DNA from: Candidatus Methylomirabilis sp.
Lineage (GTDB): Bacteria > Methylomirabilota > Methylomirabilia > Methylomirabilales > Methylomirabilaceae
Assembly (NCBI RefSeq): GCF_028716865.1
Contig: NZ_JAQUOY010000001.1
Location: forward strand, 1 to 64,000
DNA: 64,000 nt
Direction of reading: 5' to 3'
Shown: positions 1-64,000 of the stretch, piece by piece
How the letters are laid out: every line of letters begins with the position of its first letter
Position numbering within the stretch: position 1 is the stretch's first letter
Notes under the pieces: generated by a model
Told to the model about the DNA's origin: nothing
Databases searched by the model: none
Seen by the model: only the letters and a program-made list of their open reading frames with translations
Made by a program: the position numbers and the translations under genes

Positions 1-51
1 GGGTGGGGTATCGCCGGCCTCGCGTTTTTGCTTTCGTTCCTGCTCCGCCAT
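1..51 (-). CDS. 5' end of an unidentified gene, cut by the window edge
   Basis: Reading leftward there is an ATG at 51 with an AAGGAGG ribosome-binding site 7 to 8 bases upstream, immediately after the moaB stop codon. Only 17 codons are visible (MAEQERKQKREAGDTPP), a charged start with no recognisable domain. The tight spacing suggests it is co-transcribed with moaB and folE. I cannot name it. Confidence 0.5.
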   Translation of the reverse strand, partial: MAEQERKQKREAGDTPP

Positions 52-71
52 GTCTCACTCCTCCTTCCGCC

Positions 72-578
72 TCACCGAGCCGCCTGCCACACGAGGTGTT
101 GCACCTCCGGTATCAGGAGCTTCGTCAAGGCGAGACGGACGGCATGCTCCGAGCCCGGCAGACACACGATGACCTTTCCTTTCGCCGTTCCGCAGAGCGC
201 GCGGCTCATCAACGCGGCGCTTCCGACTTCCTGGAAGGTCAGGCTCCGAAACAGCTCGCCAAAACCGGGCAGCATCTTATCCAGCAAGGGACTGACCGCC
301 TCAATCGTCTGATCCTTCTTGCTGAGCCCGGTCCCCCCGGTCATGATGATCAGATCGACGTCCTCGTCACACAGCTTCTTGATGACATCCCTCAGGCCTT
401 TGGGATCGTTCTTCAGGATCATGGAGGCCTGCTGACAATGTCCGGCCTCATTCAGGAGCGATTCAATGAGTCGGCCTGAGTGGTCGTCTTCCGACTTGCG
501 ACTATCGGTGATACTCAGCCTCGCGTATCGGACCGGTCCAACCTTCTTTGCCTCTGCATGATGATCGTGAACGCCCAT
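72..578 (-). CDS. moaB: MoaB/MogA-family molybdenum cofactor biosynthesis protein
   Basis: A 168-residue protein of the MoaB/MogA fold, which binds molybdopterin and adenylylates it during molybdenum cofactor synthesis in the cytoplasm. The family signature is clear: an early SITDSR segment, the central IIMTGGTGLSKKD loop and the late CLPGSEHAVRLAL segment. The frame is open upstream to 632, but the ATG at 578 has a GAGG site five bases before it and fits the family start better. It lies 150 bases downstream of folE on the same strand, so the two may share a transcript. The sequence does not settle whether this is the MoaB or the MogA subtype. Confidence 0.88.
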   Translation of the reverse strand: MGVHDHHAEAKKVGPVRYARLSITDSRKSEDDHSGRLIESLLNEAGHCQQASMILKNDPKGLRDVIKKLCDEDVDLIIMTGGTGLSKKDQTIEAVSPLLDKMLPGFGELFRSLTFQEVGSAALMSRALCGTAKGKVIVCLPGSEHAVRLALTKLLIPEVQHLVWQAAR

Positions 579-729
579 GGGTTCCTCAATGCAATGAAGG
601 CGATGTTCTGCCTGGGATAATCCCCGCTCCATTCATCATAGTGGAATAACCGATTCCGGTCAATGCGGACTGCCGCAACAGGTCGCGTTCCGTCAGTGTA
701 TTCCCTTGCTGCCGAAGAGCACAGTTCCT

Positions 730-1284
730 TTATGTCGCGTGCGACCGGATCAACTGCATGAACTCGTTTCGGCTCTCGATCCGCTCGCGGAAGACCCCGT
801 GCATCGATGAGGTCACAGCCTTGCTGTTCTGTTTCTCTACGCCGCGCATCATCATGCAGAGGTGTTGGGCTTCCATGACGACGGCTACCCCCTTTGGCCG
901 CAGGGCCTCCAGGAGCGCGTTAGCGATCTGGGAGGTCAAACGCTCCTGCACCTGGAGTCGGCGACTGTACATCTCCACCAGCCGAACCAGCTTGCTCAAC
1001 CCGACAATCTTGCCGTCCGGTAGATAGCCGACGTGGCACTTGCCGAAAAATGGGAGCAGATGATGCTCGCAGAGGGAGAAGAAGTCGATGTCCTTGACCA
1101 GGACGATCTCGTCATAGTTGTCTTGAAAGACCGCTTCGTTCAGAACGTCATTGACCTGTTTGTCGTATCCGGATGTGAGGAAGGTGAACATCCGGTCTAC
1201 CCGCTCCGGGGTCTTGACCAATCCTTCCCGATCGGGATCCTCGCCGATCTCCTTCAGCAGATCCCTGATCAACCGCTCAATCAT
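730..1284 (-). CDS. folE: GTP cyclohydrolase I
   Basis: A 184-residue FolE type I enzyme, which opens GTP to 7,8-dihydroneopterin triphosphate at the head of the folate and pterin pathways. Zinc ligands are visible: Cys72 and the neighbouring histidines in CEHHLLPF, and Cys143 in HLCMMMRG. The whole domain is present, including the SSMHGVF segment near the C terminus, and the length is normal. The ATG at 1284 follows a GAGGT about ten bases upstream. A palindrome at 1340-1358 lies in its leader and may regulate it. A pterin enzyme next to a molybdopterin gene is a sensible pairing. Confidence 0.95.
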
Positions 1285-1339
1285 TCTTTTGTACCTCGTT
1301 TTGGCATCATCGATATCTTTGACGCTGCGTTGTGAACAC

Positions 1340-1358
1340 TTTTAGGCTTCACCTAAAA
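1340..1358. promoter_or_regulatory. 19-bp palindrome upstream of folE, candidate repressor operator
   Basis: TTTTAGGCTTCACCTAAAA is a perfect inverted repeat with 7-bp arms and a 5-bp centre. TTTAGG/CCTAAA spacing of this kind recalls operators of the DtxR/MntR metal-sensing family; that assignment is inference. It overlaps the expected transcription start for folE and also lies about 170 bp upstream of cofG, so it could act on either side. Confidence 0.45.
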
Positions 1359-1386
1359 TTCTAAATGAGCATGTCTGATTGCGCAA
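1358..1386 (-). promoter_or_regulatory. Possible sigma70-type promoter for folE
   Basis: On the minus strand TTGCGC (1386-1381) and TAGAAT (1363-1358) are separated by 17 bases. The -10 matches the consensus at 5 of 6 positions; the -35 is weak. The palindrome at 1340-1358 begins just downstream, where a repressor would block initiation. Confidence 0.35.
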
Positions 1387-1524
1387 GGAAAACCTCCGAG
1401 TCATTCCGTTGGCGCAAGAAGGGGAGCCCGGGATCACCATTGACGACTCTATAGCCCCGATGCTATAAGGTCAACGTCTGTACGGTCCCGCTTGCCTATG
1501 GCTCCTCCGCATCGGAGTGATTCC

Positions 1525-2838
1525 ATGCAGCCGTCGCAAGGGTTTCAGGCGTTGATTCAGGCCACGCGCATGGCCAGGATGACCACTCTGCCCGGCGCCG
1601 TCCTGCTTCAGTTGGAGCGCAGCAGTGACGATTCGGCGTCGGGCGAAGCCAGCGTGGCTATCCAGGCTGCGATCGAGGAGGTAGGTGCTGGGCAGCCCCT
1701 CACGCGCGAACACGCCGTCCTGCTGCTTCAGGCTGAAGGGCGTCACCTGCTGCGTCTCCTAGAACTGGCTTCCGCCACTGCCGACAGCGGCAAGGGGCGG
1801 ACGGTAACCTTCTCGAAAAAGGTCTTCATCCCGCTGACCCGTCTCTGCCGCGATCGGTGTGGCTACTGTACCTTCCGCCGGGACCCCGGGGAACCAGGTG
1901 ACGGCTTTCTCCCCCCCGAGGAGGTCCTGGCCATCGCCTCTGCCGGCGCCGCCCTCGGATGTACGGAAGCGCTCTTCAGCCTTGGCGAGAAGCCGGAACT
2001 GGCTTTTCCGGCAGCCCAGCGGGCGCTTGCCGAGCGCGGATACCGGACCACGATCGAGTACCTGGCGCGGATGTGCGAGCGGACACTGGCGGAGACAGGC
2101 CTCCTGCCGCATGTCAACCCCGGAACAATGACCATTGAGGAGATGGGGATACTGAGAGGCTCTTCTGCCAGTATGGGTCTGATGCTGGAGTCGGTGAGCG
2201 CCCGGCTCGCGCAGTCAGGTGGGCCGCACCACGCCTCGCCTGACAAGCACCCGCTGCTTCGGCTCAGGACAATCGAGGGAGCAGGGCGGCTGCGGATCGC
2301 CTTTACCACCGGGATCCTGATTGGGATCGGTGAGAGCCTTGAGGAGCGGATCGACTCCCTGTTTGCCATCAAGGCGCTGCACAGGACGTTCGGCCACATC
2401 CAAGAGGTCATTGTCCAGAACTTCCGCGCAAAGCCCTTCACCCCGATGCGGGACTATCCTGAGCCGACGTTCCTCGACCTGCTCCGGACCGTAGCGGTGG
2501 CGCGTTTGATCCTGGGTCCGGAGATGAATCTTCAGGTGCCGCCGAACCTCACTCCGGATGCCTATCCCTTACTGCTCTTGTCGGGAATCAACGACTGGGG
2601 CGGCATTTCACCCCTCACACAGGATTGTATCAATCCCGAGGCGCCATGGCCACAGATTGAGGCTCTTCGCGACGGGACTGCGGCACTCGGGTATCGTCTG
2701 AAAGAACGGCTCCCGATCTATCCCGAGTACATCGTCCGCAAAGACGGATTTATCCCCTCTCCCTTGGCTCCCAGGATCATGGCGCTGGTGGACGAGGCAG
2801 GCTATCCTAAAGAGCAGGGGTTAGGGGATAGGGTATAG
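1525..2838 (+). CDS. cofG: 7,8-didemethyl-8-hydroxy-5-deazariboflavin synthase, CofG subunit
   Basis: A radical SAM protein of 437 residues. With CofH it builds the deazaflavin chromophore Fo of coenzyme F420 from tyrosine and a ribityl-pyrimidine. The iron-sulfur motif CRDRCGYC gives Cys108, Cys112 and Cys115. The C-terminal NLTPDAYPLLLLSGINDWGGISP segment type is conserved in CofG and in the CofG half of FbiC. About 100 residues precede the radical SAM core, resembling the FbiC arrangement more than short archaeal CofG. I chose ATG 1525 because GGAG lies eight bases upstream; the in-frame TTG 1492 and ATG 1498 have no such site. It is the first gene of a six-gene F420 operon. Confidence 0.93.
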   Translation: MQPSQGFQALIQATRMARMTTLPGAVLLQLERSSDDSASGEASVAIQAAIEEVGAGQPLTREHAVLLLQAEGRHLLRLLELASATADSGKGRTVTFSKKVFIPLTRLCRDRCGYCTFRRDPGEPGDGFLPPEEVLAIASAGAALGCTEALFSLGEKPELAFPAAQRALAERGYRTTIEYLARMCERTLAETGLLPHVNPGTMTIEEMGILRGSSASMGLMLESVSARLAQSGGPHHASPDKHPLLRLRTIEGAGRLRIAFTTGILIGIGESLEERIDSLFAIKALHRTFGHIQEVIVQNFRAKPFTPMRDYPEPTFLDLLRTVAVARLILGPEMNLQVPPNLTPDAYPLLLLSGINDWGGISPLTQDCINPEAPWPQIEALRDGTAALGYRLKERLPIYPEYIVRKDGFIPSPLAPRIMALVDEAGYPKEQGLGDRV

Positions 2839-2856
2839 GGTAAAGGGAAGCGGGAG

Positions 2857-4191
2857 ATGCCGGTGAGCAACGTAGTTCCTGACGAGCCTTGCGCACGCGA
2901 TGAAGGCATTGACGGGCTGCTTGGCCGGATCGAGCCGGATGTCGCACGCCTGCTGGAGGCCGCGCTTGAGGGGCGAGAGCTTACCGCGGAGCAGGGGCTG
3001 CGCCTGGCACAGACGCAGGGGTCGGAGCTGCATGCGCTGGTCATGGCGGCCGATGAGATGCGGCGGCGTCAGGTGGGAGAGGTCGTCACCTATGTGGTCA
3101 ATCGGAACATCAACTTTACCAATGTGTGCATCAAGCATTGCGCCTTCTGCGCTTTCAGCCGGGATTTCCGGGAAGAGGAGGGGTACTTCCTGCCCCTCGA
3201 GGAGGTGGTGCGACGGGCGAAAGAGGCCTGGGAGTTGGGGGCTACCGAGATCTGCATACAGGCCGGCCTGCCCCCACAATTGGATGGCCGTTTCTATATC
3301 GAGCTGTGCCGCGCCATCAAACAGGAGGTTCCCCAGATCCACATCCACGCCTTTTCCCCCGAAGAGATCCTGTACGGCTCCAGGCAATCCGGCATCCCTA
3401 TTCCGCAGTATCTCATGGCCCTCAAAGAGGCTGGTCTCGATACCCTTCCCGGCACGTCCGCCGAGATTCTGGACGATGAGATCCGCGACATTATCTCCCG
3501 CGGTCGCATTACCTCTCGCCAGTGGATCGAGGTGATTACGACTGCGCACGCCCTCGGTATCCCGACCACCGCCACGATCATGTACGGCCACATCGAACAG
3601 CCGATCCATTGGATCAGACACATGGCGCTCCTGCGCGACATCCAGAAAGAGACGGGCGGGTTTACTGAATTCGTCCCGCTCCGCCTGATCCATCACGAGG
3701 CGCCGATCTACCGTCACCAGTTGGTGAAGGGAGTACGTCAGGAGGCCGCCGGTAACGAGGCGGTGAAGGTGCATGCGCTTGCGCGCCTGATGCTGGGTGC
3801 GACTTTCAAGAACATTCAATCGTCCTGGGTCAAGGAGGGCCCGAAGCTCGCCCAGTATCTGCTGACCGCCGGGGCCAATGATCTTGGCGGCACCCTGATC
3901 AACGAAAGCATCTCCACATCGGCCGGCGCACCGCACGGTGAGTTCATGCCGCCTGCCGAGTTGCGCCGTCTCATCCGTGAACTCGGGCGCGTCCCCGCGC
4001 AGCGGAGTACCACGTACCAGCTTCTTCGTGTGCACGATGGCCTCGGCGAAGAGGAGGGCCCGCTCGACCTGATCGACGACCCGGCAGCGCGTTTCGGCTC
4101 ACACCGGACGCTGGCCGCCTCTCACGCCTTCCGGTACGGATATGCGGCTTCCAGCCGGGGATATACAGAGCACGAAGGGCAACAGCCGTGA
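2857..4191 (+). CDS. cofH: 5-amino-6-(D-ribitylamino)uracil:L-tyrosine 4-hydroxyphenyl transferase, CofH subunit
   Basis: Partner radical SAM subunit of Fo synthase, 444 residues. The cluster motif CIKHCAFC gives Cys91, Cys95 and Cys98 and is preceded by the typical VNRNINFTNVC lead-in. The GANDLGGTLINE segment near residue 350 is also characteristic of CofH. It starts 18 bp after cofG and overlaps npdG by four bases. The linker between cofG and cofH is a G-rich, degenerate run (about 2816-2850) that looks like a short-repeat insertion and forms the last codons of cofG. CofG and CofH are separate genes here, unlike actinobacterial FbiC. Confidence 0.93.
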   Translation: MPVSNVVPDEPCARDEGIDGLLGRIEPDVARLLEAALEGRELTAEQGLRLAQTQGSELHALVMAADEMRRRQVGEVVTYVVNRNINFTNVCIKHCAFCAFSRDFREEEGYFLPLEEVVRRAKEAWELGATEICIQAGLPPQLDGRFYIELCRAIKQEVPQIHIHAFSPEEILYGSRQSGIPIPQYLMALKEAGLDTLPGTSAEILDDEIRDIISRGRITSRQWIEVITTAHALGIPTTATIMYGHIEQPIHWIRHMALLRDIQKETGGFTEFVPLRLIHHEAPIYRHQLVKGVRQEAAGNEAVKVHALARLMLGATFKNIQSSWVKEGPKLAQYLLTAGANDLGGTLINESISTSAGAPHGEFMPPAELRRLIRELGRVPAQRSTTYQLLRVHDGLGEEEGPLDLIDDPAARFGSHRTLAASHAFRYGYAASSRGYTEHEGQQP

Positions 4192-4850
4192 AGATCGCGA
4201 TCCTCGGAGGGACGGGGCGAGAGGGAGCGGGGCTTGCCTTGCGTTGGGGTGCTGCCGGCGAGGAGGTCATCATCGGATCGAGGGATGAAAGACGAGCAGT
4301 CGCGGCGGCGAAGCGCCTGAACCTGCTGCTGGGAAGGGTCGCTATCCATGGAATGCTCAATCGACAAGCTGCGACGGAGGCGGACGTCGTGGTCTTGACG
4401 GTCCCCTACGCCGCGCACCTCACCATACTGATAGAGGTCAAGGATGCGCTCTGCGGTAAACTTCTGATCGATACCACTGTTCCGCTTGAGCCCGAGGCGC
4501 TCCAGCGGCTGGTTCCGGCGCATAAGGGCTCTGCTCTGGAGGAGGCGCAGGAGTGTCTGGGGCCGAGCGTGAAGGTGGTGGCGGCCTTCCAGAATATCGC
4601 CTTTCACCTGCTGAAGGAGTTGGAGAAGGCCATCGACTGCGATGTCTTGGTGTGCGGGGATGATCCTCATGCGAGGCATCTCGCCGTCCTGTTGGTGGCA
4701 AAGGCCGGTCTGCGCGCCATTGATGCCGGCCCCGCGCGGCATGCCAGGACCGTGGAGGGACTGACCCCACTGCTCATAGGGTTAAAGCGACGCTACAAGG
4801 CCACGGACGTGGGGATCAGGATCACCGGCCTCCCGGAGCGCGAGCCATGA
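4188..4850 (+). CDS. npdG: NADPH-dependent F420 reductase (F420:NADP+ oxidoreductase)
   Basis: A 220-residue Rossmann protein of the Fno/NpdG family, which moves hydride between F420 and NADP+. The N terminus reads IAILGGTGREGAGLALRW followed by VIIGSRD, the dinucleotide-binding loop and phosphate-recognising segment of the family. GTG 4188 overlaps the cofH stop by four bases, and the gene overlaps cofD by four bases, so translational coupling is likely. Sitting in the middle of the biosynthesis operon, it indicates that F420 made here is used for redox exchange with the NADP pool. Confidence 0.9.
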   Translation: MKIAILGGTGREGAGLALRWGAAGEEVIIGSRDERRAVAAAKRLNLLLGRVAIHGMLNRQAATEADVVVLTVPYAAHLTILIEVKDALCGKLLIDTTVPLEPEALQRLVPAHKGSALEEAQECLGPSVKVVAAFQNIAFHLLKELEKAIDCDVLVCGDDPHARHLAVLLVAKAGLRAIDAGPARHARTVEGLTPLLIGLKRRYKATDVGIRITGLPEREP

Positions 4851-5782
4851 TCCTCGCCCTGGCAGGAGGGATCGGCGGCTCAAAGCTGCTCCTGGGACTT
4901 ACGCAGGTAATGGACCCTGCCGAACTTACCGTCATCGTCAACACGGCGGATGACCTGATCCTGCACGGCCTTACCATCTGTCCGGATCTGGATACCGTGA
5001 CCTATACGCTGGCCGGTGTTGCGGATCAGGAAAGGGGATGGGGAATCGCGGGTGACACCTTCAATGCCCTCAGTTGGCTTGGGCGTTATGGTCGAGAAGA
5101 CTGGTTCCATCTGGGGGACCGAGACCTGGCCACCCACCTGCACCGGACCGCCTTGTTGAGAGAGGGGATCACCCTCACCGAGGCCACCGACGTCATCAGG
5201 CGCGCGCTGTCTGTCCGGGTCCGGATCCTGCCGATGTCGAACGAATCGGTCTCGACGATCGTCCTGACCGACCACGGGCCGCAGCCCTTTCAGGCATACC
5301 TCGTTCGCGACGGGGCTCGTCATGCTGTGAGGGGGGTGCGCTTCGAGGGGATTGAGGCATCGCGCCCGGCACCCGGCGTGTTGGAGGCGATCGAGACGGC
5401 CGATGGGATCATCCTCTGCCCCAGCAACCCGGTCATCAGCATCGGACCGATCCTGGCCGTCCCAGGTATCCGCGAGGCGCTGAAAGCGACGAGGGCGCCC
5501 ATCGTAGCGATCAGTCCGGTTGTGGGTGGCCGGTCGCTCAAGGGTCCGACCGACAAGTTCCTGGCCGGCCTCGGGCACGAGGTATCGGCCTTGGCGGTGG
5601 CCCAGCTCTATCAGGACTTCCTCGACCTGTTCATCGTCGATCGCCTCGATGCCGATCTGCTTCCCACCATCGAGGCGCTGCCGGTCAGGATGAGAGCGGC
5701 TGAGACCGTGATGCACAATCTGGAGCGAAAGATCGCCTTGGCCAAAGAGGCCCTGTCGTGTCTGGCCTCTTTTACCACCTGA
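4847..5782 (+). CDS. cofD: 2-phospho-L-lactate transferase (CofD)
   Basis: A 311-residue CofD/FbiA enzyme that transfers the activated phospholactyl (or related) group to Fo to give F420-0 or its dehydro form. The N terminus ALAGGIGGSKLLLGL, followed by VIVNTADDLILHGLTICPDLD, is the diagnostic start of the family. CPSNPVISIGPIL and the ISPVVGGRSLKGPTDK segment are also present. It overlaps npdG by four bases (ATGA). The start is unambiguous because the conserved glycine-rich loop begins only a few residues in. Confidence 0.95.
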   Translation: MILALAGGIGGSKLLLGLTQVMDPAELTVIVNTADDLILHGLTICPDLDTVTYTLAGVADQERGWGIAGDTFNALSWLGRYGREDWFHLGDRDLATHLHRTALLREGITLTEATDVIRRALSVRVRILPMSNESVSTIVLTDHGPQPFQAYLVRDGARHAVRGVRFEGIEASRPAPGVLEAIETADGIILCPSNPVISIGPILAVPGIREALKATRAPIVAISPVVGGRSLKGPTDKFLAGLGHEVSALAVAQLYQDFLDLFIVDRLDADLLPTIEALPVRMRAAETVMHNLERKIALAKEALSCLASFTT

Positions 5783-5790
5783 ACAGGCAG

Positions 5791-6456
5791 ATGCTCGTCG
5801 CCGTCATCCCGGTCAAGGAACTTTCCCGAGGCAAGGCGCGGCTGAAGCCGTTGCTCTCGGCCCAGGAGCGACACCTCCTCTGCAAGACGATGCTTGAGGA
5901 TGTGCTGGCCGTCGTGACCACCTCACCGCTGCTTGATCGTGTGCTGGTCATTACGTCGGACGCCGAGGCCGCTGTATGTGCTCGGCAGTACGGCGCTGAA
6001 ATTATAGGAGAGGTGCGGCAGGTCAGGCAGAGTAGATCGGTAGAGGCTGCCGCCGCTATCTGCCGTGAGAGTGGGGCCGAGGCGATGTTGACCATCCCGC
6101 TTGATGTCCCGCGAATCAGGGCCAACGATCTCGATCGAATCGTGGAACACGGGTCCGTACCCAGGGGGATCGTGCTCGTGCCGTCCCGCAACGCGCTTGG
6201 AACCAATGCCTTGCTCGCTCGGCCACCCGAGGCGATCCCCTTCCGCTTCGGCTACGACAGCTTCCAGGCCCATCGGCGGGAGGCCGAGGCAAAGGGTCTG
6301 CCATGCGCGGTCTGCGAGCTTCCCAACCTTGGGCTGGACATTGACGAGGTTGACGATCTCCGATGCTTCATCGCGCAACCGGGTAAGACCCGGACGGATA
6401 GGCTCCTGCATCGGCTTGGGATAGGTGAGAGGCTTGGGATTGAAACAGGCGTCTGA
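5791..6456 (+). CDS. cofC: 2-phospho-L-lactate (or 3-phosphoglycerate/PEP) guanylyltransferase (CofC)
   Basis: A 221-residue nucleotidyltransferase that activates the three-carbon acid with GTP before CofD acts. The start VAVIPVKELSRGKARL, the IPLDVPRI metal-binding stretch, RNALGTNALL and the FGYDSFQAH motif all fit CofC. The frame is open back to 5758 inside cofD, but ATG 5791 places the conserved PVK segment at the usual distance. Substrate choice (2-phospholactate, PEP or 3-phosphoglycerate) differs between lineages and cannot be read by eye. It overlaps the start of cofE. Confidence 0.9.
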   Translation: MLVAVIPVKELSRGKARLKPLLSAQERHLLCKTMLEDVLAVVTTSPLLDRVLVITSDAEAAVCARQYGAEIIGEVRQVRQSRSVEAAAAICRESGAEAMLTIPLDVPRIRANDLDRIVEHGSVPRGIVLVPSRNALGTNALLARPPEAIPFRFGYDSFQAHRREAEAKGLPCAVCELPNLGLDIDEVDDLRCFIAQPGKTRTDRLLHRLGIGERLGIETGV

Positions 6457-7201
6457 ACTGAACCTGACCGGCCTGACCGGCATCCCGGAGATTCAGACGG
6501 GCGATGACCTGGCCGCGCTGATCGTTGAGGGGGCGAGAAGGCGTGATCTGATGCTGCAACCGAACGACATCCTGGTCGTGACGCAGAAGATTGTCTCAAA
6601 AGCCGAAGGGCGCGTGGTGCCTCTTTCCGACGTGGCGCCCTCGCCGGCTGCCAGCGCCTGGGCCGCTTACCTTGATAAGGACCCGCGTCTGGTTGAGTTG
6701 ATCCTCAGGGAGGCGCGACGAATCGTGCGGATGGATCGGGGGCTCATCCTCGCTGAGACCCGGCACGGCTTCGTCTGCGCCAATGCGGGGATTGACCGCT
6801 CCAATCTCCCTGGCGAGGAGACCGCGTCGTTGCTGCCGCTCGACCCGGACGGCTCGGCCACCGCGATCCGGGATCGAATCCGAACTCTCTGTGGAGTCGA
6901 TGTCGCGATACTGATCTCTGATACCTTTGGTCGCCCATGGCGCGAAGGGCTGACCAACGTCGCCATTGGGGTCAGCGGCCTGATCCCGCTTTGGGATTAT
7001 CGCGAGACGACAGATGACTTTGGCAGGAATCTCAAAGCGACACGTATTGCCGTTGCCGATGAGCTGGCAGCCGCGGCAGAGCTGATCATGGGCAAGACCG
7101 AGCGAATTCCCGTGGTCCTGATTCGCGGCTACCAATGCGTAAGAGGCGAGGGGCGAGCGTCAATGCTGCTGCGCCCGCCAGAGCAGGATCTATTCAGATA
7201 G
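6425..7201 (+). CDS. cofE: Coenzyme F420-0:L-glutamate ligase (CofE)
   Basis: A 258-residue CofE protein that adds gamma-linked glutamates to F420-0. Conserved stretches are LTGIPEIQTGDDLAALI, DILVVTQKIVSKAEGR, the FVCANAGIDRSN loop, LISDTFGRPWREG and ELAAAAELIMGK. It is a single-domain enzyme without the FMN reductase extension of mycobacterial FbiB. GTG 6425 overlaps cofC by 32 bases; TTG 6440 is an alternative, with AGAGG eight bases before it. It is the last gene of the F420 operon and faces the converging gene that ends at 7216. Confidence 0.93.
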   Translation: MRGLGLKQASELNLTGLTGIPEIQTGDDLAALIVEGARRRDLMLQPNDILVVTQKIVSKAEGRVVPLSDVAPSPAASAWAAYLDKDPRLVELILREARRIVRMDRGLILAETRHGFVCANAGIDRSNLPGEETASLLPLDPDGSATAIRDRIRTLCGVDVAILISDTFGRPWREGLTNVAIGVSGLIPLWDYRETTDDFGRNLKATRIAVADELAAAAELIMGKTERIPVVLIRGYQCVRGEGRASMLLRPPEQDLFR

Positions 7202-7215
7202 TATCAGTGCCTTGC

Positions 7216-7824
7216 CTACCGTGGGGCCGGCGCGGCCAGCCCTTCGAGCGTCAAGGTGTGCAGAACAGACTCGGCCTGTGCTCGCGCCTTGCGGGCCTCT
7301 TTCCTTACGGCTTCCTTCGCGCCCAGTTCGCCCAGTAACTGCTCCCGCGTCGAGGTAAAGCGTCGGTTGACATCTGTGTTGAAGGTATCGGCGATCTGCG
7401 CTTTGATCGCGATGATCTCTCGATCGGATTTCACTTCTATCGCCTTTGTTCCAGCCACCTTTGCCTGGTACTGCGCCTTTTCCGCGAGCAGGCTGACCGA
7501 CTCCCCGGACTTCCTGGCGCTGAGCAGGTGAGTGTCCTGCTGAGTCTGTGCCTCGGATCTGAAGGCTCTTACCTCATCCTTGGCTGCCGCAAAATAGCTC
7601 AAGGCAAGGGTGAACTCCTCGGGAGCATAGATATCCGCCTCGAAGTCCCTCGCCTCTTGGATGGCTTTTTCCGCCTCATCCAGCGACTTCATGAAGACGA
7701 GCTCTTGCGCTTCAGCCACGCCTGCCCTGAGCCACGTCGACTGGCTTGTCCAGAGCGTACACGGAACCAGTACGACCATCACGCCGAAGATCACGCGCTG
7801 AATGCCTCGCCTCCAGTCTCTCAT
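7216..7824 (-). CDS. Secreted coiled-coil protein, DUF4398-like
   Basis: A 202-residue protein with a signal peptide: a basic start (MRDWRRGIQR), a hydrophobic stretch and a possible cleavage site near AEAQE at residues 39-43. The mature part is mostly helical, with the KAIQEARDFEADIYAPEEF...A segment typical of DUF4398, whose members are small periplasmic or lipoprotein-like proteins of unknown role. ATG 7824 has GAAGGAG eight bases upstream; ATG 7848 is an alternative with a closer GGGGGAG. The signal region contains one copy of a 23-bp dispersed repeat (7718-7740). Confidence 0.65.
   Translation of the reverse strand: MRDWRRGIQRVIFGVMVVLVPCTLWTSQSTWLRAGVAEAQELVFMKSLDEAEKAIQEARDFEADIYAPEEFTLALSYFAAAKDEVRAFRSEAQTQQDTHLLSARKSGESVSLLAEKAQYQAKVAGTKAIEVKSDREIIAIKAQIADTFNTDVNRRFTSTREQLLGELGAKEAVRKEARKARAQAESVLHTLTLEGLAAPAPR
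7718..7740. repeat. Dispersed 23-bp repeat, copy 1
   Basis: Matches the stretch at 10753-10775 at 22 of 23 positions. Core on the plus strand: CCTGAGCCACGTCGA. Here it is translated as part of the signal-peptide region of the DUF4398-like protein. Confidence 0.7.
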
Positions 7825-7873
7825 TGTGCTGACTCCTTCGTGTGACATACGCTCCCCCTGGTCGCTGCAGGTT

Positions 7874-9112
7874 CTAAGATCGTCGATTGCCGAGATATCC
7901 AAACCGGCTCACGAATTCAGTCTGCTCAAGGTGTCCGCCATGCGCGAGCGTCTCAACCTGGCCTGGCGTCTCAAAATCCTGAGCTTCCAGGCGAATCATA
8001 TAGGCCCGGAGCGTCTGATACGACTCGGAGTCGATATCGACGTAACGGACACGGATCTTCCCCGTCCGAAGATCCAACATCTCCCGAAACGGGATCGGGA
8101 CCATCTTCCCCCCCTGGATGGTCACCATGGCCTCCGTCTGACCATCCAACAGAAAACGGGTAGCCCAATAGCCAAGACTGCGACAATACTGGATATCCAG
8201 TGCGCCGGGTGGAGCGCAGCGGAGTTCATAGCCAAGATCCTTGGCGACGATCGTGACATCGATACCTCGCCCCCGAAGGCTTTCAGTCACTCGCTCTTTC
8301 AGCACTCGTCCTAATACAAGCTCCGAGAGGCGGACATTCCCATAACTATCCCGTTCAACCGAGCCGAAATCGGTAGGATCAAGTTTATCGGCCAGCCCTT
8401 CGCTGAGAATTGCCAAGCCATGCCCCTTTCCTGAGGCGCGCCGCTTGATGATTGCTCCTTCCAGAATGTCAACAAGCGCCTGAAGGGGGACCGTCGGTTC
8501 TGGAAACTCCTCTCCGATCACCGTTAAGGTGGCGCCGGCAGCGCCACCGATGCCGAGCGCCAGATGACCTGCCCGTCGGCCCATCACTGTGACGAAGTAC
8601 CACCGGTTCGTCGTCACCGCGTCCTCCATCAGGTTCTGGACGATGTCTTTGCCCAGGTTGCAGGCCGTCGTAAAACCAAACGTCGCCACCTCCTGCGGAA
8701 GCGGGAGATCGTTGTCGATCGTTTTCGGCACATGCGCGAGGGCGACCCGATCCTTCATGACCTCCGACAGCCGATAGGCCGCAAAGGCGGTGTCATCGCC
8801 CCCGATCGTCAACAGGCATGATACTCCCAGTTTATCAAGCGCCTCGACCACATTACGGAGCCTATCCGGGGATTTAGTCGGATTCTCCCTGGACGTCCGA
8901 AGGATAGAACCCCCTTCGAAATGGATCCGGGACACCTCGTCGATTTCGAGTTCCATCACGTGGCTTGTATCGCCTCGCACAAGCCACTTGAACCCATCGT
9001 AGAAGCCGAGGACACGCATCCCACGGTTACGCGCCTCTATGGTTGCAGCAGCGATCACGCCATTAATGCCTGGCGCGGGGCCGCCTCCGACCAACATACC
9101 AAGCGTTTTCAT
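7874..9112 (-). CDS. pfp: 6-phosphofructokinase, probably pyrophosphate-dependent
   Basis: A 412-residue phosphofructokinase of the PfkA superfamily that converts fructose 6-phosphate to fructose 1,6-bisphosphate. The phosphoryl-donor loop is GGGPAPGING (residues 9-18). Two diagnostic positions carry the PPi-type residues: Asp107 in GGDDT, where ATP enzymes have Gly104 (E. coli numbering), and Lys130 in PKTIDND, where ATP enzymes have Gly124. PPi dependence is therefore likely, which would make the step reversible. ATG 9112 has GGAGGG just upstream. The frame runs on to 9304, but that extension crosses the tRNA-Gly and is not coding. Confidence 0.88.
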   Translation of the reverse strand: MKTLGMLVGGGPAPGINGVIAAATIEARNRGMRVLGFYDGFKWLVRGDTSHVMELEIDEVSRIHFEGGSILRTSRENPTKSPDRLRNVVEALDKLGVSCLLTIGGDDTAFAAYRLSEVMKDRVALAHVPKTIDNDLPLPQEVATFGFTTACNLGKDIVQNLMEDAVTTNRWYFVTVMGRRAGHLALGIGGAAGATLTVIGEEFPEPTVPLQALVDILEGAIIKRRASGKGHGLAILSEGLADKLDPTDFGSVERDSYGNVRLSELVLGRVLKERVTESLRGRGIDVTIVAKDLGYELRCAPPGALDIQYCRSLGYWATRFLLDGQTEAMVTIQGGKMVPIPFREMLDLRTGKIRVRYVDIDSESYQTLRAYMIRLEAQDFETPGQVETLAHGGHLEQTEFVSRFGYLGNRRS

Positions 9113-9251
9113 GCGCCCTCCACTGGGTACAGGAATAACCGCGGGAACATACAAGGCAATAGGTGTAGCATACGAGCAGTAACGCCCGGTGTCAACCGAA
9201 CTCACAGGCTGTAGGGATAGCGCTTTGGGGGACTGCGGACGAAAATATCTT

Positions 9252-9326
<75 letters not shown>

Positions 9327-9381
9327 ACCCTCTTCTGTCTAACAAAAGCGCTCACGGTTGTCAATGGTTTTTGGCGCGAGC

Positions 9382-10917
9382 CTACTGTGAAGAGGGCAGC
9401 GTTCCAAACAACTGCTGCCACGAGTCAAGATGCTCCTGGGCATAGGCCAGGGCCTCTTCGCGGCTGTTGGTGAGCCCCGTTGCCTGAGCCTCCCGCAGAT
9501 GATCAAGCACGAATCCCAGGAAAGGGCCTGGCGCAATGCCGAACAGTTCGATCAGATCGTCGCCCCGTAGGATGGGCTGTAGCCGGCTTGCCAGAAACTC
9601 GGTTCTGTAAAATCGGAACGCCTCACGCAGGAAGACCTGATGCCGGCTGAGCTCCTCGGTTTTCCCGCCAAAGGTTGCCAGCAGATCCGCCCAGGAGTGT
9701 AACAACACAACGGGAGCAGCCTCACCCACTTCTCGAAAGAAACGATACAGCGCCCTGACGGTGACAGGCGCTCTGCTCGAAAGATGGATCGGTCGCAGAT
9801 GATGTTGCTCGATGTCGGTTATGAGGCTCTTCGCCCGGCAACCCAGTCGAAGGCGTTCGCACAGGCGAGTGAGGATCGGCAGGCCGGCCTGCTCGTGCCC
9901 CAGGAACCGGACGCGACCATTCGCTAGCACGCTCCGGGTCTCCGGCTTGCCGATGTCGTGCAGGAACCCCAGCAGCTTGAGGATGGCGGTCTCGGTGACG
10001 CCCGCCTCGATTTCCCGGTCAAGCCGTTCGCGTAACCAGATCGCCTCGTCAGGAAAGAGCTGCTCAAGGTTTGTGAACAGCAGCTCGACAGACTCAAGCG
10101 TCTGAAGCGAGTGTTCCCAGAGGGGCAGACGATGCGGCGTGCTCGCCGGAACTGACTTGAGCGCCTCGACCTCCGGGACCAGTCCCTTCAGAAGCTGCAA
10201 GGTGTCCAGGTGCTCGATCCAGGGCGCTGCGGGGACCGTATCGAGAATCCTGAACAGCTCGTCACGCAAACGCTCTCCGGCCACTGTCCCGAGGAGTGAT
10301 GCACGCTCGATGATCCACCGCCGAGTGGCCTCCTCGACGGTGAAGCCAAGCTCTGCAGCCAGGCGGACTGCCCTGATCAGGCGAAGCGGATCACGCTCGA
10401 ATGCCGATGGGGTAAGGGCTCGCAGGCGCTTTTCCCTCAGGTCGTTCAGCCCGCCCGATGGATCGATCACAGACAGGGGGTTGGAGGTTGGGGGTTGGTG
10501 GGCAGGGGTGTCGATGCGTACGGCAAGGGCATTGACGGTGAAATCGCGAGCTACCAGATCAGCCTCGATTGTCTCGCCCTTCGGCCGACTGATGTCGAGC
10601 TGGACGATCATCCCTTCAGAGCGGATGATGACTCGAACCGTCTCCGGATCGAGACGAATGAGGCTGCCTTCCAGCGCGGCGATCAGATCGCGACCGAATT
10701 GTTCCGGTTTCCCCCAGATCACCAGATCGAGGTCGATCCGCCTCATCCTGCTACGCCTGTCCTGAGCCACGTCGAAGGAACCAAGCAGGAGATCACGCAG
10801 GTACCCACCGACCAGATACAGGGGGCCTAGCCTGCCGGCGGCCGCGACCGCCTCGACAGCCCGAAGATATGGGTTGCGCCGAAGCTCATCCACGCCGTAG
10901 AAGGATGCCGGTTTCAT
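9382..10917 (-). CDS. cca: CCA tRNA nucleotidyltransferase / poly(A) polymerase family protein with HD domain
   Basis: A 511-residue class II nucleotidyltransferase. The head domain has LYLVGGYLRDLLLG and the metal-binding DLDLVIWG, then the RDFTVNALA motif; an HD domain follows (FLHDIGKPETR), as in bacterial Cca and related proteins. The likely job is adding or repairing CCA at tRNA 3' ends, although PcnB-type polyadenylation is possible. ATG 10917 overlaps the nth stop in an ATGA junction, which decides the start. Two odd insertions stand out: SFDVAQDRRSRM between the glycine loop and the DxD motif, encoded by the 23-bp repeat at 10753-10775, and a G-rich stretch near 10474-10507 encoding HQPPTSNPLSV. 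Confidence 0.85.
   Translation of the reverse strand: MKPASFYGVDELRRNPYLRAVEAVAAAGRLGPLYLVGGYLRDLLLGSFDVAQDRRSRMRRIDLDLVIWGKPEQFGRDLIAALEGSLIRLDPETVRVIIRSEGMIVQLDISRPKGETIEADLVARDFTVNALAVRIDTPAHQPPTSNPLSVIDPSGGLNDLREKRLRALTPSAFERDPLRLIRAVRLAAELGFTVEEATRRWIIERASLLGTVAGERLRDELFRILDTVPAAPWIEHLDTLQLLKGLVPEVEALKSVPASTPHRLPLWEHSLQTLESVELLFTNLEQLFPDEAIWLRERLDREIEAGVTETAILKLLGFLHDIGKPETRSVLANGRVRFLGHEQAGLPILTRLCERLRLGCRAKSLITDIEQHHLRPIHLSSRAPVTVRALYRFFREVGEAAPVVLLHSWADLLATFGGKTEELSRHQVFLREAFRFYRTEFLASRLQPILRGDDLIELFGIAPGPFLGFVLDHLREAQATGLTNSREEALAYAQEHLDSWQQLFGTLPSSQ
10753..10775. repeat. Dispersed 23-bp repeat, copy 2
   Basis: One mismatch from the copy at 7718-7740. It sits inside cca between the nucleotide-binding glycine loop and the catalytic DxD, read as FDVAQDRRS, while copy 1 is read in another frame (STWLRAGVA). 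Confidence 0.7.
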
Positions 10918-11561
10918 CGGACAGAGGGGCAGAGCCTGGAGAGGGGACAGTCGTCGCACAGGGGGGTATGCGTCTTGCAGGTTTTTTGGCCAAGCTGCTC
11001 CAGGTTCACGTACATGGAGGAGAAGATGGGGGACGGCACTATCAACTGAAGAGAGGCCTGGACCTTTTTAGGGGTCAGCGTCGGGCTCACCAAGCCGAGA
11101 CGGCGTACGACGCGGCAGATCCGGGTATCGACGGGGAACACAGGTTTCCCAAGCGACACGAGCAAAATACGCGCGACTGTCTTGGGGCCGATCCCGTTGA
11201 GACGGCCAAGGAAAGCCGTTGCCTCCTCGACGCTTACGTCCCGGAGGAAGGTGAGATCGAAGTGGCCTTGGGCGTGGTGGATTTGGCTCAGGATCACTTT
11301 GATACGCGCGGCCTTGTCGTTAGCAAGGCCTGCGGAGCCGATCGCCTCAGCCAGCGCACTCTCCGGGGCTCGGTGTACCTGTTCCCACGTAGGCAATATC
11401 TGACGGAGCATCCGGAAGGCCCCGCGACTGTTCATGTCGCCTGTCTTTTGGGAAAGGATGGTAAGGATCAGGTCGTCGAGTGGATTGCTTGAAGCCCTGC
11501 GTGGCGTCTTGGAGCCGTAATGGCGTTCCAGAGCCGCGTGAATCTTGGCTATCCGATTCAT
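10914..11561 (-). CDS. nth: Endonuclease III-type DNA glycosylase/AP lyase
   Basis: A 215-residue HhH-GPD base-excision repair enzyme that removes oxidised pyrimidines. The helix-hairpin-helix LNGIGPKTVARILL, the catalytic-Asp segment FPVDTRICRV and a C-terminal [4Fe-4S] loop with spacing C-x6-C-x2-C-x5-C (CKTHTPLCDDCPLSRLC) are all present. The frame is open up to 11654, but that extension has no domain character and contains repeat-like sequence. ATG 11561, giving MNRIAKIHAALERHYG, matches the family start. It is translationally coupled to cca downstream. Confidence 0.88.
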   Translation of the reverse strand: MNRIAKIHAALERHYGSKTPRRASSNPLDDLILTILSQKTGDMNSRGAFRMLRQILPTWEQVHRAPESALAEAIGSAGLANDKAARIKVILSQIHHAQGHFDLTFLRDVSVEEATAFLGRLNGIGPKTVARILLVSLGKPVFPVDTRICRVVRRLGLVSPTLTPKKVQASLQLIVPSPIFSSMYVNLEQLGQKTCKTHTPLCDDCPLSRLCPSVR

Positions 11562-11866
11562 TGAGGCCACCCCGTGGTCTTCATGGCTCACGATTGCGGA
11601 TTGTGGATCGAAGGCGCAAGATTTGCTCCTATTCTCCATTCCGAAATCTGTCATCTACAATCTATACGGAGGGAGGCAACGGCAGGCTACCGGACCTCTG
11701 ACTGGAAGTCAACAGCAATTGCTCACCAGAAAAATTCCCTTGCCATGACTGATTCTGGCCCTATATGATTAGTCTACAGGTGAATCGAGGAATCACTCAC
11801 GTTGTCCTGGTGTACGAGTAGGCGACACAGGGCGGACCAGCGGTTCCTCTGAAAGGAGGCAGGTTG
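11562..11866. other. Intergenic divide between nth (minus) and the DUF1858 gene (plus)
   Basis: About 305 bases with no supportable gene. Around 11585-11610 there is a short self-similar run (ATTGCGGATTGTGGAT). Promoters for both directions are expected here, but I could not pick a convincing -35/-10 pair. Confidence 0.4.
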
Positions 11867-12070
11867 ATGAGGATCACCGCAGAGATGAAGATCGACAATG
11901 TGGTGCGACAGTACCCGGAGACTGTCCAGGTGTTTAACCGTTACGGCGTTGCCTGCATGGGGTGCTCTGCGGCTGAATACGACAATATCGCCACCAGTGC
12001 CCAGGTCCACGGCGTCAATCTGGATCAACTTCTGCGCGAGTTGAACGAGACCGTGATCATCCGAAACTAA
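11867..12070 (+). CDS. DUF1858 domain protein (redox-disulfide / ScdA N-terminal-like)
   Basis: A 67-residue protein consisting of one DUF1858 domain. Members often stand next to, or are fused with, redox or iron-sulfur repair proteins and are thought to use a paired-cysteine motif. Here that motif is ACMGCSA, with Cys30 and Cys33. The segment [17 protein letters not shown] is the typical helix before it. AAAGGAGG precedes ATG 11867; the upstream TTG 11864 is less likely. Partner and substrate are unknown. Confidence 0.8.
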
Positions 12071-12084
12071 ACCTAAAACGTCGC

Positions 12085-12789
12085 GTGTTCACCACACTCA
12101 AACGAGACATCCGAGCAGCCCTTGACCGAGATCCGGCGGCACGCACCGCGCTGGAGGTCCTCGTATGCTATCCCGGCCTGCACGCCCTCTACTTTCATCG
12201 TCTCGCGCATTGGTTCTGGAACGGCAATCTGAAGACCCTCGGCCGCTTCATCGCGCATGTGGGCCGATTCCTGACCGGGATTGAAATCCATCCTGGCGCG
12301 AGTCTCGGGCTGGGTCTCTTCATCGACCATGGCATCGGGGTCGTCATCGGCGAGACCTGTCAGATCGGTGAGAATGTGACCATCTATCAGGGCGTGACGC
12401 TGGGCGGCACCAGCCTGGAGAAAAAGAAGCGCCATCCGACGATCGGCAACGGCGTCGTGATCGGTGCGGGCGCCACAATCCTTGGGCCCATCAAGGTGGG
12501 AGACAACAGTCGTATCGGTTCAGGATCCGTGGTAGTGAAGGAGATTCCTCCGAACTCGCTCGTGGTGGGCGTGCCTGGCCAGGTCATCTATCGCGATGGC
12601 AAACGGGTCCCTCAGACAATCGATTTGGAGATGACTGATATGCCGGACCCTGCTGAAAAGGTGATCCGGTGCGTCCTGGAACGTCTACAGGAGTTGGAAA
12701 AGGAAGTCGAGATCCTCAAAAAGGAGTTGCCGTCTTCCCCTGCTGCCTATGCGCCTCCCTCAAGATACTATTCCCCGCGAAACGACTAG
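12085..12789 (+). CDS. cysE: Serine O-acetyltransferase
   Basis: A 234-residue CysE/EpsC-type enzyme that acetylates serine with acetyl-CoA, the first step to cysteine. It has a short N-terminal helical domain, then a left-handed beta helix of hexapeptide repeats from about residue 70 ([18 protein letters not shown]) with active-site His in [12 protein letters not shown] and the [17 protein letters not shown] loop. A C-terminal helical tail with a coiled-coil stretch ([18 protein letters not shown]) is longer than in minimal versions. The start is GTG 12085, 14 bases after the DUF1858 stop, with no obvious ribosome-binding site, which suggests coupling. Confidence 0.93.
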
Positions 12790-12837
12790 CCCGCTCCTTC
12801 CGACATAATCTTACGTTTATCCTGCCGTCGCGGCGGT

Positions 12838-13056
12838 GTGATTGTTGGCGACGACGTGGCAGTGACGATCGATTACGAACTCCGGGTCGCAGTAGACCAG
12901 CATCAGCACAGGCTGCTGTACTTCTTCCATGGTCAATCAATCATCGTTGTAGCGATTGGCATTCTGAAGAACGAGGGGCGAGTTCCACCGTCGGCGATTG
13001 CCCGGGCACGCAAGGCTCATGCGGATTGGTTGGAACGCTTTGGAGGTGAGACATGA
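12838..13056 (+). pseudogene. Chimeric remnant ending in a HigB/RelE-type toxin C terminus
   Basis: A 72-codon frame made of two unlike parts. The first ~17 residues (GDDVAVTIDYELRV) resemble the start of an FKBP/SlyD-type prolyl isomerase. From residue ~20 the frame reads HRLLYFFHGQSIIVVAIG, then a tail PSAIARARKAHADWLERF typical of the C-terminal half of phage-derived HigB/RelE toxins. The N-terminal half of the toxin is missing. The stop overlaps the ATG of the next remnant, the usual toxin-antitoxin junction. Probably non-functional. Confidence 0.5.
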
Positions 13057-13178
13057 CGGGTAAGAAGGCAGGTGGGCGTGGCACGACCCTGAAGCAGTAT
13101 CTGCGCGGCGAAATGAAGGACCCAGAGTTCCGGATCTGCATCCTTACCACGTTGATATCATGCGTATGCCCTGCTTGA
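13053..13178 (+). pseudogene. Truncated HigA-like antitoxin
   Basis: ATG 13053 overlaps the toxin remnant. The 41-codon frame begins with a lysine- and glycine-rich start, then LKQYLRGEMKDPEFR, which matches the first helix of XRE-type HigA antitoxins (typically LxxYLxExLxDPEFR). The frame then runs into unrelated sequence (ICILTTLISCVCPA) and stops before any helix-turn-helix. From about 13156 to 13300 another frame without a start stays open (YHAYALLDDAREICLRS...), so several gene pieces seem to have collapsed together here. Confidence 0.5.
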
Positions 13179-13300
13179 TGACGCTCGTGAAATCTGCTTG
13201 CGGAGTGAGAGTCGCTTTGATAGCCTCGCCCTAGCATATATCCACGGGTTACGGGGCTGCTCGCTGTACCGTGTGGGCTGGAGCTGGAAGGAGGTACGCG

Positions 13301-13888
13301 ATGGCGGTAAAAAAGATTCTGATGCTCGTGGGAGATTTTGTTGAGGACTACGAGGCGATGGTCCCCTTTCAGATGTTGACCATGGTCGGGCATACGGTGC
13401 ATACGGTCTGTCCCGGCAAGAAGGCCGGCGACACTGTGCGGACAGCCGTTCACGACTTCGAGGGAGACCAGACATACAGCGAGAAGCGGGGTCACAACTT
13501 TGCCCTCAACGCCACCTTCGCCAAGATCAGACCCAAGAATTACGACGCCCTGGTCATTCCGGGAGGACGCTCTCCGGAGTACCTTCGCCTGGACGAGAAG
13601 GTGCTTGATCTTGTGCGCCACTTTGCGAAGGAAAACAAACCGATTGCCTCCATTTGTCATGGACAGCAACTCTTGACGGCGGCCGGCGTTGTAGAGGGCA
13701 GGCGCTGTACCTCCTATCCGGCCGTGAAGCCCGAATTGATCCGGGCCGGCGCCAAGTGGGAAGAGGTGAATGCCACCTTCTCCAATGCGTATGTGGATGG
13801 CAACTTGGTCACTGCCGCAGCCTGGCCCGGCCATCCCGAATGGATGCGCAAGTTCCTGGACGTGTTAGGCTCCAAGATCGAGCCCTGA
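13301..13888 (+). CDS. DJ-1/PfpI family protein
   Basis: A 195-residue member of the DJ-1/PfpI superfamily (proteases, glyoxalases, stress chaperones). The nucleophile elbow is ASICHGQQ with Cys119 and His120; the acidic partner Glu18 lies in VEDYEAM; the strand [12 protein letters not shown] is also conserved. GGAGG seven bases upstream selects ATG 13301 over the earlier GTG in the frame. Length and motif order match PfpI/YhbO-type proteins. The catalytic activity, whether peptidase, glyoxalase or deglycase-like, cannot be told from sequence. Confidence 0.87.
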
Positions 13889-13919
13889 ATGTCATCTTGG
13901 TGACAGAGGGATATCTCCT

Positions 13920-14921
13920 TTGGCAAGGCTAGGGGTTGCTGGGCTGTTCCTTGCGGCGGTCGTGATCATAGGGATCGCAGGGTATCACTTCCTTGAGGGG
14001 TACACATGGCTTGAAGCCTTCTATATGACGATTATCACCATCTCAACGGTGGGGTTTCGCGAGGTAAGACCTTTAAGTCCGGCCGGCATGATCTTCACGA
14101 TCGGGCTCCTGTTCGCCGGCCTGGGAGTAGTTCTCTACACAGCAGGAACTGTTACCGCAAAAATCGTGGAGGGGGAATTCCAGCAGTTCTTCGGGAGGAA
14201 GAGGATGGAGAAGAGAATCGCCGCTTTGGCAAAGCACTATCTTGTATGCGGCTATGGTCGCATCGGGGAGGTGGTCTGCCGCGAGTTGGCGTCAAAGCCT
14301 GTTCCATTCGTGGTCATTGAGCGGAAGGAAGAGCGGGTCCGTAAGGTGGAGGAGGCGGGCCACCTGCTACTCAAGGGGGATGCCACCGATGAGAAGGCCC
14401 TCCTGGCTGCCGGGGTGATGAAGGCCAAAGGTCTCTTTGCCACCCTGCCGGTTGATGCGGATAATGTCTTTGTGATCCTCACGGCCAAGGATCTCAACCC
14501 CTCCATCTTTGTGGTGGCCAGGGCCGAGACAGAGCGGAGCGAAAGGACGCTCGCCCACGCGGGGGCTGACAAGGTGATCTCGCCCTACGCAATGGGGGGA
14601 CACCGCATGGCCCAGGCGGCCCTCCGTCCTGCCGTAGTGGATATCATCGAGTTGGCCACGCACTATCAAAGCCTGGAGTTGCAGCTTGAGGAAATTGTGG
14701 TGCCGGCGGGGTCTCCCTGTGAGGGAGTCACGCTGCGCGACTCCGGGCTGTGCCAGGAGCCGGGTGCGATTGTGGTGGCGATCAAGCGGGCGTCTGGTGG
14801 CATGATTTTTAACCCCTCCACAGATGAAAAGATTGAGGCCGGGGATCACCTTGTCGCCTTGGGAGAGGCTATTCGCCTACGGGGGTTAGAGCGGCGGGTG
14901 GAACCGAGCGCGCCACGATGA
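13920..14921 (+). CDS. Potassium channel protein with TrkA-N and TrkA-C (RCK) domains
   Basis: A 333-residue protein: a short two-helix pore module (residues ~5-75), a TrkA-N NAD-binding domain from ~105 (HYLVCGYGRIGEVVCREL) and a TrkA-C domain from ~240. The pore loop is FYMTIITISTVGFREVRPLS, so the selectivity filter reads TVGFREV (residues 43-49) where classical channels have TVGYGD. The replacement of the third filter position by Arg is unusual, although the regulatory half is ordinary. The start is TTG 13920 after AGAGGGAT. It overlaps the next gene by four bases. Confidence 0.8.
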   Translation: MARLGVAGLFLAAVVIIGIAGYHFLEGYTWLEAFYMTIITISTVGFREVRPLSPAGMIFTIGLLFAGLGVVLYTAGTVTAKIVEGEFQQFFGRKRMEKRIAALAKHYLVCGYGRIGEVVCRELASKPVPFVVIERKEERVRKVEEAGHLLLKGDATDEKALLAAGVMKAKGLFATLPVDADNVFVILTAKDLNPSIFVVARAETERSERTLAHAGADKVISPYAMGGHRMAQAALRPAVVDIIELATHYQSLELQLEEIVVPAGSPCEGVTLRDSGLCQEPGAIVVAIKRASGGMIFNPSTDEKIEAGDHLVALGEAIRLRGLERRVEPSAPR

Positions 14922-15178
14922 TGATGCGGTGGGAGGAAATGGGCCATGACTCCTGGTTCTGGGGATGGGGCATCCTCTGGATGGTCATGCTGACGGCCTT
15001 CTGGCTGCTCATCCTGTTGGCGCTGGTGCTCACGGTTCGCTGGCTCTGGCAGGCCGGTTCCGGGATCCGCTCCGTCCAGCGTCCGGAGGAGTCGGCTATA
15101 GAGATCCTCAAGAAGCGGTATGCCCGAGGCGAGATCGGGAAGGAAGAGTTCGAGGCCAAGAAGCGCGATTTGCTGTGA
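14918..15178 (+). CDS. SHOCT domain membrane protein
   Basis: An 86-residue protein with a tryptophan- and methionine-rich N terminus, one membrane helix (residues ~17-45) and a C-terminal SHOCT motif (AIEILKKRYARGEIGKEEFE). SHOCT proteins are small, often membrane-attached, and their role is not established. ATGA overlap with the channel gene suggests coupling. The order of membrane helix followed by SHOCT is the common form. Confidence 0.82.
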   Translation: MMMRWEEMGHDSWFWGWGILWMVMLTAFWLLILLALVLTVRWLWQAGSGIRSVQRPEESAIEILKKRYARGEIGKEEFEAKKRDLL

Positions 15179-15191
15179 AAGGATAGACAGG

Positions 15192-15857
15192 ATGCAGTCA
15201 AGGTTGCAAGATCGCTCGAGACCTCCCGAGCCTCTCGCTCGATTGTTCGACAGCAAGGTGTTGGGTTATGCCGCCGCGTTATTTGTTGTAGTGCCTTTCC
15301 TTGTGTTGTATATCGACGGGTCGGTAGCGACCTTCATCCCGTCGGTGCAGAGTGAATGGGGGTGGAAGGTAGCGAGTGCAATTACGATTATGGGATCCGG
15401 CCTGACGGACGCCGCTATTGCCGGCGCCCTCTTGGTTGTCGGCCTGAAGGCCGGAAGGCCTCGAGAGGCTGTCGTGGGTAGACTCGGATTGCTTGCGGTG
15501 ATCGTCGGGAGTCTTTCTGCCCAGATCTTAAAAAACCTGTTTTGTCGGTCCCGTCCTCTGGCTGAAAAGTCGGGCCAGTTTTTCGTAGATTTTCCTTGTC
15601 TGGGGAAGGGCTCCGGCTTCATTTCTTTCCCTTCCGGCCATTCGGTAACCGCCTTTGCCCTGGCATTTGTCCTCTCCCGCGCCTATCCCAGGTATGCGTT
15701 CCTCTTCTATGGACTGGCCGGCCTGGTCGCCCTCTCCAGGGTCTATCTCGCCAGGCATTTTCCTTCTGATGTTGTGGCCGGGGCCGCTATCGGGCTTCTG
15801 GCAGGTTGGATCACCTGTCGGTTTTCGGTTTTTTCCCCTGTGCATGGGCGTACCTGA
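15192..15857 (+). CDS. PAP2 family phosphatase
   Basis: A 221-residue multi-pass membrane protein of the PAP2 superfamily. The three phosphatase motifs are present: KNLFCRSRP, FPSGHS and SRVYLARHFPSD. Around them are about five or six hydrophobic segments. Relatives dephosphorylate lipid phosphates such as undecaprenyl pyrophosphate or lipid A phosphates. ATG 15192 follows AAAGGA; the upstream part of the frame overlaps the SHOCT gene. The 3' end overlaps the GT39 gene by 14 bases, which points to a shared task in envelope glycolipid chemistry. Confidence 0.85.
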   Translation: MQSRLQDRSRPPEPLARLFDSKVLGYAAALFVVVPFLVLYIDGSVATFIPSVQSEWGWKVASAITIMGSGLTDAAIAGALLVVGLKAGRPREAVVGRLGLLAVIVGSLSAQILKNLFCRSRPLAEKSGQFFVDFPCLGKGSGFISFPSGHSVTAFALAFVLSRAYPRYAFLFYGLAGLVALSRVYLARHFPSDVVAGAAIGLLAGWITCRFSVFSPVHGRT

Positions 15858-17544
15858 GAAGGCGGCACCTGCCGTCACCAGCGCCCCCCGATGGGTTCGA
15901 GAGGTCGCGGTGACGACCCTCCTGCTTGGTGTGGGATTTCTCCTCTTCTTTTATCGCCTGGATTCGCTCTCCCTGTTTGACGCTGATGAGCCGGCCTACG
16001 CCGAGGCGGCGCGAGAGATGCTGATCTCGGGAGACTGGATCACACCCCACTTTAATTTCCAGCCCCGCTTCGATAAACCGATCTTGATCTACTGGCTGAT
16101 CGCGCTGGCTTACAAAGGCTTCGGGATCGGCGAGTATGCGGCCCGCTTCTGGTCTGCTGTCTTCGCGACCGGCCTGACGCTGTCGATCTACCTGTTCGGA
16201 CGGCAACGGCTTGGCCGCCGGGGCGCATGTATTGCCGCTCTGGCCTTTGCCGCGAACATCGGGACCGTCGCCCTGGCGCGGGCGGCGGTCACCGATATGA
16301 CGCTCGTCTTTTGCATGACCTGGACACTCTTCTGTTTTTTCGATGTCTATCTGGCCACAGACAAGACGCACGAGGGTTTCCTCTTTGTTGGATATCTGGC
16401 TATGGCGCTCGCCGTTCTCGCGAAGGGCCCGATAGGTCTGCTGCTCCCTGGGTTAGTCGTCGGCCTGTTTCTGATTATTCGCAGAAGGGCGCGAGCGACC
16501 CTTTCCAGGCTTCGGTTGCTCAGCGGTCTTGTTCTGGTCACCGTGATCGCCCTGCCCTGGTACGTCTTGGTCCTGCGCGAGAATGGATGGGCGTTTGCTC
16601 AAGGATTCTTTGTGCAGCACCACCTGAACCGCTACCTGGGCGTGGTGTCGGGCCATGTCGGGGGCCTCCTGTATTTCTTCCCGGTGGTCATCCTCGGCTT
16701 TTTCCCGTGGAGCGGGATACTGCCCAATGCCTTTGGCCAGCTCTGGACTATCCGAAGCCGATTGCGTACTGAACTGACCGGACGGCAGGAGCTGTTGCTC
16801 TTTTCATGGGTCTGGTGTGGCGTTGTCGTGCTTTTTTTCTCGTTCTCACGCACGAAACTCCCCTCGTATATTTTCCCCGCTTTTCCTGCGCTCGCCCTGC
16901 TGGCAGGGGCTGCGGGAGAAGCCGTCCTCGATGAGCGACAGCAGGGGGGGAGGTGGACGAAGGCATGCGACTGGCTCGTGGGTGGGATGGCCTGTTCGCT
17001 TGCCGTGATCCTCTTCTTCATGCCATCGCTTGCCGATCGCATCCGTCTCCGCGAGGCGCCGGACATTCCCCCATTTGACTTGGGGCTTGCGCCGTACGTG
17101 TTGGCCGTCCTCCTCTTGGCTGGACTTGCCCTTGCGGTCGCAGCCAGGCGAAGCGGACAGGGGAATGTGGCAGTGGCCTCGATGGCCGTCACGATGGTCC
17201 TGAGCATTGCGACGGCCGTCCATCGGGTTGCCCCGGTCGTCCATGCGAGTCTCCAGAAGTCCCTCCACGACTTCGCCCTTGTTGCCAGGCAAGAGCTTCG
17301 CCCCGGTGATCTCTTGGTGGCTTATGACCTGAACGCGCCCAGCCTTGTGTTTTACTCGGAACGACAAGTCGCGCTGATCAGAAGGGGCGAGGAAGCAGGG
17401 TTTCAGCGTCTTGCCGCCTCGTATGGGCGGCTTCTCATTGTCGCCAAGACCGCCGCAGAGACTCGCTTGCGACAGGTCCCGGACATTTTCCCCTTGGACA
17501 GGCGAGGGGGGTATGTCCTATACTCTAATCGTGACGGTTCGTGA
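15844..17544 (+). CDS. ArnT-like glycosyltransferase family 39 membrane protein
   Basis: A 566-residue polytopic membrane protein. The first periplasmic loop carries the metal-binding LFDADEPAYAEAAREM, followed by WITPHFNFQPRFDKPILIYWL, both typical of ArnT/PMT-type transferases that move a sugar from a polyprenyl phosphate to a lipid or protein. About twelve hydrophobic segments precede a soluble C-terminal domain from ~residue 470. ATG 15844 lies inside the end of the PAP2 gene. Acceptor and sugar are not known; an aminoarabinose-like lipid A modification is possible but not shown. Confidence 0.85.
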   Translation: MGVPEKAAPAVTSAPRWVREVAVTTLLLGVGFLLFFYRLDSLSLFDADEPAYAEAAREMLISGDWITPHFNFQPRFDKPILIYWLIALAYKGFGIGEYAARFWSAVFATGLTLSIYLFGRQRLGRRGACIAALAFAANIGTVALARAAVTDMTLVFCMTWTLFCFFDVYLATDKTHEGFLFVGYLAMALAVLAKGPIGLLLPGLVVGLFLIIRRRARATLSRLRLLSGLVLVTVIALPWYVLVLRENGWAFAQGFFVQHHLNRYLGVVSGHVGGLLYFFPVVILGFFPWSGILPNAFGQLWTIRSRLRTELTGRQELLLFSWVWCGVVVLFFSFSRTKLPSYIFPAFPALALLAGAAGEAVLDERQQGGRWTKACDWLVGGMACSLAVILFFMPSLADRIRLREAPDIPPFDLGLAPYVLAVLLLAGLALAVAARRSGQGNVAVASMAVTMVLSIATAVHRVAPVVHASLQKSLHDFALVARQELRPGDLLVAYDLNAPSLVFYSERQVALIRRGEEAGFQRLAASYGRLLIVAKTAAETRLRQVPDIFPLDRRGGYVLYSNRDGS

Positions 17545-17574
17545 GATAGGTCTGATTGGCGTAGAGGCGCGCGT

Positions 17575-18552
17575 GTGATTGCCGAGACGATTCTTTCCCC
17601 TGTGGCTCTTGAACTCGCCCTGGTCGAAGAGCGGTTGCTCCAAGACATCAGCGGCGATGTGGAGTTGATCTCCGAGATCATCCGGTATGTGCTCAAGAGC
17701 GGCGGCAAACGGGTCCGGCCTGCGTTGCTGTTGCTCTCGGCAAAGCTCTGCGGCTATGATGGCGGCTCGCGCAACATCGATCTTGCGGTGGTGGCCGAGT
17801 ACATGCACGCTGCCACGCTTATCCATGATGATATCATTGATCGCGCCGACAAGCGCCGCGGACTCCCGTCGGCGAACAGCACCTGGGGTTCTCAGATCTC
17901 CGTGCTGGCGGGTGATTTCCTGTATGCCAGATCGCTTCAGATGCTGGTGATAGATGGCGACCTGGCTGTCATGCGGGCGTTTGCCGACGCGACGGTTCGG
18001 ATGATTGAGGGCCAGGTACGCGAGGTCCAGATGGCCGGGAACCTCGACCTCACCTATCATGAGTATCTGGACATCATCACGTCAAAGACCGCTGCCCTGA
18101 TCTCGGTTGCCTGCAGGACCGGCGCTCTGATCGCCGGCAGGCACGCGGATGAGGTGGCTGCGTTGACCGAGTTCGGCCTGAATGTGGGGATCGGGTTCCA
18201 GTTGGTCGATGACGCGCTGGACTTTGTCGCCGAGGAGGACCGACTGGGCAAGCCTGTGGGAAACGATTTCAAGGAAGGGAAGGTGACCTTTCCGGTGCTC
18301 CATGTGATGCGGGCAGGCTCGGAGGCCGATCAGGGCAGGATCAGAGAGTTGGCCGCGCAGGAGGCCATCGGAGAGTCTGATCTGGCAGAGGTGAAGGCGA
18401 TAGTGGAACGGTACAGCGCCGTGTCGGCCACGATGGACCTCGTTCGTACCTACCTGAAGAAAGCCAAGACATCCCTCAGCAGCTTTCCGGATTCGGCTGC
18501 CAAGCGCTCGCTTGCCCTGATGGTCGACTTTGTCGGAGATCGAGACTGGTGA
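17575..18552 (+). CDS. ispB: Polyprenyl diphosphate synthase (octaprenyl/solanesyl type)
   Basis: A 325-residue trans-prenyltransferase that elongates isoprenoid diphosphates, probably for the quinone side chain. The first aspartate motif is LIHDDIID (residues ~82-89), the second is QLVDDALDF, and GGKRVRP and SKTAALIS are also conserved. The GTG 17575 start lies 30 bases after the GT39 stop. Chain length cannot be assigned with certainty, but the overall size and the residues before the first motif suggest a long-chain rather than farnesyl product. Confidence 0.9.
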   Translation: MIAETILSPVALELALVEERLLQDISGDVELISEIIRYVLKSGGKRVRPALLLLSAKLCGYDGGSRNIDLAVVAEYMHAATLIHDDIIDRADKRRGLPSANSTWGSQISVLAGDFLYARSLQMLVIDGDLAVMRAFADATVRMIEGQVREVQMAGNLDLTYHEYLDIITSKTAALISVACRTGALIAGRHADEVAALTEFGLNVGIGFQLVDDALDFVAEEDRLGKPVGNDFKEGKVTFPVLHVMRAGSEADQGRIRELAAQEAIGESDLAEVKAIVERYSAVSATMDLVRTYLKKAKTSLSSFPDSAAKRSLALMVDFVGDRDW

Positions 18553-18616
18553 TTTGGGATATAGTTGGCCTCCGGGCGCTCTTACCATGTTGCTTCGCTT
18601 TTGAACTGCTGAAAAA

Positions 18617-18668
18617 AGGCTGAAGGTCAATAGACTGAAGGTCCAAGTATCCTAAAAGCCTTCAGCCT
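18617..18668. repeat. Inverted repeat in the lepA leader (family copy 1)
   Basis: AGGCTGAAGG (18617-18626) and CCTTCAGCCT (18659-18668) form perfect 10-bp arms around a 32-base loop that itself contains GACTGAAGG. A related element with the same arms and a similar right flank (AAAYACCT then T-rich) occurs at 25280-25327 before polA. The right flank runs to within a few bases of the lepA ATG. Confidence 0.75.
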
Positions 18669-18684
18669 AAACACCTATTTTGGT

Positions 18685-20493
18685 ATGGCGATCAACCTGA
18701 AACAGATCCGCAACTTCTCCATCATTGCCCACATCGATCATGGAAAGTCAACCCTGGCCGATCGGATTCTGGAGGCCACCGGGGCGCTGCAGCCTCGTGA
18801 GATGGAGGCCCAAGTCCTGGACCATATGGATCTCGAGCGGGAACGGGGTATTACCATCAAGGCGAAGGCCGTTCGTCTCCACTACAAGCCGCCGGGCGGG
18901 CAAGAGTATATTCTGAACCTGATCGACACTCCCGGCCATGTGGACTTTAGCTACGAGGTCTCGCGGAGCCTCTGCGCGTGCGAGGGCGCGCTGCTCGTGA
19001 TCGATGCCGTCCAGGGAGTAGAGGCACAGACGCTCGCCAATGTTCACCTCGCCATGGAGCATGACCTGGCCATCATCCCGGTCATCAATAAAATTGACCT
19101 GCCGAACGCCGATATTGCACGGGTGAAGGCGCAGATAGAGGAGACCCTGGCCATCGATGCCTCGGAGGCGATCCTGTGCAGCGCCAAACAGGGGATCGGC
19201 ACTGAGGAGGTGATCGAAGCGGTCATCAAGCGAATTCCGCCTCCCGGTGGGTCCGCAGACGCTCCGCTGAAGGCGCTGATCTTCGACTCCTCATTCGACC
19301 CGTATCAAGGTGTGATCGTGTATGTCCGGTTGTACGAAGGCGTTGTGCGTCCCAGGATGCGGATATCCCTGATGTCCACCGGCGCTGCGTTCGAGGTATT
19401 ACAGGTCGGTGTCTTCACCCCTCAGATGCGTCCCGTCGATCTCCTGTCAGCCGGAGAGGTTGGATACATCATTGCCGGGATCAAGGACGTACGTCACACC
19501 AGGGTAGGGGACACCATTACGGCCGAAGATAGACCTGCAATCAGGCCCCTGCCTGGCTTCAAAGAGGTCCGGCCCATGGTGTTTGCCGGTCTGTATCCGA
19601 CCGAGAGCGAGCAGTACCTGGAGTTGAAGGAAGCGCTGGAGAAGCTCCGCCTTAACGATTTTTCCTTTAGCTTTGAGCCGGAGACCTCGCTGGCCCTCGG
19701 CTTCGGTTTCCGATGCGGTTTTCTCGGCTTACTCCACATGGAGATCATCCAGGAGCGGTTGGAGCGTGAGTTCGGCTTGACGCTGATTACCACCGCTCCG
19801 ACCGTAGTCTACCGGGTGGCCAAGAGGGACGGATCCGTGGTTGAGATAGATAATCCCAGCGATCTTCCTCTCCAGCAGCAGATCGAACGGGTTGAGGAGC
19901 CATACATCAAGGCCTCTATCATGGCGCCGGGTGAGTATGTCGGCCAAATCTTTGGGCTCTGCCAGGAGAAGCGTGGGATTCAGTGCGGTGTCGAGTATAT
20001 GGAGGGTGGTCGAGTTCTCATTACCTACGACCTGCCGCTCAACGAGATCGTCATGGATTTTTACGATCGGCTGAAGTCGGCAACACGTGGCTACGCCTCC
20101 CTGGACTACGAATTCCTCGATTATCGGGAGGGTCACCTGGCAAAGCTGGATATCCTGGTGAACGATGAGCCGGTTGACGCACTCTCCTGCATCGTCCCGA
20201 GGGAGCAGGCATATCTGAGGGGCCGAATGCTGGTGGAGCGGATGCGAGAGCTGATCCCCAGGCAGCTCTTCGAGGTAGTCATTCAGGCTGCGCTAGGCGG
20301 CAAGGTCATCGCGCGGGACAGCGTGCGCCCTCTGCGCAAAAACGTGACGGCCAAATGCTATGGCGGAGACATCACCCGTAAGCGAAAGCTGCTTGAGCGT
20401 CAGAAGGAGGGGAAGCGCAGGATGAAGCAGGTAGGCAGGGTCGAGATCCCACAGGAGGCCTTCATGGCGGTGCTGAAGGTGAAAAGCCCATGA
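18685..20493 (+). CDS. lepA: Elongation factor 4 (LepA GTPase)
   Basis: A 602-residue translational GTPase that back-translocates ribosomes and supports growth under stress. G1 is AHIDHGKST (residues ~16-24), switch II is [12 protein letters not shown] and NKIDLPNA is G4. The LepA-specific C-terminal domain ([25 protein letters not shown]) ends the protein. No Shine-Dalgarno is visible before ATG 18685: the leader ends in the repeat element's T-rich flank. It overlaps lepB by four bases. Confidence 0.97.
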
Positions 20494-21128
20494 AGCGGGA
20501 GATGATGGACGAGACGATAAAGGAGGACCAGGACCGGACCTCGAAGTCAGGCGCGAAGTCGGAGAAGTCGGTTGTTCGCCAGTATGCCGAGGCCATCATC
20601 ATTGCCGTTCTCCTGGCGCTGGTGATCAGGACCTTTGTCGTTCAGGCCTTCAAAATTCCCTCCGGATCGATGCTCCAGACGCTGCAGGTCGGCGATCATA
20701 TCCTGGTCAATAAGTTCCAGTTCTGGTTTACCGAGCCGCAGCGCGGTGACATTATCGTGTTCAAGTATCCCCAGGATGAGGGGAGGGACTTTATTAAGCG
20801 AGTAGTCGCCCTGCCGGGTGAGAAGCTGGAGGTTCGAGATAAACAGGTCTACATTAATGATAAACCTGTTACTGAGCCGTACGCGGTCCATTCGGATCCT
20901 GTCCTCCTCGATAATCCGGGTTCGCTCCGAGACAATTTTGGCCCGGTCGTGGTCGGGCCTGGTCAACTCTTCATGATGGGCGACAACCGGGACTACAGCA
21001 TGGATAGCAGATTCTGGGGCTTTCTTGACATGAAGAAGATCAGGGGGAAAGCCTTTATTATCTACTGGTCGTGGGATCACGAGCACTTCAGGCCCCGCTG
21101 GGAGCGAATCGGGATGTTGGTGCGATGA
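20490..21128 (+). CDS. lepB: Signal peptidase I
   Basis: A 212-residue inner-membrane serine protease that removes signal peptides. One membrane helix (residues ~32-52) is followed by the catalytic Ser60 in IPSGSM and the general base Lys103 in [12 protein letters not shown]; the [11 protein letters not shown] box closes the active site. A lysine-rich cytoplasmic tail of about 30 residues precedes the helix. ATG 20490 overlaps the lepA stop and the gene overlaps hemW by four bases. The lepA-lepB order is a classical bacterial operon. Confidence 0.96.
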
Positions 21129-22264
21129 GGAGTGGGTTTGGATTGTACATCCATATCCCCTATTGCCTGTCACGCTGTCATTATTGCGATTTCAATACCT
21201 ATCGCATCGATGCGGCTGCCGTAGAGCAGTATCTGGAGGGGCTGGCGCAAGAGATTACACTTCGCGCCTCCGCTATGGCGATCCGGGACCGGCAGATCTG
21301 CTCCGTCTTCTTCGGCGGCGGGACGCCCTCAATACTTCACGCATCGCAGCTCATCGGCATTCTCGATCACTGTCGGGCCGCCTTCACCCTCGAGGACGGC
21401 GCAGAGGTCAGCCTCGAGGTCAATCCGGGGACGGTGGACCTTTCGAAACTTCGTACACTGTGGGAGGGCGGGGTGACCCGTCTGAGTGTAGGGGTCCAAG
21501 CTGTTCAGGACCGACTGCTCCATCGGATCGGTCGCGCCCATACAATCTCCGAGGCTGAACGGGCCTTTTGGTTGATGCGTGAGACCGGTTTCAGCAACAT
21601 CAATCTGGACCTGATGTTCGGCCTGCCCGGTCAGAGCACGGGTGACTGGTCGGAGACCCTTGACTGGGCCATCAGCGTAGGCCCTGAACACGTCTCTGCA
21701 TACGGGCTGATCCTCGAAGAAGGGACGCCTCTCCACCAGGCGCATCGTCAAGGGGAGATCGGGCTACCCGACGAAGAGACGGAGGCGGTGATGTACCGGA
21801 TGGCCGTGGACAGGTTGCGTGCCGCCGACTTCGAGCATTACGAGATCTCAAACTTTGCGCGCCCAGGCTTCCGTTGTCGCCATAATCTGGTCTACTGGCA
21901 ACACCAGGAGTACCTCGGTATTGGGGCGGGAGCGTACTCATATCTTGCCGGGCGTCGGTTTTTTAACGAGTTGCTGCCTGCCAGCTACATGGGCGCGATC
22001 GCCGAGCGTGGGACAGCCGTGGCCGGCGGCGAACAGCTTTCCGCTGAGATGCTGCGATCCGAGCGTCTGATGCTGGGACTTCGACTCCGGGCCGGACTGG
22101 ACGTAGAGACATTCAAGGACGTACTTGGCGTGGAAGATCTCTCTGCATCTGATCGGGTTGTCCGTCTCTTGGATGATGGGTTTCTCCGCCTGCAGGGGGG
22201 GCGGGTGCAGATCACAGAACGGGGACTCCTCGTGGCCAATGAGCTGATTGTCCAGCTCCTCTGA
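21125..22264 (+). CDS. hemW: Radical SAM heme chaperone HemW
   Basis: A 379-residue radical SAM protein of the HemW/HemN group. The cluster motif is CLSRCHYCDF (Cys14, Cys18, Cys21), with Phe at position 23 where true coproporphyrinogen dehydrogenases have a further Cys. This and the short N terminus favour HemW, which delivers heme, over HemN. FFGGGTPS and the RHNLVYW motif are also present. ATG 21125 sits in the lepB stop (ATGA), so the upstream part of the frame to 21071 is not used. Confidence 0.9.
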   Translation: MRSGFGLYIHIPYCLSRCHYCDFNTYRIDAAAVEQYLEGLAQEITLRASAMAIRDRQICSVFFGGGTPSILHASQLIGILDHCRAAFTLEDGAEVSLEVNPGTVDLSKLRTLWEGGVTRLSVGVQAVQDRLLHRIGRAHTISEAERAFWLMRETGFSNINLDLMFGLPGQSTGDWSETLDWAISVGPEHVSAYGLILEEGTPLHQAHRQGEIGLPDEETEAVMYRMAVDRLRAADFEHYEISNFARPGFRCRHNLVYWQHQEYLGIGAGAYSYLAGRRFFNELLPASYMGAIAERGTAVAGGEQLSAEMLRSERLMLGLRLRAGLDVETFKDVLGVEDLSASDRVVRLLDDGFLRLQGGRVQITERGLLVANELIVQLL

Positions 22265-22307
22265 TTCCAGAGCGTATTCTCCAGCGTGCGACCAACGGCA
22301 AATCCGC

Positions 22308-22336
22308 TTGACAATAGTAGCCATTTTTCTTACGAT
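22308..22336 (+). promoter_or_regulatory. Sigma70-type promoter of the hrcA operon
   Basis: TTGACA (22308-22313) and TACGAT (22331-22336) are separated by exactly 17 bases. The CIRCE-like operator starts at 22349, at the expected transcription start. This is among the best vegetative promoters in the window. Confidence 0.75.
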
Positions 22337-22348
22337 TTTTTTGGTACC

Positions 22349-22375
22349 TTGGTATTCTTGTCAGCGGAGTGCCAA
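22349..22375. promoter_or_regulatory. CIRCE-like HrcA operator
   Basis: Left arm TTGGTATTC, nine-base spacer, right arm GAGTGCCAA. The consensus is TTAGCACTC-N9-GAGTGCTAA; the right arm matches 8 of 9 and the left 6 of 9, and the spacer length is exact. Its position just after the promoter and before hrcA supports autorepression by HrcA, relieved by heat shock. Confidence 0.75.
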
Positions 22376-22414
22376 GCGTTGAAAGAATGGTAAGGGAAGG
22401 GGATTGAGGAACTG

Positions 22415-23455
22415 ATGCGGGCGTATGAACTTACCCCAAGGGAGCGTGAGATCCTGAGGGTCATTATCCATGACTATATCACCTCCGGCGAGCCTGTAGG
22501 ATCCCGGAGTATCGCCAGACGCCATCTGGACCACCTCAGCCCTGCCACCATCCGCAATGTGATGGCCGATCTGGAGGAAGTGGGCTATCTCTCTCAACCG
22601 CACGCTTCGGCCGGCAGGATCCCTACCGATTCCGGATACCGCTTCTATGTTGATAGCCTTATGCAGCGCCCGAAGTTGTCGAAGGTCGAGGAGAGCCGAA
22701 TCGAGCAAGGGATCCGTCCGAGCCGAGGTGAGGCTGAGGAATTGGTGCAGGGGGTCAGCCGAATCCTCTCCGATCTATCACGATACGCTTCCGTGGTCCT
22801 TGCGCCAAAGTTTGCTCAAAACACCTGGCGACGCATTAACTTTGTTCACCTCAACCGGGAGCGGATCCTGGTGGTCCTTATGGCTGATTCCGGGCTCGTA
22901 CAGCAGAAGGTCATCGCTATCGATGAGCTGATCGAGCAGCCGGAGCTGGATCGGATCTCTAACTATCTGAACAGTGTGTTGGGCGGGGTGACCCTTCATG
23001 AGGTGAGGAAGAGAATCATTGCCCGGATGGCCGAGGAACGCGATGAATTTAACCGTCTAATGCAGCGCGCTCTGGAACTCAGCAACAAGACGCTGGAGGG
23101 TGAAGAAGAGCACATCTATATTGGAGGGGCGGCCAACATCGCTCATCAGCCGGAGTTCGCCGACGTTAAAAAGATGAAGAATATCTTCGCGGCCTTTGAG
23201 GAAAAATCAAAGCTGGTGATGATTCTTGATCAATGCCTGACCCAGGAGGGATTAAGGATTATCATCGGCCGCGAAAGCGAAATACGAGAGCTGCGCGAGC
23301 TCAGCCTGATTGCCTCGCCGTACAAAAGCGGGGATCATGTTGTTGGCGTGCTCGGAATTGTGGGACCGAAACGGATCGCCTACGACCGGATGGTAGCCCT
23401 CGTCGATTGCACTGCCAGGCTCGTCAGCAAGCTCCTCACAGAGGCCGATGTGTAG
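22415..23455 (+). CDS. hrcA: Heat-inducible transcription repressor HrcA
   Basis: A 346-residue HrcA protein: an N-terminal winged helix (LTPREREILRVIIHDYITSGEPVGS type start), then a GAF-like dimerisation region. The SPATIRNVMADLEEVGYL and QPHASAGRIPTDSGYRFYVD stretches are diagnostic. HrcA represses chaperone genes at CIRCE sites and is itself stabilised by GroEL. It is the first gene of hrcA-grpE-dnaJ and has a CIRCE-like site in its own leader. Confidence 0.96.
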   Translation: MRAYELTPREREILRVIIHDYITSGEPVGSRSIARRHLDHLSPATIRNVMADLEEVGYLSQPHASAGRIPTDSGYRFYVDSLMQRPKLSKVEESRIEQGIRPSRGEAEELVQGVSRILSDLSRYASVVLAPKFAQNTWRRINFVHLNRERILVVLMADSGLVQQKVIAIDELIEQPELDRISNYLNSVLGGVTLHEVRKRIIARMAEERDEFNRLMQRALELSNKTLEGEEEHIYIGGAANIAHQPEFADVKKMKNIFAAFEEKSKLVMILDQCLTQEGLRIIIGRESEIRELRELSLIASPYKSGDHVVGVLGIVGPKRIAYDRMVALVDCTARLVSKLLTEADV

Positions 23456-23542
23456 TCTGTTATCAAGAGCGATGGTGGGCTGTGGAGCCAGACGGATTGA
23501 TCTGATGGGTCTGCGGATGAATGAATGGGAACCGATCGAATA

Positions 23543-24163
23543 ATGGATCAAGAAAGCGAAGAAGCTAAAACATTGACAAGCGACAACGCCCAGGAGGGTT
23601 CTGTTGCCCCTGCGACCGAGTTAGAGTCGACGATCAGCACGCTACAGGCCGGCCTCAAGGAAAAGACTGCTGAGATAGAGTCGCTCAACGACCGCCTCCT
23701 TCGCTTGCAAGCGGAGTTTGAGAACTACAAGAAGCGAGCGGCCCGCGAGCGGGGCGAGTTCGTAAGGTTTGCGAATGAAGGGCTACTCTTGGAATTGCTG
23801 CCTGTCGTAGACAGTCTGGAGCATGCTGTCGTCACGACCAGGTCGGGAATAGACGCTCAAGGTGTCGCCGAGGGTCTTGATGTCATTCGTCGGCTTTTTC
23901 AGGCAACATTGGAGAAGGCAGGGGTGAAGTCCATCGAGGCGTTGGGGCATGAGTTCGATCCGAACTTCCATCAGGCTGTGGCTCAGGTGGAGTCGACTGA
24001 TGGCCGAGACAACATTGCGATCGAGGAGGTCCGGAAAGGGTACCTTCTGGAAGGACGTTTGCTGCGGCCGGCGATGGTGAAGGTCTCCAAGACGAGAGTT
24101 TCGAGTTCTGAGTTTCGAGTGTCGAGTGCCGATGAGGATGAACCCGAAACCCGGAACGTGTAA
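23543..24163 (+). CDS. grpE: Nucleotide exchange factor GrpE
   Basis: A 206-residue GrpE, the DnaK nucleotide exchange factor. A long N-terminal coiled coil includes RLLRLQAEFENYKKRAARER; the beta domain ends with EVRKGYLLEGRLLRPAMVKVSK, the family hallmark. I prefer ATG 23543 (MDQESEE) over ATG 23525. The last ~20 residues after KVSK are unusual: they are encoded by two near-identical 14-base units (24096-24109 and 24110-24123) and look like a repeat-derived tail. Confidence 0.94.
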   Translation: MDQESEEAKTLTSDNAQEGSVAPATELESTISTLQAGLKEKTAEIESLNDRLLRLQAEFENYKKRAARERGEFVRFANEGLLLELLPVVDSLEHAVVTTRSGIDAQGVAEGLDVIRRLFQATLEKAGVKSIEALGHEFDPNFHQAVAQVESTDGRDNIAIEEVRKGYLLEGRLLRPAMVKVSKTRVSSSEFRVSSADEDEPETRNV

Positions 24164-24166
24164 GCC

Positions 24167-25258
24167 ATGAGCAAGCGCGATTACTATGAGGTGCTGGGGG
24201 TGGATCGGGAAGCCGCTCCCGAAGAGATCAAGCGAGCCTACCGTCGGTTGGCCCATAAGTATCACCCGGACAAGAATGCCGGCGATAAGGCGTCGGAAGA
24301 GCAGTTCAAGGAGGCTACGGAGGCCTATGAGATCCTGAATAATCCCGAGAAGCGGGCAACCTATGACCGGTTCGGGGTTGCCGGCGAAGGAGCTGGATTC
24401 GGGGGATTCGGCGATGCCGGGTTTGGGTCCGTTTTTGAGAATCTCTTTGAGGGATTTTTCGGAGGGTCTACCCGGCGGGCTACCTCCCGGGGCGCCGATC
24501 TGCGCTACAACCTTGAGATCAGCCTTGAGGAAGCGATCCTCGGAGTAGAAAAAGAGATCACTATCCCCCGGCTGGAGCCCTGTGGCGCCTGCAAGGGAAG
24601 CGGCGCAAAACCCGGGACATCCCCAACCGCCTGTCGTTCCTGCCGCGGAAGCGGCCAGGTTCGGTACTCGCAAGGCTTTCTCACGATCAGCCAGACCTGC
24701 TCGGCCTGCCGAGGCGAGGGGCGTGTCATCGAGCATCGATGCCGCGACTGTCGAGGCACGGGGCGATCCAGGTCCGATCGGTCCCTCACGGTGAAGATTC
24801 CTGCCGGCGTGGAAACGGGGATGCGCTTGAAGCTTCAAGGCGAGGGCGAGGCCGGTCCCCATTGGGGGGATCGGGGCGATCTGTATGTCGTCATCACCGT
24901 AAAGGAGCACCCACTCTTCTCACGACAGGGCGACGACCTCTACTGTGAGGTCCCCGTCAGCTTTGTCCAGGCAGCCTTGGGGGCCGAGTTGGAGATCCCG
25001 AGCTTTTTCGGGATGGCGAAGCTCAAGATTCCCTCTGGGACTCAATCCGGCGCTGAGTTCCGCATCCGGGGGAAGGGCGTGTCAAGCGTACGCGGCCATG
25101 GCCTAGGAGACCTCGTAGTCAGGATTGTCGTTGAGGTACCCAGGCGGCTGACCACGCAGCAGCGTGAGTTACTCGAAGCCTACGCCGCCCTGGAGAATGG
25201 AGACGGGAGCCCTCTCGTCAAAGGCTTCTTTGAGAAGGTCAAGAGTCTTTTTGGCTGA
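24167..25258 (+). CDS. dnaJ: Chaperone protein DnaJ
   Basis: A 363-residue type I J protein. J domain with HPD at residues 33-35, a Gly/Phe-rich linker (residues ~72-98), four CxxCxGxG-type zinc modules beginning CGACKGSG, then two beta-sandwich substrate-binding domains. It starts three bases after grpE. dnaK is not between or next to them, so the operon is hrcA-grpE-dnaJ and the Hsp70 partner must be elsewhere in the genome. Confidence 0.96.
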
Positions 25259-25279
25259 TCTGTCCTGCCACAGGCGTAG

Positions 25280-25327
25280 AGGCTGAAGGTAGATAGAAGG
25301 TTTTGAGGACTCTTCAGCCTTCAGCCT
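25280..25327. repeat. Inverted repeat in the polA leader (family copy 2)
   Basis: AGGCTGAAGG (25280-25289) and CCTTCAGCCT (25318-25327) repeat the arms found at 18617-18668. The flank to the right (AAATACCTGCTTTT) also resembles the other copy. It separates dnaJ from polA and could form a stem in a transcript from either strand. Confidence 0.75.
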
Positions 25328-25382
25328 AAATACCTGCTTTTAGCACTGACCGTTGATCGCTATTCTCCGAGGACGCTAACCC

Positions 25383-28004
25383 ATGGCAGGCAGATCGCTA
25401 TATCTTATCGACGGAAGTTCCTACCTGTTTCGGGCCTACCATGCGCTTCCACCCCTCAGTAACAGCGAGGGGATTCCGACCGGAGCCGTATACGGTTTCA
25501 TCAACATGCTCCTGAAGATTATTCGGGATGAGCGTCCGGAGGCCCTGGTCGTGGTCTTTGATACTGCAGGACCGACCGAACGGCATGAGCGATACGCCGA
25601 CTATAAGGCGAATCGCGCGCAGATGCCGGACGATCTGAGTCGTCAAATTCCTTATATCCATCGGGTGGTGGAGGCGATGCGAATCCCGCTTCTGATGCAA
25701 CAGGGACAAGAGGCGGATGATCTGATCGGCTCGCTGGCAAGGCAGGCCGAGGCGCAGGACTTTCACGTGACCATTGTCACGGGCGATAAGGACATGCTCC
25801 AACTCATTGGACCCGAGATCCGGGTCTATGATTCGATGAAGGAGAAGGTCTACGGCGAATCGGAGGTCCTGGAGCGCTTCGGCGTGCCCCCTGGTCAGGT
25901 GGTGGAGGTGATGGGGTTGATGGGCGATCCGATCGACAACATCCCTGGCGTGCGCGGGATCGGGGAGAAGACCGCCAGGAGCCTTATCCAGCAATTCGGG
26001 AGCATCGAAGGGATGATCACTCGCCTGCATGAGATCAAGTCCGCGAAGGTTCGGGAGATTCTGAGAAGCCAGGTCGAGCAAGCTCGTCTCAGTCGGGATC
26101 TGGCCCGTCTCAGGACGGATCTCCAGGTGAGTGTGGATCTGGGACAGGTTGCGCTACGTGAGCCTGATAACGTCGCTCTCCAGGCCCTCTTTCGGGAGTT
26201 AGGTTTCACGGGACTCCAGCGGGCATTTACCCCCGTGACCTCGCGCAGCTCGCTCCGCATGGTCGTTATTGATCGCGAGGAGGAGATCGGAGAGACCGTC
26301 AAGGAACTCCTGGATTCCGATAGCGTGGCTATCGCTGTTGCGCGTAATGGTAGCGACTCAGGTGACGGCGAGCTCTATGGCCTTGCCTTCTGTAAAGAGC
26401 CTGATGTCGCCCTCTGTTGCTTTCCCAGTGCGATGACCGGCTCTTATTTTGAGCGCCTGCATCCTGTCTTGGCCGGCGAGAAACCCGCGAAGATCGGCCA
26501 CGACCTCAAGCGGATCATAGCCACCTTCAGGAAGAAGGACGTCGTCCTGGGCGGGCTCTCCTTTGACACCATGGTGGCTTCCTATCTCCTGAACCCTAAC
26601 CGATCGGATCACTCCCTTGCGGCTTTGGTGCTGGAGCAGTTGGGTATGAAGTACGAGGAGGAGCCGGGGACCAAGGATAGAGGAGACGGACGGGAGGAGG
26701 CAATGAGGCGGGCAGCCGAAGAGGCTCACCTTGCGTGGCAACTCAAAAATGTGTTGCTTCCGAGGCTTGAGCAGTCAGGGCTGCTGTCGCTGTTTAAAAC
26801 GATCGAGATGCCGCTGATCGAGGTCTTGGCCTCGATGGAGGAAGTCGGGTTCAGAGTTGATATCGACCAGCTCGGTGAGCTGGGTAAAGAGTTGGAGAGC
26901 CAGCTCGGCAGGCTGGAGTCACGGATCTTCGCTCTGGCGGGCGAGCACTTTAACATTAATTCGCCGAAGCAGTTGGCGGATGTATTATTTCAGCGACTGA
27001 AGCTCACGCCGCTGAAGCGGACCAAGACCGGCTATTCCACCAATGTGGAGGTACTTCAGCGGTTGGCCATGACCCACGAGCTCCCTGCGGAGGTCCTCAA
27101 TTATCGGAGCCTTACGAAACTGAAATCCACCTATGTTGATGTGCTGCTCAGGCTTGCTGATCGTACGAGTGGCCGTATCCATACATCATTCAATCAGACG
27201 GTGACCGCCACAGGACGCCTGAGTTCCAGTGAGCCGAATCTCCAGAATATCCCAATTCGCACCGAGATCGGGCGGCGGATCCGACAGGCGTTCGTTGCCT
27301 CGGAGGGTCATTGGCTCCTGTCAGCCGACTATTCCCAGATCGAGCTACGGATCCTGGCGCACCTTTCCCAGGATCAGGCGCTCATCGCGGCCTTCACGGC
27401 AGGGGCTGATGTGCATCGCAGTACTGCAGCCGAAATCTTCACGGTGCAGCCGGAGGCGGTGACGGCGGAGATGCGACGACGGGCAAAGGTGATCAACTTC
27501 GGCATCATCTACGGGATGAGTCCCTTTGGCCTGGCCTCGGAGCTCGATACGTCACAGGAGGAAGCCGCCCTGTACATCGACCGCTATTTTCAGATCTATC
27601 ACGGGGTCAAGGCCTTTATTGACCGAACGATCCGCGAGGCCAGGGAACTCGGCTTCGTGACGACGCTCTGGGGACGTCGCCGGGCGATCCCGGAGCTCAA
27701 GAGCTCCGACCAGGCGGTTCGGCAACTCGGGGAGCGGTTGGCAGTGAACTCGCCGATTCAAGGATCGGCCGCAGATCTGATCAAGGTCGCGATGATCGCC
27801 ATCTTCCGACGCCTGAGGTCGGAAAGGTTGGGAACCAGAATGATTCTTCAGATCCACGATGAGTTGCTATTTGAGGTGCCCGAAGCGGAGTTGGACGTCG
27901 CCAAGCGAGCGGCCACCGAAGAGATGGAGCGAGCGGCCACGCTCCGCGTTCTCCTGCAGGTAGACCTCGGGGTTGGAACGAGTTGGGCTGAGGCCCATGC
28001 TTAA
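25383..28004 (+). CDS. polA: DNA polymerase I
   Basis: An 873-residue Pol I: 5' nuclease domain (residues ~1-290), a 3'-5' exonuclease-like domain (~290-470) and the polymerase domain. Polymerase motifs A (DYSQIELRILAHLSQD), B (RRRAKVINFGIIYGMSPFG) and C (QIHDELLFEV) are intact. The exonuclease-like domain has lost its metal-binding acids: where the DxE motif should be it reads AIAVARNG, and the later Asp positions read LKRII and AAEEAHLAW. Proofreading is therefore probably absent, as in Taq polymerase. ATG 25383 follows CCGAGGA. It overlaps coaE. Confidence 0.96.
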   Translation: MAGRSLYLIDGSSYLFRAYHALPPLSNSEGIPTGAVYGFINMLLKIIRDERPEALVVVFDTAGPTERHERYADYKANRAQMPDDLSRQIPYIHRVVEAMRIPLLMQQGQEADDLIGSLARQAEAQDFHVTIVTGDKDMLQLIGPEIRVYDSMKEKVYGESEVLERFGVPPGQVVEVMGLMGDPIDNIPGVRGIGEKTARSLIQQFGSIEGMITRLHEIKSAKVREILRSQVEQARLSRDLARLRTDLQVSVDLGQVALREPDNVALQALFRELGFTGLQRAFTPVTSRSSLRMVVIDREEEIGETVKELLDSDSVAIAVARNGSDSGDGELYGLAFCKEPDVALCCFPSAMTGSYFERLHPVLAGEKPAKIGHDLKRIIATFRKKDVVLGGLSFDTMVASYLLNPNRSDHSLAALVLEQLGMKYEEEPGTKDRGDGREEAMRRAAEEAHLAWQLKNVLLPRLEQSGLLSLFKTIEMPLIEVLASMEEVGFRVDIDQLGELGKELESQLGRLESRIFALAGEHFNINSPKQLADVLFQRLKLTPLKRTKTGYSTNVEVLQRLAMTHELPAEVLNYRSLTKLKSTYVDVLLRLADRTSGRIHTSFNQTVTATGRLSSSEPNLQNIPIRTEIGRRIRQAFVASEGHWLLSADYSQIELRILAHLSQDQALIAAFTAGADVHRSTAAEIFTVQPEAVTAEMRRRAKVINFGIIYGMSPFGLASELDTSQEEAALYIDRYFQIYHGVKAFIDRTIREARELGFVTTLWGRRRAIPELKSSDQAVRQLGERLAVNSPIQGSAADLIKVAMIAIFRRLRSERLGTRMILQIHDELLFEVPEAELDVAKRAATEEMERAATLRVLLQVDLGVGTSWAEAHA

Positions 28005-28629
28005 TGAGCAGGATGCCGAACGAATGATGGTTCTGGGCCTGACGGGGGGCATCTGTTCTGGTAAGAGTACGGTTGCTGAGATGTTTCAGCGCTTAGGCGC
28101 TACGGTCATCGACGCGGATCAGGTTGCGCATGAGTTAGTGGAGCCGGACCAACCTCTTTTCGAGGCGGTCGCCTCAGCGTTCGGTCGCGAGATTGTCGGA
28201 GCAGATGGTCGGATTGATCGCCGGAGGCTGGGTACCATGGTGTTTGCCGATCACGAGGCTCGCAGACGATTGGAAGCGATCCTTCACCCGGCCATCATTG
28301 AGGAGTGTGAACGGCGTATCCGGCAAGCTGAAGTCTCTGGGACATCTATCTGTCTTGTCAACGCTGCGCTGCTGATTGAGAGCGGTTGGCACGCTCGCTG
28401 TGACGCGGTGATCCTGGTTGAGGCGAGCGAAGCGATTCAACTCGATCGCCTGGTCAGGTCCAGGGGCCTCAGCCGAGGTGAAGCGCTGCTGCGCATCCGA
28501 TCGCAGATGCCGCAGCACGAGAAGCGTTGCCATGTTCACTACGTTATCGAGAATGACGGACCGCTTAAAGAGGCAGAGCGCCAGGTGAAAGCGGTATGGA
28601 AACAGGTGTGCGCTCAGACTGTGTTGTAG
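27997..28629 (+). CDS. coaE: Dephospho-CoA kinase
   Basis: A 210-residue P-loop kinase for the last step of coenzyme A synthesis. It has Walker A GGICSGKST near the N terminus, VIDADQVAHELV, the lid region RLVRSRGLSRGEALLRI and SQMPQHEKR. ATG 27997 lies eight bases inside the end of polA; ATG 28024 or 28027 would be closer to the family norm and cannot be excluded. polA-coaE neighbours are common in bacteria. Confidence 0.93.
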   Translation: MLNEQDAERMMVLGLTGGICSGKSTVAEMFQRLGATVIDADQVAHELVEPDQPLFEAVASAFGREIVGADGRIDRRRLGTMVFADHEARRRLEAILHPAIIEECERRIRQAEVSGTSICLVNAALLIESGWHARCDAVILVEASEAIQLDRLVRSRGLSRGEALLRIRSQMPQHEKRCHVHYVIENDGPLKEAERQVKAVWKQVCAQTVL

Positions 28630-29046
28630 GCGCTCGCCTGCGACTTCGGCAGCCTGTGATGAGCGGCATCGAATTTGGCGCAGTCATACCGAGTGGGAAC
28701 TGGACCTCGAAAAAAGGCTTGACAAAGTGCATAGGCTCCACTAGGTTTAGCTTGACCATCTCGCTGAGGGTATGACTTCTTCAGAGTGTCGTTTGTCGGT
28801 CGGCCCTGAATTACGATAACGAGGTATGAGGGGGACCGACGCTGCCCAAGATCTAACTCATCTTGCTTTCCGATTCAGACCGTTGTTTCCCATGTGTCAG
28901 GCAGGGGCCTTATTCCTGGTGACCGGCTTCTAATATTTACGTGCATCACATTGCAGACTGGTCACAGGGAGAGGTGAGTATTGGGTGAAGGTCGCGAAGT
29001 AGATTCATCGTCAACAGTCTTACTTAAGGAAGAGGAGTTCGCGTAG
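28630..29046. other. Long leader region of rho
   Basis: About 417 bases without a gene. It holds the promoter at 28719-28747, so the rho transcript would carry a leader of roughly 290 bases. GTCGGTC (28795-28801) and GACCGAC (28834-28840) could pair within that leader. Long leaders with Rho-dependent autoregulation are known for rho genes; whether that happens here is inference. Confidence 0.45.
28719..28747 (+). promoter_or_regulatory. Probable promoter upstream of rho
   Basis: TTGACA (28719-28724) then 17 bases then TAGGTT (28742-28747). The -35 is perfect and the -10 is weak but correctly spaced. It lies about 300 bases before the rho start and 90 bases after coaE. Confidence 0.55.
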
Positions 29047-30381
29047 ATGGCCCCATCAGTGTCTGAATCGACCAGACGGTCCAGTGTGTCAGAAGTGAAG
29101 GAGATTGCGGCGGCGCTTCCAAGGGGTGGTTCGATGAATATCGTAGAGTTGAAAGAGAAGACCATCTCTGAGCTGAGCTCCATTGCCAGGACCCTGAACG
29201 TGGTGGGTGCCAGTGGCCTCCGCAAGCAAGAGCTCATCTTTAAGATCCTTGAGGCACAAACCGAGAAGAGCGGACTGATCTTCGCGGAGGGCGTCCTTGA
29301 GGTTCTGCCTGATGGGTTCGGATTTCTTCGAGCGCCGGACTATAATTACCTGCCTGGGCCGGATGATATTTATGTCTCGCCGTCGCAGATTCGGCGCTTT
29401 GACCTGAGGACCGGCGACACCGTTTCGGGACAGGTGAGACCCCCCAAGGAAGGAGAGCGCTACTTCGCTCTCCTGAAGGTCGAGGCGGTCAACTTCGAAA
29501 ACCCGGAGCTGATCAAGGACAAGATCCTCTTCGATAACCTGACTCCACTCTTCCCGAACCAACGGATCCGGCTGGAGACCACGCAAGACGAGTTGAACAT
29601 GCGGGTGATGGACCTTCTCACGCCGATCGGTAAAGGACAGCGCGGACTGATCGTTGCCCCGCCGAGGACGGGTAAGACCATTCTCCTGCAAAAGATCGCC
29701 AACAGTATTACCAAGAATCACCCTGAGGTGATCCTGATCGTTCTCCTGATCGATGAGCGGCCGGAAGAGGTGACGGACTTCCAGCGCTCTGTAAAGGCAG
29801 AGGTGGTCAGCTCGACCTTCGATGAGCCGGCTACGCGTCACGTCCAGGTGGCCGAGATGGTGATCGAGAAGGCCAAACGGTTGGTGGAACACAAGCGGGA
29901 TGTGGTGATCCTGCTGGATTCTATCACACGATTGGGAAGGGCCTACAACACCATTGTCCCGCCGAGCGGCAAGGTGCTTTCCGGCGGCGTGGACAGCAAC
30001 GCGTTGCAGCGTCCTAAACGGTTCTTCGGGGCGGCGCGGAATATCGAAGAGGGCGGTTCGCTCACGATCATGGCCACAGCCCTGATCGACACCGGCAGCC
30101 GAATGGACGACGTCATCTTCGAGGAGTTCAAAGGGACCGGCAACTGCGAACTTGTCCTGGATCGACGGTTGGTGGATAAGCGGGTCTTCCCGGCCATCGA
30201 TATCTTCAGATCAGGCACACGGAAAGAGGAACTCCTGCTTACGCAGGAGGAACTCAATCGGATGTGGATTCTCCGCAAGGTCCTCCAGACGATGGGCGTA
30301 GTAGAGGCGATGGAACTTCTTCTCGAGAAGTTGAGGGAAGCCAAATCGAACGAGGATTTTATGAGAGCGATGAATTCGTAG
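29047..30381 (+). CDS. rho: Transcription termination factor Rho
   Basis: A 444-residue hexameric RNA helicase that ends transcription. The primary RNA site has [23 protein letters not shown]-type residues; the ATPase core has Walker [22 protein letters not shown] and [19 protein letters not shown] 29047 has AGGAG nine bases upstream. ATG 29134 ([14 protein letters not shown]), with its own AGGGGTGG, is the usual family start, so the first 29 residues may not be translated. It is followed by a hairpin terminator. Confidence 0.96.
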
Positions 30382-30410
30382 GCGATTTCTCCAGGACCGA
30401 TACAATCGAT

Positions 30411-30440
30411 CAGCCCGTCCTCCGACGGGCTGTATTTTTT
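30411..30440 (+). terminator. Intrinsic terminator after rho
   Basis: CAGCCCGTC (30411-30419), loop CTCC, GACGGGCTG (30424-30432), then TATTTTTT. A perfect 9-bp stem with a T run, 30 bases after the rho stop. Confidence 0.9.
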
Positions 30441-30441
30441 A

Positions 30442-30470
30442 TTGAGAGGTCCCAGTCTTAGGGGTATAAT
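30442..30470 (+). promoter_or_regulatory. Promoter of rpmE-prfA-prmC-murA-his
   Basis: TTGAGA (30442-30447), 17 bases, TATAAT (30465-30470), directly after the rho terminator. A strong vegetative promoter about 50 bases before rpmE. With no clear terminator until after the HIT gene, it may drive a very long transcript. Confidence 0.8.
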
Positions 30471-30521
30471 AATTCGCGGCTAAGTAACTGAAAAATCCGG
30501 AATATCTTGGGAGGGACAACC

Positions 30522-30800
30522 ATGAAGGCAGGCATTCACCCTGATTATCAACTGACTACGATCACATGCGCGTGCGGCGAGGTGATCCATACCCGGTCCA
30601 CCGTACCCGCTCTCCGGGTAGAGATCTGCTCCAAGTGCCACCCGCTCTTTACCGGTCGACAGAAGCTGATCGACACCGAAGGGCGAGTCGATCGGTTCCG
30701 GCGGAAGTATTCCAGGAAGCCGAAGGCGGATAAATCGGCCACAGAGGCCGCCCCCGTGGAACTCCCTGCAGCAGCACCGGTGGAGGAGGCGGCCCCCTGA
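30522..30800 (+). CDS. rpmE: 50S ribosomal protein L31
   Basis: A 92-residue L31 of the zinc-binding type: Cys16, Cys18, Cys36 and Cys39 are all present (ITCACGE and [12 protein letters not shown]). GGGAGG lies eight bases before ATG 30522; the upstream GTG frame is not needed. The protein is about 20 residues longer than usual because of an Ala/Pro/Glu-rich tail after KPKADKS. Confidence 0.95.
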
Positions 30801-30827
30801 GCGGGAGGCCGCTCGGTTGGGAAGCTG

Positions 30828-31910
30828 ATGTCGATGCTGCAATTGCTTGAGCGTCTGAACGCTATCGAGCAGCGATCTGCCGAGATCCTGCTGCAGATGA
30901 GTGATCCGGCTGTCATCAGTGATCAGCCTCGCTTCCAGCGGCTGGCCAAGGCGTATGCGGAACTGGAGCCGGTGGTGGAGGCATACCATCGGTATCGTAA
31001 GCTCCTGCGGAGCGTGGAGGAGGCGAAGACGCTGCTGCATGATGGGGCTGACGACGACGTGCGCGAGTTGGCGGAGGCGGAGCTTGATGAGCTGGCCATC
31101 AAGCGGGAGAAGCTTGAGGGGGAACTCACGCTTCTGTTGCTTCCACGTGATCCGGCCGACGAGAAAGACATCATTCTAGAGGTACGGGCCGGAGCCGGCG
31201 GCGACGAAGCCGCGCTGTTTGCTGCGGAACTGGTCAGAATGTACAGCCGTTACGCCGAGCTGCATGGCTGGAAGGTGGAGATGCTGTCTTCAAGTCAGAC
31301 GGGGGTTGGCGGGGTGAAGGAGGCGATCCTGAGCATCGAGGGGCGCGGGGCCTACAGCCGCCTGAAATTCGAGAGCGGAGTCCACCGGGTGCAGCGGGTT
31401 CCTGTCACTGAGTCGAGTGGCCGGATTCACACCTCTACCGTCACCGTTGCGGTGCTCCCTGAGGCGGAGGATGTGGAGGTCCAGATTGATCCCAAGGAGC
31501 TTCGCATTGATGTCTTTCGCTCAACTGGCCCCGGAGGACAGTCCGTAAACACGACGGATTCGGCCGTACGGATCACCCACCTGCCGACCGGGATGGTGGT
31601 GTCCTGCCAGGATGAGAAGTCGCAGCATAAGAACCGCGCCAAGGCGATGAAGGTGTTGCGAGCTCGCCTGCTTGAGGCCGCCACGGCGGAGCAGGCGGCA
31701 GAGATTTCGCAAACGCGCCGTCTGCAGGTGGGGACGGGAGACCGGAGCGAACGGATACGCACGTACAATTTTCCGCAGGGTCGGGTCACTGACCACCGGA
31801 TTGGACTCACGCTCCACAGCCTCCCGAGGATTCTGGAGGGGGAACTGCAGGAACTGATCGACGCGCTTGTGGCCAGCGATCAAGCCGAGCGATTGAAGGC
31901 CGTAGTGTGA
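30828..31910 (+). CDS. prfA: Peptide chain release factor 1
   Basis: A 360-residue class I release factor. The catalytic GGQ is in [16 protein letters not shown]. The codon-recognition tripeptide reads PVT in [14 protein letters not shown], the PxT form of RF1 (reads UAA and UAG), not the SPF of RF2. It overlaps prmC, whose product methylates the GGQ glutamine. The organism has tRNA-Sec, so UGA reading by RF2 must be balanced elsewhere. Confidence 0.96.
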
Positions 31911-32902
31911 GGATGGCGTACACGCTTGCAGAAGAAGTGCGAAGCGCGAGGTCCGAGGTGCAAAAGGAGCGTGCCCCGCACGTGTTCACCTATCGCCGTA
32001 TCGTGAAGCGGCTGGCGGATAGCGGCGTAGAGAGCGCGCTGCTCGACGCGGCGTGCCTTATGGAGGCCGCGTCAGACGTCCCGCGGTGGCAGTTTATCCT
32101 GGACCCGGAGCAACCGATTCCCTCGAATAGATCTCGTCTCTTTGAATCGATGCTATCCCGACGCCTTGCCAGGGAGCCGATTGCCTATATCCTCGGGGTA
32201 AAGGAGTTCTGGTCTCTTCCTCTTGCGGTGAGCCCAGATGTCCTGATCCCGAGACCGGAAACCGAAACGCTTGTCGAGGCCGCCCTGGAAAAGGTGCAGC
32301 GTGCAGCGTGCAGCGTGCAGCATGGACCGGCATCGTCCCCAATCCCCAATCCCCAATCCCCAATCCCTGTTATCGTGGACCTCGGCACCGGTAGCGGCGC
32401 GATTGCCTTGGCGCTCGCGGTCGAGATGCCTCACGCGCTCGTGTACGCCATCGATCGTTCGCCGGGCGCCTGCCGAATCGCCCAGCGGAACATAGAAGCG
32501 CTGGGGCTGATGAGCAGGGTTCACTGCGTACAGGGTGACCTGCTTGAGCCGCTTCGGACAATCGACGGTGGGGGAGGATGTGACCTGATCGTGTCAAATC
32601 CTCCGTACATCCCTTCCGGAGACTGTGGCACCCTGTCTCCGGAGATCGCAGCTTACGAGCCTCTCGATGCCATAGATGGCGGCCCGGACGGTCTACGCTA
32701 TTACCGGCGAATCATCGAAGAGGCCCCCCACTATCTTCGCGAAGGCGGCTGGCTGGCTTTCGAGGTCGGCGACGGTCAGGCGCCGGCCATAATGGAAATG
32801 GTTCGGAAGACAGAAGGCTTCGGGTCGGCCGAGGTGAGGCAGGATGTAGCCGGCCGTGACCGAGTCGTCTGTGCGCCACGGCGGGGGAGGGCGCATGGAT
32901 AG
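31907..32902 (+). CDS. prmC: Release factor glutamine methyltransferase
   Basis: A 331-residue PrmC/HemK that methylates the GGQ glutamine of release factors. Helical N-terminal domain, then a Rossmann domain with [14 protein letters not shown] and the NPPY motif ([12 protein letters not shown]). Compared with the family it carries an extra ~20-residue linker just before DLGTGSG, encoded by two arrays of four heptamers (32294-32364). The N terminus ([13 protein letters not shown]) is also repeat-derived and matches the hisC tail. GTG 31907 overlaps the prfA stop; ATG 31913 is an alternative. The 3' end overlaps murA. Confidence 0.93.
32294..32364 (+). repeat. Two heptamer tandem arrays inside prmC
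   Basis: Four exact copies of GTGCAGC (32294-32321), 15 unique bases, then four exact copies of CCCCAAT (32337-32364). Each array is 28 bases, so losing or gaining one unit shifts the prmC reading frame. Translated part: [20 protein letters not shown] and on. Confidence 0.97.
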
Positions 32903-34151
32903 ACTGATTATCAGGGGTGGGGTGCCCCTCAGAGGACAGGTGGAGGCGGCAGGCGCTAAGAACGCAGCCCTGCCCGAGATGGTGGCCTCTTTGCTCACAG
33001 GGGAGTCGATCCGGCTTCATCGTGTTCCGCAACTGGGCGACGTAAAAACGATCATCGGCCTGCTTAACCATTTGGGTGTGAGTGTCGAAGGGTATGGCCA
33101 AGAGACTCTATCCCTTCGCGCCGATCGTATCGGTCAGTTTGAGGCGCCCTACCAACTGGTCAAGACGATGCGGGCATCGGTACTGGTCCTTGGCCCGTTA
33201 CTGGCTCGCTTCGGGCGGGCACGGGTCTCTTTGCCTGGAGGGTGCGCGATCGGGCAGAGGCCGATCAATCTGCATCTCGCGGCTCTTGAGAAGATGGGCG
33301 CAACGGTCAGTCTTGATGCCGGGTACGTGGAGGCGAAGGCGCCACGCTTGAAGGGCGCCAGGATCACATTCGATGGCCAGACCGTCACCGGCACCGAGAA
33401 TCTGATGATGGCCGCCACCCTGGCGGATGGGATCACCGTATTGGAAAATGCCGCGTGCGAGCCTGAGGTCACTGACTTGGCCGCCCTGCTGAATCGCATG
33501 GGAGCGAGAATCGAGGGTGCCGGAACTCCGACGATCAGCATCGAGGGCGCCCCACATCTGCATGGGGCGGAGCACGAGGTGATCCCGGACAGGGTCGAGA
33601 CGGGGACCTTTATGGTTGCGGCCGCGATCACCGGTGGCGATGTGACCGTCAATCGCTGTGTGCCGTGCCACCTGGAGGCGGTTACGGAGAAACTGCGGGA
33701 GACCGGCGTACTCGTTGAGGAGACGGACTGCAGCATTCGGGTTGTGGGAGATGGACAAGTGCAGGGAGTCAATATCAGGACTCACCCCTATCCCGGATTT
33801 GCCACCGATATGCAAGCGCAGTTCATGACCCTCATGTCCATTGCTCAGGGAAGCAGTGTCATCACCGAAACGGTCTTTGAAAACCGGTTCATGCACGTGA
33901 ATGAGCTGCTGAGGATGGGGGCGGATATCAAGGTGGTCGGCAATACTGCGTTCGTCAACGGGGTTCCCGCGCTGTCGAGCGCACCGGTCATGGCCACCGA
34001 CCTGCGAGCGAGCGCATCGCTGGTTCTGGCAGGACTGGCCGCCCAGGGGATCACGACCGTCTCGCGTGTCTACCATCTTGACCGGGGATACGAGTTCATC
34101 GAGCAGAAGCTCCTCGGTCTCGGCGCCGGCATCGAGCGAGTCGCAGAATAA
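32895..34151 (+). CDS. murA: UDP-N-acetylglucosamine 1-carboxyvinyltransferase
   Basis: A 418-residue MurA, the first committed step of peptidoglycan synthesis. Lys22 lies in [10 protein letters not shown] and the fosfomycin-target cysteine is present (Cys117 in [16 protein letters not shown]), so a fosfomycin-sensitive enzyme is expected. GGGGGAGGG selects ATG 32895, eight bases inside the end of prmC. The stop overlaps the hisG ATG by one base. Confidence 0.95.
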
Positions 34152-34828
34152 TGGAACCCACAAACAACGACGTGATCGCCATCGCGCTGCCGAAGGGTCG
34201 GTTGCTGACCCCTGCCCTTGAACTCTTTGAGGGGATCGGCTTCTCTCGTGTGAGGGAACTTGTCGATTCACGCCGCTTGATCTGCGAGGATCGCGATCGG
34301 CAACTCCGATTCCTCATACTTCGACCGGCAGACATCCCGACCTACGTGGAGCACGGGGCTGCCGACATGGGTATCGCGGGAAAGGACCAACTCCTCGAAC
34401 AGCGCCGGGATGTCTATGAGCCGCTGGACCTCGGGTTCGGTGCCTGTCGGCTTGTCGTGGCCGAGCCGGCTGCACTCCATAAGCAGGATGACCCCCATTC
34501 CTGGTCGTACCTGAGGGTGGCTACCAAATATCCGAACCTTGCAGAAGCATACTTCAGTCGTAAAGGGATCCAGGTGGAGATCATCAAGCTGACCGGTTCT
34601 CTTGAACTGGCGCCCCTTGTGGGGCTGGCCGAGCGGATTGTTGACCTTGTGGAAACCGGCCGGACCTTGAAGGAGAACGGACTGGTGGAGGTTGAGGAGA
34701 TCGCCAGAGCTACGGCGCGACTCATCGTCAATCGTGCGAGTCTCAAGACGAAGTACCGCAGGGTCAAGGACCTGATCGAACAGATGCGAGAGCGGGTCGA
34801 GACGCCTGCGGCAGGGGCGCGTACATGA
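34151..34828 (+). CDS. hisG: ATP phosphoribosyltransferase, short form
   Basis: A 225-residue HisG catalysing the first step of histidine synthesis from ATP and PRPP. It has IALPKGRLLTPALELF, DMGIAGKDQLLE and VATKYPNLAEAYF, and the PRPP loop near EIIKLTGSLELAPLVGLAERIVDLVETGRTL. It lacks the ~80-residue C-terminal regulatory domain, so it is the HisGS type that needs HisZ. No hisZ is in this window. First of eight contiguous his genes, which carry nine activities. Confidence 0.96.
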   Translation: MEPTNNDVIAIALPKGRLLTPALELFEGIGFSRVRELVDSRRLICEDRDRQLRFLILRPADIPTYVEHGAADMGIAGKDQLLEQRRDVYEPLDLGFGACRLVVAEPAALHKQDDPHSWSYLRVATKYPNLAEAYFSRKGIQVEIIKLTGSLELAPLVGLAERIVDLVETGRTLKENGLVEVEEIARATARLIVNRASLKTKYRRVKDLIEQMRERVETPAAGART

Positions 34829-36114
34829 GGCTGCTCCAAGCTGGGTCGCAAGCGTGTATGCTGTTCTTCTCGCAGCTCAGGTCCAGACATGGGACTATAC
34901 CTGCCGAGGTCGAGCAGGCCGTTCACGATATCCTGGAAACGATACGGACAGGCGGCGATACCGCCCTCTTCGAGCAGACGCAGCGGTTCGATGGTGTCCG
35001 CCTCGATGCCACCTCAGTGCGGGTAAGGCCGGAGGAGATCGGAGAGGCATACGCGGCCCTGGCACCCGCCTCGCTTGAAGCCCTCAAGATCGCGGCGTCG
35101 CGGATCAGGACATTCCATCTGCGACAGCTTCGCACCTCCTGGTTCTCAGAAGAAGACGGGGCGATCGTCGGGATGCTTACGCGTCCGCTCGGGCGGGTGG
35201 GGATCTATGCCCCAGGAGGGACAGCGGCCTATCCGTCCACAGTGCTCATGAATGCGATCCCGGCTGCGATTGCCGGTGTACAGGATATTGTGATGTGCAC
35301 GCCGCCGCGCCGAGATGGCAAGGTAGCTGGAGCGGTGCTGGTCGCCGCCGATCTGTGTGGGGTTCATGCGATCTATAAGGTGGGCGGCGCTCAGGCGGTG
35401 GCGGCTATGGCCTATGGGACTGCGTCGATCCCGAAGGTCGATAAGATCGTCGGCCCTGGTAATGTCTATGTCGCGGCTGCCAAGCGTCTGGTCTTCGGGC
35501 AGGTGGGGATCGATATGATCGCCGGCCCGACGGAGTTGTTGGTCATCGCCGACGAGGAGGCCAGGGCCGATTGGGTTGCCGCCGACCTCCTTTCTCAGAC
35601 TGAGCACGATCCACTTTCCAGCGCCATGCTGCTCACACCTTCCCAGCGGCTTGCCGAAGAGGTGGCGGATGAGGTGAAACGTCAGGTAGCGCTGTTGCCA
35701 AGGCGGCAGATTGCAGAGACCTCTCTCGAACAGTTCAGCGCGGCAGTCGTCGTGAAAGGGCTGGACGAGGCCGCCACCCTCGCCAACGAGGTCGCGCCGG
35801 AGCACCTGGAACTGCTGGTGAAAGACCCTTGGGGACTATTGCCCCAGATCAGGCACGCGGGCGCCATCTTCATGGGGAGCGCCAGTCCGGAGGTAGTGGG
35901 CGATTACCTGGCCGGGCCGAATCATGTCCTGCCGACAGGAGGGACGGCGCGCTTCGCCTCCCCCCTTTCCGTGGACGATTTTCAGCGCCGGACCTCGCTG
36001 ATCGCCTTCAGCCGGCAGAAGCTGGAGACGCTGGAGCCAACATTGGTCGAGCTGGCCCGCTTGGAGGGGCTTGAGGCCCACGCGAGGGCAGCCTCTATCA
36101 GGAGGCTCGCATGA
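34825..36114 (+). CDS. hisD: Histidinol dehydrogenase
   Basis: A 429-residue zinc enzyme that oxidises histidinol to histidine in two NAD-dependent steps. It has VGIYAPGGTAAYPSTVLMN, KIVGPGNVYVAAAKR, the DMIAGPTELLVIAD segment, LLSQTEHDPLSSAMLLT and NHVLPTGGTARF with the catalytic and zinc residues of the family. ATGA overlaps on both sides (hisG and hisC). The length is normal. Confidence 0.96.
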   Translation: MRLLQAGSQACMLFFSQLRSRHGTIPAEVEQAVHDILETIRTGGDTALFEQTQRFDGVRLDATSVRVRPEEIGEAYAALAPASLEALKIAASRIRTFHLRQLRTSWFSEEDGAIVGMLTRPLGRVGIYAPGGTAAYPSTVLMNAIPAAIAGVQDIVMCTPPRRDGKVAGAVLVAADLCGVHAIYKVGGAQAVAAMAYGTASIPKVDKIVGPGNVYVAAAKRLVFGQVGIDMIAGPTELLVIADEEARADWVAADLLSQTEHDPLSSAMLLTPSQRLAEEVADEVKRQVALLPRRQIAETSLEQFSAAVVVKGLDEAATLANEVAPEHLELLVKDPWGLLPQIRHAGAIFMGSASPEVVGDYLAGPNHVLPTGGTARFASPLSVDDFQRRTSLIAFSRQKLETLEPTLVELARLEGLEAHARAASIRRLA

Positions 36115-37235
36115 AGACGCCACGTCTTCTCGATCTGATAAAACCCGAGGTTCTGAGCCTCACGGCGTATCGGGCCGAGGAGCCGCGCCCCGATCTTATC
36201 AAGCTCGATGCCAATGAAAGTCCGTTTCCTCTTCCGGAGGAGCTTCGCCGGGAGCTCCGCCACGCGTTGGATCAGGTGGCAGTGCACCGCTACCCAGATC
36301 CGAAGGAGGATCGGCTCCGATCGGTTCTGGCCGCACAGCTCCAGGTGGCGCCTGAGGCGCTTGTTCTGGGCAATGGGTCTGACGAGCTGATTCAACTGTT
36401 ATTGCTGGCGACGTCAGGACCTGGGACCACGATTCTCGCTCCAGTTCCGACCTTTTCGATGTATAAGCTGATCGCGAGGGCTCAGGGACTACACTTCGAA
36501 GGGGTACCTCTCGGGTCTTGCTTTGAGCCTGACCTGCCCAAGCTGATCGAGACTATCGAGCGATGTAAGCCCAAGGTCATCTTTCTGGCCACACCAAACA
36601 ACCCAACCGGCGGCGTCTTCTCTGAGGCGGAGATCTTCAAGATTTTGGCCGTTGCTCCCGGATTGGTCGTTGTGGACGAAGCCTATGGACCGTACGCCGG
36701 GCGGACTATGTTGCCGTACCTGGTCGATCAGGAGCGGCTGGTGGTCCTCAGCTCCCTTTCCAAAATCGGGCTAGCCGGTCTGCGTATCGGCTACCTTGTT
36801 GCCCATCCTGCGCTCACGGCCGAATTAGAGAAGGTCCGCCTCCCGTTTAATCTTAACGCCTTCTCCCAGGCAGCCGCCGTCGTGTTGCTCAACCATCAAG
36901 AGTGGATCGATGCCAACATTCGTGAGGTGGTCCGGGAGCGGGTGAGGGTGATGAACCACCTAGTTGCGCTGCCAGGCGTCGAGGCTTTCCCGTCAGCAGC
37001 CAACTTCATTCTCTTCCGGACGACACGTCCGGGGAATGATGTATTCGAAGCAGTGTTGGGGCAGGGCGTCCTGGTGCGAAATTTAGGGTCAGTACCAGGT
37101 CTGCAAAACTGCCTGCGGGTCACTGTGGGTACGAAAGCTGAGAACGATCAGTTTTTGGATGCATTGACGAAGGCACTGAGACAAGGCGCGAGGAGCGAGG
37201 TGCAAAGAGGAATGCAAGAGATGGAGGTCGGGTGA
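36111..37235 (+). CDS. hisC: Histidinol-phosphate aminotransferase
   Basis: A 374-residue class I/II PLP transaminase. KLDANESPFPLPEELR start, nucleotide-fold signature TPNNPTGGVFSE, VVDEAYGPYAG, and the PLP lysine in SSLSKIGLAGLRIGYLV. The last ~15 residues (ARSEVQRGMQEMEVG) come from a repeat-like stretch (37196-37220) that matches the prmC N terminus (31944-31968) at about 21 of 25 bases. Coupled to hisD by a four-base overlap. Confidence 0.94.
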   Translation: MKTPRLLDLIKPEVLSLTAYRAEEPRPDLIKLDANESPFPLPEELRRELRHALDQVAVHRYPDPKEDRLRSVLAAQLQVAPEALVLGNGSDELIQLLLLATSGPGTTILAPVPTFSMYKLIARAQGLHFEGVPLGSCFEPDLPKLIETIERCKPKVIFLATPNNPTGGVFSEAEIFKILAVAPGLVVVDEAYGPYAGRTMLPYLVDQERLVVLSSLSKIGLAGLRIGYLVAHPALTAELEKVRLPFNLNAFSQAAAVVLLNHQEWIDANIREVVRERVRVMNHLVALPGVEAFPSAANFILFRTTRPGNDVFEAVLGQGVLVRNLGSVPGLQNCLRVTVGTKAENDQFLDALTKALRQGARSEVQRGMQEMEVG

Positions 37236-37822
37236 TGGGTCGGACGGCTAAGGTGTGTAGGCAGACCTCAGAGACCGATGTAGCGGTGGAGCTTAACCTG
37301 GACGGGGTGGGTCGACACACGATTCAGACCCAGATCCCATTCCTCGATCACATGCTGGCCCAACTGGCGACGCACGGCCTCTTCGACCTCAGCGTTGAGG
37401 CGCGGGGCGATCTCCAGATCGATCTGCACCATACCGTAGAGGATGTCGGGATCGCCCTCGGTGAAGCGTTCGCCCAGGCCGTGGGGGACAAGCGGGGTAT
37501 TCGGCGGTTTGCCTCAGCGCTTGTCCCGTTGGACGAGGCGCTGGCCCGCGTGGTGGTTGACATCAGCGGCCGCCCCTATCTGGTCTATCAGGCGCCGCAA
37601 CTGCACGGGGAAATCGGGAGTTTCGATGTCACCCTCGTGAAGGAGTTTATGCGCGCCCTCGCCATGAACATGAAGGTGAATCTTCATGTTGAGGTCCTGC
37701 AAGGTGAGAACCTGCACCACTGCGTCGAAGCGATCTTTAAGGCATTAGCCAAAAGTCTTGACCAGGCGACATCTCTCGATGCGCGGATTGCTGACGTCCC
37801 TTCGACGAAGGGGAGTCTGTAA
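37235..37822 (+). CDS. hisB: Imidazoleglycerol-phosphate dehydratase
   Basis: A 195-residue monofunctional HisB (no phosphatase domain). Metal-binding histidine motifs are DHMLAQLATHG, DLHHTVEDVGIALGEAF and HHCVEAIFKALAKSL. GGAGG six bases before ATG 37235 decides the start; GTG 37232 is the next in frame. A 185-base gap with palindromes follows, the only large break in the his operon. Confidence 0.95.
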   Translation: MGRTAKVCRQTSETDVAVELNLDGVGRHTIQTQIPFLDHMLAQLATHGLFDLSVEARGDLQIDLHHTVEDVGIALGEAFAQAVGDKRGIRRFASALVPLDEALARVVVDISGRPYLVYQAPQLHGEIGSFDVTLVKEFMRALAMNMKVNLHVEVLQGENLHHCVEAIFKALAKSLDQATSLDARIADVPSTKGSL

Positions 37823-37844
37823 GGGTGTGGGGCTTGGAGCTTAT

Positions 37845-37971
37845 GGGTAGACGGCAGGCGGCTCTGCTTTATCTCGCCGTACGTCCCTGTACGGCTCGAA
37901 TCGGCGATGACGGGCTGCGCTGTCCGTGCTCCGTCCGTCATCGACGACGCGTCGCCACCAGCCGCCTACCC
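37845..37971. repeat. Compound palindromic element between hisB and hisH
   Basis: Three nested or adjacent inverted repeats: outer arms GGGTAGACGGC (37845-37855) and GCCGCCTACCC (37961-37971) with one mismatch; CCGTAC (37877-37882) with GTACGG (37889-37894); CGATGACGG (37905-37913) with CCGTCATCG (37935-37943). It fills nearly the whole hisB-hisH gap and looks like a small non-coding mobile or REP-like unit. Confidence 0.65.
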
Positions 37972-38007
37972 CAGGCATGCGAAGCGTGGGGTGTATAAAG
38001 AGATGGC

Positions 38008-38640
38008 ATGATTGCCATTATCGATTCCGGTATCGCGAACCTTCGGAGCGTCCAAAAGGGGTTCGAGCGTGTTGAGGCCGACGCGAAGGTTGTCGAGGAT
38101 CCGCGGACCCTTCGGGATGCGTCCGGCATTGTCCTCCCTGGGGTGGGCGCGTTTGCCGATGGGATCAGCAAACTTCGGGATGGCGGATTTGTCGAACCGC
38201 TGCTTCGGGCGATTGAGGAGGGTAAGCCGGTTCTCGGCATCTGCCTGGGGTTGCACTTCCTGTTCAGCGAGAGCGAGGAGTTCGGGCATCATACGGGCCT
38301 CAACGTCATCAAGGGCCGCGTCGTTAGATTTAAGGATGCTGCGGTAGGGGCGATTTGCGAATCGCCCCGACTCAAGATCCCGCACATGGGGTGGAACCGG
38401 ATCCGGATCGAACAGCAGGCCCCGATCTTTAAGGGCATTCCCGACGGAGGGTTCTTCTACTTCGTCCACTCCTACTATGTGCAACCGGAGGATGAACACG
38501 TGATCGCCGCCACGACTGAGTACGGCCTCCGATTCACCTCAGCGCTGTGGCGTGATAACCTCTTTGCCTGCCAGTTTCACCCTGAGAAGAGTCAAGCGTT
38601 AGGTCTGCAACTGTTGAAAAACTTCGCCTCCCTCACGTAG
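38008..38640 (+). CDS. hisH: Imidazole glycerol phosphate synthase, glutaminase subunit HisH
   Basis: A 210-residue class I glutamine amidotransferase that supplies ammonia to HisF. Nucleophile Cys79 in VLGICLGLHFLF; His and Glu of the triad in CQFHPEKSQ near the C terminus; GVGAFADG is the oxyanion-side loop. It is followed without gap by hisA. ATG 38008 follows the palindromic element, with only a weak GAG site. Confidence 0.95.
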   Translation: MIAIIDSGIANLRSVQKGFERVEADAKVVEDPRTLRDASGIVLPGVGAFADGISKLRDGGFVEPLLRAIEEGKPVLGICLGLHFLFSESEEFGHHTGLNVIKGRVVRFKDAAVGAICESPRLKIPHMGWNRIRIEQQAPIFKGIPDGGFFYFVHSYYVQPEDEHVIAATTEYGLRFTSALWRDNLFACQFHPEKSQALGLQLLKNFASLT

Positions 38641-39366
38641 ATGCTAGTCATTCCCGCGATTGACCTGAAAGGGGGCCAAGTCGTTCGGTTGTCGCAAGGC
38701 GACCCCCTGCGTCAAACCGCCTATTCCGCCGATCCGATCGCTATGGCCAAGAGGTGGGAGGATGAGGGGGCATCGATCCTGCATCTGGTCGATCTTGACG
38801 GCGCTTTTTCCGGAACGCCGCAGCAACTTTCGGTTGTCGCCCAAGTGGCTCAGTCGATTAAGATCCCAGTACAGCTTGGCGGTGGGTTGCGAAGCCTGGC
38901 TGCCTTGGAGCAGGCGTTCGCCTCCGGCATCGAGCGGGCTGTCCTTGGGACTGCGGCAATTGAGAACCAGGCGTTCCTGGCTGCGGCGAGCTCTCGCTAC
39001 CCCGGTCGCATCCTCCTTGGAATCGATGCCAAGAACGGGAAGGTCGCGGTTCGGGGTTGGGCGGCGGACACTGATCTTCTCGCCTCCGACCTGGCGACAC
39101 GATCGGCCGACCTGCCGCTGGCGGCGATTATCTATACCGACATCGAGCGGGACGGGATGCTCACGGGGCCGAACATGGACGCCTTGCGTCGACTGGCTGA
39201 GGTAACTCGACACCCGATCGTCGCGTCGGGTGGGATTGCGACGCTTGATGACCTCAGAAGGCTCGCCAAGCTGGAGCCGACGTGTATCGTCGCTGCTCTG
39301 GTCGGAAAGGCTCTCTATGAGGGTAGATTCTCGCTGAAGGACGCGATTACTGCGGCTGCGAGATAA
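38641..39366 (+). CDS. hisA: ProFAR isomerase HisA
   Basis: A 241-residue (beta/alpha)8 barrel that performs the Amadori rearrangement of ProFAR. The catalytic acids lie in [15 protein letters not shown] at the N terminus and in [15 protein letters not shown] mid-barrel. Phosphate-binding loops LGGGLRS and [11 protein letters not shown] are present. It starts directly after the hisH stop codon. Confidence 0.95.
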
Positions 39367-39370
39367 AACT

Positions 39371-40144
39371 ATGCTGGCCAAGCGAATCATTCCGTGTCTC
39401 GATGTCAAGGACGGACGCGTCGTCAAAGGGACGCGGTTTGTGGACCTTCGGGACGCGGGCGATCCAGCCGAGGTCGCGGCCCTGTATGACCAGCAGGGAG
39501 CCGACGAACTGGTCTTTCTCGACATTACCGCCTCCTATGAGCGGCGAGACATCTTGGTTGACGTAGTCCGGCGGACAGCCGACATGGCCTTTACCCCGTT
39601 GACCGTCGGTGGCGGGGTCCGGACGGTGGAGGACATCCGCACGTTGCTCCTCGCGGGTGCCGATAAGGTCTCGCTCAACACTGCGGCCGTCGAGCGCCCG
39701 GAGCTGCTCACTGAGGCCGCCATGCGGTTCGGAAGCCAGTGCATTGTCCTCGCCATCGACGCGAAACGTACCCCTCATTCCTCAGAATCTGCGCTCCGCT
39801 GGCAGGTGTACACCCACGGGGGGCGGACCCAGACCGGACGTGATGCAGTCGAGTGGGCGAAGCAAGGGGAGGCGCTCGGGGCCGGAGAGATCCTGCTGAC
39901 CAGCATGGATCGGGACGGCACGAAAGATGGCTACGACCTTGCGCTCACGCGGGCGGTGGCCGATGCCGTAACGATCCCGGTCATCGCCTCGGGCGGGGCC
40001 GGTACAGTGAATCATCTGTATGAAGCGTTGACCGAAGGACGGGCCGATGCTGCACTGGCGGCCTCTATTTTTCACTTCCGCGAATGCTCCATCCAGGATG
40101 CGAGGGCCTACCTGCGTGGCCGGGGTATCCCGGTGCGGGATTAA
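39371..40144 (+). CDS. hisF: Imidazole glycerol phosphate synthase, cyclase subunit HisF
   Basis: A 257-residue barrel partner of HisH that closes the imidazole ring and releases AICAR. Asp11 in [15 protein letters not shown] and the second acid in [15 protein letters not shown] are the catalytic pair. [13 protein letters not shown] and [14 protein letters not shown] bind phosphate. Four bases separate it from hisA and six from hisI. Confidence 0.96.
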
Positions 40145-40150
40145 AGGGCT

Positions 40151-40846
40151 ATGGAACGATTCGACCTCACTCAACTTCGGTTCGATGAATCTGGACTGAT
40201 CCCGGCCATTGTGCAGGATGCGGAAAATGGTCAGGTCCTGATGTTGGCCTATATGAGCCAAGAGTCGTTGCGACTGACTGTCGAGACCGGCCTCACCCAT
40301 TTTTACAGTCGATCGAGGCAGCGCATCTGGCAAAAAGGGGAGGAGTCGGGCCATATCCAGCGCGTACGCGAGATCTATTTCGACTGCGACGAAGATGCCT
40401 TGCTGATCAAGGCCGAGCAGGTGGTGGCGGCTTGCCATACCGGACGACGGTCTTGCTTTTACCGTCGATTGCATCCGGACTCAGAGGCGCCGGAGGAGTT
40501 GACTCGACAGCAGTTCGACCCCGAGGCGGTTTACGGCGGAAGCCTCGCGATCCTCCAACAGATTTTCGATGTTATTAAGGATCGAAGGGCCAATCCGAAG
40601 GCCGATTCGTATGTCTCAGGCCTGTTCGCCAAAGGACAGGATCAGATCCTCAAGAAGGTGGGAGAAGAGGCGACCGAGCTTGTGGTGGCTTCCAAGAACG
40701 GAGGGCCGGACGAGATTATCTATGAAGCAGCGGATCTCTGGTTTCATACGATTGTCCTGCTGGGGCACCACGGGATCACGCCGTCAGAGGTGGCTCGGGA
40801 ACTGCGCAACCGCTACGGCAAGAAGAGCAAGGCCGAGTACCGATAA
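40151..40846 (+). CDS. hisI: Bifunctional phosphoribosyl-AMP cyclohydrolase / phosphoribosyl-ATP pyrophosphatase
   Basis: A 231-residue HisIE fusion. The N-terminal HisI half has [17 protein letters not shown], the metal-binding [10 protein letters not shown] and [10 protein letters not shown]. The C-terminal HisE half begins near residue 118 ([12 protein letters not shown]) with the MazG-like [15 protein letters not shown] and [13 protein letters not shown]. With this gene, all steps except the HisZ subunit and histidinol phosphatase are in one operon. Confidence 0.95.
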
Positions 40847-40855
40847 GGCGAGGAT

Positions 40856-41200
40856 GTGGATACCTGCCTTTTTTGTCAGATAGCCAACCGGGAACGCCCC
40901 GGTAAGATGGTGTATGAGGACGAGCAGTCCGTCGCCTTCGAAGATATCAACCCGAAGGCGCCTGTCCATATCCTAATTGTTCCTCGTCAACACCTCGCGA
41001 CCATCCTCGATGCGAACCAGGCTGATGATCGGCTGCTTGGGCACCTCCTGCTGGTAGCAAACCGCATCGCGAAGCAGATCGGGATCGCGGAGCGGGGCTT
41101 CCGCCTGGTGATCAATTGTAATAGCGACGGCGGGCAGGCAGTTTATCACCTGCATCTCCACCTGTTGGGCGGACGGTCCCTCAGTTGGCATCCGGCGTAG
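40856..41200 (+). CDS. HIT family protein (HinT-like)
   Basis: A 114-residue histidine-triad nucleotide-binding protein. The triad is His98-Leu-His100-Leu-His102 followed by LGGR, the HinT form that hydrolyses purine nucleoside phosphoramidates. An N-terminal CLFCQI pair of cysteines resembles zinc-binding HIT proteins. The start is GTG 40856, nine bases after hisI. HIT genes often close his operons; the biological link is not known. Confidence 0.92.
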   Translation: MDTCLFCQIANRERPGKMVYEDEQSVAFEDINPKAPVHILIVPRQHLATILDANQADDRLLGHLLLVANRIAKQIGIAERGFRLVINCNSDGGQAVYHLHLHLLGGRSLSWHPA

Positions 41201-41302
41201 GTCATCCCGCGCCGGTCAGAAGCACTAAGCTGCCAGCATCCTACCTGGCCTGAAACGCTGACCGAATCAACGAAGCGCTCTCAGGTCTTATCGATTCATA
41301 TT

Positions 41303-41397
41303 GGAGGCGGAATGGGCCCGGTGGCCCTCCTGGTCTTCAAAACCAGCGCACCCGCTAATACCGGGTTGGTGGGTTCGACCCCCACACGCCTCCGCCA
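41303..41397 (+). tRNA. selC: tRNA-Sec (UCA anticodon), selC
   Basis: A 95-base tRNA with the marks of selenocysteine tRNA: an extended D stem GGGCC/GGCCC with a four-base loop, anticodon stem CTGGT/ACCAG with loop CTTCAAA (anticodon TCA), a long variable arm (ACCCG...CGGGT) and T arm GTGGG/CCCAC. The acceptor GGAGGCG pairs with CGCCTCC; an eighth pair would be a G-A mismatch. Discriminator G and an encoded CCA follow. The host therefore reads UGA as selenocysteine in some genes. Confidence 0.95.
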
Positions 41398-41751
41398 CCC
41401 TTCCTGCAACCCCTGAAAAACACGTCGGTCCTAGCGCTTATGAAGAGTTAGCAAGGTGGTATAAAGTATGCTAGAGAACGATGGAAAACGACTAAATCGG
41501 ACCTAGAACGGGTACCTATACCGGCATCAGAGTTTTCGCAGTTTGCCGATAGCCCCTATCGGTGAACTCAACCGCGACGGCCTAGCGTGACGACTCGAAA
41601 GGCTGTCTGAAACTGCTTCCGGATAGTGTCCTAGTTTAATCGAATCGATGAAAATTGAGAAGCATTCACCTCTCTGTGCTGAATTCCGAAACCCAGGGTC
41701 TCACTTTCGTATTCCTGAACATGAGCAACGATAGGGCAAGAGGAGGCCGTG
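41398..41751. other. Non-coding stretch downstream of selC
   Basis: About 350 bases without a supportable gene. It has a small perfect hairpin CCGATAG-CCC-CTATCGG (41546-41562), not followed by a T run. It marks the border between the his operon and the accessory patch at 41.7-44.7 kb. Confidence 0.4.
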
Positions 41752-42162
41752 ATGGATGAGCACCCAATGGATACCGTTGTGCAACGGCTAGTGCGTGTGG
41801 AGCGAGAGAACCGGCGCTTGAAGCGGCTGGGCGGGCTCATGCTGCTCGGATTCACCGCCGTAGTGCTGATGGGGCAGACCAAGGGCGCAAGAGTTGTCGA
41901 GGCTGAGAAGTTTGTCCTTCGGGATCCAACCGGGAAAGTCCGCGCATCACTCAGTACCCTACCAGACAGCTCGGTGGGCTTCGCCATCCTCAGTGCTGAC
42001 GGGAAAAGTCTTTCGCTGAGTGCCGAGGGAGACGGAACGATGGGCCTGACCATGTACGACAAGAGCAAGAAGCTTCGCGCTGAGATATTCACTCTGGCGG
42101 ATGGCTCCGGAGGTCTAGCGCTCTACGACGCAAGTGGGAAGGTGGTATGGAAAGCGCCGTAG
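41752..42162 (+). CDS. Membrane-anchored protein with short beta repeats, unknown function
   Basis: A 136-residue protein: a short coiled N terminus (VVQRLVRVERENRRLKRL), one membrane helix (residues ~28-42, LMLLGFTAVVLMG), then repeated units of the form DPTGKVRASLS, SADGKSLSLS, DKSKKLRAEI and DASGKVVWKA. Such D-x-x-G-K repeats make small beta layers in many uncharacterised bacterial proteins. AGGAGG before ATG 41752 sets the start. I do not recognise a named family. Confidence 0.7.
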   Translation: MDEHPMDTVVQRLVRVERENRRLKRLGGLMLLGFTAVVLMGQTKGARVVEAEKFVLRDPTGKVRASLSTLPDSSVGFAILSADGKSLSLSAEGDGTMGLTMYDKSKKLRAEIFTLADGSGGLALYDASGKVVWKAP

Positions 42163-42213
42163 CCGGAACGTGAGTGAACATTCTAGTGATATATTCATAT
42201 CGAATGTGATATA

Positions 42214-42606
42214 ATGCCGTTGGGCTATGAGGTCAGAGTCGAGGAGCCTGCGAAATCGGCCTTGTATTCACTTATGAGTAAGGACCCATCCTCAGCAGCG
42301 GGAATCGTTCGAGCACTCAAAGTACTCAAGACCGATCCCGACGTCCACATTACGGGAGTCAAGTTCACCGAGTCAAAGGCCGTTGAGATCTTACGTCAAC
42401 AGGGTTTTAGGGTACGCACTCTGAAAGGGTTCGATTTCTCAAGGTATAGAGTATTCTACTTCGTAGATAGAGCGAGGAGCACGGTGGTAGTCAAAGAAGT
42501 GATTCGAAGAGCCGCTGATACTTATGATCCACAGGCGCCGCACATCCAACGCCTACGGAACAACTTTGCAACACATACCTTCTTCCGAGGGAGGGCGCAA
42601 CAATGA
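42214..42606 (+). CDS. Putative RelE/HigB-like toxin
   Basis: A 130-residue basic protein. The middle reads FSRYRVFYFVDRARSTVVVKEVIRRAADTY, which has the strand pattern of RelE/HigB ribonuclease toxins (RxxYxxD...VxxxxxRxxxxY). The following gene overlaps by four bases and encodes a helix-turn-helix protein, the standard toxin-antitoxin order for HigBA-type modules. Family identity is suggested rather than certain. Confidence 0.6.
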   Translation: MPLGYEVRVEEPAKSALYSLMSKDPSSAAGIVRALKVLKTDPDVHITGVKFTESKAVEILRQQGFRVRTLKGFDFSRYRVFYFVDRARSTVVVKEVIRRAADTYDPQAPHIQRLRNNFATHTFFRGRAQQ

Positions 42607-43082
42607 GCCTCCAGGTGGTGCGAAAGGAGTGGCCTCCCGGACCACCCATGATGTATGGCTTCGTGCCGACTACAACTCACGGCCACGTCTGGAATTACCT
42701 CATGACCGTGCACAAACGACGCCCGGAGGTCAGCCCACTGCTTGGGCCCCGCGTCCCAGCAGCCGATCCCTATGCCAGGCTCGCGCGACTAGATGACTTG
42801 ATCGCGCAATTGACATCTACCGAGGCGGGCCGACACGCGTATGAACAGGCTGACCGAGAATGGGAGCAGAAGGCTGAGGAATTGATCGCTAAAGGGCGTT
42901 TGAGTCGCCTCCGCTATCGCCGTATCAAGGCAGGCTTGACGCAGGAAGTCTTGGCAGATCGGGCAGGAATTAAACAACCCAACCTCCAGCGACTTGAACG
43001 CCCGAGCTACCGAGGCCGTCTCGCAACGTACCAGCGGCTCGCGGCCGTGTTGGGTTGCGATTACCGGGAGCTTTTGCCATGA
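42603..43082 (+). CDS. XRE-family DNA-binding protein, likely antitoxin
   Basis: A 159-residue protein whose C-terminal ~55 residues are a Cro/C1-type helix-turn-helix (RRIKAGLTQEVLADRAGIKQPNLQRLER). The N-terminal 100 residues are unassigned, with a helical linker (REWEQKAEELIAKGR). The ATGA overlap with the toxin-like gene supports an antitoxin and autorepressor role. The 3' end overlaps the next gene as well, so three genes are coupled. Confidence 0.7.
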   Translation: MSLQVVRKEWPPGPPMMYGFVPTTTHGHVWNYLMTVHKRRPEVSPLLGPRVPAADPYARLARLDDLIAQLTSTEAGRHAYEQADREWEQKAEELIAKGRLSRLRYRRIKAGLTQEVLADRAGIKQPNLQRLERPSYRGRLATYQRLAAVLGCDYRELLP

Positions 43083-43489
43083 CCCGCAGTAAAGAAGCGA
43101 AGCTTGATTACTGGCTGTTATGCGATACTGTCCGCCGGGAGGATAGCGGCAAGCTCATCATCGTTGGTGTGTACATGCCAGACATCGGCGTTCCAGCCGT
43201 ACCCATGACGCTTCCAATGCTCTCGTTTCTCTTCAAGTGGGATTTAACGCCAGGCCCGTTGCGGGCAGGCGCTATTGCAGTGAATGGTCCCGCCGGACAA
43301 GAGATCACGAGATTTCCCGTAGAGGACAACACGTTTGGAGAAGGGCGCCAGACGGGCGTGCTCGCTTTTGGGATCTCGCCGTTCGTCATAGACAAGGCGG
43401 GAACCTTTACAGTCATATACCACGTCGGGAATAGATCCAAGACGTTGGGTTCATTCAGAGTCATACTTCAACAAACTGCGAAGCCTTAA
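43079..43489 (+). CDS. DUF6941-like protein of unknown function
   Basis: A 136-residue protein beginning with a charged start and YWLLCDTVRREDSGKLIIVGVYMPDIG. This cytosolic beta-rich type (LLCD...GKLxxIGxY) is widespread in accessory regions and has no assigned role. ATG 43079 overlaps the XRE gene stop by four bases, so it may be co-expressed with the toxin-antitoxin-like pair. Confidence 0.65.
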   Translation: MTRSKEAKLDYWLLCDTVRREDSGKLIIVGVYMPDIGVPAVPMTLPMLSFLFKWDLTPGPLRAGAIAVNGPAGQEITRFPVEDNTFGEGRQTGVLAFGISPFVIDKAGTFTVIYHVGNRSKTLGSFRVILQQTAKP

Positions 43490-43599
43490 TCCCATTTCGT
43501 GAAAGCCCCGGCCTAGGATCGCTCCAGACGGCCTGGCTGGACGCGCCTTCGGACGCTCTAGGTACGAGCCTTGCGAGTCCTGCCCCCAGCGGGGAGCCC

Positions 43600-43854
43600 G
43601 TGCATCGGCTGCCGCTCGGTCCTAGAGCGCAGAAGGGCCTGGACCGGCTGGTGGGGGACGCCTGGCAGAGGGTGCGCGAGGATCTACTGATGCTCGCCCA
43701 CACTCCAAGGCCCAAAGGGTGCGTCAAGCTCAGCACCAGTGCGTGGCGGATAAGGATTGGTGACATCCGGGTGCTCTACGACATTGACGACAAGGCGAAG
43801 GCGGTGGAGGTCTTGCGGATCAAACACCGGCGGGATGTCTACCGGGGGCTGTAG
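43600..43854 (+). CDS. RelE/ParE-type toxin
   Basis: An 84-residue toxin of the RelE superfamily. The end reads WRIRIGDIRVLYDIDDKAKAVEVLRIKHRRDVYR, a near-perfect match in pattern to the family (RxGxxRVxYxIDD...VxxxxHRxxxY). GTG 43600 has GGGGAG directly upstream. The expected CopG-type partner follows at 43871 but is frameshifted, so the pair may be inactive or the toxin silenced. Confidence 0.78.
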   Translation: MHRLPLGPRAQKGLDRLVGDAWQRVREDLLMLAHTPRPKGCVKLSTSAWRIRIGDIRVLYDIDDKAKAVEVLRIKHRRDVYRGL

Positions 43855-43870
43855 AGTGGAGGCAGAGGAA

Positions 43871-44112
43871 ATGATCAAGGAACGCATGCCTCGGTTACAG
43901 ACCGACCAAGCGGCAGCGCGTATTGGGATACTCATAGTTTCGTGGAGGTCGCTCAGGACACCACAGAGGCCACCATCCGCTTCGTCAGGCGGCCCAAGCA
44001 GGCGATCAGCATTCGGCTCGATCCTGAGCGCCAAGCTAGAGGCGATAGCAGGGGCCAACTTCTATTGAAAAAGGGAATGCGATGGAGCAAGTCAGCCAAG
44101 CGGACATCCTGA
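43871..44112 (+). pseudogene. Frameshifted CopG/BrnA-like antitoxin
   Basis: ATG 43871 opens MIKERMPRLQTDQAAAR. A single-base loss near 43920 breaks the frame. The next frame continues the expected protein: YWDTHSFVEVAQDTTEATIR, then FVRRPKQAISIRLDPE, the typical middle and strand of CopG-type antitoxins. The C-terminal helix is also diverged (RQARGDSRGQLLL). It follows the RelE toxin by 17 bases and runs into the next gene. Confidence 0.7.
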
Positions 44113-44432
44113 ACAAAGATCCTTCTCTGGCAGAGATCGTGAGACGGCTGGTGCAGGCCTATCGGCCGGAGCGGATCTACCTTTTCGGATCTATGGCCCG
44201 CGGTGATGCAGGACCAGACAGCGACTACGACCTGCTGGTTGTCGTCTCCGATGACGCTTCGATGGAGCGACGAGACAGCGATTTGGCCTATCGGACGCTG
44301 CGCGGAACCGGGATCGGCGCTGATGTCGTCGTCTGGACCCATTCGCGTTTTGAGCGGCGCAAGCACGTTGTGTGTTCGCTTCCGGCCACGGTTCTTCGCG
44401 AGGGAAGGTTGCTCCATGCCTTGCGACCCTGA
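44082..44432 (+). CDS. MNT-type minimal nucleotidyltransferase
   Basis: A 116-residue DNA-polymerase-beta-like nucleotidyltransferase. The active-site signature GSMARGDAGPDSDYDLLVVV has GS then D-x-D with family spacing. MNT proteins pair with HEPN proteins as toxin-antitoxin systems in which MNT AMPylates HEPN. The HEPN gene starts inside its 3' end but is truncated, so this antitoxin may be an orphan. Confidence 0.82.
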   Translation: MEQVSQADILNKDPSLAEIVRRLVQAYRPERIYLFGSMARGDAGPDSDYDLLVVVSDDASMERRDSDLAYRTLRGTGIGADVVVWTHSRFERRKHVVCSLPATVLREGRLLHALRP

Positions 44433-44625
44433 GCTTGTTGCAGAAACCCGTTCGTGGTTTGTGAAGGCTGCGCAGGACCTGGGTGCTGCGGCTCACGAGT
44501 TCACGGCGGAACCCCCCTTTCTCGCTGACATTGTCTTCCATGCTCAGCAGGTCGCGGAGAAGAGTTTTAAGGGTTTCTTGACACGTCCAGCTACGTGTTG
44601 GATATTGCGGCCAATTCAGTTCTGA
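44416..44625 (+). pseudogene. Truncated HEPN-domain toxin
   Basis: ATG 44416 overlaps the MNT gene by 17 bases. The 69 residues read AETRSWFVKAAQDLGAAAHEF, then IVFHAQQVAEKSFKGFL, the first two helices of a HEPN domain. The frame then changes character (TRPATCWILRPIQF) and stops. The catalytic R-x4-6-H motif, expected further on, is missing, so the ribonuclease activity should be lost. Confidence 0.75.
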
Positions 44626-44736
44626 GTAGCCTGGCAGTCTTAGAAGATAGGCTGCCGACATTTGTAGCCGTCTGAACCGGCTCACTGATAGTTGGCGGGC
44701 CAGGGTAATCGTGAATATCGCTGAGGTCGGCGTGAG

Positions 44737-45120
44737 ATGCGTGAGTTAGGGAGCGTCCTACTTGTGGGAACCGGTGGCTTTATCGGTACCGTCGGGCGGT
44801 ATCTACTGGGTGGCTGGATTCATCGATTAGTTCCCATGGCGTCATTCCCGGTCGGCACCCTCTGTGTGAACCTCTCAGGCTGCTTCTTGATCGGACTGTT
44901 GGGCGGTCTTAGCGAGTCTCGTCAGGTGTTCGGGCCGGAGCTTCGCACATTTATCTTCATCGGGATTTTGGGCGGTTTTACGACCTTCTCGAGCTTTGCG
45001 TATGAAACACTCGCTCTCGCCAGGGACGCCGAATTCGTCCGTGCGTTGGCGAATATCGGAGGGCAGCTCATCGGCGGCCTGGCGGCTGCCTGGGTGGGCT
45101 TTACGCTTGTCCGAGGATAA
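44737..45120 (+). CDS. crcB: Fluoride channel CrcB/Fluc
   Basis: A 127-residue four-helix membrane protein that exports fluoride as a dual-topology dimer. Conserved residues: GGFIGTVGRYLLG at the start, FPVGTLCVNLSGCFLIG with the pore Asn, and the GFTTFSSFAYE motif with the Phe box and central sodium-binding region. It is followed five bases later by a DUF190 gene, a common pairing. No fluoride riboswitch was recognised upstream. Confidence 0.95.
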   Translation: MRELGSVLLVGTGGFIGTVGRYLLGGWIHRLVPMASFPVGTLCVNLSGCFLIGLLGGLSESRQVFGPELRTFIFIGILGGFTTFSSFAYETLALARDAEFVRALANIGGQLIGGLAAAWVGFTLVRG

Positions 45121-45125
45121 ATGCG

Positions 45126-45470
45126 ATGATACTTCCCCGTGAGGGTCACCTGCTCCGAATCTTCGTCGGCGAATCCGATAAGTACGAAGGCCTCCCCCTC
45201 TTCGAGTGGATTGTCCGCAAGGCGCGCGAGCACGGCCTAGCCGGCGCCACGGCGCTTCGGGGTCTCGAAGGGTTTGGGGCGCACAGTCGACTGCATACTG
45301 CGAAGGTCCTGCGCCTCTCATCCGATCTGCCCATCATCGTTGAGATCGTTGATACCATTGACAAGATCGAGGCGTTTCTACCGGTCGTCGACGCGGCCAT
45401 TCAGGAGGGCATGGCGACCATCGAGAAGGTCGATGTACGCTTCTATCGAAGCAGGACTGATGGTAGATAA
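45126..45470 (+). CDS. DUF190 family protein
   Basis: A 114-residue protein of the DUF190/PII-like fold. It has RIFVGESDKYEGLPLFEWIVRKA, GLAGATALRGLEGFG and LPIIVEIVDTIDKIEAFLP, all typical. DUF190 genes very often follow crcB; the protein may bind a small ligand or regulate the channel, but no function is established. ATG 45126 is used; ATG 45121 is out of frame. Confidence 0.9.
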   Translation: MILPREGHLLRIFVGESDKYEGLPLFEWIVRKAREHGLAGATALRGLEGFGAHSRLHTAKVLRLSSDLPIIVEIVDTIDKIEAFLPVVDAAIQEGMATIEKVDVRFYRSRTDGR

Positions 45471-45495
45471 TACCAGACTATCGAGCCTGACCGGC

Positions 45496-46248
45496 TTAAT
45501 TGGCCCGTTGGAACTGAAGGTCGGCGAACGACGCCTGGGCAGTTGACTTTGTGTGCTGGGAATTGATCCAGATGGCGACACGCCCCACCTTGGGAAGTGA
45601 GTTCTGCCCGAAAAGCCGCACGTAGTCCTCGGCAACATTTCGACGCTCCTGGACCCATTTACCCAACTGCTGTTTTCCGCTCCGCAGGACCATGACCTTG
45701 ATAGGGGTGACGGGGGAATAGCCGTCGGCCGTCGTTCCTGCGGGGGCATTACTGTCCCAGAGGTAACCGAGCATGGGGCTTCGCAGTCTGATAAGCGAGT
45801 TTGGGAAGATGACGTAGATCTGAGCGGCCTGATCGTTTTTACTCTTTTCGCGAACGTCACCTGCCAGAGGAAGGCGATCCACCTTCCACCGCCAGGTCAG
45901 TATCGGAAACTCTTTCAGGTCCACCTCTACTGACTTGTGCAGCCCAAAAGAGCTTTCTTCGCTCACGAGGCGGATGCCGAATTGACCATCCTTCAGAGGA
46001 TCGAGCTTGATTTGATGATGGTTCTGAAAGGTTTCCAGGTCCCAGCCGACCGGGATCCCCTTCTCATCCATCGTCCCGCTGATGGGCAGGGGAATACTCG
46101 CCGGGTTGGGGGTGTGCTTTGCTGCAAACGTCATCGATACAAGTCCTAACAGTATCACTGCAAGACCGACGAGCGCAGGCAAGAACCGATGACGCGCCCC
46201 GCGTTTTGGGCAGCCCAATGTTGTTGAGGTGGTGGGAATGTGTAACAT
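45496..46248 (-). CDS. DUF3047 family secreted protein
   Basis: A 250-residue protein with a long basic start and one hydrophobic segment (residues ~24-40, FLPALVGLAVILLGLVSMTF) before AAK, so exported or membrane-anchored. The body has LTWRWKVDRLPLAGDVREKSKNDQAAQIYVIF and the late VGRVAIWINSQHTKS segment characteristic of DUF3047, a beta-sandwich family of unknown role. ATG 46248 with GAGGAGG upstream is preferred over the start at 46332. Confidence 0.8.
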   Translation of the reverse strand: MLHIPTTSTTLGCPKRGARHRFLPALVGLAVILLGLVSMTFAAKHTPNPASIPLPISGTMDEKGIPVGWDLETFQNHHQIKLDPLKDGQFGIRLVSEESSFGLHKSVEVDLKEFPILTWRWKVDRLPLAGDVREKSKNDQAAQIYVIFPNSLIRLRSPMLGYLWDSNAPAGTTADGYSPVTPIKVMVLRSGKQQLGKWVQERRNVAEDYVRLFGQNSLPKVGRVAIWINSQHTKSTAQASFADLQFQRAN

Positions 46249-46636
46249 GCTCAACTCAGCCTCCTCGCCTGGGTATGGCATCCAGGCCCGGTGACGCTGT
46301 ATTAGCGCTAATCGGCAATCAGCGGTCGGCATTCAGATGTTCCTGGTAGGCTGGCCATTGCACGCCGATGGCTGATGCTTATCTTCAGAAGAAATGCATA
46401 CTATGATAATTTAGCCATGATTTCGGTACAAGAGTTTTCTTCGGGCAGTGTAGAACGGATAGTGACTCCAGATGGTAGCGGTAGAGGGCGGGGGCGCTCA
46501 GGGTCAGGACCAAGAGCAGACCAAGACCTCGATCAGGAAACGATAGGAAACGATTGACAACTCTGGGAGCGTATGTAATTCTACCAGCCGGTCAGTTGCT
46601 TCGCCAGCGTGCTGAGAATCTCTCCTGGAGCAGAGA
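46249..46636. other. Intergenic region upstream of the mla operon
   Basis: About 390 bases between the DUF3047 gene (minus) and mlaE (plus). I see no gene. A tandem decamer and a possible promoter at 46535-46581 are noted separately. Confidence 0.4.
46535..46581 (+). promoter_or_regulatory. Tandem decamer and possible promoter before mlaE
   Basis: AGGAAACGAT occurs twice in direct tandem (46535-46544, 46545-46554). The second copy abuts TTGACA (46554-46559); TAATTC (46576-46581) follows after 16 bases as a weak -10. Direct repeats touching a -35 are a usual place for activator binding. mlaE starts at 46637. Confidence 0.4.
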
Positions 46637-47407
46637 ATGCAGAACCCGTTGGAGGCCGTCGGACGCGCGGTTCTCAAGCAAGTTCAAGCCATGGGGCGTA
46701 TGGCCATCTTCTTGGGTTCCACTGGTTTCTGGGCGGTCCGGCCACCGTTGAAGTTCAGGCGTATTGTCAGTCAGGTCCATTTTATCGGGGTGAAGTCAGG
46801 CTCTATTATTCTTCTCACCGCGGGCTTCAGCGGAATGGTCCTTGGGCTTCAGGGGTACTATACGCTCCGAAAGTTCGGATCCGAGGCCCTGCTCGGTCCG
46901 GCCGTCGGCCTGAGCCTGATCCGCGAGTTGGGACCGGTGATGGCCGCCCTGATGGTGACGGCGCGAGCCGGATCGGCCTCCGCTGCGGAGATCGGCATCA
47001 TGAGGATTACCGAGCAGATCGACGCGCTGGAGGCGATGGCCGTGAATCCCATGAAATATCTGGTGGTTCCTAAGGTGATCGCGGGATTGATTGCGATTCC
47101 TCTCCTCACAGCCATCTTCGATGTGGTTGGGATCTATGGCGGCTACCTTGTTGGGGTGAAGCTTCTCGGTGTCGGCGCCGGCACCTATTTTTCCGAGATG
47201 CGGAACATGGTGGAGATAAGTGATATACGGGGCGGCTTCCTGAAGTCGGTGAGCTTCGGCCTCATTGTCACGTGGGTGTGCACATATAAGGGGTTTTATA
47301 CTGGATATGGAGCCGAGGGCGTGGGAAAGGCGACAACGGAGGCTGTCGTCCTTTCGTCGGTTCTGATTCTGATCTGGAACTACTTTATGACCGCCGTTCT
47401 GTTTTAA
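46637..47407 (+). CDS. mlaE: MlaE family ABC transporter permease
   Basis: A 256-residue inner-membrane permease of the MCE/Mla phospholipid transport system. It has about five or six membrane helices, with GMVLGLQGYYTLRKFGSEALLG, RELGPVMAALMVTARAGSASAAEIG and RITEQIDALEAMAVNPMKYLVVPK typical of MlaE/YrbE. CTGGAG precedes ATG 46637. It is the first gene of a cluster that continues with the ATPase, MCE protein, TolC-like channel and MlaC. Confidence 0.95.
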   Translation: MQNPLEAVGRAVLKQVQAMGRMAIFLGSTGFWAVRPPLKFRRIVSQVHFIGVKSGSIILLTAGFSGMVLGLQGYYTLRKFGSEALLGPAVGLSLIRELGPVMAALMVTARAGSASAAEIGIMRITEQIDALEAMAVNPMKYLVVPKVIAGLIAIPLLTAIFDVVGIYGGYLVGVKLLGVGAGTYFSEMRNMVEISDIRGGFLKSVSFGLIVTWVCTYKGFYTGYGAEGVGKATTEAVVLSSVLILIWNYFMTAVLF

Positions 47408-47412
47408 AATGA

Positions 47413-48159
47413 ATGATCCAGATCATTGATCTTTACAAAAGCTTTGCGCAACAACAGGTACTCAGAGGGGTCAATCTGACTATTCCCAAAGGTCAGGTTA
47501 CGGCCATTATTGGACGGAGCGGAGGCGGAAAAAGCGTGCTGCTCAAGCACCTTATCGGCCTTATGCGACCGGATAGCGGTCAGGTGCTGGTCGACGGCAC
47601 TGACCTTGGCCGGCTCCGCGGGAAGGCCCTGGATCTGGTGCGCGAAAAGTTCGGCGTCCTGTTTCAGGGGGGCGCCTTGTTTGACTCGCTAACGGTGTTC
47701 GATAATGTAGCCTTCCCACTTCGGGAAAAGACCAAGCTATCAGAAGGCGAGATTGCTCGGCGCTCAATGCAGCGGCTGGAGGCCGTAGGGCTTGCTGATA
47801 TGGCGCACAAATATCCCGCAGAACTCAGCGGGGGAATGAGGAAGCGGGCAGCCCTGGCCCGAGCGCTGGTCCATGATCCGGAGATCATCCTGTTTGACGA
47901 GCCGACGACGGGCCTGGATCCGATCCTGCTGAATTCCATTCACCGCCTGATTCTGGATGCCCATAAGCGCTTCGGATTTACCGCGGTCGTAGTCAGCCAC
48001 GAGATCCCTGAGATCTTCGACATCGCCAAGACGGTGGCGATGCTTCATGATGGGGTTATTGTAGAGCATAGCAGTCCGGAGGTGATCATGGCCTCCGCTA
48101 ATCCTGTTGTTCGGCAGTTCATCACCGGGGCCGGCAATGGTCAAACTGGTCCGGAGTAG
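47413..48159 (+). CDS. mlaF: MlaF family ABC transporter ATP-binding protein
   Basis: A 248-residue ATPase of the Mla system. Walker A GRSGGGKS, Q-loop FQGGALFDSLTVFDNV, signature LSGGMRKRAALARAL, Walker B IILFDEPTTGLDP and the switch His in VVVSHEIPE are all intact. It starts five bases after mlaE. No Shine-Dalgarno is visible, so coupling with mlaE is probable. Confidence 0.95.
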   Translation: MIQIIDLYKSFAQQQVLRGVNLTIPKGQVTAIIGRSGGGKSVLLKHLIGLMRPDSGQVLVDGTDLGRLRGKALDLVREKFGVLFQGGALFDSLTVFDNVAFPLREKTKLSEGEIARRSMQRLEAVGLADMAHKYPAELSGGMRKRAALARALVHDPEIILFDEPTTGLDPILLNSIHRLILDAHKRFGFTAVVVSHEIPEIFDIAKTVAMLHDGVIVEHSSPEVIMASANPVVRQFITGAGNGQTGPE

Positions 48160-48233
48160 GCCAAGCGATCCATCGTGAGGGGCCGGAAAATGTTGATAGA
48201 ATACCGAACAGTTCAAGACAGAGAGCGAGATCA

Positions 48234-48674
48234 ATGAAGCGACTGACCATGGAAACGCTGGTCGGGCTATTCGTGGTGGTAGGAATCATGAGCCTGGCTT
48301 GGCTCTCGATCAGACTCGGTAAGCTTGAGGTTATCAGCGAGCGAGGGTATACTGTCCTGGCCGAGTTCGACTCGGTCGCAGGCCTGAAGAATGGGGCCGT
48401 AGTCGAGATTGCCGGGGTCGAGGTGGGCCGTGTGAAAGCGATCGGGTTGGAGAAATTTCGAGCCGTCGTTGCCATGAATATTGACCCCGGTGTCGCGCTT
48501 CAGGATGACGCGATCGTCTCGATCCGGACAAAGGGACTGATCGGCGAAAAGTATGTCCGGATCACGCCCGGGGGTTCCGATAAGCTGATCCAGCCAGGCG
48601 GTAAGCTCCGAGATACCGAAGACCCTATAGATTTAGAGCATCTCATCTCGAATTATATTTTTGGCAAGCTCTAG
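48234..48674 (+). CDS. mlaD: MlaD-like MCE domain protein
   Basis: A 146-residue membrane-anchored MCE protein: one N-terminal helix (ETLVGLFVVVGIMSLAWLSI) and one MCE domain (YTVLAEFDSVAGLKNGAVVEIAGVEVGRV). It forms the periplasmic hexameric ring that carries lipid between permease and partner. The length is normal for single-MCE MlaD. It lies 74 bases after mlaF, within the same cluster. Confidence 0.95.
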   Translation: MKRLTMETLVGLFVVVGIMSLAWLSIRLGKLEVISERGYTVLAEFDSVAGLKNGAVVEIAGVEVGRVKAIGLEKFRAVVAMNIDPGVALQDDAIVSIRTKGLIGEKYVRITPGGSDKLIQPGGKLRDTEDPIDLEHLISNYIFGKL

Positions 48675-48730
48675 GCGGAAGAGATAACCTGCGAGATTAC
48701 GTAGAACTGCCGCTCTCGAAGGAGGCGCCC

Positions 48731-50128
48731 ATGATGATGAATGCAGGCCGAGTGAGACACGCGCGTTGGATCGTGCTGCCCCTGGCGCTCATGACAACGG
48801 TAGCTGCCGGGCAGCCGACGTCGGCGCAACCGCCGGAACCGAAGGCCGTCTACACCCTGAAAGATCTGATCGGGCGTACCCTGGCCACAAGCCCTGAGAT
48901 CCGTCAGATGCAGAGAGGCGCCGAGGCGGCGATGGCGAAGAAGGATCAGGCCGATGCCGGCCGGTTTCCGCAGATCGAGGTGACTGCGATCGTGGGGCCG
49001 TCGTCTCGCGCCCGCGGCACCGTTGAGGGGGGGTCTCCGGACAGAAAGGACAGACCCACTGTCAACAATGTGTTCGAGCGGGTCGAGATGAAGCTGGTCC
49101 AACCCCTCTATACGTTCGGAAAGCTGACGGGTTTTCGTACGGCTGCGGAAGAGGGGGTGAAGGTCGAGAAGGCAAAGGTGGAGGAGAAGACCGCGGATCT
49201 GATCCTGCGGGTCAAGGAGCTATATTACAGCCGACTGCTGGCGAGCGATATGCTTGGGTTGATTGATGAGATCACTGAGGATCTCGACAAAGCGATCGAG
49301 AAGACGCAACGACAGCTCAAGGCTGAGGTGCCGGGCGCTGACGAGATGGATCTGTACAAGTTGAAGGCGTTCCGCGGTGAGGTCTTGAAGAACCGGGAAG
49401 AGGCCCAAAAAGGGTTCGATCTGGCCACGGGCGCCCTGATGTTCTACGCAGGTCTTGATCGCACGCAACCGTTCGATCTGGACACGATAGGGTTGGAGGT
49501 CGCCGCCAAGGAGGTGGAGCCGGTAGATCGGGGAATGGGCACGGCGCTGGAGCTACGCCCGGAGATGACCCAGGTGCGGGCGGGGCTCAAGGCCATGGAA
49601 GCGCTAGTCAAGGCAGAGGAGAGCAACCTGTATCCCCAGTTCTTCGTCGCAGTTGACGGCGTATACGCCCAGGCGGGCAATCGAACCCGGCAGCAGAACC
49701 CCTTCGCCTTTGATCCGCTGAACGATCGCTATACGGTGGTTGTTCTTGGCTTCAAGTACGACCTTGACTTCGGGATCACCCGAGGCAAGATCCGGGCGGC
49801 TCAGGCAGAGCACCTCAAAGTTGGTGAGACGAAGCAGTTTGCTGAACAGGGGATCCCATTACAGGTGCGTAAGGCTCATCGAGAGCTCGCTGAGGCGCAG
49901 GAGACGCTCAAGGCCACGGAGGACGGGTGGCGGAACGCAAAGAAATGGCTGGTGGCGGCTAAAGCGAACTATGACCTCGGGGTCGGGGAGTCCAGAGATC
50001 TGGGTCAAGCCGCAGAGGCGTACGCCAGGCTGCGGGCAGACAACTATAAGGCCATGTACAATTACAATCTTGCGCTTGCGAATATCGAGCATGCCACAGG
50101 TCGAGCGGTAAAGGAGGAGGCGAAGTGA
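48731..50128 (+). CDS. TolC-family outer membrane channel protein
   Basis: A 465-residue exported protein with a signal peptide (hydrophobic residues ~13-27, end near SAQPPEP) and two outer-membrane-efflux repeats of long helices (LKDLIGRTLATSPEIRQM; LGQAAEAYARLRADNYKAMYNYNLALANIE). TolC trimers span the outer membrane and periplasm. GGAGG before ATG 48731. Its place between mlaD and mlaC is notable: no MlaA is seen here, and this channel may be the outer-membrane end of the pathway. Confidence 0.88.
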   Translation: MMMNAGRVRHARWIVLPLALMTTVAAGQPTSAQPPEPKAVYTLKDLIGRTLATSPEIRQMQRGAEAAMAKKDQADAGRFPQIEVTAIVGPSSRARGTVEGGSPDRKDRPTVNNVFERVEMKLVQPLYTFGKLTGFRTAAEEGVKVEKAKVEEKTADLILRVKELYYSRLLASDMLGLIDEITEDLDKAIEKTQRQLKAEVPGADEMDLYKLKAFRGEVLKNREEAQKGFDLATGALMFYAGLDRTQPFDLDTIGLEVAAKEVEPVDRGMGTALELRPEMTQVRAGLKAMEALVKAEESNLYPQFFVAVDGVYAQAGNRTRQQNPFAFDPLNDRYTVVVLGFKYDLDFGITRGKIRAAQAEHLKVGETKQFAEQGIPLQVRKAHRELAEAQETLKATEDGWRNAKKWLVAAKANYDLGVGESRDLGQAAEAYARLRADNYKAMYNYNLALANIEHATGRAVKEEAK

Positions 50129-50790
50129 CCGCAAAGTATTCCGATGTCAGGTGCAGATGGAAGACGCTGGTGCTTGTCGGGGCAGTCGTGGGTATCTTGT
50201 GGACGCCGGGACTGAGCCTTGCCGGTTCGGCGACAGATCAGGTCAAGGGAACCGTTGACCAGGTGCTAAAGATCTTGACCGATCCGGCTCTCAAGAGTGC
50301 GCAAAAGACAAAGGAGCGACGGGCTAAGCTCCGCAAGACCGTGTTGGAGCGGTTTGATTTCTCTGAGATGTCCAAGCGCTCCATGGGCCTGTACTGGAAC
50401 GAGCGTACTTCAGAGGAGCGTACCAAGTTCGTTGGCCTGTTCACCGACCTGCTGGAGCGGGCCTATATCGACCGAGTTGAAGGGTACACGGGCGAGCAGA
50501 TCTTGTACCTGGAGGAGACGGCGGATGGCAATTATTCTGAGGTGCGGACGAAGATTGTGACTAAGCGAAACCAGGAAATTCCAATCTACTATCGTCTGCA
50601 GAAGGCCGACGCTAAATGGGAGGTCTATGACATTGTTGTCGAGGGTGTCAGCCTGGTGAATAACTATCGCACCCAGTTCAGCAAGATCATCCGCACTTCC
50701 TCCTACCAGGATCTTGTAAAGAAAATGCAGGCCAAAGTCGAGGGTGAGGAGGGGGCGGAGATTGGCGCTCCCAAGTCGAAGGTCCGGTGA
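50125..50790 (+). CDS. mlaC: MlaC/Ttg2D family periplasmic lipid-binding protein
   Basis: A 221-residue protein with an N-terminal signal peptide (TLVLVGAVVGILWTPGLSLAG) and an MlaC domain: RAKLRKTVLERFDFSEMSKRSMG and the late YDIVVEGVSLVNNYRTQFSKII. MlaC shuttles phospholipids across the periplasm. GTG 50125 overlaps the end of the TolC-like gene by four bases, which ties the two genes together translationally. Confidence 0.93.
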   Translation: MTAKYSDVRCRWKTLVLVGAVVGILWTPGLSLAGSATDQVKGTVDQVLKILTDPALKSAQKTKERRAKLRKTVLERFDFSEMSKRSMGLYWNERTSEERTKFVGLFTDLLERAYIDRVEGYTGEQILYLEETADGNYSEVRTKIVTKRNQEIPIYYRLQKADAKWEVYDIVVEGVSLVNNYRTQFSKIIRTSSYQDLVKKMQAKVEGEEGAEIGAPKSKVR

Positions 50791-50803
50791 AGAAGGAGTG
50801 GCT

Positions 50804-51019
50804 ATGGCGGGAGATGTGCAGAACCTTTATCATAAGATTACGATCTGGTGCGCCACTGGTCATCCAGCGTACCTCTCGCCGGACATGGCGAAAAGCTTCA
50901 GCGACTATCTGCTGAATTTCCTCAAATCGGCTGAGGGGGAGAGATTCCTGCGGACCCTGGGCTATATCCGGATAGTCGAATCAGCATCGGCCGGAGACAA
51001 GCAGAGCGGGGAGATCTGA
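50804..51019 (+). CDS. Small hypothetical protein at the end of the mla cluster
   Basis: A 71-residue protein, GAAGGAG upstream of ATG 50804. It has no membrane helix and reads DVQNLYHKITIWCATGHPAY and SFSDYLLNFLKSAEGERFLRTLGYIRIV. I do not recognise a family; it is not an obvious STAS protein, so it should not be called MlaB. Position suggests a link with the lipid-transport genes. Confidence 0.6.
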   Translation: MAGDVQNLYHKITIWCATGHPAYLSPDMAKSFSDYLLNFLKSAEGERFLRTLGYIRIVESASAGDKQSGEI

Positions 51020-51024
51020 TCGAC

Positions 51025-51255
51025 TTACTTTTTCCCCTCCCGCTGTAACTCCAGAAGGATCCCTTCGAGAGACTCCTTGGCGCGTCTCGCCTGCTCCACG
51101 TGGGGGCCCAGGAACTGGATCAGCTCATTCCGCATGGTCGGTCTCAGCGGCGTGAGGAAGCGCGCGATCCCTTGCAGCGCTCCGTCGATCGCCTCTACTG
51201 CGGCCCGTATCTGTTCCCGGATTGCCTCTTCTGCCTGTGATTGTCCCTCAACCAT
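51025..51255 (-). CDS. Small helical hypothetical protein
   Basis: A 76-residue acidic-basic protein, entirely helical by pattern (EEAIREQIRAAVEAIDGALQGIARFL and EQARRAKESLEGILLELQRE). AAAGGAG lies upstream of ATG 51255, so it is probably expressed. It is convergent with the mla cluster and divergent from the helicase gene. No function assigned. Confidence 0.6.
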   Translation of the reverse strand: MVEGQSQAEEAIREQIRAAVEAIDGALQGIARFLTPLRPTMRNELIQFLGPHVEQARRAKESLEGILLELQREGKK

Positions 51256-51401
51256 GTTGATCTCCTTTCTGCCTCTTCACCCTATTCAGCGCTTTCACTG
51301 ACCAGCTTACACGACGCACCCTCCCGGAGCAAGGGGATCACTCGAGACGAGCCGAGGTAGTTGAAGGGACGGGGGCAATCTGCTATCCTTGACAACAAAA
51401 G

Positions 51402-53885
51402 ATGGCAAAAGGAGACAGGCCCATCGAAATCAGTTCATCGGCCCTGCCGCAGGACGCGCAGGCTCTTGTGAGTTCGTTCCGCGATCGGTACCCGTTCCCC
51501 TTCGATGCATTCCAAGACGAGGCCATTGCTCTGATCGCGGAGGGCAGCTCCGTGATCGTCTCCGCGCCAACCGGCGCGGGCAAGACCCTCATCGCTGAAT
51601 TTGCGATCTATAGGGCCCTGGCTCATCAACACCGCATCGCCTACACGACCCCCATAAAGGCTCTGAGCAACCAGAAGTATGCCGATTTCACCCGTCAGTG
51701 GGGCGAAGAGACGGTGGGTATTCTCACCGGCGACGTGAAGGTAAATCCCCGCGCACCACTTGTGATCATGACCACCGAGATCCTCCGAAACAAGTTCTAC
51801 GGGGGCGAGTTCGAGGGGCTTTACTATGTGGTGCTGGACGAATGCCACTACATGGGGAATGTAGGGCGGGGAACGGTCTGGGAAGAGATCATCATCAACT
51901 GCCCTCCTGAGGTCCAGCTTGTCGCCCTCTCGGCCACCGTCAGTAATATCAGCGAGATCGCTGAGTGGATCGGTCAGACGCACCGACCGATCCGGCCTAT
52001 CCATCATCCGGTCCGACCAGTGCCGCTGCAGTACCTGCTCTGCGATAAGGAGGGGCAGCTCTGGCCGCCTGAGCCGGCTTCAGCCCGCCGGATTCTACAA
52101 GCTACCTTCTCAGGCCGAAGCATGTCGGAGAGTCGGGGTATCGGCCGATGGGAGCGGCGGGGGGACCGGCGACACCGTATCGTCCGCCGTCGCGGGCTCG
52201 ACGAGAGCATCGCTATTGCCGTATTGCGGGCGCGCCACTGGCTGCCGGTCATCTACTTTATCTTCAGTCGATCCGGATGCGAGCGAGCGCTCGCTCGCCT
52301 CCTGGAGCGTGGCGAACCGCTCTTGGATCCCAGCAGAGGTGAGGAGGTCGAGGAGGCGATTCAACGGACGCTCTTCGACTATCCGAGCATCAGCCCTGAG
52401 AGCGATCTGAATCAACTAATCCTGCGTGGGCTCCGTCGCGGTGCGGGGCTGCACCACGCCGGCGTCCTGCCGGCTTTGAAACGGCTCACCGAGGTTCTGT
52501 TTGAGCGAGGACTGGTGCGGGTCGTCTTCGCGACCGAAACCATGAGTCTGGGGATACACATGCCCGCCAAAAGTGTGGTGATTGGAGGACTTCGTAAGCG
52601 GAGCGATCTCGGGTTCCGGGGACTCACCGTGGGGGAGCTGACCCAGATGGCCGGGCGGGCAGGGCGACGAGGGATCGATCCTGAAGGGACCTGCCTGCTG
52701 GCGCTCGATTCCGCTGAGGCGGCCGAGGACGCCGTCCGTCTGGTGCAAGGCGAGCCGGAGCCGATAGAGAGTCGATTCCGAATCAGCTACAGTAGCGCTG
52801 CTTTACTCATCGCGCTGCATCGAGAGCCGGAGGCGATCCGCAAGACCATAGAGAAAAGCTTCGGCCAGTTCCAGAATCGTCGGAAGATCGAGGTCAGCCG
52901 GAAGGAACAAGAGGGGTTGATCCGCAGGCTGGCCGACGCCGAAGGTATAGCATCCCCCTGTTGCCAGGTCAGCACGCTGATCGAGTATCGGGAGCGGCGC
53001 GCTGCGATCGAGCAAGAGCGAGAACGGCTCAGGACACTACGGGTGGCGACCGCGCGGGCCAGTCGTACAGGTGGCCGTAGCCGTGGCCGACCTGGCCCTT
53101 CATCGCTCAGTTTCTTTGTCGGAAAATCGGCTGAGGAAGGCAGGGCAAAACTCGACGCGATGGCCCTCGCCCTCTCCCAGATGCCCTGTCACCGCTGCCC
53201 GGAACGGGGGCTTCGGGAACGACAGATCAAGCAGTCGCGACGATTGGGACAGATGCTGGGGCGCCACCACCAGATGCAGCAACAACTGCAGGATTCCTAC
53301 TGGGAACAGTTCCTGCGGGTTGTAACGATCCTCCAGCACTTCGGCTATCTCGAAGATGGGCGGTTAGGCGCGGAAGGCCGCCTCATCGCATCACTGCGTC
53401 ACGATAACGAACTGTTGGTAGCTCGGGTCGCCTTCTCCGGCCTCCTGGATGGGCTGCTACCAGAGGAGCTCGCAGCGCTGTTCTCATGTCTGGTGGAGGA
53501 GCCTCGAACAACCGAGCAGCCTGCTGCCAAGCTGTTCCTCCGCGATCAGGCGCACCTTCGCCGGCGCGTGAAGATGCTGGAAGATCTGAGCCTGGAGGTG
53601 GACAGGGTTCAGCGGTCCTATCAGGTCGATCTTCCGGTCTCGATGCACACGACCTATCTGGCGGCCACCCATCGGTGGGCCTCGGGCGAGGACGACTGGT
53701 CGACACTGATAGAGCAGAGTTTCGGGGGGCATGAGGGTGACCTCATTCGAGCATTCCGCCGTCTTATCGACCTATGCCGACAACTCGAAGAGAGCCCAGA
53801 GTTGCCGGTAGAACTGACGCGAACGCTCTCGCGGGCAACCGCGATGCTGGATCGGGGCATTGTCTTGGAATCCGCATTGATCTAG
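51402..53885 (+). CDS. Ski2-like DEAD/DEAH-box helicase
   Basis: An 827-residue superfamily 2 helicase of the Ski2/Mtr4 group. Motif I APTGAGKT (residues 55-62), Ia TTPIKALSNQKY, motif II DECH (146-149), motif III SATVSN, and motif VI QMAGRAGRRGID. The central RGLRRGAGLHHAGVLP and GLVRVVFATETMSLGIHMPAKSVV are typical of the Ski2 branch. The C-terminal ~350 residues include a four-cysteine-poor linker (CHRCPERGLRERQ) and a DSHCT-like helical end. In eukaryotes these enzymes feed RNA to the exosome; the bacterial role is not known. Followed after 11 bases by an HD hydrolase. Confidence 0.9.
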   Translation: MAKGDRPIEISSSALPQDAQALVSSFRDRYPFPFDAFQDEAIALIAEGSSVIVSAPTGAGKTLIAEFAIYRALAHQHRIAYTTPIKALSNQKYADFTRQWGEETVGILTGDVKVNPRAPLVIMTTEILRNKFYGGEFEGLYYVVLDECHYMGNVGRGTVWEEIIINCPPEVQLVALSATVSNISEIAEWIGQTHRPIRPIHHPVRPVPLQYLLCDKEGQLWPPEPASARRILQATFSGRSMSESRGIGRWERRGDRRHRIVRRRGLDESIAIAVLRARHWLPVIYFIFSRSGCERALARLLERGEPLLDPSRGEEVEEAIQRTLFDYPSISPESDLNQLILRGLRRGAGLHHAGVLPALKRLTEVLFERGLVRVVFATETMSLGIHMPAKSVVIGGLRKRSDLGFRGLTVGELTQMAGRAGRRGIDPEGTCLLALDSAEAAEDAVRLVQGEPEPIESRFRISYSSAALLIALHREPEAIRKTIEKSFGQFQNRRKIEVSRKEQEGLIRRLADAEGIASPCCQVSTLIEYRERRAAIEQERERLRTLRVATARASRTGGRSRGRPGPSSLSFFVGKSAEEGRAKLDAMALALSQMPCHRCPERGLRERQIKQSRRLGQMLGRHHQMQQQLQDSYWEQFLRVVTILQHFGYLEDGRLGAEGRLIASLRHDNELLVARVAFSGLLDGLLPEELAALFSCLVEEPRTTEQPAAKLFLRDQAHLRRRVKMLEDLSLEVDRVQRSYQVDLPVSMHTTYLAATHRWASGEDDWSTLIEQSFGGHEGDLIRAFRRLIDLCRQLEESPELPVELTRTLSRATAMLDRGIVLESALI

Positions 53886-53896
53886 AGGGGTCATCA

Positions 53897-55369
53897 ATGG
53901 CTGCATCGCGCGTTACTACACCGCAGACGACCGCGAGTGGCGAATCGCCACTCGCGTCACCCTACGAAGGGGTGGCGTTACTGGCAGACCCGATCCACCG
54001 TTATATCCTTTTCACCGTCCCGATGGGTGACCGGTCGGAACGGACCGAGAAGGAGATCATTGATAGCCCCTGGGTTCAACGGTTGCGCCGTATTCACCAA
54101 CTCCAGAGCACCTGGTGGGTCTATCCCTCCGGCGAACATAGCCGGTTTCAGCATGTCCTGGGGACCATGCACATGGCCGGTAAGTTCGCCAGACACCTCT
54201 ATCCCAGCCTGAAGGAGACATTCGGAGAGGCGTTGCCGTCGGAGCCGTTCATCGAAGAGCTTCTGAGGCTTGCCGGGTTGCTCCACGACGTGGGCCACGG
54301 TCCCTTCGGGCATTTTTTCGATGACCACTTCCTGCAGCAGTTTCGCGTCGGCGGCGAGCGGCTGAACCACGAAATCCTGGGTATGGCCATCATCATGAAG
54401 AGGCTGGGGAGGATCGTCCAAGCGATCCGCCGAAGTCCGAGCGGGCCGTTTCTGCCGAATGAGCGGCTTGACCCCGGACAAATCGCCTTTTTGATCAAGA
54501 AGCCGGAGGCCGGCCCCGTAGTCGGTTTTCCGGACTGGTTGCTGGTGCTCCGCCCGCTCTTCTCTGGGATCTACACCGTAGACAACCTTGATTACGTCCA
54601 GCGAGACGCCTATATGACCGGCTTCTCGCTTGATATGGTGGACATCGAGCGACTGCTGCTGTACACGTTTTTCACGCCGAAGGGGCTGACCCTGCACAAA
54701 GCCGGAGAGTCGGCCCTGATGCGGTTCCTGAATGCGAAGGTTGCCCTCTATCTGAACGTCTACCATCACCGGACGACCAGAGCCATCGACTTACACGTCC
54801 AGGAGATCTTCAAGGAGACGATGGCGCGGATTGCCCCGTATAATCCGCATAAGGCGTTGGACCGATACCTGGAACTGACCGATTGGTCCATGCTCGAACG
54901 GGTGGGTGAGTGGGCCGCATCGAAGGATCCGCATGAGCGGACGCTGGGAGCGGAATGGGGAAAGATCCTGGGCCGGAACGTCAAGTGGAAGATGGCCTAT
55001 GACTTTGTCTCCACCATCGAAGAGTCACAGCGGATGGTCCAGTTTCAGACTGCCACACATCTGGAGGAGGCGATCCGCCGCCATCTACCCAAGCGCCTGC
55101 ATGGGATCGAGTTCAAGGTGGACATGGCTGCGCTCGATCCCCGTCCCATCAACCCGCTGGCCGAAGGGAGTAAGCGGATCTTCATGTACAATCCGGCTAC
55201 CGGCGAGGTGTCGTCCAGACCCCTCATGGAGCTATTCCGCGATATTCCACCCAAGGTGGCCCGCTACCGGGTCTTCACCACAGATCGCCGGCATGTCAAG
55301 GCCCTCAGCGAGGCCTCTGAGAAGGCGCTGACCGGTTCCTCCGGCGAGTCGATCCCCACCAATATCTGA
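53897..55369 (+). CDS. HD-domain phosphohydrolase (dNTPase-like)
   Basis: A 490-residue HD-superfamily protein of the SAMHD1/dGTPase-like type. Metal ligands: His86 in HSRFQHVLGTMHMAG, His130-Asp131 in LLHDVGHGPFGHFFDDHF, and a later Asp in IYTVDNLDYVQRDAYMTG. The N terminus (VALLADPIHRYILFTVP) and the VQRLRRIHQL segment also fit. GAGGGG precedes ATG 53897. It is 11 bases downstream of the helicase, so co-transcription is likely. Substrate could be dNTPs or another nucleotide. Confidence 0.88.
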   Translation: MAASRVTTPQTTASGESPLASPYEGVALLADPIHRYILFTVPMGDRSERTEKEIIDSPWVQRLRRIHQLQSTWWVYPSGEHSRFQHVLGTMHMAGKFARHLYPSLKETFGEALPSEPFIEELLRLAGLLHDVGHGPFGHFFDDHFLQQFRVGGERLNHEILGMAIIMKRLGRIVQAIRRSPSGPFLPNERLDPGQIAFLIKKPEAGPVVGFPDWLLVLRPLFSGIYTVDNLDYVQRDAYMTGFSLDMVDIERLLLYTFFTPKGLTLHKAGESALMRFLNAKVALYLNVYHHRTTRAIDLHVQEIFKETMARIAPYNPHKALDRYLELTDWSMLERVGEWAASKDPHERTLGAEWGKILGRNVKWKMAYDFVSTIEESQRMVQFQTATHLEEAIRRHLPKRLHGIEFKVDMAALDPRPINPLAEGSKRIFMYNPATGEVSSRPLMELFRDIPPKVARYRVFTTDRRHVKALSEASEKALTGSSGESIPTNI

Positions 55370-55506
55370 ATCGCCGGAAAGCCCTGAAAAACGTTTGACA
55401 TCTTGGTGAGCGCATGGCAAGCTACACAGCACGAAAACACACCGGTCAGGTGCGGCGGCGAGATGCATAACATCGTGGTCAGGGATACCGCGTGGAGGAA
55501 TAGGCG

Positions 55507-55815
55507 ATGTTCTATATGATCGAATTTGACCAGAAGCCAGGGATTAAAGGGAAGCAGGTAGCTGAAGCGTATCAGCGGTTTGCCACTCACTTCGCAAAGC
55601 TCCTCCCGCAGTTTAAACTTGTCGGTCTTTTCTCTCGTGACCTCTATCTGGGGCATCGCCCTCAGTACCTGGCGCTCTGGGAGTTCTCCGCCTATGCGGA
55701 TCTCGACGCATGGGAGAAGCTCTGGACGACGGATGAAGAAGGGCGACGACTGGCCCAGGAGTTGAGCGAGCTTGCGCAAGACTGGGATGCCAAGGTGATG
55801 GCCAAGCTCATCTGA
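55507..55815 (+). CDS. Small protein, probable dimeric alpha-beta barrel
   Basis: A 102-residue protein beginning MFYMIEFDQKPGIKGKQVAEAYQRF. The beta-alpha-beta-beta-alpha pattern, with KLVGLFSRDLYLGHRPQYLALWEFSAYADLDAWEKL in the middle, resembles NIPSNAP/ABM-type dimeric barrels. GGAGGAATAG precedes ATG 55507. Function unknown. Confidence 0.6.
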   Translation: MFYMIEFDQKPGIKGKQVAEAYQRFATHFAKLLPQFKLVGLFSRDLYLGHRPQYLALWEFSAYADLDAWEKLWTTDEEGRRLAQELSELAQDWDAKVMAKLI

Positions 55816-55930
55816 GATTGTGCTCGCCAAAGCTCCGGCAGGGCAAGTCGCACCATCCAGCCGGGGCTCCTTCCGCTTGACAAGCGTTACACAATACCGT
55901 ACATACTCATTAAGATTCGCAGGCTATCGC

Positions 55931-56007
55931 GGCGGTGTAGCTCAGTCGGTCAGAGCACGCGGCTCATATCCGCGGCGTCACTGGTTCGAATCCAGTCACC
56001 GCCACCA
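55931..56007 (+). tRNA. tRNA-Met (CAT anticodon), elongator type
   Basis: A 77-base cloverleaf: acceptor GGCGGTG/CACCGCC, D arm GCTC/GAGC, anticodon stem CGCGG/CCGCG with loop CTCATAT (anticodon CAT), T arm CTGG/CCAG with TTCGAAT, discriminator A and encoded CCA. The G1-C72 pair excludes the initiator. A tRNA-Ile2 with a lysidine-modified CAT cannot be fully excluded by eye. Confidence 0.92.
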
Positions 56008-56098
56008 ACTCCTTCCGAACTGCTTCCAAGTAATACCGCATGCGCCTAGGACGCGCCCATGGACATGAAAGTCGGGCTCCGCACCCCCTCCCTCGAAG

Positions 56099-56139
56099 AT
56101 CCAAGATCGATCCTGGAAGTTCCAAGAGCGATCTTGGAT
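56099..56139. repeat. Hairpin between tRNA-Met and the cupin gene
   Basis: ATCCAAGATCG (56099-56109) and CGATCTTGGAT (56129-56139) are perfect 11-bp arms with a 19-base loop. It lies eight bases past the cupin stop, where a terminator would be expected, but no T run follows on the minus strand. Confidence 0.6.
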
Positions 56140-56146
56140 TATGCTG

Positions 56147-56563
56147 CTACTTCACGGGGACGGTGAGCGGTAGGTCCTTCTCCGAAATGGTGAACGCCAA
56201 GGCCTTGGCCGGCATGGTCGCGCTGAGGTTCTTCACGCGATGCACCTGTTTCGGCGGTTGATGGAACGTATCGCCTGGCTTGAAGGTGACGGGTGGCCTC
56301 CCTTTGGCTTCGAAGCTAATTGACCCCTCAAGGAGGTACGCCAGCTCTTCTCCGGGGTGGTAGTGAGGCTCGGTGGCCGCCCCCGGTGCAAACTCCACCA
56401 GGGCCAGCACAGCCTCTTTCCCTTCAATTCCTGCTAGATCCGTCTTTATGAGCACGGTCCGTTTCATCGGCGCTTGTTGCGCATTCAAGACCTGAGTCCC
56501 GATCACCCCCAGCGCGATCCCAACAATTAAGGTCAAGCTAAGCAGTAACCCCGTTCGCTTCAT
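56147..56563 (-). CDS. Secreted cupin domain protein
   Basis: A 138-residue protein with a signal peptide (residues ~1-28, ending near LNAQQ) and a single cupin barrel. Metal ligands are visible in HYHPGEELAYLLEG and the later QVHRVKN. A strong AAAGGAGG precedes ATG 56563. The substrate is unknown; periplasmic cupins of this size may act as storage or small dioxygenase-like proteins. Confidence 0.85.
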   Translation of the reverse strand: MKRTGLLLSLTLIVGIALGVIGTQVLNAQQAPMKRTVLIKTDLAGIEGKEAVLALVEFAPGAATEPHYHPGEELAYLLEGSISFEAKGRPPVTFKPGDTFHQPPKQVHRVKNLSATMPAKALAFTISEKDLPLTVPVK

Positions 56564-56718
56564 AATTCCCTCCTTTGTGATGTCAAGTCTTTGGCTCTCA
56601 AAGACGCTTGCTCGAATTTTTTGGAACCCGCCACTCTCCCCTCCGAGAGGGGAAGTACTGCACGAGCGCGGGTTGGATGGACGCGGTGTTTGGTATGGTT
56701 TCGATTGGAAAACATCTG

Positions 56719-57150
56719 CTATGCCGTACCGGATACTCTACCAATGTCTTCAATTTCCTGAAAAAGCGCGGGAAGATTGGGACGTTCAAAACTCATGTTT
56801 GGAGCAGGAATACGGTGGTGTTTGATGTCCGGTGGAATATGCTTGTGATGGGGCAGCATGGTAACCAACGTCGGGTCATTGGGATGCGGAAAATCATCGT
56901 ACCAATACAGCCGCTCTTCACCACAATAGACTTCATAGCCATACGAGATGATGAGGCCCGCGTCAAAATCCACTTCTTCTCTCATGCGGAGCCGTAAGCC
57001 GTTGGTAAACATCACGTCGCCTTCGGCAATCCCGGTGTACGGGCTATCTGACCAGACGGCAACGGTTGAGCTTTGGATATTGGGCTGACTGAGCAATTCC
57101 GTGACAAAGCGACTATAGTCGCCCAGCGACCTGAGTGGGTTAGTGGCCAT
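56719..57150 (-). CDS. TumE-like (DUF6516) toxin
   Basis: A 143-residue protein with the DUF6516/TumE pattern: [33 protein letters not shown] followed by the histidine-rich [10 protein letters not shown]. TumE is the toxin of the TumA-TumE toxin-antitoxin pair. ATG 57150 touches the stop of the gene before it, and that gene has the size of the partner. The assignment rests on motif resemblance. Confidence 0.72.
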
Positions 57151-57419
57151 CAGTAAGCCGGCTGAACACGCAGGACTTTCGCCAGTTCGCGCCCTTCCAT
57201 CTGCTCACGGTAGGCGGATTTGCGCCGTTGCCAAGTTTCATAAATTCCCTTCCAGCGACTGAAGTCAGCCCGGGTTTCGTCGTAGCCGTCATAATCAGCC
57301 AACTTACCAGACATGAGCGCGGCGTAAAAGTCATCACTCAACACGCCGTATTTTTCCTCATAAAGGGTCAGGCGGCGCTCAAGCAGTTTTATCTCAATGA
57401 CCAACTCATAGATTTCCAT
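57150..57419 (-). CDS. Probable TumA-like antitoxin
   Basis: An 89-residue helical protein ([35 protein letters not shown]), followed without gap by the TumE-like gene. GGAGGAGG before ATG 57419 decides the start. This YEEKYG...SxxFYxxxxxGxL pattern with W-x-x-I-Y-E-x-W is common among partners of DUF6516 toxins. No classic DNA-binding motif is visible. Confidence 0.65.
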
Positions 57420-57490
57420 TTCCAAACCTCCTCCCACTCGTTTCTACTGTCGATCGCCCAAAACGTCCCTTGACGCCGTTCTGTAATCGT

Positions 57491-57520
57491 AGGTCGGGTT
57501 AGCGTAGCGTAACCCGACAA
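57491..57520. repeat. REP-like palindromic repeat
   Basis: GTCGGGTTA (57493-57501) and TAACCCGAC (57510-57518) form perfect 9-bp arms around GCGTAGCG. This GGTCGGGTTAGCG...AACCCGAC type is known to recur in many bacterial genomes as a non-coding repeat. It separates the TumA-like gene from the short ORF at 57543-57641. Confidence 0.8.
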
Positions 57521-57542
57521 CTCGGCCACGGCGAAAGGCATA

Positions 57543-57641
57543 TCAAAAGTGAACAGCGATGAGATCCTCTTTCCAGAGGGTCTCAAGTATCTCCGGTGTC
57601 GTGCTCAACTTGTGCCGGATGAATATCGTGTCTGTGCTCAT
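57543..57641 (-). pseudogene. Short ORF, probable 5' fragment of a lost gene
   Basis: AAAGGA precedes ATG 57641. The 32 residues begin MSTDTIFIRHKLSTTPEILE and end at TGA just before the palindromic repeat. The start looks like a genuine protein, but it stops after one helix. Read-through of the TGA enters repeat sequence, so I take it as a gene truncated when the repeat arrived. It could also be a functional small protein. Confidence 0.45.
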
Positions 57642-57735
57642 TCTATCTTTCCTTTCAGGCGAACTACTGCGTATACTGACCGGCATAGTATGCGCAAACA
57701 GTGCGAACACGTCCGTGCGATTCTCGTTGCAATAT

Positions 57736-57772
57736 GATGATCTCATGCCTTTTGGTGTCAAGTGGAAAGTGG
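57736..57772 (+). repeat. 37-bp direct repeat, left copy
   Basis: Identical to 58619-58655 at 34 of 37 positions (three G/A changes). Core: ATCTCATGCCTTTTGGT. Together the copies frame the ParE-like toxin and its antitoxin. Confidence 0.9.
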
Positions 57773-57811
57773 AGCGATGATGGATAGGTACTGGTAAGGG
57801 ATGGTACGGCT

Positions 57812-58111
57812 TTACGGGTGAGGCGTGATAGCAACAACAATAATCTCACCCCGCGTGGTCCCGTAGTGCCAGAAGATCCGGTAGGCCGCCGGCGTCTTAC
57901 TCTCTGCGTAGGATGCAAAAACCTTTTCACCTAGCAGACCCTTCAGGCTTTTGTATTCGTGGGTATTGAGACTCGGATGGTGCAGGTTGGTTTCTATGAG
58001 GCCGAGAGTCTTTCGTATCGCCTTCAGGCGTTTCTCAAGGCCTTTGTCTTGCTCAAGCGCCTCTAGTTGCTTGCCTGCGGTCGGCGTGAATGTCAGCGTG
58101 AATCGAGGCAA
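57812..58111 (-). CDS. ParE/RelE-type toxin
   Basis: A 99-residue protein of the RelE/ParE fold: FTLTFTPTAGKQLEALEQ start, a helical hairpin, then YKSLKGLLGEKVFASYAESKTPAAYRIFWHYG and the last strand EIIVVAITPHP. It follows the antitoxin-like gene by nine bases on the same strand. Whether it is a ribonuclease or a gyrase poison cannot be told by eye. Confidence 0.75.
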   Translation of the reverse strand: MPRFTLTFTPTAGKQLEALEQDKGLEKRLKAIRKTLGLIETNLHHPSLNTHEYKSLKGLLGEKVFASYAESKTPAAYRIFWHYGTTRGEIIVVAITPHP

Positions 58112-58120
58112 GTTTAACCA

Positions 58121-58453
58121 CTAATCGGTCTTGTTGTTGGCATGCTGAGCAAACGAGCCGATCTTACGTGCCTTGCCGCGTCCGGCTTCTTCTAAGCCTT
58201 GGCGCACACTCTCAAGTGAGGCCTTGCTGCTGTAAAGCCAGGCTTCATGGAGTGGAATGGTAGCTTCTGGAGAGAGCAGGATCTGACCCGCCTTGTTGCA
58301 AGCGATCTTGAAGCGCAGCCTTTCCACATCCTCGCCTATTACGGCCTGTAGGGCTTCGATAGCCTTAGTGAGGGCGATGCGCTTCTTGCTGTCCAAGGTG
58401 CCCTTTCCAACGAGCGTAAAGTGCTCGTCTAACAAAGCTTCATTGGCTGACAT
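58121..58453 (-). CDS. Antitoxin-like partner of the ParE-type toxin
   Basis: A 110-residue protein: LDSKKRIALTKAIEAL, a central beta segment (YNKAGQILLSPEATIPLHEAWLY type) and a C-terminal helix with SLESVRQGLEEAGRGK that should wrap the toxin. AAAGGAG before ATG 58453. A promoter and a small palindrome lie upstream, consistent with autoregulation. It is the first gene of the two-gene module. Confidence 0.7.
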   Translation of the reverse strand: MSANEALLDEHFTLVGKGTLDSKKRIALTKAIEALQAVIGEDVERLRFKIACNKAGQILLSPEATIPLHEAWLYSSKASLESVRQGLEEAGRGKARKIGSFAQHANNKTD

Positions 58454-58494
58454 TATTGTGTAATCTCCTTTAGCTTCACTCCCACCGCTCGATC

Positions 58495-58514
58495 AAGACA
58501 TACCCTCATGTCTT
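58495..58514. promoter_or_regulatory. Palindrome in the antitoxin leader, candidate operator
   Basis: AAGACAT, six bases, ATGTCTT: perfect 7-bp arms located downstream of the promoter at 58538-58566 and 42 bases before the antitoxin start. A natural site for repression by the antitoxin or its complex. Confidence 0.5.
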
Positions 58515-58537
58515 ATCCCTATCTTGTGGACAAAAGG

Positions 58538-58566
58538 AATTTACCCACTTTCCCACAAATTGTCAA
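58538..58566 (-). promoter_or_regulatory. Promoter of the toxin-antitoxin module
   Basis: On the minus strand TTGACA (58566-58561), 17 bases, TAAATT (58543-58538). Perfect -35 and optimal spacing. Directed at the antitoxin gene that starts at 58453. Confidence 0.7.
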
Positions 58567-58618
58567 GTCCCGTTCTTCTTTACCTTACGCGGCAACTCGG
58601 CCCTCGCGAGATTCCTAC

Positions 58619-58655
58619 GATAATCTCATGCCTTTTGGTATCAAGTAGAAAGTGG
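58619..58655 (+). repeat. 37-bp direct repeat, right copy
   Basis: Partner of 57736-57772, same orientation, 883 bases apart. It ends 170 bases before gdhA. Confidence 0.9.
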
Positions 58656-58826
58656 CGCCTTGGATAGTGACGCACATGTTTCATCTGGTCATGGAGCCTT
58701 GAGCGTGATAGTATTCGAGCGGTTTTGATGCGCTGTTGTTGGTGGAGTGATGGCGGCGCGTAGCGTCGTTGCGTTTGGCGTATAGCCACAGGCGCTAGTA
58801 ACCAAGCGAGAGCAGAGGACATCAGG

Positions 58827-61369
<2,543 letters not shown>

Positions 61370-61374
61370 GGTGG

Positions 61375-61818
61375 TCACGGCCGACGGCTCCTTGAGGAGC
61401 CGCGTCCGCCAGCGGATTCGGACTCGCTCACTTGGAGTTCAGGCGCGACGCCGAGACCGGCAACCTGCCGTAAGCTCTCTTCGAACTCCTTTAACTTGGC
61501 CATCTCAAGCTTGAGTTTGCTCAGTTGTTCGGCTTGTCCTTGCAGGAGCGAGGTCATCGCGCGGTTTTCGCGCTCTAAATATTTCACACGGGTCAGGTAA
61601 TACTGGCCTCGAACCAGGTTGAACAGCGTCAAGGTCGAGCCAACGGTCAGGCCCATCAGCACAATGCAGGAGAGGGCGATGATCCGCCTCGAAAGGCAAA
61701 ACTGCCGCATGAGGCCGCCTTCGGTAAAGGCCATGATCGTGATGACCCCCCTAAAGCCGGCGCCGATAAACGATCCCAGCGACAACAGGCCGTGAAATAT
61801 CCCTCTCAGTACCCGCAT
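61375..61818 (-). CDS. Membrane coiled-coil protein, M23-peptidase N-terminal-like
   Basis: A 147-residue protein with hydrophobic residues ~8-28 and a second, stronger helix at ~45-63 (LSRRIIALSCIVLMGLTVG), followed by a coiled coil (YLERENRAMTSLLQGQAEQLSKLKLEMAKLKEFEESLRQVAGL). This is the layout of the N terminus of envelope M23 peptidases, but no LysM or M23 domain follows: the chain ends in a Ser/Arg-rich tail. It may also be read as FtsB/DivIC-like. ATG 61818 is preferred because GGAGGG lies at the right distance. Confidence 0.6.
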   Translation of the reverse strand: MRVLRGIFHGLLSLGSFIGAGFRGVITIMAFTEGGLMRQFCLSRRIIALSCIVLMGLTVGSTLTLFNLVRGQYYLTRVKYLERENRAMTSLLQGQAEQLSKLKLEMAKLKEFEESLRQVAGLGVAPELQVSESESAGGRGSSRSRRP

Positions 61819-61927
61819 GTCCATCCCTCCTTACCAGCCCTCAACAGATTCTTACTCTTGCAGCCGAATAACTTATGGCCCTCCGGGCCATACCTGGCGC
61901 TGTCGGCTGAGTGCTGGTCGCTGACCG

Positions 61928-62965
61928 CTATATTCTCCGGAAATGATCGTAGCCACCGGTTAGTACGGTCGAACTGCCGTCTTGTCGCTCGAGTCGGCAT
62001 CCTAAACCCGCCTCTCCGATCTTTCCAACCGCTGTGACAGTTGTCCCGTCAGGAAACATGGCGGCAATATCGGCAGGATCCCACGAAGAGGTAAAGAGCA
62101 GCTCGAAGTCTTCTCCTCCTTGAAGCGCCATGGCCAGCGGATCTTGACCGAAGCGCTGCGCGACGACTGATGCCGCCTGATCGATCGGGATCTGATCCTC
62201 TCTGATCTTCGCCGAGACCTCGCTTTCGCGGCATAGATGTGCCAGGTCAGAAGCCAACCCATCACTCAGGTCAATCATGGCTGACGCGACTCCAGCCTGC
62301 GCAAGGGCCCTTCCCTCCCGGATTCTTGGGATGGGGCAGAGATGTCGTTCGATGGTCTGTGTGAGAGCCTCCCGGAGAGAGATGGAGACGTCAAACGAGG
62401 TCTCAATCTGATCATCCCGGAGGCGGCAGCCGGCCCTGAGCGCCACGAGACCTGCTGCCGCCGCACCCAACCGGCCCGTGGTCCAAATCCGTTCCCCTGG
62501 TTTTGCCCCGGAACGTGTGACAGCCCTCCCTGCCTCCACTTCTCCTACCAGGGTCACGCCGATCGTGAGGGTGGCAGAGGCGGAAAGATCGCCGCCGATG
62601 ACCTCGACCGCGAATTGCGCGCCTTCCTCCCGGAGGCCACGATAGAGCTCGTCGATGAACTCGATCTCTTCCTCCGGTGGGATGGCCAGTGCGACAAGCG
62701 CGGCACGCGGCAGACCCCCCATTGCGGCAATGTCGCTCAGATTTACTGCCATCGCCTTGCGCCCGAGACGAAAAGGCGTGGTGGTCTGCCGTGTGAAATC
62801 GACTCCATCAACAAGCAGATCGGTCGTGAGCAGAAGATCTCTGCCTGCTGTAGGCCGTAACACGGCGCAGTCGTCACCGATTCCAAGCAGGGCATCGTGT
62901 GGCCGGGGCAGCATGCTCCTGATCCGTTCGATCAGCGCAAACTCCCCAATAGCCGATACCCTCAT
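61928..62965 (-). CDS. thiL: Thiamine-monophosphate kinase
   Basis: A 345-residue ThiL that makes thiamine diphosphate from the monophosphate and ATP. It has GEFALIERI at the start, LLGIGDDCAVL, TTDLLVDGVDF, KAMAVNLSDIAAMGG and the late SDGLASDLAHLC and LQGGEDFELLFT. ATG 62965 follows a GGGTGGG stretch. It lies 30 bases downstream of rsmA on the same strand, a pairing seen elsewhere in bacteria. Confidence 0.95.
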   Translation of the reverse strand: MRVSAIGEFALIERIRSMLPRPHDALLGIGDDCAVLRPTAGRDLLLTTDLLVDGVDFTRQTTTPFRLGRKAMAVNLSDIAAMGGLPRAALVALAIPPEEEIEFIDELYRGLREEGAQFAVEVIGGDLSASATLTIGVTLVGEVEAGRAVTRSGAKPGERIWTTGRLGAAAAGLVALRAGCRLRDDQIETSFDVSISLREALTQTIERHLCPIPRIREGRALAQAGVASAMIDLSDGLASDLAHLCRESEVSAKIREDQIPIDQAASVVAQRFGQDPLAMALQGGEDFELLFTSSWDPADIAAMFPDGTTVTAVGKIGEAGLGCRLERQDGSSTVLTGGYDHFRRI

Positions 62966-62995
62966 CGAAGGCCCACCCGCGTGATCTCTTCATGC

Positions 62996-63979
62996 TTAGT
63001 TGTGCGCAACATCTCCTTCCTCAGAAAGAGCTTGTTGAGGTGAGATAACGTGCATCGCATACAGACGATCGGCCAGCCTGGCGAATTCATCGAGGCTCAG
63101 GGTCTCGCCGCGGCGCTTCGGATCGATGTCCGCATCCACCAGGGTCCGCTCCAGGGCAGTGGGCTCCGCTATGATGTCGGCGTGCATTAAGGCATTGCGC
63201 AGCATCTTCCTGCGCTGTCCGAAAGCAGCCCGCACGATGCGAAACAGCAGATCAGGGGATTGTACCGACACCCTGGGTCCGGGGAGCAGGTCGAGACGAA
63301 CGAGGGTAGAATCAACTGCGGGCCTCGGGTAGAAGGCTGTCCTTGAGACCTGTGCCACCGCTGACACATCTGCCTCGTAGCGGCAACGGAGCGTCAAGGC
63401 ACTATACCCCTCTTCATTGGGGGTGGCCAAAAGCCGTTGCGCCACCTCTCGTTGCACCATCACCAGGAGAAAGGAAAAGCACTGCCGTAGCGGGATCAAC
63501 TGAAGGATGAGAGGAGTAGCCACCGAATAGGGAAGGTTTGAAACCAGCTTGGCCCGTTTATACGCTGGCAACATGTTACCGATTACGTCTATGAAATCGA
63601 ATTCGAGGGCGTCATCACAGATCAATGAAACCTTAGGATGATTGCTGAGGCGATCCGCCAGCAGTCGATGGAGTCCCGGATCCCGTTCAATGGCGATCAG
63701 CCTACCCGCCCGTTCAGCAAGACCATCGGTCAGGACACCCGTACCGGGACCGATCTCCACCACGAGGTCCTGCGGCCCCACCTCTGCGGCGCGAAGAATC
63801 AGATCGCGGATCGCAGGGGAAATGAGAAAGCTTTGCCCGAGGCCTCGTTTCGGCAGCAGATGGTATTGACGGAGTAGTGTACGGGTCTCGTGCCCAAGAG
63901 AAGGCGGCCGATTCGAGTGGCTGGTCCCGCTTGCAAGGTAGGGGCGGGGTGTATCCCCGCCCGATAAACGGGAGGGCAT
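62996..63979 (-). CDS. rsmA: 16S rRNA (adenine1518-N6/adenine1519-N6)-dimethyltransferase
   Basis: A 327-residue KsgA/RsmA that dimethylates two adenines in the 3' hairpin of 16S rRNA. Core: LLPKRGLGQSFLISP, the SAM loop VVEIGPGTGVLTDGLAE, the catalytic SNLPYSVATPLI and YPRPAVDSTLVRLD. The start is odd: the only in-frame ATG is 63979, inside a two-hairpin repeat, and it has GGGGAGGG at the right distance, also from the repeat. The first ~30 residues (RLSGGDTPRPYLAS and so on) are translated repeat and linker. A CTG or other rare start near 63840-63890 would be the alternative. Confidence 0.93.
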   Translation of the reverse strand: MPSRLSGGDTPRPYLASGTSHSNRPPSLGHETRTLLRQYHLLPKRGLGQSFLISPAIRDLILRAAEVGPQDLVVEIGPGTGVLTDGLAERAGRLIAIERDPGLHRLLADRLSNHPKVSLICDDALEFDFIDVIGNMLPAYKRAKLVSNLPYSVATPLILQLIPLRQCFSFLLVMVQREVAQRLLATPNEEGYSALTLRCRYEADVSAVAQVSRTAFYPRPAVDSTLVRLDLLPGPRVSVQSPDLLFRIVRAAFGQRRKMLRNALMHADIIAEPTALERTLVDADIDPKRRGETLSLDEFARLADRLYAMHVISPQQALSEEGDVAHN

Positions 63980-63994
63980 TCAGCCCTCCCCTAC
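63938..63994. repeat. Two-hairpin palindromic repeat at the rsmA 5' end
   Basis: Outer arms GTAGGGG (63938-63944) and CCCCTAC (63988-63994) enclose two perfect hairpins: GGGCGGGG/CCCCGCCC (63942-63949, 63955-63962) and GGGAGGGC/GCCCTCCC (63970-63977, 63983-63990). Elements of this look recur in many environmental genomes. The rsmA ATG lies in the loop of the second hairpin. Confidence 0.85.
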
Positions 63995-64000
63995 GAACGC

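Follow-up and report, generated by a model that had tools for sequence, protein, structure and literature searches.

The lepA and polA Leaders

The window, i.e., the whole stretch of 64,000 nucleotides of Candidatus Methylomirabilis DNA that was analyzed, contains the genes lepA (LepA_C, 1.2e-48) and polA (4.1e-162), and each of these ORFs lies downstream of a short inverted repeat (Table 1). The preliminary description had placed repeats with 10-bp arms at 18617-18668 and 25280-25327, and these coordinates are exact: the pattern AGGCTGAAGG-N-CCTTCAGCCT matches the window twice, at these two places, and is not matched in any of 100 dinucleotide shuffles. The related right flank described at the same time is also real, being CCTTCAGCCTAAACACCT in the lepA copy and CCTTCAGCCTAAATACCT in the polA copy. 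The left side is an array in which, at lepA, the first unit is followed by a second, degenerate unit (AATAGACTGAAGGTC), and the outer ends of this copy are degenerate as well, with GAACTGCTGA... and ...CACCTATTTTGGT in place of GTAACTACTCAGG and CCTGAGTAGTTAC. Both copies are gene-less and, at ~50-80 bp, as short as MITEs, and the tail that follows the polA copy, CTTTTAGCACTGACCGTTGATCGCTATT, recurs together with the polA-type copy at other loci of the genus.

Table 1. Positions of the repeats, their parts and the adjacent genes in the window.
Feature	Position	Strand	Remarks
CTGAAG S23 element, probable decayed MITE-like copy	18604..18684	.	abuts the lepA start codon; outer limits by eye
Left heptamer array, AGGCTGAAGG TCAATAG ACTGAAGGTC	18617..18643	+	
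Right arm CCTTCAGCCTAAACACCT	18659..18676	-	inverted copy of family end AGGTGTTTAGGCTGAAGG
lepA	18685..20493	+	
Probable older copy of the CTGAAG S23 element, polA leader	25280..25336	.	orthologous in 7/14 resolved genus genomes
Tail of the polA copy, CTTTTAGCACTGACCGTTGATCGCTATT	25337..25374	+	contains CTGANNG-type heptamers
polA	25383..28004	+	

Among lags of 4-13, strong periodic runs occur in the window solely at lag 7 (n = 3), and lag 14 gives two. Heptamers are also seen away from the two leaders. At 24096-24157, at the 3′ end of ORF 23525-24163 and just before dnaJ, GAGTTTC heptamers are followed by inverted AACCCGAAACCCGG, and this heptamer type is that of the S23 genes L292-L294 (see below). 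Positions 32294-32367 hold the adjacent arrays (GTGCAGC)4 and (CCCCAAT)4, the latter resembling a cyanobacterial STRR unit, and heptamer runs AGGGNNT and GGTTGGN lie at 2816-2855 and 10476-10501. A selenocysteine tRNA gene is present at 41303-41393, and an Rfam scan of the window at the gathering threshold gave three tRNA matches only, with no cis-regulatory family.

The lepA ATG at 18685 is the first start codon past the upstream in-frame stop, and no Shine-Dalgarno match of at least 3 nt is found 4-14 nt upstream of it. The absence of a visible ribosome-binding site is confined to lepA; in the polA leader, a Shine-Dalgarno-like AGGA lies downstream of the repeat. The lepA leader is resolved in 14 of the 15 genus genomes (in one, the contig ends), and the CTGAAG element is found in 1/14, i.e., in this genome alone. 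When 13 lepA leaders were scored for a Shine-Dalgarno match of at least 3 nt, eight had none, two had GAG only, and three (G003, G005, and G009) had AAGG, which is provided by the heptamer unit itself. Seven relatives have a repeat-free lepA leader of 30-32 bp, in six of which the match is absent and in one of which (G007) it is just 3 nt. Since repeat-free lepA leaders mostly have no Shine-Dalgarno either, there was no ancestral ribosome-binding site for the repeat to replace, and the replacement put forward in the preliminary description is not supported. Six resolved lepA leaders comprise 100-120 bp of other sequence, and CTGANNG/TCAGCNN heptamer units were recognized by eye in the leaders of G002, G003, G005, and G009. 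It had further been suggested that the repeat could stop upstream transcription; no sense-strand terminator (a stem and then a T-run) is seen in 18617-18684, and an intrinsic sense terminator at lepA was rejected. The hairpin in the lepA leader is probably incidental.

The CTGAAG Family and Its Intact Element

The two repeats had been suspected to hint at a larger family, and this was right and indeed understated, since the family is dispersed with copies at many unrelated loci. The 10-mer arm occurs 86 times genome-wide vs. six times for the reversed pattern, and the genome-wide search for the full arm-N-arm pattern that had been proposed gives 9 matches per strand (some of them nested, and with other contigs included) vs. 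0. The family end reads (GTAACTACTC)AGGTNNNTAG(A/G)CTGAAG(G)CTGAAGG and is inverted on the opposite side, so that terminal inverted repeats are present as in MITEs, and the arms are arrays of CTGAAGG or CTGAAGA. In this genome, a + arm precedes a - arm at a distance of up to 450 bp in only 17 of 56 clusters, some of which are likely to be chance coding matches.

The interiors of some copies resembled the C-terminus of a four-helix-bundle protein, which was the clue to the parent element. A PF05635 profile search of the genome gives exactly one gene (119 aa, G000:C42:7207-7521, E 1.1e-32), and this gene is flanked by the family ends, CTACTCAGGTAGATAGACTGAAGGCTGAAGG on the left and CCTTCAGCCTTCAGCCTAAACGCCTGAGTAGTTAC on the right. 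Its product is a TIGR02436 "four helix bundle protein" (2.8e-33; 23S_rRNA_IVP, 5.1e-33) with relatives of solved structure in 2gsc (XCC0516, 1.1e-23) and 2rld (2.6e-6), and the Xanthomonas protein is described as a homopentamer (PMC4990558). The intact element is ~450 bp in length, with outer ends GTAACTACTC...GAGTAGTTAC, inverted CTGAAG/CTGAAGG heptamer arrays, and a single S23/PF05635 gene, and a protein-coding frame lies just downstream of this sole S23 gene. The S23 gene is under purifying selection, with dN/dS values of 0.05-0.29 over 8 usable pairs (the misaligned pair L306/L309 was left out), about 0.07-0.11 for L284, L285, and L287, which look orthologous by their flanks, and 0.17 for the CTGAAG-type gene of this genome (G000) and G001.

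Deletion derivatives of this element were found within and beyond this genome. One copy here (L028/L432) keeps 66 bp of the start and 110 bp of the end of the S23 interior, with the middle missing. Fifteen copies were read in the genus member richest in ends, G002 (60 + 69 = 129 matches), and these span 65 to 361 bp between the first and last 17-bp end match. The S23 interior is matched by 12 of them, in 11 cases in two separated pieces, such that the middle is missing or replaced, and is not matched in the other three (L410, L413, and L419). A single 129-bp deletion form occurs at four G002 loci (L414, L420, L423, and L424). Despite its 129 end matches, none of the six S23 genes of G002 has the CTGAAG heptamer.

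Both termini can be read in 21 unique elements, of which nine have flush flanking duplications of 8 bp that agree at 7/8 or 8/8 positions (five are exact), vs. an expectation of 0.00 from mismatched left/right pairs, and the other 12 have no 7-of-8 duplication. Duplications of other lengths occur about as often as by chance or close to it (4 bp, 3 vs. 1.55; 5 bp, 1 vs. 0.60; 6 bp, 2 vs. 0.05; 7 and 9-12 bp, none). L039, which is from this genome, is among the 8-of-8 cases, and L028 also has an 8/8 duplication, but its left end is slightly altered and it was left out of the count. Like MITEs, therefore, the family has a target-site duplication, in this case of 8 bp. A unit with defined ends has been inserted with an 8-bp duplication and has spread as gene-less copies. 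No transposase is found inside the wide end pairs searched for one, and the pairs L430, L431, L436, and L437, considered as a transposase-bearing long version, were rejected as they hold ordinary-looking host genes (ORFs, by eye).

The 17-bp end pattern is found in 12/15 genus genomes and in 0/80 other genomes of the phylum (control matches, 0), while the 25-bp end pattern is found in at least 116 stretches in other groups. Among the listed matches to the latter are records with the titles Deltaproteobacteria, Nitrospira, Nitrospinota, Anammoxibacter, and Brocadiaceae, together with Dehalococcoidia, Spartobacteria, Verrucomicrobiia, Desantisbacteria, and Marinifilum. Outside the phylum, among the matches listed, 82 of 122 ends are paired with another end no more than 900 bp away and 5/122 lie beside a match to the S23 protein of this genome, and 78 of the 82 paired family members in other groups span 53-230 bp. 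PF05635 is present in 33 of the 36 genomes searched among those with the 25-bp end pattern. All seven CTGAAG-labelled S23 proteins and L359, which has a degenerate array, form one clade (support 100/99) that includes this genus, deltaproteobacterial genomes, and one Spartobacteria genome. Hence the CTGAAG ends are spread patchily across phyla together with one S23 protein clade.

S23 Genes Between Inverted Heptamer Arrays

The arrangement of the CTGAAG element is a general one, as it recurs at most of the S23 genes examined and in several bacterial phyla. In the phylum, where 60 of 105 PF05635 places were examined, the best inverted repeat between the two flanks scores at least 14 in 41/60, vs. 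3/180 mismatched pairs. Lag-7 runs occur near these genes in 34/58 left and 40/59 right flanks, vs. 0/60 within genes and 1/55 + 4/57 (5/112) distant flanks, and other lags, lag 14 excepted, give 0-4. In a sample of 30 genomes from outside the phylum, with one S23 gene each, lag-7 runs are present in 16/29 + 14/30 flanks vs. 1/53 distant flanks, and the inverted repeat in 17/30 vs. 7/150. For named plasmids, including those of cyanobacteria, a heptamer run is seen in at least one S23 flank for 11 of the 12 fetched, with TAGGGAG in Nostoc edaphicum, CAGGTGA in Anabaena sp. 90, and CAGGGAA in Nostoc sp. C052, and the S23 flank of a Gemmatirosa plasmid has a period of 8. On plasmids of Pseudanabaena and Anabaena, heptamer-flanked S23 genes (L398 and L403) also occur with cas6 on one side and cas4 on the other.

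The heptamers were compared in 92 intact S23 genes (7 of the 12 plasmid loci were included, and genes with stops or of fewer than 85 aa were excluded). Heptamers are present on both sides of 68/92, and in 40 of these 68 the same heptamer (at least 6/7) is inverted, compared with 6/68 in direct orientation and 2.3% of mismatched pairs. A heptamer is shared by 35-70% of S23 gene pairs at 60% protein identity or above and by 1-3% of those below 60%, and the TCAGC type likewise unites proteins of the genus and of a Pseudanabaena plasmid. Each S23 protein clade therefore has its own heptamer. Three residues, Gln33, Glu47, and Glu70, are 99-100% conserved in the S23 proteins. A universal S23-element end, GTAACTAC, was considered and rejected, as it is found in 6/102 left flanks vs. 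4/102 in the control.

A scan for duplications in the other heptamer families gave hits that are mostly heptamer artefacts; only two look real, namely GAAATAG at L327, which is 7 bp long and directly abuts a 12/12 inverted end, and CAAAATG at L340. When the G013 S23 element is set against a candidate empty site in G005, the flanks match and the junction is highly diverged; at this locus (L265, G013:C67) the S23 element splits a gene that is uninterrupted in G005, a restriction-system DNA methyltransferase by eye. Separately, at PF13366 loci of the same order (L371-L389), GxxExxY/PDDEXK_3 genes are accompanied by inverted tandem arrays with periods of 8-10 (CGCAGATTA and CCAAGACGC), and an inverted repeat is present at 16/19 of these loci vs. 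17/95 controls, where the control is probably raised by a shared unit.

Origin of the Repeats and Possible Mobilization

Given the intact S23 gene between the same ends, the graded deletion derivatives, the 8-bp duplications, and the presence or absence of copies at orthologous sites, the repeats before lepA and polA are very probably both gene-less, internally deleted, MITE-like relics of the S23 heptamer mobile element. Clear outer ends and target duplications are not visible in the decayed lepA and polA copies, and for this reason we infer the mobility of both from the family.

A close parallel is the 23S rRNA intervening sequence (IVS) with an S23p ORF, such as that of Coxiella burnetii, in which, as in the element described here, a single S23p/PF05635 ORF lies inside complementary ends. 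Tandem GACAGAT heptamers that vary among strains lie just upstream of the S23p ORF (PMC4990558), and earlier authors proposed a role in mobility for its product (cited in PMC4990558). In contrast to the rRNA IVS, the present element is located in intergenic and leader DNA, its sites being the lepA and polA leaders with no rRNA helix, and it is flanked by 8-bp target duplications and accompanied by many derivatives without a gene. In addition, the Coxiella heptamers are described on the upstream side only in the text available to us (PMC4990558), whereas here there are arrays on both sides. With MITEs the family shares short, gene-less copies, inverted ends, target duplications, and many loci (PMC10969869), but its parent carries an S23 gene without a recognised transposase and its ends are heptamer arrays; the text of that review makes no mention of heptamers, intervening sequences, or S23. 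Heptameric repeats have been described as GGGAATC in Xanthomonas and GGGGA(C/T)T in Nostoc (PMC4692102) and as TAACTGA in Beggiatoaceae, with a patchy distribution across phyla (PMC4679880). Like the family here, those of Xanthomonas are intergenic arrays that often form convergent pairs (PMC4692102), but in the accessible parts of both reports they are not linked to four-helix-bundle genes and the term "four helix" does not appear (PMC4692102, PMC4679880). An open-access full-text search listed no paper that was seen to connect S23 genes and inverted heptamer arrays with mobility beyond rRNA.

Alternatively, the repeats could be cis-regulatory leader RNAs of core genes, acting as a translation gate or attenuator and selected as such. 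Their predicted stems are indeed stable (z -1.8 at lepA and -2.9 at polA), and the polA-leader element, which is orthologous in seven of the 14 resolved genus genomes (G000, G001, G004, G005, G012, G013, and G014) and not seen in the other seven (in G006 and G010 the leader is 44 bp), is 88-94% identical across species compared with 64-87% at polA third codon positions, and is the more conserved in 15/15 pairs of 6 sequences. Such conservation is consistent with constraint or with homogenization among the copies, and does not in itself prove an RNA role. The confinement of the lepA copy to a single resolved genome, the lack of an Rfam cis-regulatory match, the weak covariation at polA (both sides are changed in 1/35 predicted pairs), and the occurrence of the CTGAAG element at many unrelated loci make a selected leader RNA improbable as an explanation of the repeats, although the polA copy may have been retained for such a role later. 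The association with core-gene leaders is largely a matter of where old copies happened to land.

An origin as ordinary simple-sequence heptamer arrays, by replication slippage and recombination and with no mobile element, is strongly disfavoured and hardly to be entertained. Such arrays are known in Nostoc and in Xanthomonas, each genome of the latter having 70-75 convergent pairs (PMC4692102), and heptamer copy number does differ among members of the present family, but the insertion of a unit is required by the 8-bp target duplications, by the identical deletion form at four loci, by the shared S23 interior, and by the conserved non-repeat outer ends (GTAACTACTC). Of more weight, though still unlikely, is that the copies are MITEs of a conventional IS66-like transposon whose transposase once took the S23 gene as a passenger. 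The GTAAC ends and the duplications of exactly 8 bp resemble those of a classical DDE transposon, and we take the GTAA ends and 8-bp duplications of the CTGAAG element to resemble IS66 in particular. IS66 transposase was searched for in the genus, however, and is absent from 15/15 genomes, and IS66 as the mover was rejected for this reason; moreover, S23 genes generally show no enrichment of GTAACTAC ends in their flanks, and the heptamer-S23 layout is nonetheless general.

If the copies are relics of the S23 element, the S23 protein would bind or recognise its cognate arrays of heptamers, placed at the ends of the DNA, and would take part in mobilization, with the DNA presumably cut either by the S23 protein itself or by another enzyme acting in trans. 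A copy-by-RNA route, as for its homologue Avd, is a possible alternative. Avd of the diversity-generating retroelements is a distant homologue of the S23 protein (NF033474, 1.5e-6; bAvd, cd16375, 2.9e-5; both under the cut-off), as is also stated elsewhere (PMC10053308). Unlike the case in Avd systems, no reverse transcriptase was seen when the sequence adjoining this genome's CTGAAG element was read by eye. Reverse transcriptases are present in 8/15 genus genomes, however, and one of the 35 genus S23 genes (G001:C28) is next to one, and thus the RNA route is still to be considered. At this locus (L438), the reverse transcriptase is directly upstream of the S23 gene, GTTCAAT-like heptamer arrays precede the reverse transcriptase, and heptamer runs flank the S23 gene on both sides.

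More tentatively, and at less than even probability, S23/PF05635 proteins may be the mobilization proteins of a widespread and unrecognised class of transposable elements, in which the clade-specific inverted 7-bp arrays would act as binding ends. The rRNA intervening sequences, and many of the heptamer repeats regarded as "simple" in bacteria, would then derive from this class, and a parallel class with arrays of ~9 bp would carry GxxExxY/PDDEXK_3 (PF13366) genes. The present data extend the heptamer-S23p arrangement of Coxiella, and the idea of its mobility, beyond rRNA. They would tie together three puzzles, namely the S23 genes of rRNA intervening sequences, the orphan genes for four-helix bundles, and the heptameric intergenic repeats of several phyla. 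They would also suggest a role, open to testing, for a large protein family of which structures have been solved (2gsc, 2rld) and for which the pairing of heptamer and protein predicts a measurable DNA-binding specificity.
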